A stretch of 45,928 bases of DNA from Bdellovibrionales bacterium (GTDB lineage Bacteria > Bdellovibrionota > Bdellovibrionia > Bdellovibrionales > UBA1609): assembly GCA_023301025.1 (NCBI GenBank), contig JALZUR010000003.1:1-45928 (forward strand). Reading direction: 5' to 3'. Below are positions 1 through 45,928 of this stretch, piece by piece. The position numbers and the translations under genes were made by a program. The notes beneath the pieces are model-generated. The model was not told the DNA's origin. It saw only the letters and a list, made by a program, of their open reading frames with translations, and searched no databases. How positions within the stretch are numbered: the stretch's first letter is position 1; every line of letters starts with the position of its first letter.

Positions 1-74
1 CTGAGCTAGATATGAAAATTGATGAAACCTATGAACTTATAGACTCTGAAACTGAAGTAGCCTTAAACCAATAG
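1..74 (+). CDS. C-terminal tail of an upstream gene (partial)
   Basis: An open frame entering from the left edge reads 23 codons and stops with TAG at 72-74. The visible end is acidic (ends ETEVALNQ) and cannot be assigned to a family. It lies on the same strand as the exported protein that starts at 157, with 82 nt between them. Being so short, it is supported only by the open frame and by its position. Confidence 0.4.
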   Translation, partial: ELDMKIDETYELIDSETEVALNQ

Positions 75-78
75 CTCA

Positions 79-100
79 TCTATTCTATTCTATTCTATTT
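79..100. repeat. short pentanucleotide tandem repeat (TATTC, about 4 units)
   Basis: Four consecutive copies of a CTATT/TATTC unit, the last imperfect, lie between the stop at 74 and the exported protein that starts at 157. Four units is few for slippage-driven phase variation. The position upstream of a probable surface protein is the only reason to note it. Confidence 0.6.
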
Positions 101-156
101 CTTTATAGACCAAACTGCTGTTGAATATTTATTAAAATTCTTTTATCTATAAAAGT

Positions 157-843
157 GTGATAAAACGTGCTTTTTTCTTTATTCTATTCATAAGTCTAAA
201 TGTTAAGGCTTTAGCTAGCACACAAGCTTTTAGTGCATCTGAAATAAACAAACCTTTATTGGACTCTTATTCTTTTGTTTTTGCTTCAAACTATATAAAA
301 GACCCTCTACCTTTAGGCACAGATTTTAACATTGAACTCCAAGGTGGATATTTAAGAAACACTTCTCAAAATGAACTCTCAAGCAGAAATATTTACTATA
401 ATATTCTTTCAGCTCATAAAGGCATTTATTATAATCTAAGTTTAGATTTAAGTTTTTTAGGCCCAATTAATAAGAGTTTTCAAAATGGTTACTCTGCGGG
501 TGTCAGTCACATCTATGTCTTTTCAAATTTTACTTTTAAATCTAGAGTTTACTTTTCATCTTATAATATTGACGAAGTACTCAATTACAGAAACTTTGGA
601 GTAAATAGTCTCTTTTATTATAGAGTAAAATCTATTTACTTTGGTTTAGGTGTTGTGGCAGAAAGTGTAGATGTAGATATTCAAAATACAGAGGAAATTA
701 GCTCTAAAGAGTTTAAGTTCTTCTCTTACAGAGGTACAGGCTCATTACTCTATATTATAAAACAAAGTCGCATCTCTTTTGATATAACATACAGAAACGT
801 AGAAGCTTTTAACCTAAGCTTAAGTTATGGTTTTAGATTTTAA
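157..843 (+). CDS. exported, probably outer-membrane beta-barrel protein of unknown function
   Basis: The 228-residue product begins with a signal peptide (MIKRAFFF, then a hydrophobic run ending near KALA, residue 20). After that it alternates short Tyr/Phe/Ser-rich segments typical of transmembrane beta strands and ends in an aromatic residue (YGFRF), as barrel substrates of the BAM machinery do. No enzyme motif is visible. The start is a GTG at 157 without a convincing Shine-Dalgarno sequence. A TTGAAT at 121-126 with a weak AT-rich partner near 144-149 could be its promoter, which would leave almost no leader. The gene ends one base short of the convergent hldE-like gene. I do not recognise the family. 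Confidence 0.7.
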   Translation: MIKRAFFFILFISLNVKALASTQAFSASEINKPLLDSYSFVFASNYIKDPLPLGTDFNIELQGGYLRNTSQNELSSRNIYYNILSAHKGIYYNLSLDLSFLGPINKSFQNGYSAGVSHIYVFSNFTFKSRVYFSSYNIDEVLNYRNFGVNSLFYYRVKSIYFGLGVVAESVDVDIQNTEEISSKEFKFFSYRGTGSLLYIIKQSRISFDITYRNVEAFNLSLSYGFRF

Positions 844-844
844 A

Positions 845-1264
845 TTAATTACGAGATAATGATTTTTTAACTTTCTCAAATATATCTGTTGTTGAATGCC
901 CTTCATGAAAATTAAGACTCTTAACATCTCCGCCCCAAGACAAGACCTCTTTTGCTCCAATAATGTCAGAAACTTGATAGTCTCCTCCTTTAACCAAAAT
1001 CACAGGCTTAAGCTTAAGAATTAAATTAAGCGGGGTTTCTTCATCAAAAAGAAATACTTTACTCACACAGCTAAGAGCTTCTAAAAGTTCTTTTCTTTCT
1101 TCTTGAGATACTAAAGGCCTATCTTCACCTTTTAGACTCTTAACACTTTTATCAGAGTTTAATCCAACAACAAGTGCATCACCAAGAGCTCTAGCTTCTT
1201 TTAGGTACCTAACATGTCCAACATGTAAAATATCAAAACATCCATTTGTAAATACAGTTTTCAT
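845..1264 (-). CDS. hldE: D-glycero-beta-D-manno-heptose 1-phosphate adenylyltransferase (HldE C-domain type, standalone)
   Basis: The 139-residue protein is a single cytidylyltransferase-like nucleotidyltransferase domain. It carries TNGCFDILHVGH at residues 6-17 (the HxGH ATP-binding motif is at 14-17), a central LVKGGDY segment, and a STTDI stretch near residue 124 equivalent to the second nucleotide-binding motif. This is the adenylyltransferase half of HldE (also called RfaE2), which makes ADP-heptose for the LPS inner core. The kinase half is not present, so the organism probably encodes it elsewhere. It follows the RDD-family gene by 11 nt on the same strand and is probably cotranscribed with it. 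No strong ribosome binding site is visible. Confidence 0.9.
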   Translation of the reverse strand: MKTVFTNGCFDILHVGHVRYLKEARALGDALVVGLNSDKSVKSLKGEDRPLVSQEERKELLEALSCVSKVFLFDEETPLNLILKLKPVILVKGGDYQVSDIIGAKEVLSWGGDVKSLNFHEGHSTTDIFEKVKKSLSRN

Positions 1265-1275
1265 CTACTAGTGAT

Positions 1276-2133
1276 CTATTTTTTTTTCTCAACATACATG
1301 TGTATGCCAGAAAAGTAGTAGCCAAGATCTTTAGAAAAAAGAGATGACAGAATCGGAAGTGTCAAAATACCTGTTAAAACCGAAAAAATCTCTCTTATAG
1401 AAACTTTTAGAATATAGGATGTTTTTTTTTGATCAACCAAACTTCCCATTTGTAGACGGCAAGACCACTCCCCAAGACTTTTTCCATACACAGAGCGTGC
1501 CAAGATTTTATAAGATAAGTATAAGGCTACAAAAATTGCAGAAAAGTTAAGAACTGCAAGCTTTAAATCAAAAAAGAAAGATTCAACAGAATTAAATCCT
1601 AAAAAGTTAAGTGAAAAAGAAAGTGTTAAAACAGATCCTGCAAGAATCAACATCATATCAATAGTAACAGCAAAAAAAGACTCTACACTTTTCCTTGATT
1701 TCTTTTTAATAAGTCCATCGTGCCCAGAATGAAAAAGGATAGGCCTTAAAACCTCCGAAGACTCAAGTTGAATGTTGTCTTCTCCATCAATGTGAACCTG
1801 GCCATCACCCATCTCATCATTACCAATATCCATAAGGCCCGCATCAGAAAGTTTATAAGGTGAGTTATCATTACTCTGTGTAGCGTCTCTTAAAGATTGA
1901 CCACCAAGCTCTTCAGTATAAACTCCTGAACTTACACGATCCTTAAACCCAAGTCCGCCTGTGATTGGTTTAAGGTCTAATTTAAATGCAGAATCTACTT
2001 CATTGGAATCGAAAATAGAAAGAAGCTTTCCTGGCTCATCGACTTTTGACTCAGTTTTATTTAAGACACCTTTTGATGTTTCTTTAGCTAAGTTAAGTTT
2101 TTCATTAGTTTTTGGATCTTCGTAATCTGCCAT
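1276..2133 (-). CDS. RDD-family membrane protein with long soluble N-terminus
   Basis: The 285-residue product has about 145 hydrophilic, acidic, low-complexity residues followed by an RDD-type membrane domain. The domain has a first helix with a buried Asp (AVTIDMM, D159), a second helix near 188-212, a YGKSLGEW loop at 216-223 resembling the GKTPGK loop of RDD proteins, and a third helix near 245-266. RDD proteins are small inner-membrane proteins of mostly unknown, possibly transport-related, role. The N-terminal extension is longer than usual and lacks a recognisable domain. It precedes hldE by 11 nt. A weak AAAAGG lies about 11 nt ahead of the ATG. Confidence 0.75.
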   Translation of the reverse strand: MADYEDPKTNEKLNLAKETSKGVLNKTESKVDEPGKLLSIFDSNEVDSAFKLDLKPITGGLGFKDRVSSGVYTEELGGQSLRDATQSNDNSPYKLSDAGLMDIGNDEMGDGQVHIDGEDNIQLESSEVLRPILFHSGHDGLIKKKSRKSVESFFAVTIDMMLILAGSVLTLSFSLNFLGFNSVESFFFDLKLAVLNFSAIFVALYLSYKILARSVYGKSLGEWSCRLQMGSLVDQKKTSYILKVSIREIFSVLTGILTLPILSSLFSKDLGYYFSGIHMYVEKKK

Positions 2134-2244
2134 TGTTTTAAAAACCTTTTAATAAAATATTTTTGCAATTTTTTACAGAACTATAGATTTTTGTTTTTTA
2201 AATATATAGCCTTTTAAAAAAACTTTAATGCTATCTTTAAAACG

Positions 2245-2991
2245 TCACCAAAGCCCAAGTCTAGATTTTAGAATAGATATGCTAGCCACGCAAGCAGTTT
2301 CAACTCTTAGAATTTGAGAGCCTAAGGATAGCACCTCATAACCGCAGTTTGCAGCAGTATCAACTTCTGAGCTGCTAAAGCCCCCTTCACTGCCAACTAA
2401 AATAGATATATTTTTTATGGTTTCTGGGTAAGATTCACTGTGTTTTTCAATGGGCTTGGACTTAGAGTGCGTATCTTCATAGAGTATAAAGGCCCTATCT
2501 TCACTTTTAAGCTTTATCTGTAAAAGTTCATCAAGAGTAAGAGGCTCTCTTAACTCTAAAGCCTCTCCTCTGCCAGATTGCTGCATAGCTTGATTAACAA
2601 TTTTTAAAGCTCTCTTAGTTTTTAAAAGCATCTTTGTTTGATCTTTAAGAAATGAGTTTTCACACGAAATAAGCTGTATGGATTTAACTCCAAGTTCAAC
2701 TGATTTTTCAATAACCCTATCTATAACTTTTGGTTGAGAAAACGAAAGCTTTAAATGAATGTGTGGCTCTTTTAACTTTGGAAGCTGTCTTTTAGAGTTT
2801 ATTAAGACAACTGCATTTTTAGAATTCACTTCAACGACTTCAACAAGATAGGCATAGCCTTCATTGATTAATTCAAAATGATCGCCAACTTTTCTTCTGC
2901 AGACTTTAAAGATATGAGCGTATAAATTTTCAGTGATATCTATTTCTTTTGATTGAGAATCTAATGTCCCTTGCCACCAGTACCTTCTCAA
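2245..2991 (-). CDS. rsmE: 16S rRNA (uracil-1498-N3)-methyltransferase RsmE
   Basis: The 248-residue product shows the SPOUT-fold signature of RsmE near the C-terminus: GSEGGFS at 200-206 and LGSQILRVETA at 224-234, which form the AdoMet-binding knot. The N-terminus MRRYWW is typical of the family's PUA-like domain. It methylates U1498 of 16S rRNA in the decoding region. The start is a TTG that overlaps the TGA of prmA in a TTGA junction, so translation is probably coupled. prmA-rsmE adjacency is common in bacteria and supports both calls. Confidence 0.93.
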   Translation of the reverse strand: MRRYWWQGTLDSQSKEIDITENLYAHIFKVCRRKVGDHFELINEGYAYLVEVVEVNSKNAVVLINSKRQLPKLKEPHIHLKLSFSQPKVIDRVIEKSVELGVKSIQLISCENSFLKDQTKMLLKTKRALKIVNQAMQQSGRGEALELREPLTLDELLQIKLKSEDRAFILYEDTHSKSKPIEKHSESYPETIKNISILVGSEGGFSSSEVDTAANCGYEVLSLGSQILRVETACVASISILKSRLGLW

Positions 2992-3917
2992 ACCTTAACA
3001 CTCACTTCTTTTTTAAATTGAAGCATTGACCACTCATCTAATTGATCACTATGAATAAAAGTGTAACCAGTACCACTCGTAAATTCTTTTTTTACACGCT
3101 CAGCATTTTCGTTAAGAATGCCCGAAAGTATAATGTGCTTTGCTTGTGTATTAAAAATATGCTCTTTGATTTGTAGAAGTACACCATCAATAATGTTTGC
3201 AACAACAAGATCACATGGTTTTTTCATAACTTCATCATCAGGCGCGCAAACGTAAGTACAATCTACATTATTTAAATTTAGATTTTTTACAGCATTTTCC
3301 CTTGCCAGCTCATCTATTTCACACGCAACAATATTAGTAACACCTTTTTTAGCTAGAAAAATTGAAAGTACGGCAGAGCCAGCACCCCAATCTATAGCAG
3401 ATGCGATAGATTTTTCTAAGTATAAAGTTTTTGATAAAGCCTTTATGCAAAGTTTTGTAGTTGCATGTGTACCCGTTCCAAAAGCTAAGCCTGGCTCTAT
3501 ATAAATTGACGTTTCGTTGTCTTTTGTTTTAAAAAGTGACTTATCCCAGCTCGGAACAATCCAAAGATCTGTTAAAACTTTAAAAGGCTTAAAGTGTTTT
3601 TTCCATTCTAAAAGCCAATCCTTATTTTTTTCGACTAGAATTTTAAATGTGTACGGCTTAAGAAAAGAGAAATTTTCAATTTTATCTTTGAACTCAATAT
3701 CAAAAAAAGCAACAAGTTCAGTACTGTCTTTATCTAAAATTTCTGGAGTGTATTTAAAGTCTTTTTGCTCAAATTCTAAATCTTCAGACACTCCAAAAGC
3801 ACCAGCTTCGAACAAGTTATAGCTTAAAAGATCTTCTTCAACTTTAGCAACAGAGCTAACACATACTTTTAAATAGTGGGTTTTATTTTGTGGAGTACTC
3901 ATAGAGTTATTAAACAT
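2988..3917 (-). CDS. prmA: ribosomal protein L11 methyltransferase PrmA
   Basis: The 309-residue protein has the PrmA hallmark PGLAFGTGTHATT at 142-154, then the AdoMet-binding motif DWGAGSAVLS at 176-185 and a VANIIDG loop that takes the place of the catalytic NPPY-type motif. The N-terminal 130 residues correspond to the L11-recognition domain, which is poorly conserved in sequence. It trimethylates ribosomal protein L11 in the cytoplasm. The first ATG is used here; a second in-frame ATG five codons later (3902) is equally possible because neither has a clear ribosome binding site. It sits 12 nt after csrA and overlaps rsmE by 4 nt. Confidence 0.95.
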   Translation of the reverse strand: MFNNSMSTPQNKTHYLKVCVSSVAKVEEDLLSYNLFEAGAFGVSEDLEFEQKDFKYTPEILDKDSTELVAFFDIEFKDKIENFSFLKPYTFKILVEKNKDWLLEWKKHFKPFKVLTDLWIVPSWDKSLFKTKDNETSIYIEPGLAFGTGTHATTKLCIKALSKTLYLEKSIASAIDWGAGSAVLSIFLAKKGVTNIVACEIDELARENAVKNLNLNNVDCTYVCAPDDEVMKKPCDLVVANIIDGVLLQIKEHIFNTQAKHIILSGILNENAERVKKEFTSGTGYTFIHSDQLDEWSMLQFKKEVSVKV

Positions 3918-3929
3918 TTAATTTATAAA

Positions 3930-4160
3930 TTAATGATCTTTTAAGTGAGCTGTATCAGAGTTTGAATTAGAACTTTTGTTTTGAGATTTCGAGGAGGTAA
4001 CATGATCTGTTTTTATGTTAAGCTCTTCTCTTTGAACTTTCATATCAGCAGGAGCCTCGACACCAATGCGCACCTGCTTTCCTTTTAGTTGGACAACACG
4101 AATGTATATGTCATCCCCAATCTTTATAGTTTCCCCAACCTTCCTAGTAAGGACCAACAT
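3930..4160 (-). CDS. csrA: carbon storage regulator CsrA
   Basis: The 76-residue protein begins [10 protein letters not shown] and contains the VQREEL segment that places the RNA-contacting Arg, so it is a normal CsrA/RsmA homodimer subunit that binds GGA motifs in mRNA leaders. The ATG at 4160 is chosen over a TTG two codons upstream because AGGAG stands 8 nt before it. The last ~20 residues form a Ser/Asn-rich, charged tail beyond the roughly 60-residue core. Its neighbours downstream are prmA and rsmE rather than flagellar genes, so the context does not suggest a FliW-linked role. Confidence 0.93.
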
Positions 4161-4317
4161 GCTCAAAACTCCTGAATTAAGTTAAAGAACTTAGTTAAAT
4201 ATTATAGGTTCAGATGTCAATCAAGATCACCCAAATAGACGACAGGGTATTTATTATACACCTTGAAGCTTATATTCTGCCCATAATTTAAGAGTATGCT
4301 TAGATTTCTTAATTAAT

Positions 4318-5268
4318 TTAACTCTTGTTTAAAAGCTCCTTAATAGAACCTATGGCACCCAAAGATGTTGAAGACTCATAAGGAATATACACCTTATCCC
4401 CTTCTTTTTGAGCGAACTTTCCAAACTCTTCTAGGTAATTAGTGGCAATTAAAAACTGCGTGGCAAGCTGAGGGTCTCCAATCGCAGCTTTAATTTCATC
4501 AATAGCTTTTCTTTTAGCTTGTGCTACTAAAGAAATAGCTTCAGCCTCACCTTGTGCAGAATTGATTCTAGACTCTTTATCTCCCTCAGAAATATTAATC
4601 TGCTCTTGTCTTTCACCCTCTGAGCGATGAATTTTGGCCTGTTTATCACCTTCTGCTGTTAGAACTTGAGCTCGTCTTTCACGCTCAGCCTGCATTTGCT
4701 TCTCCATTGCATTTTGAATGTCTGCAGGTGGTGAGATGTTTTTCAATTCAACTCTATTTACTTTTGTGCCCCATTTATCTGTAGCTTCATCTAAAATAAA
4801 CTTAAGCTTCGAATTTATAACATCTCTTGAACCTAGAGTTTCATCTAAGTCCATCTCACCAATAACATTTCTTAAAGATGTTTGCGCCAACTGACTTACA
4901 GCAATTGGCAGATTAGAGATTTCGTAAGTAGCTTTTACAGGGTCCATAATTTGAATGTATAAAAGCGCATCGATATCAATAGTCACATTATCTCTAGTAA
5001 TCACAGCTTGCTGGGGAATATCTACAACACTTTCTCTTAAATCAATACGTGAGGTTAAAAACATTCCGCCTGAATCAACCCAAAAAATAGGTCTTGGTTT
5101 ATCTATGAAAGGCACAAGAAAGTTTAACCCATTGTTTAAAGTTCTAGTATAACTTCCAAGTTTTTCAATAATCATACACTCACTCTGCCTAACGACCTTG
5201 ATACCTGCAGAGAGCGTTACAACTCCTAAGATAATAACAGAGAGTGCTAAAAGAACTCCTATAGACAT
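4318..5268 (-). CDS. SPFH/stomatin-like membrane protein (QmcA/paraslipin type)
   Basis: The 316-residue protein has one N-terminal membrane helix (about residues 4-24), then an SPFH (band 7) domain. It next has a long charged helical stretch rich in Glu/Gln/Ala/Arg (EKQMQAERERRAQVLTAEGD and repeats of EGDKQ/EGERQ) and a short C-terminal domain. This is the pattern of QmcA/slipin-2 proteins, which assemble into large membrane-associated cages and mark lipid microdomains. The ATG at 5268 is preferred to an upstream TTG because GGAGGT lies directly before it. The NfeD-type partner is encoded 69 nt upstream on the same strand, the usual arrangement. The protein contains no catalytic residues. 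Confidence 0.9.
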   Translation of the reverse strand: MSIGVLLALSVIILGVVTLSAGIKVVRQSECMIIEKLGSYTRTLNNGLNFLVPFIDKPRPIFWVDSGGMFLTSRIDLRESVVDIPQQAVITRDNVTIDIDALLYIQIMDPVKATYEISNLPIAVSQLAQTSLRNVIGEMDLDETLGSRDVINSKLKFILDEATDKWGTKVNRVELKNISPPADIQNAMEKQMQAERERRAQVLTAEGDKQAKIHRSEGERQEQINISEGDKESRINSAQGEAEAISLVAQAKRKAIDEIKAAIGDPQLATQFLIATNYLEEFGKFAQKEGDKVYIPYESSTSLGAIGSIKELLNKS

Positions 5269-5337
5269 ATAAACCTCCAAAGATTTTTGTTTTTATAGAA
5301 CATTGTATTTTTTCATAATTAAAATTTCAAATTTAAG

Positions 5338-5823
5338 CTATTCAAATGTATCAACTTCTAGCTTGTTGCCATTGACCTTAATAACTTTGATATTCTGACC
5401 AACTCTAAAATTGGTAGAAGACTTAGATGAATATACAGTCCAAATATCTCCGTAAAGTTTGGCTTCTCCAAACTCTTGTAAAGATTCATCACCTGCAAAA
5501 GCTTTTGTAACTTTTAAGGTTTTTCCTACAAGTCCATCAACATTGGTTAATTTTGAGGAGCTGTTGTTAGACGCTTTTATTTTATTCATAAAAAGGTAGA
5601 CCATTATAAAGAGACTTAAACCTAAAGACAAAAGTACAAGCACCCAATTGCCAACAAAGGCTGCAGGAACAGCAGCTAAACCAAAGGCTAGCCCAATAGG
5701 TAAGAGTATAAAACCTGGAGCAAAAACCTCTAAGGCGCACAAGAAAACAGAAATAACAGCAAAGACTTCCCACAATTTAAAAGAAAAACCAAAAATTAAA
5801 ATTTCTATAGATGAGCCATACAT
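5338..5823 (-). CDS. NfeD-family membrane protein, partner of the SPFH protein
   Basis: The 161-residue product has three closely spaced hydrophobic helices in its first ~85 residues. These are followed by an OB-fold-like soluble domain beginning LVGKTLKVTKAF, with GEAKLYGDIWTVYS and VGQNIKVIKVNGNKLEV. This is the short NfeD form without the N-terminal ClpP-like protease. NfeD proteins are encoded next to, and bind, stomatin-family proteins. AGGTT precedes the ATG by 6 nt. The first gene of a two-gene unit with the SPFH gene, it is divergent from the transglycosylase gene at 5999. Confidence 0.88.
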   Translation of the reverse strand: MYGSSIEILIFGFSFKLWEVFAVISVFLCALEVFAPGFILLPIGLAFGLAAVPAAFVGNWVLVLLSLGLSLFIMVYLFMNKIKASNNSSSKLTNVDGLVGKTLKVTKAFAGDESLQEFGEAKLYGDIWTVYSSKSSTNFRVGQNIKVIKVNGNKLEVDTFE

Positions 5824-5998
5824 AAAATTAACCTAGTTTGGTTTTTTAAAAGCTGCAACGATTACCTGAAATGAGTTCACAACTGAATAACTCTTTATTT
5901 CGTTATTTATACTTATCTTGATCAATAGCTAAAAGACCTAGACCAGAGGCTTTTAGTTCCTTTACGACATCAATGATCTTAGGTAAAACTAAGGTGGA

Positions 5999-6853
5999 AT
6001 GAGGGTTTGGATCTTAATAATTTTTTTTCTTTTATCAGTTAGTGAAGCTTGGGCCAAACAATCTAAGCCAGATATTCCTATACAGATCAACCCAAGAGTG
6101 AACCACTGGATAAAGGTTTTTCAAAGAAATAAAAAAAGTTACTTTAACTCATGGCTTGTCCGCTCTGAAAAAAAACTCCCAAAAATAAAGGCCTTGTTAA
6201 AAAGAAGAAATCTTCCTGTTGATTTAGCTTACCTTCCACTTATTGAAAGTGGTCTAAACCCTAAAGCAGTTAGCTCAGCTCAAGCCGTTGGCTACTGGCA
6301 GTTTATAAAGCCAACAGCTCTTTTTTATGGGTTAGAGATAAACTGGTGGCTTGATGAAAGACACGATCTAATAAAAAGCACATGGGCTGCGGCTCAGTAC
6401 TTGGACAGACTTTATGACATATTTGGAGACTGGTACCTTGCACTTTCAGGCTACAATATGGGTGAGACTCGTTTGCGTAAACTTATAAAAAGACATAAAA
6501 CGAAAAACTTTTGGAAACTTTCTAGGCTTAAAGGCTTTCCAAAAGAAACGAGAGACTATGTGCCTAAATACTTAGCTGCAACAATCATCTTAAAAAACCC
6601 CTCATTTTATGGGTTTAAAAATCCCATTAATGTGAGACGAACCAAATACTCTTATCAATTTGTTCCAGGCGGCACTGATCTTTATGATTTATCAAGGAAG
6701 TTTGACATCTCTAGTGAGCTTTTAAAGGAGTTAAACCCTGAGCTTAAGCGCTACGTCGTGCCAAAAGGTATCCGCTCTCACAGAATCAGAGTCCCTGAAA
6801 ATTTTCGTTCAAAGGTGTCCTTGTATCTTTCTAAAAAATCTGAAACTTTTTAA
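5999..6853 (+). CDS. exported lytic murein transglycosylase, MltD-like
   Basis: The 284-residue protein starts with a signal peptide (MRVWILIIFFLL to about AWA, residue 19). It then carries a family-1 lytic transglycosylase domain: catalytic Glu83 in LIESGLNP, AVGYWQF at 96-102, SGYNMGE at 150-156 and ETRDYVPKYLA near 183-193. These are MltD-type motifs. A C-terminal segment (about 220-270, TDLYDLSRKFDISSELLKE) resembles a LysM repeat that would hold it on peptidoglycan. It cleaves MurNAc-GlcNAc bonds in the periplasm to give 1,6-anhydro ends. No lipobox is present, unlike E. coli MltD. lysC follows after 26 nt. Confidence 0.88.
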   Translation: MRVWILIIFFLLSVSEAWAKQSKPDIPIQINPRVNHWIKVFQRNKKSYFNSWLVRSEKKLPKIKALLKRRNLPVDLAYLPLIESGLNPKAVSSAQAVGYWQFIKPTALFYGLEINWWLDERHDLIKSTWAAAQYLDRLYDIFGDWYLALSGYNMGETRLRKLIKRHKTKNFWKLSRLKGFPKETRDYVPKYLAATIILKNPSFYGFKNPINVRRTKYSYQFVPGGTDLYDLSRKFDISSELLKELNPELKRYVVPKGIRSHRIRVPENFRSKVSLYLSKKSETF

Positions 6854-6879
6854 TTCTAACCCCGAAAAGTTGAGTCATC

Positions 6880-8046
6880 ATGAGAGTTTTAAAATTTGGC
6901 GGCAAAAGTCTTAGCACACTAGAGTCCATTAATCGCTTAGCTGAAAAGGTCAGTGCCTTTAAAGACAAAGATTTTATAATTGTAGTAAGTGCAATGGGAA
7001 ACTCCACAGAAGACCTAATTAAAATGGCTGAAGATGCAGGACCAACAACGCTAAACAACGAGTCAAAACGAGAGATCGACATGCTTTTAGGTTCAGGTGA
7101 GCGCGTGAGTGCAGCCTTATTTAGCTTAGCCTTACAAAAGTATGGCCGAAAGACTCAAAGTTTTACTGGAAGTCAGGCCGGTATTTTAACTAAAGGTCCG
7201 CATAACAATGCATCAATTGCTGAGATAAAACCAGAAAGAATAAACAAAGCTCTTGATGAAAACTCAATCCCAATAGTTGCAGGATTTCAAGGCGTTGATC
7301 CTGAAAGTAAAAATGTCACTACTCTCGGACGCGGAGGCTCAGATCTAACAGCACTCTTTTTAGCAAAGCATTACAAGGGTCATGCTGAACTCTATAAGAG
7401 TGTAGGCGGCATTTACACAGCTGATCCTTCTACTGTTAAAGAGGCTTTACTGATAAAAAAACTAAACAGTAACTATTTAAATGAAATTTGCTTTTGGGGC
7501 ACAAAAGCCTTGCACACTAAAGCCTCTTTACTAGCAGCAGAAGAATCATTAGATTTTAGCTTTTATGATGATCAAGACTTTAGAGTACAAACTGAAGTTG
7601 TGAAAAACTCAAAACAAAGCAATCTAAACATTTGCAAACTAAATAACGTTGGAGTGCTTTTATGCACAAATCAAACTATTGGCGATGGTTTTAATTTAAT
7701 CAAAGAGAAATTAGGTGCTGATAATATAAACATATTAGCCTCTGCAGAAGATCAAAACACATCAAGGTTTTTAATAGACTTTAAAGATCTAAACACAAGT
7801 TTAATAAATTTTGAAAAAGATATCGAACCTCAAAATTTAGACTTTAAAGCCATCTCGTTTGTATCAAATACATATTTAAGTGCCGCACAAAACAAAAAAG
7901 CTTTTAAAATTTCAAAAAATTATGATGTTAAAAGAGTTTTAACATCTCAAAATAGAATTACTTTTTTTATGAGAGCATCAAAAGAGGATCAATTGATCAA
8001 TGAACTTCACCAAGAGATCGTTTTACCATCCCAAGATAAAAAATGA
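6880..8046 (+). CDS. lysC: aspartate kinase
   Basis: The 388-residue protein has KFGGKS at the N-terminus (usually KFGGTS), GSGERVSA near 71-78, GFQGVD and the TTLGRGGSDLTA nucleotide/aspartate-binding motif, YKSVGGIYTADP and FWGTKALHTKA. The C-terminal ~130 residues match the position of the ACT regulatory domains, but they are diverged and somewhat short. The enzyme phosphorylates aspartate, opening the lysine/threonine/methionine/diaminopimelate branch. It has no fused homoserine dehydrogenase. The last 40 nt overlap the end of the convergent SDR gene. Confidence 0.9.
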   Translation: MRVLKFGGKSLSTLESINRLAEKVSAFKDKDFIIVVSAMGNSTEDLIKMAEDAGPTTLNNESKREIDMLLGSGERVSAALFSLALQKYGRKTQSFTGSQAGILTKGPHNNASIAEIKPERINKALDENSIPIVAGFQGVDPESKNVTTLGRGGSDLTALFLAKHYKGHAELYKSVGGIYTADPSTVKEALLIKKLNSNYLNEICFWGTKALHTKASLLAAEESLDFSFYDDQDFRVQTEVVKNSKQSNLNICKLNNVGVLLCTNQTIGDGFNLIKEKLGADNINILASAEDQNTSRFLIDFKDLNTSLINFEKDIEPQNLDFKAISFVSNTYLSAAQNKKAFKISKNYDVKRVLTSQNRITFFMRASKEDQLINELHQEIVLPSQDKK

Positions 8047-8768
8047 GCCTCTTTACCTGTAAGTGTGTCATCTAAAACACCTATTATATTCGCACCAGCC
8101 TCTTCAGGACTATGCAATTTATAACTTGTTTTTCCAATAAAAGGCTTTGAAAGATTCGTAACTGTTGTGCCTGGGTGAATAGAGACGACTGAGATATTTG
8201 AGGCACGTCTTGAGCTCTCAATGGCTACGTTCTTTAAAAACATATTTAGTGCAGCTTTAGACATTCTGTAGCCATACCAGCCACCTAATCCATTTTCAGT
8301 AATACTACCTACTTTAGCTGAAACTGAAGAAAAAAGTGTGGGATCCTTTTTTTTAAAAAAATTTTTAAATACCTTATAAAGTAAAACAGAGATTAAGGTG
8401 TTTACTTGATAAAGTTCCATTAGACTTTTAACATCACAGTCTTCAATTTTTCGTTCAGGATTAATATCTTTTTTTTCATCATGAAGCACACCAATGCTAT
8501 TGATGATGAAGTCTATGGAGGTTAATTTTTGAGAGACTTTAATTAAAGAGGATTCAGAGTTTGGATCACAAAGATGTAGCTCTATTCTGTCTGTATTATC
8601 TTTATAATACTCAAAGAGATCTGATGACCTTTCTTCATTTCTATAAAGTGCGTGAACTTTTACATCAGTTTTTTCAACTAAAGCCTTTACAATTCCAAGC
8701 CCAATGCCACGTCCAGCTCCAAACACCAAACCAACATGCGCTTCAGAAAAACAAAATTTTTTTTGCAC
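8007..8768 (-). CDS. short-chain dehydrogenase/reductase (C-factor-like SDR)
   Basis: The 253-residue SDR shows the dinucleotide motif GAGRGIG at 17-23, NSIG at 90-93 in place of NNAG, a serine stretch near 147-150 and the catalytic Tyr167-x3-Lys171. The fold and length fit the C-factor/CsgA-like classical SDRs, whose substrates are mostly unknown. It begins with GTG preceded by AGGTGG. It is the last gene of a leftward group with flavin reductase, glutathione-peroxidase-like and photolyase genes. SDRs of this type recur in light and singlet-oxygen response clusters of other proteobacteria, which suggests a stress-linked role. Confidence 0.85.
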   Translation of the reverse strand: MQKKFCFSEAHVGLVFGAGRGIGLGIVKALVEKTDVKVHALYRNEERSSDLFEYYKDNTDRIELHLCDPNSESSLIKVSQKLTSIDFIINSIGVLHDEKKDINPERKIEDCDVKSLMELYQVNTLISVLLYKVFKNFFKKKDPTLFSSVSAKVGSITENGLGGWYGYRMSKAALNMFLKNVAIESSRRASNISVVSIHPGTTVTNLSKPFIGKTSYKLHSPEEAGANIIGVLDDTLTGKEAHFLSWDGKTISW

Positions 8769-8806
8769 GGCTCACCACCTTAAGCTAGTTTTTTCAAAAA
8801 GATTTG

Positions 8807-9340
8807 TCATGACTTCTGCTTTAAATTTTTAACTACATCTTTTTCAAGATCACCATCAAGTGGTTTCTCTGAGCTTGAGTATTTTTTAAAAACTTTTCCT
8901 TTTTTATTAACTAATATTTTTTCAAAATTCCAATTGATCTTTTCGCCTTTAAGCTCTTTAAAAATTTCTTTATAAGCTTCATTAATATTGTCCCCGGTAA
9001 CGCTTGATTTTGAAAACATTGGAAAGCTTACACCATAATTTATTTTACAAAAATTTTTAATTTTCTCGTCTGAAAGATCTTCTTGATTAAAGTCATCACT
9101 CGGAAAACCCAAGACAACAAACCCCTTAGACTTGTACTTTTTATATAGAGCTTCAAGACCTTTAAACTGGGGAGTGTACCCACATTTAGAAGCTGTATTT
9201 ACAAAAAGAACAGTTTTTCCTCTAAACTTTGAAAGCTTAACAGAATCTCCGGCTAAGCTTTTAGCTTCTGTATCTAATACACCTGCATAAGAAAGATTTG
9301 AAAAGAAAAAAGTGATAATCAAAATTTTAAGTTTAGTCAT
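8807..9340 (-). CDS. exported glutathione-peroxidase-family thiol peroxidase
   Basis: The 177-residue protein has a cleavable signal peptide (to about A19) and a complete GPx domain. Peroxidatic Cys53 sits in NTASKCGYT, Gln86 follows a GFPSDDF loop, and Trp137-Asn138 sit in INWNFEKILV, giving the Cys-Gln-Trp-Asn active-site tetrad. It is the cysteine rather than the selenocysteine form. The common CNQF loop is replaced by SDDF, so the resolving mechanism may differ from canonical thioredoxin-linked members. It overlaps the flavin reductase gene by 4 nt (ATGA), so the two are probably translated together. Likely role: hydroperoxide detoxification in the periplasm. Confidence 0.9.
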   Translation of the reverse strand: MTKLKILIITFFFSNLSYAGVLDTEAKSLAGDSVKLSKFRGKTVLFVNTASKCGYTPQFKGLEALYKKYKSKGFVVLGFPSDDFNQEDLSDEKIKNFCKINYGVSFPMFSKSSVTGDNINEAYKEIFKELKGEKINWNFEKILVNKKGKVFKKYSSSEKPLDGDLEKDVVKNLKQKS

Positions 9341-9978
9341 AGTTCCTCAATTTTTTTATTTGTTTTAGCATAAGAGAGTTTGGAAATTTTATTAGTGCTG
9401 TGATAAGTGTCTAAACCTGACAAAGCGACTGTTTTTAATTCTTCGATATTTAAGCTTCCATCATTTAAGATGGCTTTATCCATAGTGTAAATATTTTCTA
9501 TTTCTGCAACAATAAAGTGTGTTTTGTTCTCTTTGATATAGTACTCAGATCTAAGCTTTAACCCCATCTGAACTGATGAGTCTTTAACATAAGGCGCATG
9601 AAAACTATCGATATACTCTGCTTCAAGCTCTGTAGCTGTAAATTCAGAAACATCTCTTGGATATCTTGCACTGGTTTGATGGGCTTTTATAAAAAAATCT
9701 GTAGACACATGGTTAAGGGTAAAGCAGTGAGTCTCTAAAATATTTTCTAAACTGTGTCGTGGTGCATCTTCTGAATGTGGACGTATGACTAAACCCATAA
9801 GCGGGGGGTTTGAGCCAAGATGAACAAGAGAACTTATAACACTAAGATTTTCTTGTCCTTCACTAGATTTAGAACCTATCAAGTTCACACTCTTAAAACC
9901 AGATAGAGAGTTTATAAAACTCGCCCAAGAGCGTTTATCTTTTAATTTTTCATGTTCTTTTGTGATCTTAATCTTCAT
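9337..9978 (-). CDS. flavin reductase-like FMN-binding split-barrel protein
   Basis: The 213-residue protein matches the flavin-reductase-like split barrel: an N-terminal KSVNLIGSKS strand, a long middle with PPLMGLVIRP, the LENILETHCFTLNHVS segment and a C-terminal HFIVAEIENIY strand. Such proteins bind FMN and reduce it with NAD(P)H or act as flavin-dependent reductases; the substrate cannot be read from sequence. It lies between the photolyase (55 nt upstream) and the peroxidase gene (4 nt overlap). Supply of reduced flavin for photolyase or oxidative defence is a reasonable guess, not shown. Confidence 0.8.
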   Translation of the reverse strand: MKIKITKEHEKLKDKRSWASFINSLSGFKSVNLIGSKSSEGQENLSVISSLVHLGSNPPLMGLVIRPHSEDAPRHSLENILETHCFTLNHVSTDFFIKAHQTSARYPRDVSEFTATELEAEYIDSFHAPYVKDSSVQMGLKLRSEYYIKENKTHFIVAEIENIYTMDKAILNDGSLNIEELKTVALSGLDTYHSTNKISKLSYAKTNKKIEEL

Positions 9979-10033
9979 GTGAGTTAAACCTTACTATAGT
10001 TTAATGCTTAAGAGTTTGTTCTTGGACGTGATG

Positions 10034-11548
10034 TTAATGAACTTCAGTCACTAGTTTTATAAACTCATTAGCTTTTTTAAATATATTTTCTTTTCTGTCT
10101 TTATCCATTCGCTCTAAGGTCTTAACCATAACAGACATTCTAGGGTTTTTCTTGTAAAAGTCTTGATGTTTATCAATAAACCTCCAATAAAGGCCATCAA
10201 CAGTTTGACACCAGTCTCCTTTTTTATACCTACTCATTTTTAAATAGTAGTTTGATCCACATATATAAGGCTTTGTAGCAAAAATTCCACCATCGCTAAA
10301 CTGACCCATGCCGTATACATTTGGTCCCATCACCCAATCGGATGAATCCAAATGCATCTCCATAAACCAATTGTGAACAGATTTAGGTTCGACCTCACAT
10401 AAAAGCATCATGTTAGATAAAACCATAAGTCGTTCTATATGATGTGTGTAGCCTAATCGTACAGATTTTTTTATAGCATCATCTAAAATCTCAATACCTG
10501 TGCTGCCATCGTACCAACAACTTTTAAGTTTATTTTTATGTGACCAAAAATTCGAAGTGTCTTGCTCTTCAGAGTAGCTTTGATAGACACCTCTAATAAA
10601 CTCTCTCCAACCAAGAACTTGTCTTATGAAACCCTCAACTGAGTTGATAGGAGCTTCACCTTTTTCAAAGGCAAGAGACGCCTGTTTGCAGATATCTTTA
10701 ACATCTAAGAGTCCTACATTTACAAGAGGTGAAATAAGCGAGTGTGAAACAAAATCAGAGGTATTTGTTATCGCATCCTGATAAGAACCAAAGTCTTTTA
10801 ATCTATCTTTAACAAAAGATTTTAACCATTTCTTAGCTTGTGCTCTGTCCGTTGGAAGCCATAAGGTGTCTAAATCACCCGGGTGTTTTGAGAACTCTTT
10901 TTTAACCCACTCTTTTACATCAGCAAAATGTTTAGACTCTTTAAATTTCATAGGGTTTTTAAAAACATAGTCCTTGGGAAGCTTTTTACGGTTGTCCGAA
11001 TCAAAACTCCATTGACCTAAAACTGGTTTATTATCGTGATCTACTAAAATACCATGCTTTTTTCTCATAGCTTCATAAAACGTTTTCATGAAAGGTTTTT
11101 TTCTTGAAGACAAATAGTCTTTAAATTCAGATCTTTTAGTGTAGAACATAGGACTTTGAACAAAATTAATTTCAAGTGAATGCTTATCTGCAAAGTCTAT
11201 TAGATCTTTTTCAAAAAATTTATCTTCCACCTCGAATAGCGAAAGCTTGTTGATACTTTTATGCTCTTTTAAAAAAATTTTAATTTTTTCAAAATAACTT
11301 TTTTTAAAAAGTTTATGATCTTTATCAAAATAATTTAATTTTAAATCACTTTTATGAAACTCATCGCGAAAGTCTCTCATCGCTGTAATAAAAAAAGCTA
11401 TCCTAAGTTTATGAGTCTTTGCGTAGCTGCAAAGTCCAAAATCTTCGGCCATAAAAAATGTATTTGAATCAAGTTTTTGAAACTCTTTTGGAGAAAAAAG
11501 TTGGTTGCCTAAAATAAGGCCTAAGGTGTGTTTATTTGCATTTGGCAT
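10034..11548 (-). CDS. cryptochrome/photolyase-related protein, bacterial (6-4) photolyase family, apparently without Fe-S cluster
   Basis: The 504-residue protein belongs to the deoxyribodipyrimidine-photolyase-related family (PhrB/CryB class). It has the N-terminal LILGNQL start, a C-terminal FAD domain with VLGWREFIRG, GYTHHIERLM at 366-375, WVMGPNVYGM and SDGGIFATKPY, then YLKMSRYKKGDWC at 435-447. PhrB members usually carry a 4Fe-4S cluster on four Cys. Here the region that would hold the YCxxC pair reads RYKKGD, the position of the first ligand is Ile354 within GIEILDDAI, and only Cys447 remains. It would therefore be an Fe-S-less member, most likely a light-driven DNA repair enzyme. 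The start has no obvious ribosome binding site. Confidence 0.88.
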   Translation of the reverse strand: MPNANKHTLGLILGNQLFSPKEFQKLDSNTFFMAEDFGLCSYAKTHKLRIAFFITAMRDFRDEFHKSDLKLNYFDKDHKLFKKSYFEKIKIFLKEHKSINKLSLFEVEDKFFEKDLIDFADKHSLEINFVQSPMFYTKRSEFKDYLSSRKKPFMKTFYEAMRKKHGILVDHDNKPVLGQWSFDSDNRKKLPKDYVFKNPMKFKESKHFADVKEWVKKEFSKHPGDLDTLWLPTDRAQAKKWLKSFVKDRLKDFGSYQDAITNTSDFVSHSLISPLVNVGLLDVKDICKQASLAFEKGEAPINSVEGFIRQVLGWREFIRGVYQSYSEEQDTSNFWSHKNKLKSCWYDGSTGIEILDDAIKKSVRLGYTHHIERLMVLSNMMLLCEVEPKSVHNWFMEMHLDSSDWVMGPNVYGMGQFSDGGIFATKPYICGSNYYLKMSRYKKGDWCQTVDGLYWRFIDKHQDFYKKNPRMSVMVKTLERMDKDRKENIFKKANEFIKLVTEVH

Positions 11549-11594
11549 GATTAAAAATGCAATTTAAATGCTATTTGAGCAAAGCCTAAATGCT

Positions 11595-11636
11595 GTGAGT
11601 CTTAATATGGGTTCGTTAAAAAATTTTAAGGCTCAC
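11595..11636. repeat. inverted repeat upstream of the photolyase gene
   Basis: Eleven-base arms at 11595-11605 and 11626-11636 pair with a single G-U wobble around a 20-base loop. They lie between the photolyase start (11548) and the end of the lipoprotein gene (11674). The loop is long and no U-tract follows directly, so an operator or leader structure is as likely as a terminator. Confidence 0.4.
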
Positions 11637-11645
11637 ATAAGAGTT

Positions 11646-11669
11646 AAAAGGCTAATTGGAAGGCCTTTT
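11646..11669 (-). terminator. hairpin after the recA-downstream lipoprotein gene
   Basis: AAAAGGC (11646-11652) and GCCTTTT (11663-11669) form a 7-bp stem a few bases beyond the lipoprotein stop codon on the minus strand. The U-tract on that strand is only the TTTT of the stem. The plus-strand side is T-rich, so the strand preference is uncertain. Confidence 0.45.
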
Positions 11670-11673
11670 AGTT

Positions 11674-12060
11674 TTAGTTTTTTACAATCTGGTTTACTTT
11701 AAAAGAGTAGCCAAACTCATTTTCTTGTTTACAGAGTTTTCCTGAAGAAGAGTCAACAGCATAGTCATCAGAAAGCTTTTCATCTTTTAGAAGCTGCTTT
11801 GTTATTTTAAAAGCACTTTTAATACCAACCTTAGGCTGATAAAGACGGATAGATTCATTAATCAACGCAGGGTAAAATCTATCTACAAAAAACAAATTGA
11901 TGCAAGGAGCTTTTAAAGCTTGCCCTCCATCTGCTTTTTTAAAGAATTTTTTAGGTCTTTTAAACTCTTCAACACTAGCTTCGCTACTCACACTATTAAT
12001 AGAGGAGCAGCTACTTAAAACAACTAAAGCAATAAAAGCTTGTTTGATTAAAAAAAACAT
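11674..12060 (-). CDS. small lipoprotein of unknown function downstream of recA
   Basis: The 128-residue product has a short hydrophobic leader ending in a lipobox LSSC with Cys18, so it should be lipidated and exported. The mature part is basic around residues 30-45 (FKRPKKFFKKADGG) and has no domain I recognise; a CINLFFVDRFYPALINESI segment may be the core. It starts 8 nt after recA on the same strand with no separate ribosome binding site visible, so it may be read through from recA. A hairpin follows it. Confidence 0.6.
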   Translation of the reverse strand: MFFLIKQAFIALVVLSSCSSINSVSSEASVEEFKRPKKFFKKADGGQALKAPCINLFFVDRFYPALINESIRLYQPKVGIKSAFKITKQLLKDEKLSDDYAVDSSSGKLCKQENEFGYSFKVNQIVKN

Positions 12061-12068
12061 ATTTAAAA

Positions 12069-13193
12069 TTACTTTTTACTCTTAGCTTCTGCCTGCTTTG
12101 CAGCTTTAGCAGTAACTTCAGGAGCCGAAGCTTCGGTTTCTGTTACTTCAGTTTTAGCTTGTTTTGCAGGAGCAGAATCATCTTTTAAAATGCCGTAAGC
12201 AATCTTAACTTTTTTACTGATTTCATCTCTTAAAGCAGGATTTTCTTTTAAATGCTTTTTAGAAGCCTCTTTACCTTGTCCGAGTTTTGCACCTTGATAT
12301 GAGTACCACGCACCTGCTTTATCAATGATTTCCTTTTTCACGCCGAGCTCTATTAAATCACCTTCGTATGAAATTCCCTCACCATACATCAGTTCAAATT
12401 CTACTCTTGCAAATGGAGGTGCTAGTTTATTTTTAACAACCTTTACAGCAGTTTTGTTTCCGACAATTTCATCTCCATTTTTAATGGCACCTATTCGTCT
12501 TACATCTAAACGTACTGAGGCGTAGAACTTTAGAGCATTTCCACCTGTAGTTGTCTCAGGGTTTCCGAACATAACACCAATCTTCATTCTTATTTGGTTG
12601 ATAAAAATAACAAGAGTGTTTGATCTACTGATTATACCTGCAAGTTTTCTTAAAGCTTGTGACATCAAACGAGCTTGAAGACCCATATGACTATCTCCCA
12701 TATCCCCTTCAATCTCAGCTCTTGGAGTTAGAGCTGCAACAGAGTCTATAACCAAAACATCAACAGCACTTGATCTAACAAGAGCTTCTGTAATTTCTAA
12801 AGCTTGCTCACCCGTATCTGGTTGTGAAACAAGCATATCTTCTACTTTTACACCAAGCTTTTCAGCATAGGTGATATCTAGTGCATGCTCTGCATCGACG
12901 AAAGCAACCGAACCACCTATTTTTTGGGCTTCAGCAATTGTTGTAAGTGCTAAAGTGGTTTTACCAGAGCTTTCAGGTCCATAAATCTCAACAATTCGTC
13001 CCTTTGGAAGACCACCTGTACCGAGTCCAATATCTATACTTAAAGCACCTGTGCTGATAAACTGCATGCCTTCATGGACTTTTTTACCATCACCAAGCTT
13101 CATAATAGAACCTTTACCATACTGCTTTTCAATATTTGCAATGGCTAAGTCTAAAGCTTTGGTTTTATTTGCGTCTGAAGTTGATGATTTCAT
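12069..13193 (-). CDS. recA: recombinase RecA
   Basis: The 374-residue protein is a full RecA. It has Walker A GPESSGKT at 72-79, [10 protein letters not shown]-type motif (here [10 protein letters not shown]), Walker [10 protein letters not shown], and the L2-region [20 protein letters not shown] in the DNA-binding core. The C-terminal ~40 residues are Ala/Lys/Glu-rich, longer than in E. coli (352 residues). It forms nucleoprotein filaments for strand exchange and SOS signalling. AGGAG lies 6 nt before the ATG. cinA and pgpA lie upstream on the same strand and recX is divergent. The 122-nt leader holds AT-rich imperfect repeats (see findings). Confidence 0.98.
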
Positions 13194-13315
13194 GTATTAC
13201 TCCTAGGTATTTAAGTTTGTCTCTGTTTACAGTTTAATGTTCTAAGTTTCTAGTTTTAAAGTTTAAGCTCTAAATATAAGTCTTTGCTTTAAATTTTATT
13301 TTTCAGTTCTAAATT

Positions 13316-13789
13316 CTAACTTTTAATAAGTTTTTTATAGAAAATTTCCCAAGCAAACTCAGTAGCTTCTTTAACTAGCTGTTCCCGACTATTAGACTCC
13401 TTAAACGTCCGCCTTTCAACATGAACAGAAGAATTGCCACAGAGTCCAAAATAAACAGTGCCTATTGGGTCAGCATCAGTTCCGCCAAGTGGCCCCGCCC
13501 AACCAGTAGTGGAAATTGCAAAGTCCGAACCAAAGAAATCTTTAACCTTTTTAGCCATTTGCAAACAAACGGGTTCACTCACAGATGTGTAATCTTTTAT
13601 AAGTTTTTGCTCAACACCCAAAACATCAACTTTCGTTTGATCTTGATAAGCCACCAAAGAGCCTTTAAAAACATCTGAGACTCCAGAAATTTTTGTAAAA
13701 TCTTTTGCTAATGCACCACCAGTACAGCTTTCTGCAAAAGAAAGTGTCATGTTTTTAATTTTTAAAACGTCATAAATCTTATGTTTCAT
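13316..13789 (-). CDS. CinA C-terminal domain protein (nicotinamide-nucleotide amidase PncC type)
   Basis: The 157-residue protein is the standalone C-terminal domain of CinA. It has SFAESCTGG at 17-25, GVSDVFKGSLVAY, VSEPVC and STTGWAGPLGGTDADPIGTVYFG, the motifs of the NMN deamidase. It deamidates nicotinamide mononucleotide in pyridine-nucleotide recycling. The N-terminal molybdopterin-binding-like domain of full-length CinA is absent. It sits 18 nt after pgpA and 122 nt before recA, an arrangement seen in many bacteria where cinA and recA are cotranscribed. Confidence 0.93.
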   Translation of the reverse strand: MKHKIYDVLKIKNMTLSFAESCTGGALAKDFTKISGVSDVFKGSLVAYQDQTKVDVLGVEQKLIKDYTSVSEPVCLQMAKKVKDFFGSDFAISTTGWAGPLGGTDADPIGTVYFGLCGNSSVHVERRTFKESNSREQLVKEATEFAWEIFYKKLIKS

Positions 13790-13807
13790 CTTTTTATAAG
13801 TCCTAAC

Positions 13808-14272
13808 TTAGTTTAAAAAAGCAGAAAAGTATTTGAGAAAAACAAAGTGAATAAGAGCATTCGTAAAAAGGCCAGCAACCAAGTCATCAAGAACAACACC
13901 AAACCCACCTTTAACATTCTTATCAAGATAAGAGATAGGAAAAGGTTTTAAAATATCAAAAAACCTAAAGAGTAAAAATCCCAAGATCCATAGTCTAAAA
14001 TTTAGAGGTACTAAAAACATAGAAATCAAAAGACCAGCAGCTTCATCTACAACAATAACTTTTAAATCCTTACCTTTTCCAAAAGCTTCAGAGGCATAAA
14101 CAGAAAGAACTATAAACACAATGGTGAAAGCCATATAAAAATATGGAGGTGTTAAAGATAAAAGAAGAACCACTGGGATGAAAACTAAGGTGCCAAAGGT
14201 GCCAGGAGCTTTTTTAGCGTAACCAACACCACATAAAGTTGCCACAGACTCTGGCCAAAATTTTAATTTCAT
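13808..14272 (-). CDS. pgpA: phosphatidylglycerophosphatase A
   Basis: The 154-residue membrane protein has the PgpA motifs GYAKKAPGTFGTL (18-30), a VVDEAAG stretch near 74-80 and VLDDLVAGL near the C-terminus, with about four hydrophobic helices. It removes the phosphate from phosphatidylglycerophosphate to give phosphatidylglycerol at the inner membrane. It is the first gene of the leftward pgpA-cinA-recA group, and its start faces recX across a 96-nt divergent promoter region. Confidence 0.93.
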   Translation of the reverse strand: MKLKFWPESVATLCGVGYAKKAPGTFGTLVFIPVVLLLSLTPPYFYMAFTIVFIVLSVYASEAFGKGKDLKVIVVDEAAGLLISMFLVPLNFRLWILGFLLFRFFDILKPFPISYLDKNVKGGFGVVLDDLVAGLFTNALIHFVFLKYFSAFLN

Positions 14273-14368
14273 GATTTAAGACTATTCCAAGGTATGGCTT
14301 AGATGCAAAATATTAGTTTTAACCAATTGAGTCGTAAGACTCAACTTTCATAAAATGAGGTTTTTAAG

Positions 14369-14857
14369 ATGGAGGAGTCTGAACTAAAGTATACAAATAA
14401 AGCCGCTCAAAAAGATTTTAGAAATGCCCAGTACTGGATTCAAGATTATTTAGCTAGGCGTCCACATTCTGAAAAAGAACTAAGAGACAAGCTTAAAAAA
14501 AAGGAATTTTCTTCTGAAATTACTACTAAAGCCATAAATTACGCTAAGTCTCAAAATTGGCTAGAAGATCCCTTCGAACTTGCAGAAAATGTTTATAAAG
14601 AGTGGGATAAGAAAAATAAAAGTCACACATGGATAAACAACTACCTTCTCGAAAAAGGTCTACCAACAGAAATTGACAAAAATTTTGATAGAGAAGCTGA
14701 AAAAGCACTCTATCATTTAGAAAAACGATTTGATAGCATAAACAACTTAAACTATAAAAAAGCAGCCTCTGGAATATCATCAAAAGGTTTTATTTATGAA
14801 GATTTTTCAAAAGCGCAACTTTTGTTACAACAAAAAAAGAAAGGTGAGCACGCATGA
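14369..14857 (+). CDS. recX: regulatory protein RecX
   Basis: The 162-residue helical protein has the RecX three-helix repeats: a first repeat with ARRPHSEKELRDKLKKKEFS, then NWLEDPFELAENVYKEW and a last repeat ending FIYEDFSKA. RecX binds the RecA filament groove and limits its activity. GAGG stands 8 nt before the ATG. The TGA overlaps the alaS start by 4 nt (ATGA), so the pair is a translation-coupled unit. recX next to recA (here divergent) and alaS is a familiar arrangement. Confidence 0.9.
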   Translation: MEESELKYTNKAAQKDFRNAQYWIQDYLARRPHSEKELRDKLKKKEFSSEITTKAINYAKSQNWLEDPFELAENVYKEWDKKNKSHTWINNYLLEKGLPTEIDKNFDREAEKALYHLEKRFDSINNLNYKKAASGISSKGFIYEDFSKAQLLLQQKKKGEHA

Positions 14858-17754
14858 AAAGTATAGAAATTAGAAAGCGTTTCTTATCCTATTTTGAAAA
14901 AAATAAACACCTAGTCTTAAAGTCTTCATCACTTATTCCCTTTGATGACCCAACACTACTCTTCAACAATGCAGGAATGAATCAATTTAAAAATGTTTTT
15001 TTAGGTGTTGAAAAGCCAAAATCAAACAGAGTCGTCACGGCTCAAAAGTGCGTTAGAGCTGGTGGAAAGCACAATGATTTAGATAATGTTGGATTTACAG
15101 CAAGACATCATACTTTTTTTGAAATGTTAGGGAACTTTTCATTTGGTGATTATTTCAAAAAAGAAGCCATATCATTTGCATGGGGCTTTTTAACTGAAGA
15201 GTTAAAACTACCTAAAGAAAAACTTTATGTAACAGCATTTCATAGTGATGAAGAAGCTAAAAACATCTGGCTCAATGATATGAAAGTTTCAAAAGATCAT
15301 TTTAAAACTTTTGGAGAAGCTGATAACTTTTGGCGTATGGGAGACACTGGCCCCTGTGGGCCTTGTTCTGAGATTTTTTATGATCTAGGTCCCGAAGTTG
15401 GAGATGGACCAGAAGACACTCTTGGTGGAGAAGGTGATCGATTTGTAGAGATTTGGAACCTTGTTTTCATGCAGTTCAATGAATCAAAAAATTCTGATAC
15501 TGGTGAAAAGATTCAGCATACATTAAAAAAACCTTCAATTGATACAGGTATGGGTTTAGAGCGTATCTCTATGGTTATGCAGTCTACAAAAAGCAACTAT
15601 GAGACTGATCTTTTTATGCCCCTTATAGAGAAAGCTTCAACACTTACTAACACAAAGTACAATTCAAAAAAGCCAAAATCACCTGAAACTTCAGCCCTTA
15701 GGGTTTTGGCAGATCACGCAAGAGCAGTGTGTTTTTTAATTGCCGATGGTGTTCTTCCATCTAATGAAGGTAGAGGATACGTGCTTAGACGAATTCTAAG
15801 ACGTGCCTTTCGCTTTAATAAAAAACTTGAAGCGTCACCTATTTTTGTAGATCTATGTAAAGAAGTTATTACACTTATGTCGCCTATTTACAGTGAGTTA
15901 AGTGAAAGACAAACCACAATTACTGACTATGTTGCAGAAGAAGAGATAAAATTTTTAGAAACATTAGAACATGGAGAGCGTCTTTTAAACCAAGAGGTTG
16001 AATCATTAAGAATTAAAAATAAAACAGAGCTTTCTGGAGACATAGCTTTTAAACTTTATGATACATTTGGCTTTCCATTGGATTTAACCGAAGTTATCTT
16101 AAAAGAAAAAAACATAACACTTAATCATGATTCCTTTCATGAAGCTTTAAAAAAAGCTAAAGAAAAATCAAAGTCTGGTTCTTCTTTTAAAACAGCTAAT
16201 GAATTGCCCGAATCTATAAAAACTTCTATTGAAAATTTAAAGGCTACTAATTTTTTAGGCTACACACAAAAAACAACTGACTCTAAAATTTTAGAGATTC
16301 ACACAAGTCTTGGTAAAGTTGATGAATGTGAAACGTCTTGTTTTGTCTTTTTTGATCAAACACCTTTTTATGCAGAAGGTGGTGGACAGGCTTCTGATAC
16401 TGGGCAAGTTTTAATCGATGACTCTAATTACTCAGTAACAGATGTTCAAAAGGTTGATCATTTATTTTTACATAAAATTGAACCGAATAAGAAGACAACT
16501 AAAGCCTTAAAAGTAAATTCAGTTTGTACACTTGCTGTTGATGAAAAACTAAGGCTTGAAACAGAAAAAAACCACTCCTCTACTCACCTGCTTCACGCAG
16601 CTCTAATTGAAAGTTGTGGGGATCAGGTTCAGCAGGCTGGTTCTTCTGTAACTTTTAAAAGGCTTAGATTTGATTTTACCCACAAAGGCCCTGTAGTAGA
16701 AGACAAACTTTTAAGTATTGAAGCTAAGATAAATTCAGAGATTAAAAAAGCACAGCCAACATCTTCAAAGCTTATGAGCTTAGATGATGCTAAAAAAAAT
16801 GAAGCAAAAGCTTTGTTTGGTGAAAAGTACGGAGATGAAGTTAGAGTTTTAAATATAGGATCTGGTTTTTCTATTGAACTTTGTGGCGGCACGCATGTTA
16901 AAAATACAAAAGATATAGAGCTATTTAAAATTGTTTCTGAAAGCAGCGTAGCTTCAGGAGTTAGACGTATTGAAGCTGTTACTGGAGATGAAGCCAAAGT
17001 CTTTTCTAAACGTCTTTTTGATGAGTACACTAAAATTTTAAAATATTTAAAACTTAATGCTAGCACCACACCTGTTGAGATTTTTGAACTCTATCAAAAA
17101 AGAAAAGACAGTCTTAAACAGTTAAAGTCTTTGATCAAATCCGGAGCTAAAGAAGACAAACTGAATTTTGATGCTGAATGGGTTGATAGCACAGCAGTTA
17201 ATGGAGCTTTAAAAATAGACTCAAGCTCTGACACAAAATCCAGTGAGGTAGATTTACAACTACAAGGTTCTCAAAACTACACGCGTCTAGTTAGGCTTTT
17301 AAATCTTGCAAGACACACTAGCTCATCAGAGGTCCTTACACTTTTTGATAAGCTTAAGGAAGAAAAAGAAAAGCTTAAGATTAAGTTTAACAGCAGTGAT
17401 TCAAGTTCTAGTGATGAAAACGAAGCTCTTAAAGAAGAAATCAATGGTTTGAGCGTGTCTCTTTTAATTTCTAAAGAGCTTGAAAGACAGGATATCGGAG
17501 ACACATGTGATAAGCTTCTGCACTCTTTAAGTGATGAAGGGCTATGTGTAGTTGTTGGAAAGCTCAGTGACAGAGGGGCACCTTTAGCTGTTTCAAAATC
17601 AAAAGGATCGGGGTTAAAAGCTGGAAAAGTACTTCAATCTATCACTTCTGAGCTTGGCGGAAAAGGCGGAGGCAGAGACAGCTTTGCTCAAGGAAGCCTT
17701 GAAAGAGTTCCAACTTATAAAGACTTAAAAGCTGCACTTATTAAAAGCTTATAA
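14854..17754 (+). CDS. alaS: alanyl-tRNA synthetase with an expanded C-terminal region
   Basis: The 966-residue protein has the class II catalytic core (FNNAGMNQFK, RHHTFFEMLGNFSFGDYF, GDTGPCGPCSE). It also has the editing domain with zinc ligands H574-x3-H578 and C677-GGT-H681, and the C-Ala domain with GGKGGGRDSFAQG near the end. Most bacterial AlaRS are ~870-880 residues. The excess lies mainly between about 785 and 855, a Ser/Asp/Lys-rich low-complexity stretch (runs such as SSSD) inserted between the editing and C-Ala parts. It charges tRNA-Ala. AAGGTGAG precedes the ATG, which overlaps the recX stop. A strong terminator overlaps its stop codon. Confidence 0.97.
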   Translation: MKSIEIRKRFLSYFEKNKHLVLKSSSLIPFDDPTLLFNNAGMNQFKNVFLGVEKPKSNRVVTAQKCVRAGGKHNDLDNVGFTARHHTFFEMLGNFSFGDYFKKEAISFAWGFLTEELKLPKEKLYVTAFHSDEEAKNIWLNDMKVSKDHFKTFGEADNFWRMGDTGPCGPCSEIFYDLGPEVGDGPEDTLGGEGDRFVEIWNLVFMQFNESKNSDTGEKIQHTLKKPSIDTGMGLERISMVMQSTKSNYETDLFMPLIEKASTLTNTKYNSKKPKSPETSALRVLADHARAVCFLIADGVLPSNEGRGYVLRRILRRAFRFNKKLEASPIFVDLCKEVITLMSPIYSELSERQTTITDYVAEEEIKFLETLEHGERLLNQEVESLRIKNKTELSGDIAFKLYDTFGFPLDLTEVILKEKNITLNHDSFHEALKKAKEKSKSGSSFKTANELPESIKTSIENLKATNFLGYTQKTTDSKILEIHTSLGKVDECETSCFVFFDQTPFYAEGGGQASDTGQVLIDDSNYSVTDVQKVDHLFLHKIEPNKKTTKALKVNSVCTLAVDEKLRLETEKNHSSTHLLHAALIESCGDQVQQAGSSVTFKRLRFDFTHKGPVVEDKLLSIEAKINSEIKKAQPTSSKLMSLDDAKKNEAKALFGEKYGDEVRVLNIGSGFSIELCGGTHVKNTKDIELFKIVSESSVASGVRRIEAVTGDEAKVFSKRLFDEYTKILKYLKLNASTTPVEIFELYQKRKDSLKQLKSLIKSGAKEDKLNFDAEWVDSTAVNGALKIDSSSDTKSSEVDLQLQGSQNYTRLVRLLNLARHTSSSEVLTLFDKLKEEKEKLKIKFNSSDSSSSDENEALKEEINGLSVSLLISKELERQDIGDTCDKLLHSLSDEGLCVVVGKLSDRGAPLAVSKSKGSGLKAGKVLQSITSELGGKGGGRDSFAQGSLERVPTYKDLKAALIKSL

Positions 17755-17778
17755 GTAACTTTTTACTTATTTTTTTTT
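17751..17778 (+). terminator. Rho-independent terminator of recX-alaS
   Basis: A perfect 8-bp stem, ATAAGTAA (17751-17758) with TTACTTAT (17763-17770), closes a CTTT loop and is followed by eight T residues. The alaS stop codon lies inside the first arm. Confidence 0.85.
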
Positions 17779-17844
17779 AATAAATTCTTTTTTCTAAAGA
17801 TCACAACTGATACTCTATAGAAGCTTTCTGGGGGGAGAGTTCTT

Positions 17845-19002
17845 ATGAAATTTAAATTTTTATCTACATTTTCATTTTTAATTTTCTTGTTTAGCCTATT
17901 CACACAAAATGCTTTTTCTGTTGAAAAACCTAAAGCTACAGACCTTGATCTCACTAGCTTTAAACAAAGTCCTTCAGAGCAGACGCTTGAGCGTATTGAA
18001 TCATACAACTTAAATTTAGATTCCAAATTTAAAATCTCATCTTCTAGAAGAAGCCTTAAGTTAAGCGCCACAAGCTATACTACTTTTTCAGAATGGGAAG
18101 AGACTGGCTACCTTGTTATCAGTGATGAAGATCGCTATGAGTCTAACCGAATTAAAAAAGAACTTGTGGAGAATTTACCTGAAGACGTAAATCTAATTGT
18201 TTACACACAAAACCAAGATTTGAACTATCAACAACAGCTTTTATCATATTATGAGTATGTTCTCTCCCCTGGGCGTGTAAATATACTAAAGCTTCCAGTC
18301 GGTGGAGTTACAAATCTTTGGACTAGAGACAACACACCAATTGCTGTCACCGACTCTAATTCTAACGCTTTTTTTGTAGATGCAAAGTACTACTACAACT
18401 TTGAGCCTGATCAAATTTTTGGTGATGTGTTTGATTTAGATCTTTTAGAAAATCCCTATTTTTTTGAAGGGGGAAACTTGGTAAACAACACAAAAGGCGA
18501 CTGCATCGTTGTAAATAGAAAACGGCGCTACCCTTTTGGAACATCAGATACTGCTGCCATTCCTGATACAGTTTTTAGTGATTTGTATGGGTGCACAAAC
18601 CTTATTCGTCTTGAGCATTTAAAAGGAATTGGACATTCGGATGAGGTTGTTAAGTTCTTGAATGACACAAGTCTTGTTACAGATACACAAGAGTATGTTG
18701 ATTTACTTGAATCCGAAGGTTTTAGTGTAACACTTCTTCCAGAACCTGAAACTGAATTTGGAACCTACATCAATTCTCTAATAGTTAATGATGTGATTTT
18801 TGTACCCTCTTTTAATGAATCTTTTTTTGATACCAAGGCTTTAGACATTTATAAAAAACTTATGCCTAACTATAAGCTGATTCAGATTGAATCTTCAAAG
18901 CTTTCAAGCATGGGACAAGGTGGATTACACTGCATTACAATGACGTACCCACCCTACGACATTAAAAATCTTACCCAGATTTTAAATGAAACTATTGAGT
19001 AA
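17845..19002 (+). CDS. exported agmatine/peptidylarginine deiminase-family protein
   Basis: The 385-residue product has a signal peptide (to about S25) and a guanidino-group-modifying fold of the PAD_porph/agmatine deiminase family. WTRDN at 159-163, a FFEGGN segment, GHSDE at 263-267 and a C-terminal GLHC with Cys363 are the expected Asp, His and nucleophilic Cys positions. These enzymes hydrolyse the guanidinium of agmatine or peptidyl-arginine. The signal peptide makes a cytosolic agmatine role unlikely, so an envelope or secreted citrullinating activity is possible. GGGGGAGAG provides a strong ribosome binding site. The stop codon abuts the 3' end of the convergent rnpB gene. Confidence 0.82.
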   Translation: MKFKFLSTFSFLIFLFSLFTQNAFSVEKPKATDLDLTSFKQSPSEQTLERIESYNLNLDSKFKISSSRRSLKLSATSYTTFSEWEETGYLVISDEDRYESNRIKKELVENLPEDVNLIVYTQNQDLNYQQQLLSYYEYVLSPGRVNILKLPVGGVTNLWTRDNTPIAVTDSNSNAFFVDAKYYYNFEPDQIFGDVFDLDLLENPYFFEGGNLVNNTKGDCIVVNRKRRYPFGTSDTAAIPDTVFSDLYGCTNLIRLEHLKGIGHSDEVVKFLNDTSLVTDTQEYVDLLESEGFSVTLLPEPETEFGTYINSLIVNDVIFVPSFNESFFDTKALDIYKKLMPNYKLIQIESSKLSSMGQGGLHCITMTYPPYDIKNLTQILNETIE

Positions 19003-19006
19003 AAAA

Positions 19007-19356
19007 ATAGCCTAAGTCCTCAATAAGCCGGATTCTGTCAAAAGACGATCATTCCTCTAGGAGGCAAGTTGCCTTACCCCTCGTGCAGCCTACCCGAAGA
19101 CTTCGTGCGAGCAACACTCAAGCGTCTTCCTATTTGGCTTTGCTTTGCGCAGAGTTGAGCTGTTTTCACTCCATCTTGCTCCCTTTAACTCTCCCGTTCC
19201 CGAGTTAAAGATCATAGCGTCTGGACATTCTTTCTGTTCCACTGGTCCTCACCTCACGGTGGAGGGGAGTTACCCCTTACGCTGCTCTAAAAAGTCCGGA
19301 CTTTCCTCTAAAAAGATTTAAGTCTTTTTAGCGATCGTCTTTTGGACTTAGGCTAT
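19007..19356 (-). ncRNA. rnpB: RNase P RNA (class A)
   Basis: Read on the minus strand, the region has the two universal RNase P landmarks: GAGGAAAGTCCGGAC near the 5' end (complement of about 19286-19306) and ACAGAATCCGGCTTATTGAG near the 3' end. P1 is a 13-bp helix between 19344-19356 and 19007-19019. P2 forms between AAAAGACGATC (19333-19343) and its complement at 19040-19050. The RNA cleaves 5' leaders from pre-tRNAs together with RnpA. Seven U residues follow P1 directly (complement of 19001-19007), so P1 may double as the terminator hairpin. Ends are estimated from P1 and could be off by several bases. Confidence 0.95.
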
Positions 19357-19360
19357 AAAT

Positions 19361-19389
19361 TTTGTATCTATAGTCCTTATTTTTAGCAA
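19361..19389 (-). promoter_or_regulatory. putative sigma-70 promoter of rnpB
   Basis: On the minus strand TTGCTA (19384-19389) and TACAAA (19361-19366) are separated by 17 bp and lie 4 bases before the start of P1. Both hexamers are imperfect; spacing and position are the support. Confidence 0.45.
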
Positions 19390-19400
19390 GTAGATAGTGA

Positions 19401-21152
19401 TTAAAAGATGGCCTTAAAACCCAGGAGTGTAAGTATTGCAACAACCACTCCCATTAAGCCTTCACCTGCAACCAAACCCGAAGCAACAGGAAAACTCAAC
19501 GAGTTACAAGCTTGAGGATTTTTCTTTTGCCATACCACTAAAAACATCGCCCCAACAAACATGGCTACTGAATAGTAGGCTGGGACTATAAAAGCAATTC
19601 CTATAGCAAGTCCACTTGGAACAAATTGCTTCATTTTTTTATTAAGTTTTAAAAGAGAAAGAATAACACTTACACATGCCGCAACTAAAACAGCCTCAGT
19701 AGCATAGAGTGGGAGTGCCGAAAACCCTTTGGTTAGTAGCTCTGCCATAGCTTTCCAAGCATGAGCTGCAGGAGCTGGAAGATCCCCTTCTCCAATAACA
19801 TAAGCAGTATCAAAAAGTTTATAAACAGGAATACAGACAAGCATTCCAACAAAAATACCAATACACTGAGCTTTAAATTGCTTAAAAGGATCAGCCCCTA
19901 ACATGTAACCTGTTTTTAAATCTTGCATCATATCCGCAGCTTGAGAAGCCCCTGAACCTGTAATGGCTGCAGACATTAAATTTGCGGGCACACTGCCGGG
20001 TGCAATCCCACCAAAGACAAGTTGTGTGACTTTGCCCATACCACCAACAGGATTTATATCAGTTTCTCCCGTACTTCTTACAGCAATCATAGATAAAACG
20101 GCAGAAAGTGCCACTGCAATCAAAGTCATAACAGGAGAGATTTCAAAGATGTACCAAGCTGTAAAACTAACTAAAAGTGTTGAAATACATAGTCCACCAA
20201 TCCAAATATATTTAGGAATAGATTTTTTATCTGGATCATGAATTAAACTGTCTTCATTTTTTTTAAAAGTATTAAAAATACTCTTGTAAGAGAAAATTAA
20301 AGACATGAATGCATCAGTCACCATAAGCGAAACCCCTGGCCATAAAAGCCAGCCTCTAGCTCCATTTTCATAACTCATGATATTTTCACTCACCCAACCC
20401 CAATCTGTAACCAATGGACCTATTAAACCCCAAGATATTAAAGCTCCAAGAAGTAGAGACACTCCCACTTGAGGTCCAATTAATATTCCTGCTCCAAACA
20501 TCATGGGACTAACTAAAACTGAAAAACCCCATGCAGAGACTGCACTGAACCCTAACATTTTAACAAATGGTGGGTGACCTATTGCTGGTGCAAAAAAAGC
20601 AGCCAGAGTTAAAACACCAGATAAAAGTGCCATATAAAGAAGAGCTCTACTTTTTTTCATTGCCTCCTCCCCTTTTGCAAAAACGGCCATAATAGTTTCA
20701 GCTGTTGCCGTTCCTGTAGGAAATCTTAATTTTTCAACAACAACCATCTGACTTCTTAAAGGAATGGCAAAGAAAACCCCTAAATAGGCTACAGAAATAG
20801 CCCATAAAAATAATTCAACAGTAGTTAGTTCATACCCAAGCATCTTCATGGCAGGGATGGCTGAAATTAAACCTGCTGCAGAGGTCATGCTTCCGGCGGC
20901 AGAGCCTGCAGTTTGTGCTAAATTGGTCTCTAAAACCCCAAAGGCTTTTTTAGGCTTTAGGCTTTGAAAAAAAGAATAGGATAAGATTGCAGCAATTAAA
21001 GAACCACCAAAGCCCCAACCTGTTCTTAAGCCAAAATAAAGGTTCATCGCTGTAACTAAAGCTCCAATGGCACAACCAACAACAAGAGCTCTTAGACTCC
21101 ACTGCACTTCACCTTTTAATGGTGTATAAATTTGATTTTTTGTGTTTTTCAT
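19401..21152 (-). CDS. OPT-family oligopeptide transporter
   Basis: The 583-residue protein has 14 or more hydrophobic segments and motifs of the bacterial OPT family: an N-terminal ALVTAMNLYFGLRTGWGFG, NLAQTAGSAAGSMTSAAG, RFPTGTATAET and MMQDLKTGYMLGADPFKQF. OPT carriers import oligopeptides or metal chelates using the proton gradient; the substrate here is not readable. The ATG at 21152 (GAGG 9 nt ahead) is chosen over one 23 codons upstream that has no ribosome binding site. It lies directly upstream of rnpB on the same strand, leaving only about 45 nt before the rnpB 5' end. Confidence 0.9.
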   Translation of the reverse strand: MKNTKNQIYTPLKGEVQWSLRALVVGCAIGALVTAMNLYFGLRTGWGFGGSLIAAILSYSFFQSLKPKKAFGVLETNLAQTAGSAAGSMTSAAGLISAIPAMKMLGYELTTVELFLWAISVAYLGVFFAIPLRSQMVVVEKLRFPTGTATAETIMAVFAKGEEAMKKSRALLYMALLSGVLTLAAFFAPAIGHPPFVKMLGFSAVSAWGFSVLVSPMMFGAGILIGPQVGVSLLLGALISWGLIGPLVTDWGWVSENIMSYENGARGWLLWPGVSLMVTDAFMSLIFSYKSIFNTFKKNEDSLIHDPDKKSIPKYIWIGGLCISTLLVSFTAWYIFEISPVMTLIAVALSAVLSMIAVRSTGETDINPVGGMGKVTQLVFGGIAPGSVPANLMSAAITGSGASQAADMMQDLKTGYMLGADPFKQFKAQCIGIFVGMLVCIPVYKLFDTAYVIGEGDLPAPAAHAWKAMAELLTKGFSALPLYATEAVLVAACVSVILSLLKLNKKMKQFVPSGLAIGIAFIVPAYYSVAMFVGAMFLVVWQKKNPQACNSLSFPVASGLVAGEGLMGVVVAILTLLGFKAIF

Positions 21153-21322
21153 AGGCAGAGACCTCACTTTTTTCGTAATACTATTAGTAATTTCTAAGTT
21201 TTGTATCATGCAAAATGTCATGGCTAGCTTAAGTCACAAACAATTTTGTTTAATTTTAGGCGCAAACTGTCATGTAAAATATTAGGCATTTCTTTTAAGC
21301 ATTTTGTGATAAAGAAATTCTT

Positions 21323-22021
21323 ATGTTTGTACTAGGAATTGATTTAGAGACTTCAGGTTTAGATATTAAAAACTGTGATATTTTAGAGATCGGGGCTGTC
21401 TTATGGCATGTTGAAGATAAGAGACCCGTTAAGCTTTTTTCACAATTTAACAAAGATTTCCAAAGTGAAGTCCCACCAGAAATTGAAAAACTTATTGGTA
21501 TAGATGCCTCAGAGGTCAAAAGATTTGGTAAGCCCTTAAGAGAGTGTCTAACTGAACTCAATATTTTATTTGATGCTGTAGACTATGTAGTTGCGCACAA
21601 TGGTAAAAACTTTGATGAGCCATTTCTAAAAGAAACTTACAAATCAATTGGCTTAGAGATGCCTGAAAAGGTTTGGATAGATACAATGATTGATCTTCCT
21701 TACCCTGATGGAATGGGGACCAGAAAGTTAAGTTACCTTGCTTGTGAACATGGATTTATAAATCCTTTCCCCCATAGAGCATTAACAGATGTTCTGACCA
21801 CTCTTAAGATTATGGCTCAGTATGATTTTAAAACTATCCAAGCCATTGCAGACTCTCCGCTTGTTCAAGTTATTGCTCAAGTCAGTTTTGATGATAGGCA
21901 CAAAGCTAGAAAAGCTGGTTTTAGATGGGACCCCGAAAGAAAGTATTGGTACCTAGATATTAGGGAAGCTTTAGTTCCAACACGTGAGTTTAATTTTGAT
22001 CACTATATTAACGAAGGCTAA
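21323..22021 (+). CDS. DEDDh 3'-5' exonuclease with C-terminal DUF5710-like module
   Basis: The 232-residue protein is a DnaQ-fold exonuclease with the full DEDDh set: Asp7 and Glu9 in GIDLETSG, Asp98 in NGKNFDEPF, His151 in PHRALTD and Asp156. It would digest single-stranded DNA or RNA 3'-5' using two metals. After residue ~185 it carries a short extra module, DDRHKARKAGFRWDPERKYWY (191-210 in part), resembling DUF5710-type domains that often accompany DNA-processing proteins. Bacterial DNA polymerase III epsilon lacks this tail, so this is probably a separate repair or RNA-processing enzyme. No clear ribosome binding site is seen. Confidence 0.85.
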   Translation: MFVLGIDLETSGLDIKNCDILEIGAVLWHVEDKRPVKLFSQFNKDFQSEVPPEIEKLIGIDASEVKRFGKPLRECLTELNILFDAVDYVVAHNGKNFDEPFLKETYKSIGLEMPEKVWIDTMIDLPYPDGMGTRKLSYLACEHGFINPFPHRALTDVLTTLKIMAQYDFKTIQAIADSPLVQVIAQVSFDDRHKARKAGFRWDPERKYWYLDIREALVPTREFNFDHYINEG

Positions 22022-22035
22022 ACTTTTAAGATTTT

Positions 22036-22066
22036 AAAAAAAGCCAATAAACCTAATCTTTGGCTT
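22036..22066 (-). terminator. Rho-independent terminator of the 22076-22561 lipoprotein gene
   Basis: AAGCCAA (22041-22047) and TTGGCTT (22060-22066) form a stem with a 12-base loop. On the minus strand it is followed by a run of seven U (complement of 22036-22042). The plus-strand side has no U-tract, so it serves the leftward gene. Confidence 0.75.
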
Positions 22067-22075
22067 CACATAAAG

Positions 22076-22561
22076 TTAATTAACCTTTGTGTACACTTCA
22101 TCGTATTCTTCTTTTGGAGATTCAATAAAATCCGCAAAGTTTTCTTTTATCTGTTCATCAGTCAATGCATCAACATCAACGAAATCTCCGAAATAAACCT
22201 TACTGCCTTCAACATAGAACAAGGATTTTCTATTTATTTCATTTCCAGAACTGTCTTCTGAAGTTGTTAAAAGATAAGAAACACCGCCACCTAAATTAAC
22301 ACCCGAGTACTCAAAATCAACAGTTGTGGTATCTGTGTCTTCATCTCCTGTTCCTGAACAGTTAGATGTTATATAGTTTTTATAATTGGCGGTAAAGCTA
22401 TCATCAGAAAACTTCACTTTAATAAAACGACTAAAACTTAAATTAGATTCACAAGCACCTTTGTATGTACCATTCGATATTTTTTTAGGACCAGAACTAT
22501 TCGAATCATCAGAGCAGCCATTTATAGACAAAAATAAAATAAATAATACTAAATACTTCAT
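22076..22561 (-). CDS. lipoprotein of unknown function
   Basis: The 161-residue product has a short leader with lipobox INGC (Cys16), followed by a Ser/Asp-rich linker. The mature domain appears beta-rich (KISNGTYKGACESNLSFSRF, then VDFEYSGV and KVYFGDFVD). Two Cys in the mature part (in KGACES and TSNCSG) could form a disulphide. I do not recognise the family. AGGGAG lies 8 nt before the ATG and a terminator follows, so it looks monocistronic. Confidence 0.7.
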   Translation of the reverse strand: MKYLVLFILFLSINGCSDDSNSSGPKKISNGTYKGACESNLSFSRFIKVKFSDDSFTANYKNYITSNCSGTGDEDTDTTTVDFEYSGVNLGGGVSYLLTTSEDSSGNEINRKSLFYVEGSKVYFGDFVDVDALTDEQIKENFADFIESPKEEYDEVYTKVN

Positions 22562-22669
22562 TGATAAACTCCCTTAAAATACTATTTTAAAAGACTTTGA
22601 AAGTATTGATATGAATAAGTTAACAAACTGAATTTTTGTGCAGTCTCAGATCTAATAAGTGCCTGAATT

Positions 22670-23455
22670 TTACTGATTCGTACTTTCAAAAATTTTATCA
22701 GCAGAGGATGTGACAAATCCCTGGTAGAGTTGACCATTTGAACTCTCATATCGCTTAGCAAACTCGTAGTAGCATGATGGGATTTCAAATTCACCATCAC
22801 TAAAGTTTACTTTTTTTAAGCTTGCTTTTGTCGAAGACTGTTCCAAGCAAACTTCTTTTGAGCCTTTGATCTTTCCACCACTTGAGTTTAACTTATAGCC
22901 CTTTGATTCAATAAATGCATTAAGCTTTGTTAAATCAGTAAATGTTTTTAAAGCATTAACGTTAACTGTAAAGTGATTGGCACAGAAACCATACGCATAA
23001 AACCAAGCTGCATATTCACTTTCATTTACAAGTGCTTTGTAATTTTCATAGCTGGTTTCCCAAAAACAGCCTGAAGTCAAAATTTCAAAAGATTTTTTTG
23101 CTTCAGCATAATATAAGGCCGATTCAAATATTTTTTGGGCATCTTTAGATAGATCTTTAACTCTTAACTCGCTTATAAAGATTTTTGGATCTCTAATATT
23201 TGAAGACTCTAAATGAACAGCATCGAGCTTTTTAACTTCAAATTTGTAATCATCTTTGATCTCATATCCAAGTTCTAAAAAAGGCTCACAAAGCTCTTTT
23301 AAACCAAATCCATTTATAGCAATAGACCTGTAAGCCACATGATCATTTAAAACTACTTCACCTTTATCTTCTAAAAGATTCTGAATCTCTTTAGCTTGAG
23401 GAGTCAATTCTGTATACTGATCCCAAATTTTTTTAAAAAGAGTGTCTTTTGTCAT
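22670..23455 (-). CDS. DUF1338 family enzyme (2-oxoadipate dioxygenase/decarboxylase-like)
   Basis: The 261-residue protein matches the DUF1338 family: NDHVAYR at 37-43, CANHFTVN at 158-165, IPSCYYEFAKRY at 225-236 and QGFVTSSADKIFEST close to the C-terminus. His39, His161 and Glu231 sit where the Fe(II)-binding facial triad of the family lies. Characterised members (HglS/YdcJ) convert 2-oxoadipate to 2-hydroxyglutarate in lysine breakdown, but they are longer, so substrate transfer to this short form is uncertain. It follows the FMN reductase gene by 15 nt, AAGG precedes the ATG, and the pair is read from behind the palindrome array at 24081-24170. Confidence 0.85.
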   Translation of the reverse strand: MTKDTLFKKIWDQYTELTPQAKEIQNLLEDKGEVVLNDHVAYRSIAINGFGLKELCEPFLELGYEIKDDYKFEVKKLDAVHLESSNIRDPKIFISELRVKDLSKDAQKIFESALYYAEAKKSFEILTSGCFWETSYENYKALVNESEYAAWFYAYGFCANHFTVNVNALKTFTDLTKLNAFIESKGYKLNSSGGKIKGSKEVCLEQSSTKASLKKVNFSDGEFEIPSCYYEFAKRYESSNGQLYQGFVTSSADKIFESTNQ

Positions 23456-23470
23456 TGAGCTAAACCTTAT

Positions 23471-24049
23471 TTAATTAAGAGTGTTATTAGAATTTGCGTG
23501 AAGCTTTGAATCTTCTAAAGATTTAATGAATGTAATAAAGTTTTTAACTTGCACGTTTATTAAATCCTTTAAAACAGGATCTTTCACTTCACCTGCTTCA
23601 TCAATTATAGACCATACGTCTCTTAAAAAAACTCTTTCAGGAAAAACAAAAGCATTTCTGTAACCAAATACCTGTTGCAAATGCTCAACAGGTCTAAGAC
23701 CTCCGAAAATTCCACCTAAACCTAAAAAACAAACTGGTCTTTTTTCAAATGATTTTGGATAACTCCAGTAATCTATAAAAGTTTTCACAACACCAGGGTA
23801 GGAACCATTGTATTCAGGGACTACCATATAAAGACCACTGGCTTCATCAATCCTTTTTATCAAATCACTCATAGACTTAGATCTTGCCTCTTCACCATAT
23901 TGGTTTGAGTTAAGCTCCGACCAATCAATAGATGACAGCTCTAAAAGTCTGGCATCTGTGTTTGATGCTGCAAATTTTTTTACAATGTTTTCTGCTATTT
24001 TTTTCGAATTTGAACCATCTCTATTTGTGCAAACCACTACTTCTATCAA
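23471..24049 (-). CDS. NADPH-dependent FMN reductase-family protein
   Basis: The 192-residue flavodoxin-like protein has the phosphate-binding loop TNRDGSNSKKIAENI near the N-terminus, VVPEYNGSYPGVVKTFIDYW around 96-115 (the family's PEYNxSxPG motif) and a GLGGIFGGLRPVEHL segment. Such enzymes reduce FMN, quinones or azo compounds using NAD(P)H. The start is a TTG with AGAGGT 7 nt ahead. It heads a two-gene unit with the DUF1338 gene. The 30-bp repeat array begins 32 bp upstream of its start codon, a natural place for an operator. Confidence 0.87.
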   Translation of the reverse strand: MIEVVVCTNRDGSNSKKIAENIVKKFAASNTDARLLELSSIDWSELNSNQYGEEARSKSMSDLIKRIDEASGLYMVVPEYNGSYPGVVKTFIDYWSYPKSFEKRPVCFLGLGGIFGGLRPVEHLQQVFGYRNAFVFPERVFLRDVWSIIDEAGEVKDPVLKDLINVQVKNFITFIKSLEDSKLHANSNNTLN

Positions 24050-24080
24050 AACTATTACCTCTTATGCTAATCAATCTGAT

Positions 24081-24170
24081 CAAAAGCACCATAACACATG
24101 GTGCTTCTAAATTTAACACCATTATACATGGTGTTTCTTAATCAAACACCATCATATATAGTGTTTCTTA
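24081..24170. repeat. three tandem 30-bp repeats, each an inverted repeat
   Basis: The segment falls into three units of exactly 30 bp (24081-24110, 24111-24140, 24141-24170), each with a palindrome of AACACCAT-type and ATGGTGTT-type arms around 5 bp. Arms: 24084-24092/24098-24106 (9 bp, perfect), 24115-24122/24128-24135 (8 bp, perfect), 24144-24152/24158-24166 (9 bp, one mismatch). Unit 1 has G and C where unit 2 has A and T, so symmetry is kept by paired changes. A further half-site lies at 24177-24184 inside the next gene's 3' end. The spacing of about three helical turns suits an operator array for a dimeric regulator; a hairpin-type mobile repeat is the alternative. Confidence 0.8.
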
Positions 24171-24662
24171 ATTAAAAACACCATTAAATGTTGAGTAAAA
24201 AAATATTTGTGACTCATCTTGAAGTCCATTATCAAAAACTTCATTTAATATTAAGCGATAACCCACACCCAAACCTATACCACTGTAGTTCGAACTGATA
24301 CCACCTTCGACTAAAAGAGCTTCATAACCTCTCATGGTTCTAAAACCAGGAGCAATATAAGCCTGTACTAAGTTGCTATCAATAATTGGAGCTGTTGTGA
24401 CTGGTAAAGCTAATTGAGCACCAAAGTACTTTTCGTCATCATTTGCAAAACGAACAAGGCCTGATGCCTGAACCTCTGCAAAAGAACTGATTGGGTAACT
24501 TAAGCCAAGTTGAGCTTCTGTGAAACCAATTTGTCCACCACTACCAAACTGCATGTTCCCAGAAGTCACATTTGCAGTCACTCTAAGTTTTGCTGCTGAG
24601 GTTTGTGAAACAAGAAAAAATAAAAGTAAAAAACTAAAACTAAAACTTATTTTTTTCAACAT
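24168..24662 (-). CDS. small exported, probably outer-membrane protein of unknown function
   Basis: The 164-residue product has a signal peptide (MLKKISFSFSFLLLFF to about TSA, residue 23). It then shows alternating polar/hydrophobic strands rich in Gly, Ser, Phe and Tyr (VTSGNMQFGSGGQIGF, NYSGIGLGVGYRLIL), consistent with a small beta-barrel. No motif is recognised. The ATG overlaps the HIT gene by 7 nt. A TTG one codon later would give a 4-nt TTGA overlap and better spacing to the AGAGG site, so the start may be 24659. Its last bases run into the palindrome array. Confidence 0.65.
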   Translation of the reverse strand: MLKKISFSFSFLLLFFLVSQTSAAKLRVTANVTSGNMQFGSGGQIGFTEAQLGLSYPISSFAEVQASGLVRFANDDEKYFGAQLALPVTTAPIIDSNLVQAYIAPGFRTMRGYEALLVEGGISSNYSGIGLGVGYRLILNEVFDNGLQDESQIFFYSTFNGVFN

Positions 24663-25063
24663 AAACCTCTTTGAGTAAGGTCAGCGACAATTTTTTCTTG
24701 AATATTCTTCATATCAGCGTCTTCTCTCTTTTTTCCTTGAGAAAAGCTAAAGTCTTTTGGACTGCTTAAAGGGATTAAATGAACATGAGCGTGCGTGACT
24801 TCAAAACCTTGAATAGCCATACCAACTCTATTCATTTCTGTTACTTTTTTTATTGTCTCTGATAAAAACTTAGAAACTCTAAAGACTTCATTGTACAAAT
24901 CTCTATCCATATCAAAGAAATGGTTCACTTCTTTTTTTGGTACAACTAGCGCATGACCTAAATTTATCTGATCAAGAGCTAGAAAAGAAATAACAGACTC
25001 ATTTTCAAAAAGTCTAAAAGCTGGAAGCTCGTTATTAATTATTTTTGTAAAAATTGAAGCCAT
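24656..25063 (-). CDS. HIT-family nucleotide hydrolase/transferase
   Basis: The 135-residue protein has the histidine-triad motif HAHVHLIP with His91, His93 and His95, plus the family's N-terminal IFTKIINNELPA and LGHALVVPKKE segments. HIT proteins of the Hint/PKCI branch hydrolyse purine nucleoside phosphoramidates or dinucleotides in the cytoplasm. AAGGAT lies 4 nt ahead of the ATG. It is translationally coupled to the small exported protein gene downstream. Confidence 0.92.
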   Translation of the reverse strand: MASIFTKIINNELPAFRLFENESVISFLALDQINLGHALVVPKKEVNHFFDMDRDLYNEVFRVSKFLSETIKKVTEMNRVGMAIQGFEVTHAHVHLIPLSSPKDFSFSQGKKREDADMKNIQEKIVADLTQRGLC

Positions 25064-25134
25064 TTATATCCTTAATGTTTTTAACCAAGTTGTAACTTTA
25101 AATAAAATACCAATTGGAAATTTAAAATACTAGA

Positions 25135-26139
25135 TTATCCTAAATTTGAAACCTTAGCCTTCATTCTTTCAAAGGTTTTTGTAGAGACAGTTCCACGCCC
25201 TAAGCCTGAGGCTTCTTTTGCCATAGTTTTCATTTGTGCAACTCTGCTTGTACTAGGTGGGTGTGTGCTCAAAGCATCTGTAAAGCTTTGCACAGGTCCT
25301 TTACTACTCTTAGAGTTTTGCTCCATCATAAGAAGTTTTTCATAAAAGTTACCAACGTGATCTTTAGAGTAGCCTGCAGCAACTGAAGTTTTAAAACCAA
25401 TTCTATCAGCTTCCATCTCATCTTCTCTAGAGTTTGCCATAAAGCCAAATTTAGAGATTAACGCTCCACCAGCAGCACCTGCACCCGCTCCAAGTTGTAA
25501 AGCTTTACTCTTACAATTTGTATCTTTTGGTGAACAAATAAGCTTTCCAAGACCGTAGCCCAAAACACCACCTACAACTCCGCCACCTAAAAGCATGGCC
25601 ATGCTTTTTCCTTTTGATTTTTCAACTTTATACATGCGTTCAGCCGTATGCCTTGCTTTTATATGTCCAATCTCATGACCAATTACACCAACAAGTTCAG
25701 CTTCAGTATCAGCCATAGCAATGAGTGGGGTCGTTATAAAAACAGGTCCTGCAGGAAGTGCAAAGGCATTTACCTGTTTACTAGCTACAGCTTGAAATGT
25801 GTAAGAATAAGGGCCTGAAGTTAGACCATTTGCTTGCACAACTTTTTGTCCCAAACCTGCAATATAAGTCTGAAGCTCTCTATCGTTAACAGGTGGATAC
25901 TCCTGCTTCATTTTTGGTAAAACCTGAGCAGACATTCTTTTTTCATCAGCTGGGGTCATTGTTACATTTTGACCTTTGTTATCACCTTCTCTATATCTTG
26001 AACCATTTGTTGTACCACAAGAGGCAAGTAACAATGGCATAGCTTTTAGAAAAGAGCGTCTACCCATTAAAGTTGAGTTCCACTCTTTTAGTACGTGTTC
26101 TAATTCAATTAAATTTTGTTTCACCTTACTGTCATTCAT
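25135..26139 (-). CDS. M48-family metallopeptidase, probable Tat-exported lipoprotein
   Basis: The 334-residue protein has the zinc protease motif HEIGH at 155-159 and the downstream Glu ligand in EDEMEADRIG, as in BepA/LoiP-type M48 proteases that act on periplasmic and outer-membrane proteins. A Gly-rich hydrophobic stretch (MLLGGGVVGGVLGYGLG) follows the active site. The N-terminus is unusual. About 24 polar residues precede a twin-arginine motif GRRSFLK (26-32), and the following hydrophobic run ends in a lipobox LASC with Cys41, which predicts Tat export and lipidation. GGGGAG lies 7 nt before the ATG, which supports this long form. It is 38 nt after the PhoD-like gene. Confidence 0.88.
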   Translation of the reverse strand: MNDSKVKQNLIELEHVLKEWNSTLMGRRSFLKAMPLLLASCGTTNGSRYREGDNKGQNVTMTPADEKRMSAQVLPKMKQEYPPVNDRELQTYIAGLGQKVVQANGLTSGPYSYTFQAVASKQVNAFALPAGPVFITTPLIAMADTEAELVGVIGHEIGHIKARHTAERMYKVEKSKGKSMAMLLGGGVVGGVLGYGLGKLICSPKDTNCKSKALQLGAGAGAAGGALISKFGFMANSREDEMEADRIGFKTSVAAGYSKDHVGNFYEKLLMMEQNSKSSKGPVQSFTDALSTHPPSTSRVAQMKTMAKEASGLGRGTVSTKTFERMKAKVSNLG

Positions 26140-26177
26140 ATGATAGCTCCCCGTTTAAAATATCGCTTTTATAGTCC

Positions 26178-27551
26178 CTATAAGTTTAATTCTCTTGTGT
26201 AGTGAGTCCAGTCTTTTTCGCCAAATGATCTGACTTTGTACCGTCTTTTACTCATTATTTCTAAAACCGAGTAATTATAAACACCATCTTTTCCCACAAG
26301 CTGTCTTGGATTAGGATGCTTTTTAAAGGAATCTTTATAGACTTTTGCATGTATTGCACTTGAAGTGATTTCAAAAGACTTAAAACCAAATTCTTTAGAA
26401 CCAACACTTGTAATTTCTGATAAATGCCTATCACCACTTATAAACATCACAGGGGCTTTTCTTTTTTCAACTGCTTTTGTAAGTTTTTTAAACTGTTCGG
26501 GGTGTTGCCTTTCAAAAGATTCAAAGGGATGATACCCCCCAAAAAACTGATCACCTTTAATGAGCCACAAAGGTGTTTTTTTATTTTTAGCTAAACTTTT
26601 TAATACAAAATCAAACTGCGCTTCACCTAAATGCTGGCCTTTTGAATGTTCAACATCCCTGTAGTACCTACCATCTAAAAATAAAAACTTTTGACCGTAG
26701 GCCTCAAGAACTGATCCTGCTCCAAAAGAAGTTGTTTTAAAATGCTCAACTTCATATCTTGGAAAAAATGCATTGAACACAGACAAGGCTTTGTCTTTCT
26801 CTTTAAAAGCTACGCCTCCGTCTTGTTTTCCATAGTCATGATCATCCCATAGTGCAAAGACAGGGGTTAGGCTTGAGCTATGATAAAAATAGAGCCTTTT
26901 AAACGTCTCAAAGTACCTGTTCCACAAATGACTGTGAAAGTTTTTAGATACGTCTAACAAACCAACAGTGGCGTATACATTGTCCCCAATAAAAAAATTA
27001 AGATCCGTGAACTTATTTAAGTACGAAGACCACATTTTCATAGCTTCATCTGTGAAACGATCATCCATACACGAAACTAATCCAATACGAGGTCTAAGTT
27101 TTTTTGAATCTAAGACTTTGAAAGTTCTTTCATCTATAATTTTATTTTTAGATTTTACAACAAACTTATAAAGTTGATTGATTTTAAGATTTTTTATATG
27201 GATGTGATGAATCTGTTTTTTTAAATCAGGAGATGTATGGGCTTTAAAAACCTCTAATTTATTAAGACCTGATAGTTTAGGAACTTTTAAACTCTTAGGC
27301 TCTGGCTCGTTATCAACAGGTTCTAAATCGATAAGCTCAGAGTCATCTACAGGGCCATAAAAGTACTCTAACGAGCTAAGTTTATCTTCAAAAACTACGC
27401 CTATATAAGTTTCATCTGAATCCGTTGCGCCTTGTAGAATTGCTAAAGGGTGGCTTTTATATAAAGAAACATGACCTGTCTTCTTTTTTAAAACCATGCA
27501 AGACGTAAGAGACAGTAAAATAAGAAAATAAAACGTATGACATATGCGCAT
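26178..27551 (-). CDS. PhoD-like phosphatase/phosphodiesterase lipoprotein
   Basis: The 457-residue protein has a lipobox LTSC with Cys18 and a metallophosphatase domain of the alkaline phosphatase D type: GLVSCMDD, FFIGDNVY, WDDHDYG, LFLDGRYYRD and a C-terminal MFISGDRHLSE. These carry the Asp, Asn and His ligands of a Ca/Fe or binuclear metal site. An N-terminal ~130-residue beta domain precedes it, as in PhoD relatives. It likely hydrolyses phosphoesters at the cell surface or in the periplasm. It begins 21 nt after aroC with a weak ribosome binding site and could be read from the shikimate operon. Confidence 0.85.
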   Translation of the reverse strand: MRICHTFYFLILLSLTSCMVLKKKTGHVSLYKSHPLAILQGATDSDETYIGVVFEDKLSSLEYFYGPVDDSELIDLEPVDNEPEPKSLKVPKLSGLNKLEVFKAHTSPDLKKQIHHIHIKNLKINQLYKFVVKSKNKIIDERTFKVLDSKKLRPRIGLVSCMDDRFTDEAMKMWSSYLNKFTDLNFFIGDNVYATVGLLDVSKNFHSHLWNRYFETFKRLYFYHSSSLTPVFALWDDHDYGKQDGGVAFKEKDKALSVFNAFFPRYEVEHFKTTSFGAGSVLEAYGQKFLFLDGRYYRDVEHSKGQHLGEAQFDFVLKSLAKNKKTPLWLIKGDQFFGGYHPFESFERQHPEQFKKLTKAVEKRKAPVMFISGDRHLSEITSVGSKEFGFKSFEITSSAIHAKVYKDSFKKHPNPRQLVGKDGVYNYSVLEIMSKRRYKVRSFGEKDWTHYTRELNL

Positions 27552-27572
27552 GTAACACTTCTATAGTCTTGG

Positions 27573-28559
27573 CTAATTCTTGTAAACCTTATTGGTCAAA
27601 TAGAGATCCATCAAAACCAAATAAACCATGGACTCAACAACTGCCAAAGCACGAGGCACAATACAAGGGTCATGACGACCTTTTTTTGCAACATCTAAAA
27701 TTGAAGATGTGGGCTTAACCTCTGCATAAAAGCTTATTTTTTGACCATTTGTGATCCCCCCACTTAGTCCTCCATAAACGTCTTCACTCATACTGTGAAA
27801 CTCAGTGCCTTTACACGTTGATAAATCAACATCCGTGCCTAAAGAAAAAGACTTAATGGCTCCAATAGATAAAATGGCTTCAGCAAGCTTTGATTTTGTT
27901 TTTTTAAAAACAGGTTCACCCAAATTTTTCATAGGGCTAACAATTTGAACAGAGATTTTACCGCCATAGCTTTCACCGTCAGCTTTAGCTTTTTTTAAAA
28001 GAGCTTTAGCCTCTTCATTAGAGTCCTTATTAAAAAAACCAAGCTCTAAAAGATCTTTGTTTGTTTTTGAATCTTTATCTTTTACAGGACCAATCGAATG
28101 AGTAGATGCTTGAACTTTAAGTTCTGGATAATTTTGTGTAAAATACATTTTTGCAAAAGCTGCAGCACCTACACGACAAAGGGTTTCACGTCCTGAACTT
28201 CTGCCTCCACCTCTTGGATCACTGTGTCCAAACTTACTCTTCCATGCAAGGTCAGCATGTCCCCTTCTTGGTTTTAAATCCTTATAATCTTCAGACTTTT
28301 GGTTGGTGTTTTTAAAAATACAAGCTATCGGCGTTCCTAAACTCTTACCTTCATAAAAACCACTTAAAAGCTCGGGAGCATCTGGCTCTTTTCTATCAGA
28401 GACATACTTACCACCGGGTCTTCGACGTGCGAGAAAATCTAATAAAATAGATTCATTGTAGATAACATCTGAAGGAAGACCGTCTAAAATAAAGCCCATG
28501 GCTTTACCGTGACTTTCACCAAAAGTCGTAAGTCTAAAAAGGTCACCAAATGTATTCAA
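27573..28559 (-). CDS. aroC: chorismate synthase
   Basis: The 328-residue protein has the AroC motifs FGESHG (13-18), ARRRPGG (44-50), GHADLA and DPRGGGRSSGRET (114-126), with the conserved His and Arg residues that bind FMN and EPSP. It removes phosphate from EPSP to give chorismate, using reduced FMN. It is about 30 residues shorter than the E. coli enzyme (361). The start is a TTG with AGAGG 6 nt ahead, and it overlaps the aroKDE stop in a TTGA junction. It is the last biosynthetic gene of the aroB-aroA-aroKDE-aroC operon. Confidence 0.96.
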   Translation of the reverse strand: MNTFGDLFRLTTFGESHGKAMGFILDGLPSDVIYNESILLDFLARRRPGGKYVSDRKEPDAPELLSGFYEGKSLGTPIACIFKNTNQKSEDYKDLKPRRGHADLAWKSKFGHSDPRGGGRSSGRETLCRVGAAAFAKMYFTQNYPELKVQASTHSIGPVKDKDSKTNKDLLELGFFNKDSNEEAKALLKKAKADGESYGGKISVQIVSPMKNLGEPVFKKTKSKLAEAILSIGAIKSFSLGTDVDLSTCKGTEFHSMSEDVYGGLSGGITNGQKISFYAEVKPTSSILDVAKKGRHDPCIVPRALAVVESMVYLVLMDLYLTNKVYKN

Positions 28560-30265
28560 ATCTCACCTCTAATGTTAAAGAACCTCTGCTGTTCTCTAGC
28601 CTGTTTCATAAAAAACTCTTCACCTGAAATATACAAAGCTCCAGTATTAAGAGCAAGAACTCTAGCATTTGAATGCTCTTTATAGTCTAGATCATAAACG
28701 TACTTGATTGATGGGTTTTGATTCAACAAAGCCTCATCAAATTTAGCCTCTGTGCCAGCACACCAAAGTACAGTATCACAGTCTTTTACATTGTTATGGT
28801 TATCAAAACCTCTTGATGACAGAAGAAACGCTTTATTCCCTAACTTTTCTTTAAACACTTTTGAAATAGCACCACTACCCCAAATTAACACCTTAAGATT
28901 TTTTTTTAAAAATTGATCGACCCATGATTGCACGCCAGCACTATCTGTAAACTCACCTTTAGCCTTTAAGAGATCTAAAGTGTTGCTAATCTTTAAACCT
29001 ATTAACTCACCAGCCTCTTTTTTAAAAGGAGATGTCACTGATAAAAACCTTACACCTTCTTTTTTTAAAACTTTTACAACTTCACTAAAAGACTCTTTAG
29101 GACAAGAGATATTTAAATAGTGTGAGTTAAATTTATTCCTAAAAAAATGTCTATGCGAAGAAGGTGACCAAGAAAGCTTGGTCTGAGAACCTAGAACAGC
29201 TCCAATATTCTTTTTATCAAAATGAAATGATTCTGAATACAATGGCTGATCTAAATACTCAGTGTCAGCATATCTATAAAATTCAATTTTATTATCGGCT
29301 GTTAGACGAAGCCACTTAAAGGCTCCATCTAAGTTCTTAGACCTCGGAAGAAAACTTATATTTTTAAAAGTTACAGACTTTTTAAATTTTAGGGCTTCAT
29401 CTAAACTCTTAACAACAGGTGCCCATTTTATATGTTGCTCAGTTTTAAATAAAGATACAGCTTTATTATTAAATTGTTTTTCATGACAAGAAAAAAAGAA
29501 ACTCTTATTTGCTACTTTTTCTAAGAGAGCCTCACTAGTGTTAAGTGTTTTTTCATACTCAAGCGGAAGATCTACTACAGCTCCTAAATTTATAGTCTTA
29601 AATAAAAAATCTAAATCTAGAGACTCTTCATTTTTTATAGAAACTATAAACTTAGAGCTCTTCTTTTGAGTTAAAGCTGATAGAATCTCATCTTTACTAA
29701 AAGTATCTGTTCTAAGCTCAATCTTTCCTTCAAAAATCTTTAGTTCAAAAGCTGTAGACGGAGTAAAGTAGCCTCTACTTTCTCCTATAAGATTTCCATC
29801 AAATATGGAGTGTACAACTCTTAGAGGTTCATTAAGAGAAAAATCTCCTTCTTCTAAACAGAGTTTAAAATCAGAAAACTTTAAGAATAAAGGATCTCTT
29901 ATAGTTTTTCTTGAGAAAAACTCTTCTAAGTCAGACAAGTTTTGATTTAGCCTTGGACGATCAAAAAAAATACGTCCCTCTTTATCAGAAGCTCTTTGAA
30001 CCCAAATAAATTTTGCATTAGTAGGGAAATCAAAACTCTCCAGATCAAAACCAGCACCAAGAGCAATACATTTGTATTTTCTTGTTTCTATTAACTTCTT
30101 TAATGATTCTTTTTCAATTTTTCTAAATTCAGGCTCTCCTTTTTTAGAAAAAATCTCATTGATATCCTGACTCTTTGTGATAAAACCGTCTAAATCAATA
30201 GAGTTTTCTAACTTATCGATAAGATGTGTTTTGCCAACTCCCCTATGACCTATTAAAAAAAACAT
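28556..30265 (-). CDS. trifunctional fusion: shikimate kinase, 3-dehydroquinase (type I-like), shikimate dehydrogenase
   Basis: The 569-residue protein joins three enzymes. Residues 1-~160 are shikimate kinase, with P-loop GHRGVGKT at 6-13 and LGAGF at 69-73. Residues ~165-345 look like a diverged type I dehydroquinase, with IELRTD (Glu183), SCHEK (His261) and IKWAP (Lys280) at the positions of the Glu, His and Schiff-base Lys of that enzyme. Residues ~352-569 are shikimate dehydrogenase, with LSWSPSSH (364-371), TSPFK (Lys415), NTL (428-430), TDSAG (Asp441) and GSGAIS (463-468). The ATG at 30265 (GAGG 6 nt ahead) is preferred to an upstream TTG. It overlaps aroA by 23 nt. The middle domain is the least certain assignment. 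Confidence 0.85.
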   Translation of the reverse strand: MFFLIGHRGVGKTHLIDKLENSIDLDGFITKSQDINEIFSKKGEPEFRKIEKESLKKLIETRKYKCIALGAGFDLESFDFPTNAKFIWVQRASDKEGRIFFDRPRLNQNLSDLEEFFSRKTIRDPLFLKFSDFKLCLEEGDFSLNEPLRVVHSIFDGNLIGESRGYFTPSTAFELKIFEGKIELRTDTFSKDEILSALTQKKSSKFIVSIKNEESLDLDFLFKTINLGAVVDLPLEYEKTLNTSEALLEKVANKSFFFSCHEKQFNNKAVSLFKTEQHIKWAPVVKSLDEALKFKKSVTFKNISFLPRSKNLDGAFKWLRLTADNKIEFYRYADTEYLDQPLYSESFHFDKKNIGAVLGSQTKLSWSPSSHRHFFRNKFNSHYLNISCPKESFSEVVKVLKKEGVRFLSVTSPFKKEAGELIGLKISNTLDLLKAKGEFTDSAGVQSWVDQFLKKNLKVLIWGSGAISKVFKEKLGNKAFLLSSRGFDNHNNVKDCDTVLWCAGTEAKFDEALLNQNPSIKYVYDLDYKEHSNARVLALNTGALYISGEEFFMKQAREQQRFFNIRGEI

Positions 30266-31454
30266 ATTTTTCCTCAAACTTAAAAAACTCAGGAAAGCTT
30301 TTTTCAATAGATTCTGAGCCTTTGATATTAATTTTATAACCCATGTATTTTAAAATGTAAGCTGCCATAAAAATTCTATGATCTAAACTGCAGTCAAAAC
30401 TAAACTCTTTATGGTCCAAAATTTTAGACCCACAACCAAAGACTTTTAGACCTCCATCAACAGACACTGTTTTATAGCCACACAAGCTTAAAAGCTTTTT
30501 TATTTCATCAACTCTGTTTGATTCTTTATAAACCAATTGAGAGGCACCAAAAAGCTCACCCTCTCCATCACAAAAGGCTAAAACAACCATCAATACTGGA
30601 AAAAGGTCAGGATACTTTTTAATATCAAAACTTTTAGATGTATATGTACCAAAATTTTCCGAACTTACTTTAAAATTAGCTCTTTTAACACCTAAAGATT
30701 CTAAAATATCCAGTACTACAGCATCTGGCTGTAGAGAGTCTTTTTTCAAATTCAAAAACTCAACATCTCCCTTTAAAGCTGATAAAACATATAAAAAAGA
30801 GGCTGTGGACCAATCAGCTTCAACTTCAAATTCTTTTTTAACATCTAATGGATTATAATTTTGATCCACTTTAAGAGATAAAGAGTCCCATTCGACTAAA
30901 AACCCAAGGCTTTTTAATAAATCCACAGTCATTAAAAAGTAGTCAGACTCCATTTGAGACAAAAATTTAAGTCTTGTGAACTCTTTAAATCTAAGAGCTG
31001 TTAGCAGTACAGCGGTAGCAACTTGAGTTGTTCTTGTAGATGAAACTTCTAAGTCTTTTACGGAGCTCCACCCATTTGACTGAATCCATAATCCATCTGA
31101 TTCAACTCGAAACTCAATACCTTGAAATTTAAAAAAAATAAAAAGATCTTCATGAGGTCTTTCTAAAAGCTTTTTACTGCACAAGATCTTATACTCACCC
31201 TTAAAACTTGAAAGATACACAGATAAAAACCTAAAAGTTGTTCCACCAAAACCAGCTTGAAACTGAACTAAAGTATTAGAGTCAGATACATCTTTTGAAG
31301 AGTCTTTAAACTTAAGAAGGGCCTCTTTTAAAAGAACAACATCTTTAGCTTCTGCACTCCATTGTGCTTTAAAACTTGAAAAAATAGCCTCTAAAAGTAA
31401 ACATCTGTTAACCAAAGATTTAGATGAAGGCAGTTTTCCTTTATAAACCAGCAT
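30243..31454 (-). CDS. aroA: 5-enolpyruvylshikimate-3-phosphate synthase
   Basis: The 403-residue protein shows EPSP synthase landmarks: PSSKS with Lys12 and Arg17, GGTTFR at 70-75 (NAGTxxR equivalent), ERP at 98-100, SSTRTTQ at 138-144, EADWSTAS with Asp214, the catalytic Asp283 in YPDLFP, KESNR at 310-314 and DHR at 358-360. It condenses shikimate-3-phosphate with PEP. It is diverged and slightly short (E. coli 427). The ATG at 31454 has AGAGG 7 nt ahead and overlaps aroB by 14 nt; an ATG 7 codons upstream lacks a ribosome binding site. GGTTFR differs from the sensitive-type NAGTAMR loop, but inhibitor response cannot be judged from this. Confidence 0.93.
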   Translation of the reverse strand: MLVYKGKLPSSKSLVNRCLLLEAIFSSFKAQWSAEAKDVVLLKEALLKFKDSSKDVSDSNTLVQFQAGFGGTTFRFLSVYLSSFKGEYKILCSKKLLERPHEDLFIFFKFQGIEFRVESDGLWIQSNGWSSVKDLEVSSTRTTQVATAVLLTALRFKEFTRLKFLSQMESDYFLMTVDLLKSLGFLVEWDSLSLKVDQNYNPLDVKKEFEVEADWSTASFLYVLSALKGDVEFLNLKKDSLQPDAVVLDILESLGVKRANFKVSSENFGTYTSKSFDIKKYPDLFPVLMVVLAFCDGEGELFGASQLVYKESNRVDEIKKLLSLCGYKTVSVDGGLKVFGCGSKILDHKEFSFDCSLDHRIFMAAYILKYMGYKINIKGSESIEKSFPEFFKFEEKYVFFNRS

Positions 31455-32433
31455 CAACTTGCCTCTTATATTCATTTACAAAAGACTCAATTGAAATCTT
31501 TATGGGTTTAGGTCCTTTTTCGTCTACAAAAACAAAATTAACACTCTCACCTTGTCTTTTCTTATCGCTATAAAGCTGTTTTTTAACATAGTCTTTTGTT
31601 AGTTTCGTGTCTTTGATCTTTAAAGTAGGTAGAAGGTCTATAAGCTTTAAATAATTTTTATGGTCTAAACAGCCTTTTTCTAGACTCCATTCTAAAGCAA
31701 ATTTTAAGCCATACAGCACTGATAAACCATGAGAACTTTTATTTTTAAGTTCAACTATATGTCCAAAGGTGTGTCCAAGGTTTAAAACAACTCTTTTGTT
31801 TTTTTGCTCATAAGGATCAGACTTTACAGTTTTTGATTTGTAACTCACAAATCTTTTTAAAACCTTAAAGTTCATTGTTCTATTTTTAATGTACTCTTTT
31901 GCCCAAACACTTTGATAGTTAAGTATTATAGTTTTTAAGATTTCTCCTTCAGCATCTTTAAGACTCTTTTTTGAGATCAGCTCTTCAACAAAATAAATTG
32001 ATTTTGGCGGATAAAAGCTACCGATCTGGTTTTTTTTATCTTTGTAGTTAAGAGCAGTTTTTGCACCTACTGAAGCATCTATACAAGAGAGCCAGGTGGT
32101 TGGAACAAGTTCCAAGTCTACCCCTCTTAAGAAAGTAGAGGCTAAAAAACTTATACTATCTAAAAGACTTCCACCACCAATGGCAATGATCTTAGTTTTT
32201 CTGTCAGCCCTATGTTTAAATAAAAAATCAAGATGCTTTTCATAAGACTCTAATGTTTTTAAATTTTCACCACCTTTTAAAAATTTAATTGGGCAGTGAG
32301 TTTTGGAACTTATTTGTTTGGCAAGATGTGGCTTTAGTTTTTGGTCAGCAAAACAAAGGGAGTTTTTGCTAATAATATTTTTTAATTGAAGTTTGTTAGA
32401 AAAAAAAAGCTTTTCATTAAAGGGGCCTAACAA
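31441..32433 (-). CDS. aroB: 3-dehydroquinate synthase
   Basis: The 330-residue protein has GGGSLLDS at 86-93 (NAD-binding), FLRGVDLELVPTTWLSCIDASVG (101-123, motif read in parts), and LNLGHTFGH at 217-225 with metal-ligand histidines, plus His235. These are hallmarks of DHQ synthase, which closes DAHP to 3-dehydroquinate. The TTG start has AGGAG about 8 nt ahead. It is the first gene of the aro operon, separated from the upstream lipoprotein by a strong terminator, so the operon promoter should lie between about 32434 and 32530; no clear -35/-10 pair stands out there. Confidence 0.93.
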   Translation of the reverse strand: MLGPFNEKLFFSNKLQLKNIISKNSLCFADQKLKPHLAKQISSKTHCPIKFLKGGENLKTLESYEKHLDFLFKHRADRKTKIIAIGGGSLLDSISFLASTFLRGVDLELVPTTWLSCIDASVGAKTALNYKDKKNQIGSFYPPKSIYFVEELISKKSLKDAEGEILKTIILNYQSVWAKEYIKNRTMNFKVLKRFVSYKSKTVKSDPYEQKNKRVVLNLGHTFGHIVELKNKSSHGLSVLYGLKFALEWSLEKGCLDHKNYLKLIDLLPTLKIKDTKLTKDYVKKQLYSDKKRQGESVNFVFVDEKGPKPIKISIESFVNEYKRQVDAGL

Positions 32434-32532
32434 AATTTACTCTCCTGATTGAGTGTTCTTTTAAAAGGTTAACAAAAGCTTAAGCTAATGAAAAGAAGAG
32501 CTTTTTGACTGTTCAAATTGAGTTCAATCGGC

Positions 32533-32562
32533 AAAAAAAAACCTGGCTTTCACCAGGTTTTT
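32533..32562 (-). terminator. Rho-independent terminator of the coiled-coil lipoprotein gene
   Basis: AAAAACCTGG (32537-32546) and CCAGGTTTTT (32553-32562) form a 10-bp stem with a 6-base loop. On the minus strand the stem runs into a stretch of U (complement of 32533-32541). It isolates the lipoprotein from aroB. Confidence 0.88.
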
Positions 32563-32568
32563 AGCTTT

Positions 32569-32588
32569 CTTATCAATCAAATGATAAG
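32569..32588 (-). repeat. small hairpin directly after the lipoprotein stop codon
   Basis: CTTATCA (32569-32575) and TGATAAG (32582-32588) pair around a 6-base loop, between the stop at 32590 and the terminator hairpin. It may stabilise the 3' end of the mRNA. Confidence 0.5.
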
Positions 32589-32589
32589 A

Positions 32590-33474
32590 TTACTCAGCGT
32601 TTTTAATTTCTCTACTAAGAGAATCTTTTTCACCTTGTAAAGATTTAACCTTATCGAGATAAGCATTTAAATCACTTCCACTTTCGATGTCATTGAGATC
32701 ACTTTTTGTTAAAGTGTTTAATTCTTCAGTTACAGCTTTTTTATCAAAAACTAACTTTGAAAGATCATAACCTTGATTTAAACGTTCTATTTTTTTTTCT
32801 TTCATCAAAATATCAGAATCAAGTCTTTCAAGCATTTCAGTCATTGTCTTAATATTAGCAACATAATCTGCTGTTTCATTAGCTTCAATTCCATCAGAAG
32901 CAGCATCAATAACATTTTGTCTTTGAACAGAAACGGCATCTCTTTCACCTTTTAAGGCTTCAATAGCAACAGTTTCATAAGTAAGCATTGAAGCTAATCT
33001 ATTAGCTGACTCTTCAGCAAAATTTTCTTCAACAACAACACCTGCAACCTGACCTACAACTTCATCAAAGTCAGCATCAATTTCAGCATTTAAAGCGTCA
33101 GAGTCAACACCTTCACAACTACCAATAGCTGTTTTAGTAAGTTCTCTTTGCTCAACCAAAGGGGCAATCTGATTATTTATATCTAGATCAAGTGCTTTAA
33201 GACTTTCAGCAGTCTCTGCAACATCAATTTGCATTGCAGGATCTTTTAGAGTGCTTTCACGAGCAAATCTTTCTTGCTCCATTAACTCATTACTAAGCTC
33301 AATTCTTTCTGTTCCCATTTTAAGAATTACATTCTTTTCCTGATTCAGTTTAAATTGTTCTTGGACTACAGCAGCTTTACATTCTGTATGTAAATTTACC
33401 ACTTTAGACTCATTACACGCTACAACTGTGCTTAAAAGCATACCTGCAACAAATACTTGTTTCATTTTTTTCAT
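32590..33474 (-). CDS. lipoprotein with long coiled coils
   Basis: The 294-residue product has a lipobox VVAC with Cys20, so it should be exported and lipidated. The mature part is almost entirely charged helix with heptad-like spacing of Leu/Val/Ala and many Glu/Asp/Lys, interrupted by a short ELTKTAIGSCEGVDSD-like stretch near the middle (one Cys) and by a short C-terminal break. It has no catalytic motif and no recognised family. Its own AGGAGA ribosome binding site (6 nt before ATG), a 189-nt upstream gap and a strong terminator indicate a monocistronic, well-expressed gene. Confidence 0.75.
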   Translation of the reverse strand: MKKMKQVFVAGMLLSTVVACNESKVVNLHTECKAAVVQEQFKLNQEKNVILKMGTERIELSNELMEQERFARESTLKDPAMQIDVAETAESLKALDLDINNQIAPLVEQRELTKTAIGSCEGVDSDALNAEIDADFDEVVGQVAGVVVEENFAEESANRLASMLTYETVAIEALKGERDAVSVQRQNVIDAASDGIEANETADYVANIKTMTEMLERLDSDILMKEKKIERLNQGYDLSKLVFDKKAVTEELNTLTKSDLNDIESGSDLNAYLDKVKSLQGEKDSLSREIKNAE

Positions 33475-33663
33475 TTAAGTTCTCCTATTTAACACTTTAG
33501 ATTTTGCATCTAACAGGCCAAACTCAGACACCAATAAATTTGATCTGAAGGGAACAACTAGGTCTTTTTTTACAATTTGATGACAATTTTTGTTATTTTA
33601 ATCCTTTTTCTAATAGAGAATATCAGTATTTATAATGTCCATAATGATTAAAACTGTCTAAGT

Positions 33664-34875
33664 CTAGGACTCAATCTTAGTCAGACAGACTAGGGTCTCC
33701 ACATGAGATGTTTGAGGAAACATATCAAAGCCTCTTAATTCTAAAAGCTTGTACTCATTCATAAATCCTTTTAAATCTCTTTCTAAAGTAGAGAGATTAC
33801 AGCTTAAATAGATGACATTCTTGGGCTTTAACCGTAAAAGTTCATTTAAAACCACTTTAGAAAGTCCTAATCTTGGTGGATCTACAAAAATAAGGTCATA
33901 TTTTGAATCAACTTGTTTTAAAAACGTCTCTACCTTTTGACAAAAAAAGTCAGTGCTTGGGAAAAGCTCTTTGCCTCTTTTTACAGAAGAGGCGCTAAAC
34001 TCAACAGCTTCCACTTTAGAGTAATGAGCCTTAATGATTTCAGTAAAGTTGCCACTTCCAGCATACAGATCAAGAGCCCGCAAATTTTTAGTTTTAACAC
34101 TCTCACAATTTTCTTGAGTTAAAGTTTTGAGATTTAAGTTTAACTCTTCTTTTATTAAGTAATTCACGCCCTCATTCACCTGAGAAAAGTGAGGTTCTTC
34201 AAATATTTTACTCTTTGAGCTTTTTTTAGATTTATTCTTACCTTTTTTATCTTTATCGGGAGTAATACTTTCATGAGTGAGCATAGTCTGCCCGTCTTGG
34301 TTTATAGAAAGCTCAAAGCGTCTGTTTGAATTTTGTACTCTATAGCTTTCAAACTCTTTTGTAATCGTCTCATCTGTTATAAGACAGTCTGAGATTGGGA
34401 CTAGTGTATGACTTTCTTTTTGATAGTAGCCAAGTGACTGGCCCTTTTGATGAAGCTGAATCCTATTTCTATATCTCATAGCTTTAGGTGAAGAGACAAA
34501 GGGCTTTAAAACAGTATCAGAATCTAAACCCAAGCGGCTAAGCATCTCTTTTATAAAGCCCTGCTTTTCTTTTTCTTGATCAGTAACATCGAGCATCTGC
34601 AAGCTGCATCCACCACAGCGACCAAAATACTCACACGCAGGAGCTTTACGAATCATGGATGGGCTTAAAACCTCTATGATTTCAGCCGTAGAGAAGTTTT
34701 TATTAGCTTTAACAATTCTAACTTTTAGCCTATCACCTGAAACTGAGAAGGGAACAAAAACTACGTAGCCTCCACCATACCTTGCAAGCCCTCTTCCTCC
34801 ATGAGGAGTGATCTTTTCTATTAAAACTTCAATCTCTTCACCAACACTAACAGGGGGGCTTTTTACAATAGTCAT
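33664..34875 (-). CDS. 23S rRNA (uracil-5-)-methyltransferase, RlmD/RumA family
   Basis: The 403-residue protein has an N-terminal TRAM domain (about 10-72), a four-Cys Fe-S site (Cys81, Cys87, Cys90 in CEYFGRCGGC and Cys164 in ISDCLI), and the AdoMet motif DLYAGSGNF. It also has FVDPPRLG and the nucleophile loop LSCNLSTL. The Fe-S ligands point to the RlmD-type branch rather than TrmA, though RlmC or a tRNA target cannot be excluded. A basic Lys/Ser linker (DKKGKNKSKKSSKSK) lies near the middle. It is divergent from the pterin synthase pair. Confidence 0.9.
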   Translation of the reverse strand: MTIVKSPPVSVGEEIEVLIEKITPHGGRGLARYGGGYVVFVPFSVSGDRLKVRIVKANKNFSTAEIIEVLSPSMIRKAPACEYFGRCGGCSLQMLDVTDQEKEKQGFIKEMLSRLGLDSDTVLKPFVSSPKAMRYRNRIQLHQKGQSLGYYQKESHTLVPISDCLITDETITKEFESYRVQNSNRRFELSINQDGQTMLTHESITPDKDKKGKNKSKKSSKSKIFEEPHFSQVNEGVNYLIKEELNLNLKTLTQENCESVKTKNLRALDLYAGSGNFTEIIKAHYSKVEAVEFSASSVKRGKELFPSTDFFCQKVETFLKQVDSKYDLIFVDPPRLGLSKVVLNELLRLKPKNVIYLSCNLSTLERDLKGFMNEYKLLELRGFDMFPQTSHVETLVCLTKIES

Positions 34876-34930
34876 GCCTAGTTTCTAAACGCATTTGTCT
34901 ATTCAAACAAGAGGTGCTAGTAAAGTTCTC

Positions 34931-35410
34931 ATGTGGACATTAAAAATATGTAAAGACAGACATAAATTCTCCTCTTCTCACTTCACTATATTCTCAAAAG
35001 ACAGTGCTGAAGCCCTTCACGGTCACAACTACTATGTGAGTCTTGAAATTGAAGGTGAAACTCTAAATGACCAAGAGCTTTTAATCGATGTTGTAGATTT
35101 AAAAAACTCTTTATCTAAAATACTTAAAAACTGGGATGAAAAAATACTCCTACCTCTGCACTCGAAACACTTAAAGATCAAAGAGAAGGGCCCTAATGAA
35201 GAACACTCAACTGAAGTTCTTTTTTCAAACCGACGCTATATATTTCCGAGCTCTGAGGTGGAGTGCCTAAATCTAAAAAATGTCACAATGGAGGCTTTAG
35301 CTTTTTTAATAAGTGAAGAGTTACAACATGAACTTAAAAGCTTTTCATATCGTGTTGTTGTTAAAGAAAGCCAAGGTCAAGAGGCCTCTTACTACTGCAA
35401 GGAATCTTAA
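34931..35410 (+). CDS. 6-pyruvoyltetrahydropterin synthase homologue, PTPS-III-like (Glu in place of catalytic Cys)
   Basis: The 159-residue protein has the T-fold pterin-synthase zinc site: His17 in SSSHF and His30/His32 in LHGH. The position of the catalytic Cys is filled by Glu27 in the arrangement ExxHGH. That motif marks the PTPS-III subgroup, which makes 6-hydroxymethyl-dihydropterin and can replace FolB in folate synthesis. The ATG at 34931 is chosen because MWTLKICKDRHKF fits family starts. GAGGT lies rather far upstream (about 15 nt), and a TTG at 34895 is an alternative. It is followed after one base by the QueD gene. Confidence 0.82.
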   Translation: MWTLKICKDRHKFSSSHFTIFSKDSAEALHGHNYYVSLEIEGETLNDQELLIDVVDLKNSLSKILKNWDEKILLPLHSKHLKIKEKGPNEEHSTEVLFSNRRYIFPSSEVECLNLKNVTMEALAFLISEELQHELKSFSYRVVVKESQGQEASYYCKES

Positions 35411-35411
35411 A

Positions 35412-35876
35412 GTGAAGATCATGTTCTCTCACAGGTTTGAGGCTGCTCATAGATTTATGGATGCGAGCAGTAAATGCTCAACCCCCCACGGTCACACCTG
35501 GTGGGTGCATCTTGGTTTAGAGCACAAGACATCTAAGATACAAAAGAACAAAAACTACGCTGAAGACTTTGGTCCTTTAAAGAAAAGTTGGCGCCACTTT
35601 ATAGATGAAGAACTTGATCATCATTTTTTTGTTAATAAAAATGACCCTTTAATTGAGGCATTAAAAGAGCATATCCCAAAAGCCAGACTTAAATTTACAA
35701 ATGGAGATCCTACAACAGAAGCTCTAGCCCTGATCTTACTAAATAAGGCTAAAGAAATCTTTAAAGCTTTTAAGGGAATTGAGCCTACAACTTTAAAACT
35801 CCAAGAAACACCAACAAACGCCATTGAAGTTCAAATAAGTGATCTTGAAGACTGGGCAACTTTTGTTAATCTTTAA
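35412..35876 (+). CDS. queD: 6-carboxy-5,6,7,8-tetrahydropterin synthase (QueD type)
   Basis: The 154-residue protein has His13 in EAAHRF, catalytic Cys22 and His26/His28 in CSTPHGH. This CxxxHGH spacing is that of QueD, the second enzyme of queuosine/7-deazaguanine synthesis. The GTG at 35412 is chosen because AAGGA stands 8 nt ahead and it begins right after the stop of the first pterin synthase; an ATG three codons later has poor spacing. No other queuosine genes are in the window. It ends 9 nt from the convergent EpmA-like gene. Confidence 0.87.
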   Translation: MKIMFSHRFEAAHRFMDASSKCSTPHGHTWWVHLGLEHKTSKIQKNKNYAEDFGPLKKSWRHFIDEELDHHFFVNKNDPLIEALKEHIPKARLKFTNGDPTTEALALILLNKAKEIFKAFKGIEPTTLKLQETPTNAIEVQISDLEDWATFVNL

Positions 35877-35885
35877 AACCAGTAC

Positions 35886-36842
35886 TTAAATTTTAGTATC
35901 TTTTATGTCTATTACATATCCCTTAAGCTTTTCTCTTAATAGAAAAAGTCGCTCTAATCCAAAAGCAACACCAAATCCCTGTGAAATTTTCTTTGCTTCA
36001 AGAGCTTTAACAAGGTCCGTATCTATAGGATGTGGCTCTAAATTATCTGATTTTCTTTGTATATTTTCAAAATTCCACCTTTTTTTTACCACTTCTGCAT
36101 CAAGAAGTTCACTGTAGGCATTACAAAGCTCTACGCCTAAAAAATAGATCTCCATGCGATCCGAAAAACCACGATCATTAATATTAGCTAAAGCTGATAG
36201 AAAAGGAGGAAAGTCTGTTAACACAATCAAATCTTTTGGACTAAGCGAGGGTTCTAACACTTCTAGATAAACTCTTTGAAACAGATCGTTTAAGTTGTCT
36301 GTCTCACACGTAATTATATTTAGTTTTTTACAAATATGATTTAACTCAGCCTTTGTTACTCTAGGCTTTAACTCAAAGCCTGTAAGTCTGTAAAAAAGAT
36401 CTGGTAGTGATACAGAGTAGGATTTAACATATGCTGGAAGCCCCAAAAGCTTTTTACAAATCTCAAGCATTTCCATTTTAAAATCTTTAGCTTTTATTGA
36501 GCTTTGATAGTACTCAAGCATAGTAAACTCAGAAAGGTGAAGCGTGCTACTCTCAAGCTCTTCTCTTGCCCTATAAGAAGCTGCAATCTCAAATATTTTT
36601 GAAAATTCTTTTTCACCTTGAAGCCAAATTTTTTTTAAAGAAAACTCTGGACTTGTAGAAAGATATAACTCATCAGTCGCCGTATCATCTTGAACCTTAA
36701 AAGCATGAAGTGAAGCCTCCATTGCAGGGCTTTTTACTAATTTTTTTGTGACCACTTGCAGGTAGCCTTTAGACCTTAAGGTTTCAGTAACCTCTTCTAA
36801 AAACTCAAGCCACAACTTATAGGTTTTTAAACGTTTGTTCAT
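35886..36842 (-). CDS. epmA: EF-P lysine ligase EpmA-like (class II LysRS paralogue)
   Basis: The 318-residue protein is a class II aminoacyl-tRNA synthetase catalytic core without the anticodon-binding domain. It has YLSTSPEFSLKK, EFTMLEYY (motif 2 region), a middle LTDFPPFLSAL, and motif 3 QGFGVAFGLERLFLL near the C-terminus. The length and architecture match EpmA (GenX/PoxA), which attaches beta-lysine to elongation factor P. EpmB and EF-P are not in this window. The ATG at 36842 is chosen because MNKRLKTYKLW fits the family start; an ATG 20 codons upstream is possible and neither has a clear ribosome binding site. Confidence 0.85.
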   Translation of the reverse strand: MNKRLKTYKLWLEFLEEVTETLRSKGYLQVVTKKLVKSPAMEASLHAFKVQDDTATDELYLSTSPEFSLKKIWLQGEKEFSKIFEIAASYRAREELESSTLHLSEFTMLEYYQSSIKAKDFKMEMLEICKKLLGLPAYVKSYSVSLPDLFYRLTGFELKPRVTKAELNHICKKLNIITCETDNLNDLFQRVYLEVLEPSLSPKDLIVLTDFPPFLSALANINDRGFSDRMEIYFLGVELCNAYSELLDAEVVKKRWNFENIQRKSDNLEPHPIDTDLVKALEAKKISQGFGVAFGLERLFLLREKLKGYVIDIKDTKI

Positions 36843-36923
36843 AGTTATTATTAAGTTAATTTTAAGACTTTGTCTTGACGATCTGAGTTCTTTTACAGAC
36901 ATTAGAAAAAAAGGAGAACACCA

Positions 36924-37406
36924 ATGACAACAAAAAGAAAGCTAGAGTCTATTAAAGCTGACTTAATGAAGATTAAAGATTTAGAGGGCTTAAAAAAAGA
37001 GTTTAATAAAGTTAAAAAAGAAATTTCTAAAGTTAACTTTAAAAAAGAGATCACAACTGAGACCAATAAAAGGTTAAAACTGGCAGAAAAAAAGTACACA
37101 CAAGTAGGTAGAGAAATCTCAAAGCTACAAAAACAAGTTGATAGAGAGATTGAGAGCACTTTGTCTTTTCTTAAAAAAGCAAAAGTAGAAGCCGGAAAAG
37201 CTGTAAAAAAAGTGGCACAAACTGCCGAAGCTGAAAGAAAACGTCTTTCAAAAGAGCTTAAAAAAGCAAGCAGCAAGAAAAAAGCATCTAAAAAGAAAGT
37301 CACTAAAAAGCCTGCATCCAAAAGACCTGCTAAAAAGAAAACAGCTACTAGAAAAAAGACAGCCACTAAAAAAGCATCTAGGAAAACAACTGCTGCTAAA
37401 AGATAA
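36924..37406 (+). CDS. histone H1-like Lys/Ala-rich nucleoid protein
   Basis: The 160-residue protein has two parts. Residues 1-~105 are a charged amphipathic helix or coiled coil (LKKEFNKVKKEISKVNFKKE). Residues ~106-160 are a Lys/Ala/Thr/Ser/Pro tail with repeated KKxxxKK and TKK/RKK units (KKVTKKPASKRPAKKK), the composition of histone H1 C-termini and of bacterial H1-like proteins. It probably binds DNA non-specifically. A strong AAGGAG site lies 7 nt ahead of the ATG and a bidirectional terminator follows, suggesting high expression. The reverse strand is also open here but is a composition artefact. Confidence 0.85.
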   Translation: MTTKRKLESIKADLMKIKDLEGLKKEFNKVKKEISKVNFKKEITTETNKRLKLAEKKYTQVGREISKLQKQVDREIESTLSFLKKAKVEAGKAVKKVAQTAEAERKRLSKELKKASSKKKASKKKVTKKPASKRPAKKKTATRKKTATKKASRKTTAAKR

Positions 37407-37426
37407 AAGTTTAAATTTTCAAATTG

Positions 37427-37455
37427 AGCAGTAAGAGACTGATGCTCTTACTGCT
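37427..37455. terminator. bidirectional terminator between the H1-like gene and gcvP
   Basis: GCAGTAAGAG (37428-37437) and CTCTTACTGC (37445-37454) form a perfect 10-bp stem extended by one A-T pair, with a 7-base loop. It lies between the convergent ends at 37406 and 37478. Neither side has a long U-tract (TTT on the plus side). Confidence 0.7.
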
Positions 37456-37477
37456 TTAAAACCATAATGTTCAAATA

Positions 37478-40309
37478 CTATGTAAAGCTCTCCACCGGTG
37501 GACATGTACAAAAAAGATTTCTATCACCAAAAGCATTGTCTATTCGATCTACTCTTGGAAAAAACTTATTTTCTTTCTGGTATTTAGTAGGAAATCCTGC
37601 TTTCTCTCTTGAGTACTTAAAGTCCCATGAACTAGAAGTAAGTGTATCCATTGAGTGTGGTGCATTTTTTAAAGTAGAGTTTTCATAAGAGATATCTCCT
37701 GACTTAATCTCTTCAATCTCATCATAAATACTAAGCATAGCATCACAAAACCGATCAAGTTCTTCAATGCCTTCACTTTCTGTAGGCTCAACCATTAAAG
37801 TTCCAACCACAGGCCAAGACATTGTAGGAGCATGGAATCCGTAGTCCATAAGTCGTTTTGCAAAGTCATCCACTGTGACAGAAGTCTCTTTAAAAAGCCT
37901 AGTGTCTATAATGCACTCATGAGCAACAAAACCATTTAAACCTGTGTACATGATTTTATAATTTTTTGAGAGTTTTTTTGCAATATAGTTGGCATTTAAA
38001 ACTGCCACTTGAGTGGCCCTACGTAAACCTTCAAAACCCATCATACGAATATAAGACCATGATATAGGTAAAATGCTAGCACTTCCATACTCAGCAGAAG
38101 AAATAGATAAAGGGTTTTTATCAAAAGGGCTCTTTGGCAAGTACGGCTCTAAGCGTTTAACAACACCAATGGGTCCAACACCTGGACCACCTCCACCATG
38201 GGGAATACAAAAGGTTTTGTGTAAGTTTAAGTGCGACACATCTATCCCAAGATCAGCTGGTTTTGTTAAACCAACAAGAGCATTCATGTTGGCTCCGTCC
38301 ATGTAAACAAGTCCACCATCACTATGAACCATGTCACATATTTCTTTAATAGAGCCCTCATAAACACCATAGGTAGAAGGGTATGTGATCATCATAGCGG
38401 CCACTTGATTTTTATACTGACTGATCTTTTCTTTTAGATCCTCTAGATTTATATTGCCCTCTTCATCAGTAGACACCGCAACAACTTTAAACCCAGACAT
38501 CACAGCACTAGCTGGGTTTGTGCCATGAGCAGAGGTTGGAACTAAACAGATGTCTCTATGACCTTGATCATGATCTTTATGATACTCTTTTATAGAAAAC
38601 AAACCTGCAAGCTCACCTTGAGCACCAGAGTTTGGTTGAAATGAAAACTTTGAAAAGCCTAAAAGTGAACAAAGCTTGTCGTTTAAATCCTCTATCATCT
38701 CATGATATCCAAGGCTTTGCCCTTTTGGAGCAAAAGGATGAACATTTGAAAATCCTTTAAGACCTATAGTTCTCATTTCAGTGGCTGCATTAAGCTTCAT
38801 TGTACAAGAGCCTAAAGGCATCATTCCGTGAGTTAAAGAAAAGTCTTTGTTTTCTAAACGCTTCATGTAGCGCATAAGTTCAGTTTCTGTGTGATACGAA
38901 TTAAAATTTTTATGGTTCAGATAATCAACAGGTCGGAAGTCAGACTCTTTAAAGTCTTGATTGGTCCAAGCCTCTTTTTTAAAGTCTAAGTCTAAAGCTT
39001 TACAAAAGGTCTTGGTAAAATCTGCATCCCAAGCTTCATCAACAGAAAAACCCCATGTATCAGTGTCTTCAAAAACATTGATTTTAGCTTTTACTAATTT
39101 ATCTTTTACAGATGACCAGTTTGAAGTTTTTTTAAAGTTTAAAGTGTCAAAAAACTCTCCTGAAAATGTTGGCTCAAAACCCTTAGCCTTCATCAAAGAA
39201 AACACATAATCGGTAGTCTTTTTAATACGCGCAGAAATCTGTCTTAAGCCCTTAGGCCCATGATATACAGCGTACATCGATGCCACAACCGCAAGAAGCA
39301 CTTGAGCCGTACAAATATTTGAAGTCGCCTTTTCACGTCTAATGTGCTGCTCTCTAGTTTGCAGAGCAAGCCTATAAGCCATTTTACCTTTAACGTCTTT
39401 AGAAACTCCAATGATACGCCCTGGAATCAAACGTTTAAATTTTTCTTTAGTAGCTAAAAAAGCTGCGTGAGGACCACCATTACCTAATGGCACACCAAAC
39501 CTTTGAGTGCTTCCTACAACTATGTCCGCACCAAAGTGCCCTGGCCCATCAAATAAAAGGCATGACATTAAATCTGTTGCAGCTACAGGCACGGCATTAA
39601 AGTCTCTGGTAGTCTGAAAAAGCTCTTTAAGTTTCGGAATAAGTTGACCGTCTTTAGCTGGACTTTGAGCCACCACACAAAAGACTCTATCTTTATACTC
39701 TTCTAAAGTGGTTTTTAAAGTGTCAGCTTTAAACAAAACAACTTCAATAAGAAGAGGCCTCATGCGTGTTTCTAAAACCGCTAAAGACTGTTTAAAAACA
39801 CCCTTTTCAACTAAAACGACTTTTTTATCTGATCTGTTTTTACTAATGGCCACTGACATAGTAACAGCTTCACTTAAAGCCGTACCCTCATCTAACAAAG
39901 AGGAGTTTGAAAGCTCCATTTGTGTTAGGTCTGTCACTAAGGTTTGAAAATTTATCAAAGCCTCCATACGGCCTTGAGAGATTTCAGCTTGATAAGGAGT
40001 GTAAGAAGTGTACCAACCAGGATTTTCTAAAATACCTCTAAGAATAGGCGAAGGTGTTTCACAGTTGTAATAGCCCTGACCAATCACTGAGGTGTAACCT
40101 TCGTTTTTTTGAGCCAAAGACTCAGCTAACCTTAAAAGCTCAGCCTCACTTAAGGCTTCAAACTTATCAACATCAGAAAAATCAGATTTTATCGGTTCAG
40201 GAAGAGCCGAATCTGTAAGACCATCAAGCGTGTCTCCCGCTTTAAGATAGTCTAACATTTTTGTTTGTTCTTTTAAATTTGGACCGATGTGCCTATTTTC
40301 AAAGTTCAT
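37478..40309 (-). CDS. gcvP: glycine dehydrogenase (decarboxylating), P-protein
   Basis: The 943-residue single-chain P-protein begins with the family's FENRHIGPN motif and has an N-terminal half with QAEISQGRMEALINFQT. The C-terminal half has GSCTMKLNAATEM and the PLP-lysine motif NLHKTFCIPHGGGGPG. It decarboxylates glycine and passes the aminomethyl group to lipoyl-GcvH. No gcvT or gcvH gene lies next to it, although they are commonly clustered. AGGGGG precedes the ATG. The 145-nt upstream gap shows no glycine-riboswitch core, only small AT-rich palindromes (40400-40414, 40413-40431). Confidence 0.97.
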   Translation of the reverse strand: MNFENRHIGPNLKEQTKMLDYLKAGDTLDGLTDSALPEPIKSDFSDVDKFEALSEAELLRLAESLAQKNEGYTSVIGQGYYNCETPSPILRGILENPGWYTSYTPYQAEISQGRMEALINFQTLVTDLTQMELSNSSLLDEGTALSEAVTMSVAISKNRSDKKVVLVEKGVFKQSLAVLETRMRPLLIEVVLFKADTLKTTLEEYKDRVFCVVAQSPAKDGQLIPKLKELFQTTRDFNAVPVAATDLMSCLLFDGPGHFGADIVVGSTQRFGVPLGNGGPHAAFLATKEKFKRLIPGRIIGVSKDVKGKMAYRLALQTREQHIRREKATSNICTAQVLLAVVASMYAVYHGPKGLRQISARIKKTTDYVFSLMKAKGFEPTFSGEFFDTLNFKKTSNWSSVKDKLVKAKINVFEDTDTWGFSVDEAWDADFTKTFCKALDLDFKKEAWTNQDFKESDFRPVDYLNHKNFNSYHTETELMRYMKRLENKDFSLTHGMMPLGSCTMKLNAATEMRTIGLKGFSNVHPFAPKGQSLGYHEMIEDLNDKLCSLLGFSKFSFQPNSGAQGELAGLFSIKEYHKDHDQGHRDICLVPTSAHGTNPASAVMSGFKVVAVSTDEEGNINLEDLKEKISQYKNQVAAMMITYPSTYGVYEGSIKEICDMVHSDGGLVYMDGANMNALVGLTKPADLGIDVSHLNLHKTFCIPHGGGGPGVGPIGVVKRLEPYLPKSPFDKNPLSISSAEYGSASILPISWSYIRMMGFEGLRRATQVAVLNANYIAKKLSKNYKIMYTGLNGFVAHECIIDTRLFKETSVTVDDFAKRLMDYGFHAPTMSWPVVGTLMVEPTESEGIEELDRFCDAMLSIYDEIEEIKSGDISYENSTLKNAPHSMDTLTSSSWDFKYSREKAGFPTKYQKENKFFPRVDRIDNAFGDRNLFCTCPPVESFT

Positions 40310-40454
40310 TTTAAGCCCCCTCTTTTACTAAGAGAAATTAAGTAATTTAAAACATCTCTTTGTAATTTTATTATGAGCTAAGATCAACTTAATAAGACTA
40401 AAGAGTCCCTCTTTTAAACTTTTAGTTTAAACCATAATTTTTTAAGCAAAAAAA

Positions 40455-40934
40455 CTAGTCAAAGAGACTTTTTACACCTCTTTTAATTTTACGACGAGGT
40501 TCTCTTGTTTTCTCTCTGACAGACCTTAAGGTCTTATCAACATCATCCTTAGCCTCATCGATAGCACGCCCTGCAGAATCTAAAAGGTCTTTTCCGTCTT
40601 GCTTTACGGCTTCTCTTTTTTCGTCTCTACAGGCAATATTAATATCACCTTTTGAATATTTAAGAGATCTCAACTTATTAAACTCAAACTCTTCATCTTC
40701 AGCGCTAAAACTCTCAAAAACCACCATACAGCTTATTGAATCGCAGTCGTATGTGTAAGCAGATACGTTTGGTGCGACTTGAACAGGTTGAGGGGTGTAG
40801 CCTTCGTAGTTGTATTTAACCCTTGTAGTAATATCTTCATCATCTTGTCTGTAGACACAGCTCATATAGTCACAAAAAGCCTCTAACGAAAAAAATGTAG
40901 TTAAAACGAATATGAAAGCATTTATTTTAGTCAT
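40455..40934 (-). CDS. exported protein of unknown function with charged C-terminus
   Basis: The 159-residue product has a signal peptide (MTKINAFIFVLTTFFS to about FC, residue 21). A domain with five Cys follows (CVYRQDDED, YDCDSISC, IACRDE), likely forming disulphides. The tail from about 108 onward is very charged and helical (ending KIKRGVKSLFD). I do not recognise it. It lies upstream of gcvP on the same strand with a 145-nt gap and is 85 nt from the next exported gene. Confidence 0.6.
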   Translation of the reverse strand: MTKINAFIFVLTTFFSLEAFCDYMSCVYRQDDEDITTRVKYNYEGYTPQPVQVAPNVSAYTYDCDSISCMVVFESFSAEDEEFEFNKLRSLKYSKGDINIACRDEKREAVKQDGKDLLDSAGRAIDEAKDDVDKTLRSVREKTREPRRKIKRGVKSLFD

Positions 40935-41019
40935 AACACTTTATACATATTGGATATTAAAGTGTATATCACAGTCTTAAATTTTATTAAATTTTCATGT
41001 ATGTAGGCTTTTTAGACAC

Positions 41020-41541
41020 TCACTCATTAATTATAACGCTTAATTCATTCAACTTTTCCTGAACTTTAAAAAGATACTCTTTAGATTCTACAGGATCTGT
41101 CGAGGTAGAAAATAATATATTATTTAGTAAAATAATTTCTATTGTAATCTCTATGATGTAAGATGGTAGGTTAACACCTAAATCATTAGATTCACAAAAT
41201 TTTAAACCTTTATCTGATAAAATGTTATAGTCCGAAGCTAAGGGGTAGAGTGCAGTAATTCCATTTTGAACGTCTATAAATGTGTAACTTTTTGTGCGAA
41301 TCCAGAAAAGATATCTAAGTAAAGGTACCGATAACCAACCTTCTTTTTTATCGTAATCATCAGTAAAATTTTGAATTTTAGTTAGAGCATCAGCCACAAC
41401 CTTTGAATTCACCTCAAGACTTGTGTTAAAATCTTTTTTAGCAAGACTTAACTCCTGCTTAAGCTCTTTAGTGCACTCAGCTACGGCGGCTGAAGTGAAG
41501 CTAAAACAAACAACCAATATCAAAGATTTAAAAATGAACAA
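41020..41541 (-). CDS. exported protein of unknown function
   Basis: The 173-residue product starts with a clear signal peptide (MFIFKSLILVVCFSFTSAAVA, cut near residue 21). The mature part is mainly helical, with an ECTKELKQELSLAKKDF start, a central WLSVPLLRYLFWIRTKSY segment and two Cys that could pair. No family is recognised. It is divergent from ppc across a 123-nt region. Confidence 0.6.
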   Translation of the reverse strand: MFIFKSLILVVCFSFTSAAVAECTKELKQELSLAKKDFNTSLEVNSKVVADALTKIQNFTDDYDKKEGWLSVPLLRYLFWIRTKSYTFIDVQNGITALYPLASDYNILSDKGLKFCESNDLGVNLPSYIIEITIEIILLNNILFSTSTDPVESKEYLFKVQEKLNELSVIINE

Positions 41542-41664
41542 AACTTACCACCTTTGTCTTAAATTAGGTATAAACAATACCACAATTTTGACTACAAAAT
41601 GAGCTAACCTGGGTTGTTGAAAATTTTATATAACTCAAACTTATCTTAGTGTAGCCTAAGACTT

Positions 41665-43965
41665 ATGAGTTTTATAAAACTAAATGAAGATCACTTAGGA
41701 CAATTTTTGAGTAATGAACTGTTAAAAGTCGTAAAAGAGGTAGATCCTTTTTTTGAAGATTTTGATACTTTTGAGTCTCTTGTAGATAAAAGCGTAGATA
41801 CTAATAAAAAGAATGAACTTAAAATTTCTAGATTTTATGCCTTATGTTTAGAGCTCTATAACTGTGCTCAAAGATTTTGTGAGTCCTCAAAGGGTAAAAA
41901 TCAAAGTGTTTTTGATGGCTTTTCCAAAATGTTTTTGTCATCAAAGTTTTCTAAAAAAGAATTTGATGAGTTTATTAAAAACTTTACCTTAGAATTTGTC
42001 TTTACAGCTCATCCTACTGAGGTTTTTCCTTTGGCTATAGTAAAAGCCTTTAATGAAATTGAATCACTCATGGGGCAACTCTATACATCAAAAGATCCAG
42101 AAACCCGCCACAGACAAGGACAAAACTTAAGATCAAAACTCACTGCACTTTGGCTTACAGATGAACTCAATAGAAAAAAGCCGACTCCTCAAGATGAAGC
42201 AGATAGACTTTTTTACATATTTGAGACCTCTTTATGGAAAGCTTCTCCCTATTTTAACAGACGCTACTATTTTGAATACAAAAAACACTTTGAATCTTCT
42301 CCCAAACACTACCCAAAATTAAAGTTTAGCTCTTGGATTGGGGGCGATAGAGATGGAAACCCTTTTGTCACTGCGAAGTTTACGGAGCAAATTATAAGAT
42401 CAACCCGTAGAAAAACAATAAGACTAGTCATGCGTGAACTTTATCGTTTAAGAGAAGAGCTTCTTATTAAGTCTAGCAATGCAACATTTTATAAAGAGTC
42501 TCAATTTCCATACAAATCACTTGTACAAGAGATGATTGATGATCTTTCGGATCACCTTAAGAAAAGAAGAGAAGACGATGTCCAAGAACTTGAGAAAACC
42601 ATAAAAGAGAAAATACGATTAATTTATAAGACTTTATGCAAAGACAAAGCCAAGCGAATAGCAGACAGAAATGTAAGAAGCCTAATGGACCGTCTGAATA
42701 CTTTTGGACTCTCACCTCTTCAACTAGACATCAGGCAAGATTCTGAAGTTCACACGCAACTTTTAAAAGAGCTTAAAGACAAACAAAAAAAGCCTCTTTC
42801 AAAATTAAGTAAGGATGTTCTGGACACTTTAAATCTCGCTAAAAAAATACAGCCTTGTCCTTTTAACGGTTATATAATTTCAATGACTCGCTCTGAAAAA
42901 GATATTCAAAACTTGTCTGATATCATGACCCAAGCAAAAGTGGATTTAGATATTATACCCCTTTTTGAAACTCCTGATGACATTAGAAACTCGCTAAAAA
43001 CACTCAAAAATAACTCTAAAAGCAGCTCGAAACAAAAGGTAAAACAGGTAATGTGGGGTTACTCTGACTCTACTAAAAAGGGCGGAAGGCTTGCTTCGAC
43101 CTGGTCTGTGTTTAAAGCTCAAGAAGAAGTTTTAAAGTCTTTTCCAGAGCTTGTTCACTTTCACGGAAGAGGAGGCTCTATTGCAAGAGGCGGAGGTCCA
43201 GTAAAACAGGTTTTTAAACTTTTGCCCCCAGGCTTAAGCAAAAAACAATTTAGACAAACCTTTCAAGGGGAGGTCTTGCAAGATGATTTTGGCTTGCGCT
43301 CAAGAACTGTTAAAACCTTAGAAGAGTACTTTGTTTACTCTTGTAAAAATACCTTCTCAACCGAGAAGATCTCAAAAAAACTTCGGAAAACACTAGACGA
43401 TCTTAGTAAAGACAGTGAATCCAAATTTAAAAAAGACTTTTATGAGAACGAAAAACTAGGTAAAGCCTTTGATGCACACTCACCAATTGATATTATATCC
43501 ACACTTAACCTTGGTTCTAGACCAAGCAAGCGTGCTACAAAAAAAATGGGAGTGTCTTACAGAGCAATTCCTTGGGTTTTTTCTTGGGCACAAACAAGGG
43601 GAAGCTTACCTATTTGGTACGGCCTTCAAGGACTTTCAAAAAAACTTTACAATACAAAAGAAGACTCAAGCTTTACGAGTGCACTTATTAAGCTTTTAAC
43701 ACTTGGCTTAGAAAAAACAGATCCGCATATTTTTGAACTCTATTTTGACAAAAAACTTAAGACTGTTTCTTTAGAATTAAAAGAGGTTAAAAAGCACTTT
43801 CATATCAAAACAAAAGATAAAGAGAGTATTAAAGAAAAAATTATTTTTAGACTTCACACACTTCAAGTAAAACTGCTTAATAAAATGAAAAAAAGTGATC
43901 TTGAACTTGAATGCGAAAAAGTTGTTACAAAGGGTATAGCATCATATTTGGGCAAATCTGGCTAA
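41665..43965 (+). CDS. ppc: phosphoenolpyruvate carboxylase with atypical C-terminus
   Basis: The 766-residue protein has the bacterial PEPC motifs: TAHPTE at 114-119, WIGGDRDGNPF, LDIRQDSEVH, MWGYSDSTKKGG, FHGRGGS at 499-505 followed by ARGGGP, and RAIPWVFSWAQTR. It carboxylates PEP to oxaloacetate, replenishing the TCA cycle and supplying aspartate. E. coli PEPC is 883 residues; this enzyme is short, with gaps mainly between the core motifs. The usual C-terminal RNTG, which takes part in catalysis and aspartate inhibition, is replaced by GKSG (last residues LGKSG). The ribosome binding site is weak. Confidence 0.93.
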   Translation: MSFIKLNEDHLGQFLSNELLKVVKEVDPFFEDFDTFESLVDKSVDTNKKNELKISRFYALCLELYNCAQRFCESSKGKNQSVFDGFSKMFLSSKFSKKEFDEFIKNFTLEFVFTAHPTEVFPLAIVKAFNEIESLMGQLYTSKDPETRHRQGQNLRSKLTALWLTDELNRKKPTPQDEADRLFYIFETSLWKASPYFNRRYYFEYKKHFESSPKHYPKLKFSSWIGGDRDGNPFVTAKFTEQIIRSTRRKTIRLVMRELYRLREELLIKSSNATFYKESQFPYKSLVQEMIDDLSDHLKKRREDDVQELEKTIKEKIRLIYKTLCKDKAKRIADRNVRSLMDRLNTFGLSPLQLDIRQDSEVHTQLLKELKDKQKKPLSKLSKDVLDTLNLAKKIQPCPFNGYIISMTRSEKDIQNLSDIMTQAKVDLDIIPLFETPDDIRNSLKTLKNNSKSSSKQKVKQVMWGYSDSTKKGGRLASTWSVFKAQEEVLKSFPELVHFHGRGGSIARGGGPVKQVFKLLPPGLSKKQFRQTFQGEVLQDDFGLRSRTVKTLEEYFVYSCKNTFSTEKISKKLRKTLDDLSKDSESKFKKDFYENEKLGKAFDAHSPIDIISTLNLGSRPSKRATKKMGVSYRAIPWVFSWAQTRGSLPIWYGLQGLSKKLYNTKEDSSFTSALIKLLTLGLEKTDPHIFELYFDKKLKTVSLELKEVKKHFHIKTKDKESIKEKIIFRLHTLQVKLLNKMKKSDLELECEKVVTKGIASYLGKSG

Positions 43966-44044
43966 ATCTATAAAAACTCTTTATTTAAATTTAGTGCTGA
44001 GCTAAGCTTTAGCAGATTAAAAATTTCCAATTTAAGGAGGGAAA

Positions 44045-44500
44045 ATGAAAAATCTTTTAATTTTAGTTGCAGTCTTAGGTTTAGCAGCATGTTCTTCAAA
44101 ATCTAAAAATGATGGTAAAGAGCTTGTAAAAAAAGCTGAAAATGTTCAAGCAGACAGCGCTCAAGCAAAAGCTGATCTTGAAAAAGCACAAAAAGAAGCT
44201 GAAGAAGCTGCAAAAAATGCTGCTGATGAAGCACAAGCTGCTTCTGCAAGTGTAGACGCATCTTACGGCCAAGATTTTGGTCCTTATGAAGGCACTGAAA
44301 AATCTAAAATCACTTGTAAAAGTGGTGACAGCGTTCGTACAGTAGCTGTTTTAACTAGTGATAAAGGTTGTGGAGTTGTCTACAATAAAGGTGGAGCAGA
44401 CAAAACAATCGCAATTGCTAACTATCAGTTAGATCATTGTGACACTGTTCAAAGCAAGGTTAAAGCTAATCTTGAAGCTGGTGGATATACTTGCCAGTAG
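44045..44500 (+). CDS. small Ala/Glu/Lys-rich lipoprotein, probably abundant
   Basis: The 151-residue product has a lipobox LAAC with Cys16. Residues ~25-75 are a charged Ala-rich helix (LEKAQKEAEEAAKNAADEA), and a C-terminal domain (about 80-151) has four Cys (TCKSG, GCGVV, DHCDT, YTCQ) that could form two disulphides. The helical part resembles Lpp-type spacers, but the terminal domain is not one I recognise. AAGGAGG lies 4 nt before the ATG, codons are regular and two hairpins follow, all suggesting strong expression. Confidence 0.78.
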   Translation: MKNLLILVAVLGLAACSSKSKNDGKELVKKAENVQADSAQAKADLEKAQKEAEEAAKNAADEAQAASASVDASYGQDFGPYEGTEKSKITCKSGDSVRTVAVLTSDKGCGVVYNKGGADKTIAIANYQLDHCDTVQSKVKANLEAGGYTCQ

Positions 44501-44524
44501 TCTTTAAATAGATATTAAAATATG

Positions 44525-44554
44525 ATGCTCATAAATGTACTATTTAATGAGCAT
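44525..44554 (+). repeat. inverted repeat ahead of the lipoprotein terminator
   Basis: ATGCTCAT (44525-44532) and ATGAGCAT (44547-44554) pair, and AAAT/ATTT extend the stem inward across one bulged base. No U-tract follows directly, so it may be an mRNA 3'-end stabiliser ahead of the real terminator at 44561. Confidence 0.5.
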
Positions 44555-44560
44555 ATTTAA

Positions 44561-44591
44561 AAAGCAGACTTTAAAAGTCTGCTTTTTTTTT
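44561..44591 (+). terminator. Rho-independent terminator of the small lipoprotein gene
   Basis: AAAGCAGACT (44561-44570) and AGTCTGCTTT (44576-44585) form a 10-bp stem with a 5-base loop, followed by a T run to 44591. The region from here to 44714 shows no gene. Confidence 0.9.
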
Positions 44592-44714
44592 GCACCTAAT
44601 ATAAACAAATTATACAAGAACCCTACTTTGTAAGGTTAAGGTTTTGTCAGACTTAAGTTTAATGCCACGCTTTCGCTTTGACTCTCAATCCACATAACAA
44701 GAGAATCTCTGTCA

Positions 44715-45677
44715 ATGATATGGATGACTCTTGGCTTTGCACTCGCCTGCTATGCCGTTTTAGGAAATGACTCAATACAAACTATTGGTACCTTTTTGTC
44801 TTCAAACAGCAAAAAGTCTTGGTACATTGTTTGGGCTTACTTATCATTTATACTTGTTAGTGTTCTTGTCTACAGCTGGTTCACCTACAATGGTGATGTA
44901 TCATACGGACGACTCTCGACAATTCCTGTAACTACGGTTGAGTGGTGGCACACTCTTCCTATGTTCGCACTTTTGCTTTTAACTAGGCTAGGAATTCCAC
45001 TTAGTACAACTTTTATGGCCTTAAGTATTTTTACTGGTGGCTCAGTGATTTTAGAAAAGATCATCACAAAGTCTTTGATCGGTTACGGCGTAGCTTTTGC
45101 TTCGACCTTTGTGATTTGGTCTGTGCTTTCTTATTTTGAAAAGCAGGCTTTAAACAGTAGCAAAAATGAAACTATTAATAATAACAAACACTCTTTATTT
45201 TGGACTCTTGCTCAATGGGGTTCCACTGGATTTTTATGGTCACAGTGGCTTATTCAAGATTTAGCAAACATATATGTTTATGCTCCAAGAGATTTACCTC
45301 TTTGGATGCTTGTCGTTTCTGTGCTCTTTTTAGTCTCACTATTGGGTCTGCTTGTTCGTGAAAAAGGTGGAAAGATTCAAGAGATTATTTTAGTTAAAAC
45401 AAACACCTTAAATATAAGATCAGCTACATTTATTGACTTTTTCTATGGCATGACACTTTTTATTTTTAAATCTGTAAACAACTTACCTATGAGCACCACC
45501 TGGGTCTTTTTAGGAACACTTGCTGGGCGTGAGTTGATACTAACTCTAAAGCTTAAACATCGAGAGAAGAACCTAATGTTTAAAGATATTGGAGCTGACT
45601 TAGGAAAAGCCTCATTAGGTTTAGTCTTAAGTGTGCTAATTGCGGTCAGTATGAGGTACTTCTTCTTAAAAACATAA
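44715..45677 (+). CDS. PiT-like (inorganic phosphate transporter family) membrane protein, diverged
   Basis: The 320-residue protein has about nine hydrophobic helices. LGNDSIQTIGTF near the N-terminus resembles the GxNDxAN signature of PiT phosphate carriers. The segments GIPLSTTFMALSIFTGG and NNLPMSTTWVFLGTLAGRE look like the two PxSTTH repeats of that family, though the His is missing. It may carry phosphate or another anion, or be a non-transporting relative. The ATG at 44715 has only weak GAGA ahead; an ATG three codons later is possible. It is convergent with rimO. Confidence 0.6.
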   Translation: MIWMTLGFALACYAVLGNDSIQTIGTFLSSNSKKSWYIVWAYLSFILVSVLVYSWFTYNGDVSYGRLSTIPVTTVEWWHTLPMFALLLLTRLGIPLSTTFMALSIFTGGSVILEKIITKSLIGYGVAFASTFVIWSVLSYFEKQALNSSKNETINNNKHSLFWTLAQWGSTGFLWSQWLIQDLANIYVYAPRDLPLWMLVVSVLFLVSLLGLLVREKGGKIQEIILVKTNTLNIRSATFIDFFYGMTLFIFKSVNNLPMSTTWVFLGTLAGRELILTLKLKHREKNLMFKDIGADLGKASLGLVLSVLIAVSMRYFFLKT

Positions 45678-45713
45678 GTTTGTTATCACACACCAAAGAT
45701 ACAACTAAATTTA

Positions 45714-45928
45714 TTAATTTATAAGTTCACCAACTAAATCATAGGCATACTGATCCGTAATCTTAACTTTTACAAAATCACCGGCATTTAATGTTAAGTC
45801 TTTTGTGTCGTTGATAATCACACAGCCATCTATATCTGGAGCTTGACCAAAGTATCTAGCCTTTACCAAAAGGTCTGATTCTTCGTGATACCCCTCAACC
45901 ATAACCTCTAAAACTTTTCCAAGTTGAT
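45714..45928 (-). CDS. rimO: ribosomal protein S12 methylthiotransferase RimO, C-terminal part (runs off the right edge)
   Basis: The open frame continues to the window edge and gives the last ~71 residues. It reads QLGKVLEVMVEGYHEES, then GQAPDIDGCVIIND and YDLVGELIN at the end. This is the TRAM domain and GQAPExDG motif of RimO, a radical-SAM enzyme that methylthiolates Asp88 of ribosomal protein S12. The radical-SAM core lies outside the window. MiaB has a similar TRAM domain but not the APDIDG pattern. Confidence 0.88.
   Translation of the reverse strand, partial: QLGKVLEVMVEGYHEESDLLVKARYFGQAPDIDGCVIINDTKDLTLNAGDFVKVKITDQYAYDLVGELIN

Follow-up and report, generated by a model that had tools for sequence, protein, structure and literature searches.

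The chorismate operon of a Bdellovibrionales bacterium: AROM domain order, a K-D-E fusion protein and a predicted cryptic dehydroquinase

Does a bacterial operon in which shikimate pathway enzymes follow the domain order B-A-K-D-E preserve an intermediate form of AROM, split into overlapping cistrons, or has it reached the order of this fungal and protist polypeptide by independent convergence? The question arises from the window considered here, namely the whole stretch of 45,928 nucleotides from a Bdellovibrionales bacterium, in which four overlapping genes lie on the minus strand in the order aroB, aroA, K-D-E fusion and aroC. The ORF listing and the sequence gave the same order and the same overlaps as the initial annotation, that is 14 nt for aroB/aroA, 23 nt for aroA/K-D-E and 4 nt for K-D-E/aroC, and the AROM order of the domains was seen in the ORFs, the Pfam matches and the comparison of loci.

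Layout of the operon and outer domains of the fusion

The first gene, aroB (31441..32433, minus strand), encodes 3-dehydroquinate synthase (step 2); it has a TTG start after AGGAG, matches the Pfam families DHQ_synthase (3.8e-31) and DHQS_C (7.5e-18), and retains the residues that are invariant across 19 relatives, the expected metal ligands being among them. It is followed by aroA (30243..31454, minus strand; ATG start), coding for EPSP synthase (step 6; EPSP_synthase, 1.3e-30), whose residues for substrate binding and catalysis (SKS, Q, PDLFP, KESxR, DHR and K) are kept in 18 relatives. The fused gene aroKDE (28556..30265, minus strand; ATG start) specifies a protein of 569 residues assigned as trifunctional by its ORF and by Pfam, conservation and profile evidence, while aroC (27573..28559, minus strand; TTG start) encodes chorismate synthase (step 7; Chorismate_synt, 8.7e-87). 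Upstream alternative starts appear in the ORF listing for aroA (31475) and for the fusion (30307). The intrinsic terminator of the preceding gene (32531..32562, minus strand), with the stem AAACCTGG/CCAGGTTT and then a T run on the minus strand, is likely to be the upstream border of the operon. (The same stem is also listed for the plus strand.)

Two domains of the fusion are recognized by Pfam. The first, AroK or shikimate kinase (about residues 1-150; 29816..30265, minus strand), matches SKI (2.5e-08), as do all 30 of the KDE homologues examined, and its conserved elements (Walker A GHRGVGKT, DLD, FR..E, RPRL and the LID/Arg residues) comprise the Walker A, DxD and substrate arginines that define shikimate kinases. 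The last, AroE or shikimate dehydrogenase (about residues 352-569; 28559..29212, minus strand), matches Shikimate_dh_N (5.8e-09) and contains catalytic Lys415 and Asp441 together with Gln555, all invariant in 30 homologues; the GGGG glycine turn that binds NADP is kept only partly in the window copy (WGSGAIS). An AlphaFold2 model of the whole fusion has a pLDDT of 89.7 and a pTM of 0.87. On the basis of these domain assignments, made from sequence and including the central domain, the operon encodes all six enzymes from DAHP to chorismate, and the earlier claim of complete coverage was right.

The central domain of the fusion

The remaining segment (about residues 147-350; 29216..29827, minus strand) is assigned by its residues, profiles and fold as a very divergent AroD, the type I 3-dehydroquinate dehydratase. 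Neither the window fusion nor 30 KDE members gave any Pfam or NCBIfam match in this region, PF01487 included, and homology was thus shown by custom profiles, catalytic residues and genome context. Residues E183/R185/D187, S259/H261, K280, R320 and Q340 vary little or not at all in Bdellovibrionota and Myxococcota, and among them are the hallmarks of type I enzymes, namely the Schiff-base Lys (K280), the His (H261) and the ELRxD-type triad E183/R185/D187. The D profile aligns the same catalytic motifs of type I enzymes; searched against the PDB it retrieved dehydroquinases only (2ocz at 2.8e-4, 3l9c and 2egz), and with the KDE profile 2gpt was aligned from the D region onwards. Among 4904 ORFs, the sole full-length match to the D profile outside KDE proteins (3e-5) was G297, a DHquinase_I confirmed by Pfam. 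The comparison with the single E. coli AroD sequence (hhalign) was not significant. The possibility raised initially, that profile searches would find no AroD-like homology in the middle of the fusion, therefore held for Pfam and NCBIfam but not for the custom profiles, and the K-D-E fusion itself stands, its kinase and dehydrogenase N domain recognized by Pfam and its D domain by these profiles.

Modeled alone, the D domain forms a (beta/alpha)8 barrel (pLDDT 87.8) that matches TIM barrels. Below the significance level of E 0.001 the fold search returned generic TIM barrels only and did not set dehydroquinases apart, the archaeal enzyme 2ox1 (TM 0.56/0.58) ranking only 28th by E-value.

A domain so divergent that it is missed by Pfam and NCBIfam might be a structural remnant, a non-working dehydroquinase whose reaction is performed by another, unrecognized enzyme. 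There is a precedent for this in the inactive DHQase domain of Candida albicans Aro1 (PMC9074039), and one catalytic Arg is replaced by Lys in the window copy (residue 211, Arg in nearly all homologues). However, the catalytic Glu, Asp, Ser/His and Lys do not vary in two phyla, although identity in the rest of the domain has fallen to 16-28%. A dead domain would not be expected to evolve in this way, and the pattern counts against this reading. Moreover, 116 of 119 relatives have no other recognizable dehydroquinase of either type: DHquinase_I is found by Pfam in none of them and DHquinase_II in three (G198-G200, family f5), two of which are without any KDE match whereas G199 has only a weak one (E 2e-5). 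We consider a dead domain very improbable; to judge from its residues and profiles, the D domain is a very divergent type I dehydroquinase.

This assignment would fill an annotation hole, for most of the relatives surveyed seem to be without a dehydroquinase under Pfam and so, by implication, does Bdellovibrio bacteriovorus. A metabolic model of the latter predicts auxotrophy for phenylalanine and tryptophan (PMC7529429), a prediction that may or may not stem from this hole; its genome has a complete chorismate operon (L061).

Gene order among bacteria and relation to AROM

Separate B and A genes followed by KDE and C were found in 58 loci, B followed by AKDE (with or without C) in eight, and a BA fusion followed by KDE and C in four; the locus scan used one kinase motif, so that this census is incomplete outside Bdellovibrionota and Myxococcota. 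The AROM-like order thus recurs in about 70 of 107 KDE loci and neighboring genes frequently overlap (B/A in 42/58 junctions, A/K in 43/58 and E/C in 49/57, as estimated from domain starts), which indicates that the order is not due to chance. Far from being confined to one genome, it is a conserved feature of a phylum, Bdellovibrionota, whose standard gene arrangement (that of B. bacteriovorus included) is B-A-KDE-C. Partial AROM-like fusions occur besides: a tetrafunctional AKDE protein is present in several members of Bdellovibrionota, and Bradymonadia-type Myxococcota have BA next to KDE. The longest fusion among KDE matches in the genomes searched was A-K-D-E, and none was a complete BAKDE chain. 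Frames of 1366 residues (G333/L032) that had been taken as BAKDE are in fact A-K-D-E preceded by an open stretch, and AroB lies in another frame.

The final trees included Myxococcota, a planctomycete and Bdellovibrionota without KDE; the first small trees had been uninformative for A since other bacteria were represented by γ-proteobacteria and plants only. Bdellovibrionota and Bradymonadia fell in one clade for B (100/99), A (96/96) and E (100/99). Uniting AROM with this operon clade was rejected for A (p-AU 0.0019) but not for B (p 0.335) or E (p 0.196), values obtained with thin sampling of other bacteria, with window sequences on long branches and with AROM represented by PDB chain sequences only (the yeast ARO1 bait of some comparisons being approximate). 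The domain trees proposed at the outset therefore set A clearly apart from AROM, whereas B and E are apart in the best trees, where the AROM domains group with ordinary enzymes, without rejection of their union. The K tree leaves the placement of AROM without resolution, and D is too divergent for a comparison of descent. Every domain profile scores ordinary bacterial enzymes higher than AROM, the dehydroquinase of which is an ordinary, recognizable type I enzyme unlike the D domain of the operon. Among PDB sequences the KDE profile matches AROM chains best, because kinase and dehydrogenase both match in the same order.

Comparison of the models with Foldseek adds a structural aspect. All three domains of the KDE model align with AROM (6HQV, 7TBV and 7U5S), with a TM of 0.29 and an rmsd of about 19 A, and the D-E part superposes on plant DHQD-SDH (TMq 0.53, 5.8 A). 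The predicted K-D-E packing is therefore different from that of AROM.

Given the identical order, the bacterial BA, KDE and AKDE fusions that together span every AROM joint, the rank of AROM chains with the KDE profile and the B and E trees, AROM could be the descendant of a B-A-K-D-E cluster of this bacterial kind, possibly taken up by early eukaryotes, which became fully fused and then underwent domain replacement or divergence. This is improbable when set against the rejection by the EPSP synthase domain, the grouping of AROM with ordinary enzymes in every best tree that resolves its position, its ordinary dehydroquinase where that of the operon escapes Pfam, the dissimilar predicted packing and the absence of a BAKDE chain from the genomes searched. 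Quite improbable, too, is a single ancestral cluster for AROM and the operons with later replacement of the AROM EPSP synthase; Bdellovibrionota (B, A and KDE, or B and AKDE) and Bradymonadia-type Myxococcota (BA and KDE) would then keep its unfused or half-fused stages. Since A is excluded, the best trees put B and E of AROM among ordinary enzymes and the predicted packing is unlike that of AROM, we favor independent convergence as the probable origin of the shared order, and disfavor the intermediate that the initial annotation had offered as its other choice, even if B and E do not reject it. For the domains left open by the trees, convergence is what we infer.

Very probably, then, the locus is the chorismate operon that is usual for its lineage, with a trifunctional KDE protein containing a cryptic type I dehydroquinase, an AROM order of independent origin and a history of inheritance or transfer as a block, the exchange being between Bdellovibrionota and Bradymonadia-type Myxococcota. 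The B, A, K-D-E and C cistrons would be transcribed together and probably coupled in translation. AroB would feed KDE, which would convert dehydroquinate to dehydroshikimate, shikimate and shikimate-3-phosphate in three consecutive steps, and AroA and AroC would finish the path. Different joints appear to have been fused in each lineage: KDE everywhere, A with KDE in some and B with A in others.

The conserved order, the overlaps in about three quarters of the loci and the covalent joining of different neighbors in different lineages might also suggest that the three products associate in a stable complex resembling AROM, in which intermediates would pass directly from one enzyme to the next. 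We find this doubtful, for operons and overlaps by themselves require no complex, A or C is located elsewhere in some relatives (L052, L062, L078, L079 and L082), and the active sites of AROM are more than 40 A apart and face outwards (PMC9074039), so that channeling need not follow even from complete fusion. The most likely role of fusion and coupling would be to have the enzymes made in equal amounts and close to one another, not tunneling.

In the open-access literature searched, neither a K-D-E fusion nor the AROM order has been described for bacteria, though a prior mention may exist. Our results suggest that this order can be reached in bacteria stepwise, through different joints in different lineages, and the assembly of multifunctional shikimate enzymes would thus be testable in living intermediates.

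Comparison with known systems

AROM (PDB 6HQV and 7U5S), a homodimer joined through its DHQ synthase and DHQase domains, shares with the operon five homologous domains in one order, a type I dehydroquinase and a KDE half that is a contiguous unit. It is, however, one chain instead of three, and differs from the operon in that the latter has its domains in a separate bacterial clade (clearly so for A), a far more divergent dehydroquinase, K, D and E domains predicted to pack differently, and aroC as a member.

The D-E fusion has parallels in plant DHQ dehydratase-shikimate dehydrogenase (PDB 2GPT), on which the predicted D-E arrangement superposes, and in the chlamydial DHQase/SDH fusion (NCBIfam PRK09310), but the protein described here begins with a fused kinase, and its D domain is missed by family models. 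The AroK-AroB fusions (NCBIfam PRK13951 and PRK14021), which are common among Myxococcota other than the Bradymonadia-type clade, likewise join shikimate kinase to a pathway enzyme, with a different partner and order. Within the same order of bacteria, the family f5 operon (G198 and G200) also clusters the pathway, but as single enzymes arranged A-E-C-K-B next to aroQ and with a type II dehydroquinase.

The shikimate operon of the window

The window carries a gapless run of four minus-strand genes: aroB (32433-31441; Pfam AroB, 3.8e-31), aroA (31454-30243; Pfam AroA, 1.3e-30), a fusion of AroK, AroD and AroE, hereafter abbreviated as KDE (30265-28556), which matches Pfam shikimate kinase (2.5e-08) and the shikimate dehydrogenase N domain (5.8e-09) with no Pfam match in its middle, and aroC (28559-27573; Pfam AroC, 8.7e-87). 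The overlaps of 14, 23 and 4 nt reported in the initial annotation are borne out by the frame coordinates. Between 32590 and the start of aroB is a terminator-like stem with a T run, which belongs to the preceding gene. Downstream, 21 nt separate aroC from a minus-strand gene without Pfam match at 1e-5 (26178-27551) that may belong to the same transcript. The window also contains two tandem plus-strand genes of the 6-pyruvoyl-tetrahydropterin synthase family (QueD-like; 34895-35410 and 35313-35876) with overlapping frames. A single AroB-type gene is present in the genome (2.03 Mb, 97.5% complete), together with one Shikimate_dh_N match, namely that inside KDE, no Pfam dehydroquinase of either type, and two DAHP-synthase-family genes that both lie away from the operon; the operon therefore appears to be the genome's sole chorismate route.

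The middle domain of the KDE fusion

On sequence grounds, the middle domain of KDE is predicted to be a type I dehydroquinase. The window protein aligns over its full length with thirty homologous fusions (26-33% identity), and E183, R185, D187, S259, H261, K280, R320 and Q340 (window numbering) are invariant in the middle part of these proteins; when Myxococcota are added, all remain invariant except R185 and Q340, which are nearly so. These residues correspond to the type I active site, with its Glu/Arg/Asp strand, catalytic His and Schiff-base Lys. The D-region profile has three noteworthy matches in the PDB, all type I dehydroquinases with their His and Lys motifs in register (2ocz, 2.8e-4; 3l9c, 0.03; 2egz, 0.14), and the sole other full-length protein it matches among 4904 frames of at least 90 aa is a stand-alone enzyme of genome G297, DHquinase_I by Pfam (2.5e-35). 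The AroD-like homology suspected in the middle of the fusion is found, even if a profile-profile comparison with a single sequence from E. coli did not reach significance. The predicted fold, a TIM barrel, is consistent with dehydroquinase while not being discriminating.

The strongest contextual support comes from the genome survey: PF01487 was detected in none of 119 relatives and PF01220 in three (G198, G199 and G200). Of these, G199 has only a weak match to KDE and the other two none; where examined, these relatives have single enzymes in the order A-E-C-K-B-aroQ. For almost every member of the group, the family models therefore miss the dehydroquinase. In four genomes of the same order or class (G130, G220, G270 and G272, at least 96% complete), AroB and the shikimate dehydrogenase domain were not found, which suggests that they have lost the pathway. 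G297, of Bdellovibrionota family f17, has a different shikimate operon (locus L236, 1708-7709), in which B and a canonical type I dehydroquinase precede an E-K fusion, the reverse of the usual order, followed by A and C.

Distribution and fusion states

The gene order is no peculiarity of one genome, since 58 of 107 KDE loci (93 distinct) have B, A, KDE and C as successive separate genes. KDE was matched in 154 of 369 genomes of the phylum at E<=0.001, weak matches including single domains, and in 20 of the 57 genomes in the class of genome G517. Named Bdellovibrionota carry it, B. bacteriovorus among them, as do Myxococcota, for example Lujinxingia vulgaris. Neighbouring genes overlap at roughly three in four junctions or more.

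A is fused to KDE in a single frame of 978-1138 aa at 8 of the 107 loci, a state that a quick tree explains with no fewer than three changes. In four Myxococcota one frame joins B to A (766-779 aa where complete), with KDE and C directly after. These BA loci, from Bradymonadia-type Myxococcota (L216, L217, L223, L224), display the order of AROM, the pentafunctional B-A-K-D-E polypeptide of fungi and protists, interrupted once, between A and K. Lujinxingia vulgaris has a BA frame at a separate genomic location (L158). No single B-A-K-D-E chain was seen among the surveyed loci. Bdellovibrionales RBG_16_40_8 (L041 / L080) has a D-E-C frame of at least 777 aa, which could be real or a frameshift, with K in a separate, overlapping frame. 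Myxococcota without KDE show AroK-AroB fusions (L134, L140, L142, L144; frames 595-801 aa). On a contig titled Planctomycetota (L058), the domains of a B-A-KDE-C operon fall among those of Bdellovibrionota, which points to either a mislabelled or mis-binned MAG or a transfer.

Relation to AROM and proposed working

The initial annotation considered the operon either an intermediate form of AROM or an independent convergence. Independent assembly of the AROM order in bacteria is the better account, on the basis of bit scores, domain trees and structural superposition. Against solved structures, the profiles score higher with ordinary bacterial enzymes than with AROM (B, 221 vs 168 bits; A, 242 vs 200; K, 67 vs 49; E, 73 vs 47). 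Maximum-likelihood trees of B, A and E, with Myxococcota, one planctomycete and Bdellovibrionota without KDE added, place Bdellovibrionota and Bradymonadia-type Myxococcota in one operon clade (support 100/99, 96/96 and 100/99, respectively) with AROM outside, and the cluster was therefore inherited or moved as a unit; the K-domain tree lacked resolution. Common ancestry of the two orders is improbable: the A data reject a placement of AROM inside the operon clade (p 0.0019), although the B (0.335) and E (0.196) data do not. In keeping with independent assembly, AROM is the top structural match of the predicted KDE model (pLDDT 89.7, pTM 0.87), with the correct domain order, but its superposition is poor (TM 0.29, 19 A), whereas plant DHQD-SDH fits the D-E part (TMq 0.53, 5.8 A). 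A particular five-domain order has a prior of 1 in 120, and the pairings D-E and B-A also recur in other settings, so the coincidence is not extravagant.

KDE would combine three consecutive reactions in one protein and the AKDE form four, whereas BA would join the enzymes flanking the KDE reactions on either side. Overlapping cistrons and fusions would set the enzyme ratio and hold labile intermediates close to the next active site; catalysis, coupling and complex formation of the operon products are what we infer here. By analogy, such fusion or overlap need not imply channelling, because the active sites of Candida albicans Aro1 are more than 40 A apart and outward-facing, its DHQase domain also being inactive (PMC9074039). 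The open-access papers searched contain no description of K-D-E, A-K-D-E or B-A fusions of shikimate enzymes, nor of the AROM order in bacteria. We rate the bacterial KDE, AKDE and BA fusions as falling among the multifunctional shikimate enzymes, already known as a kind.
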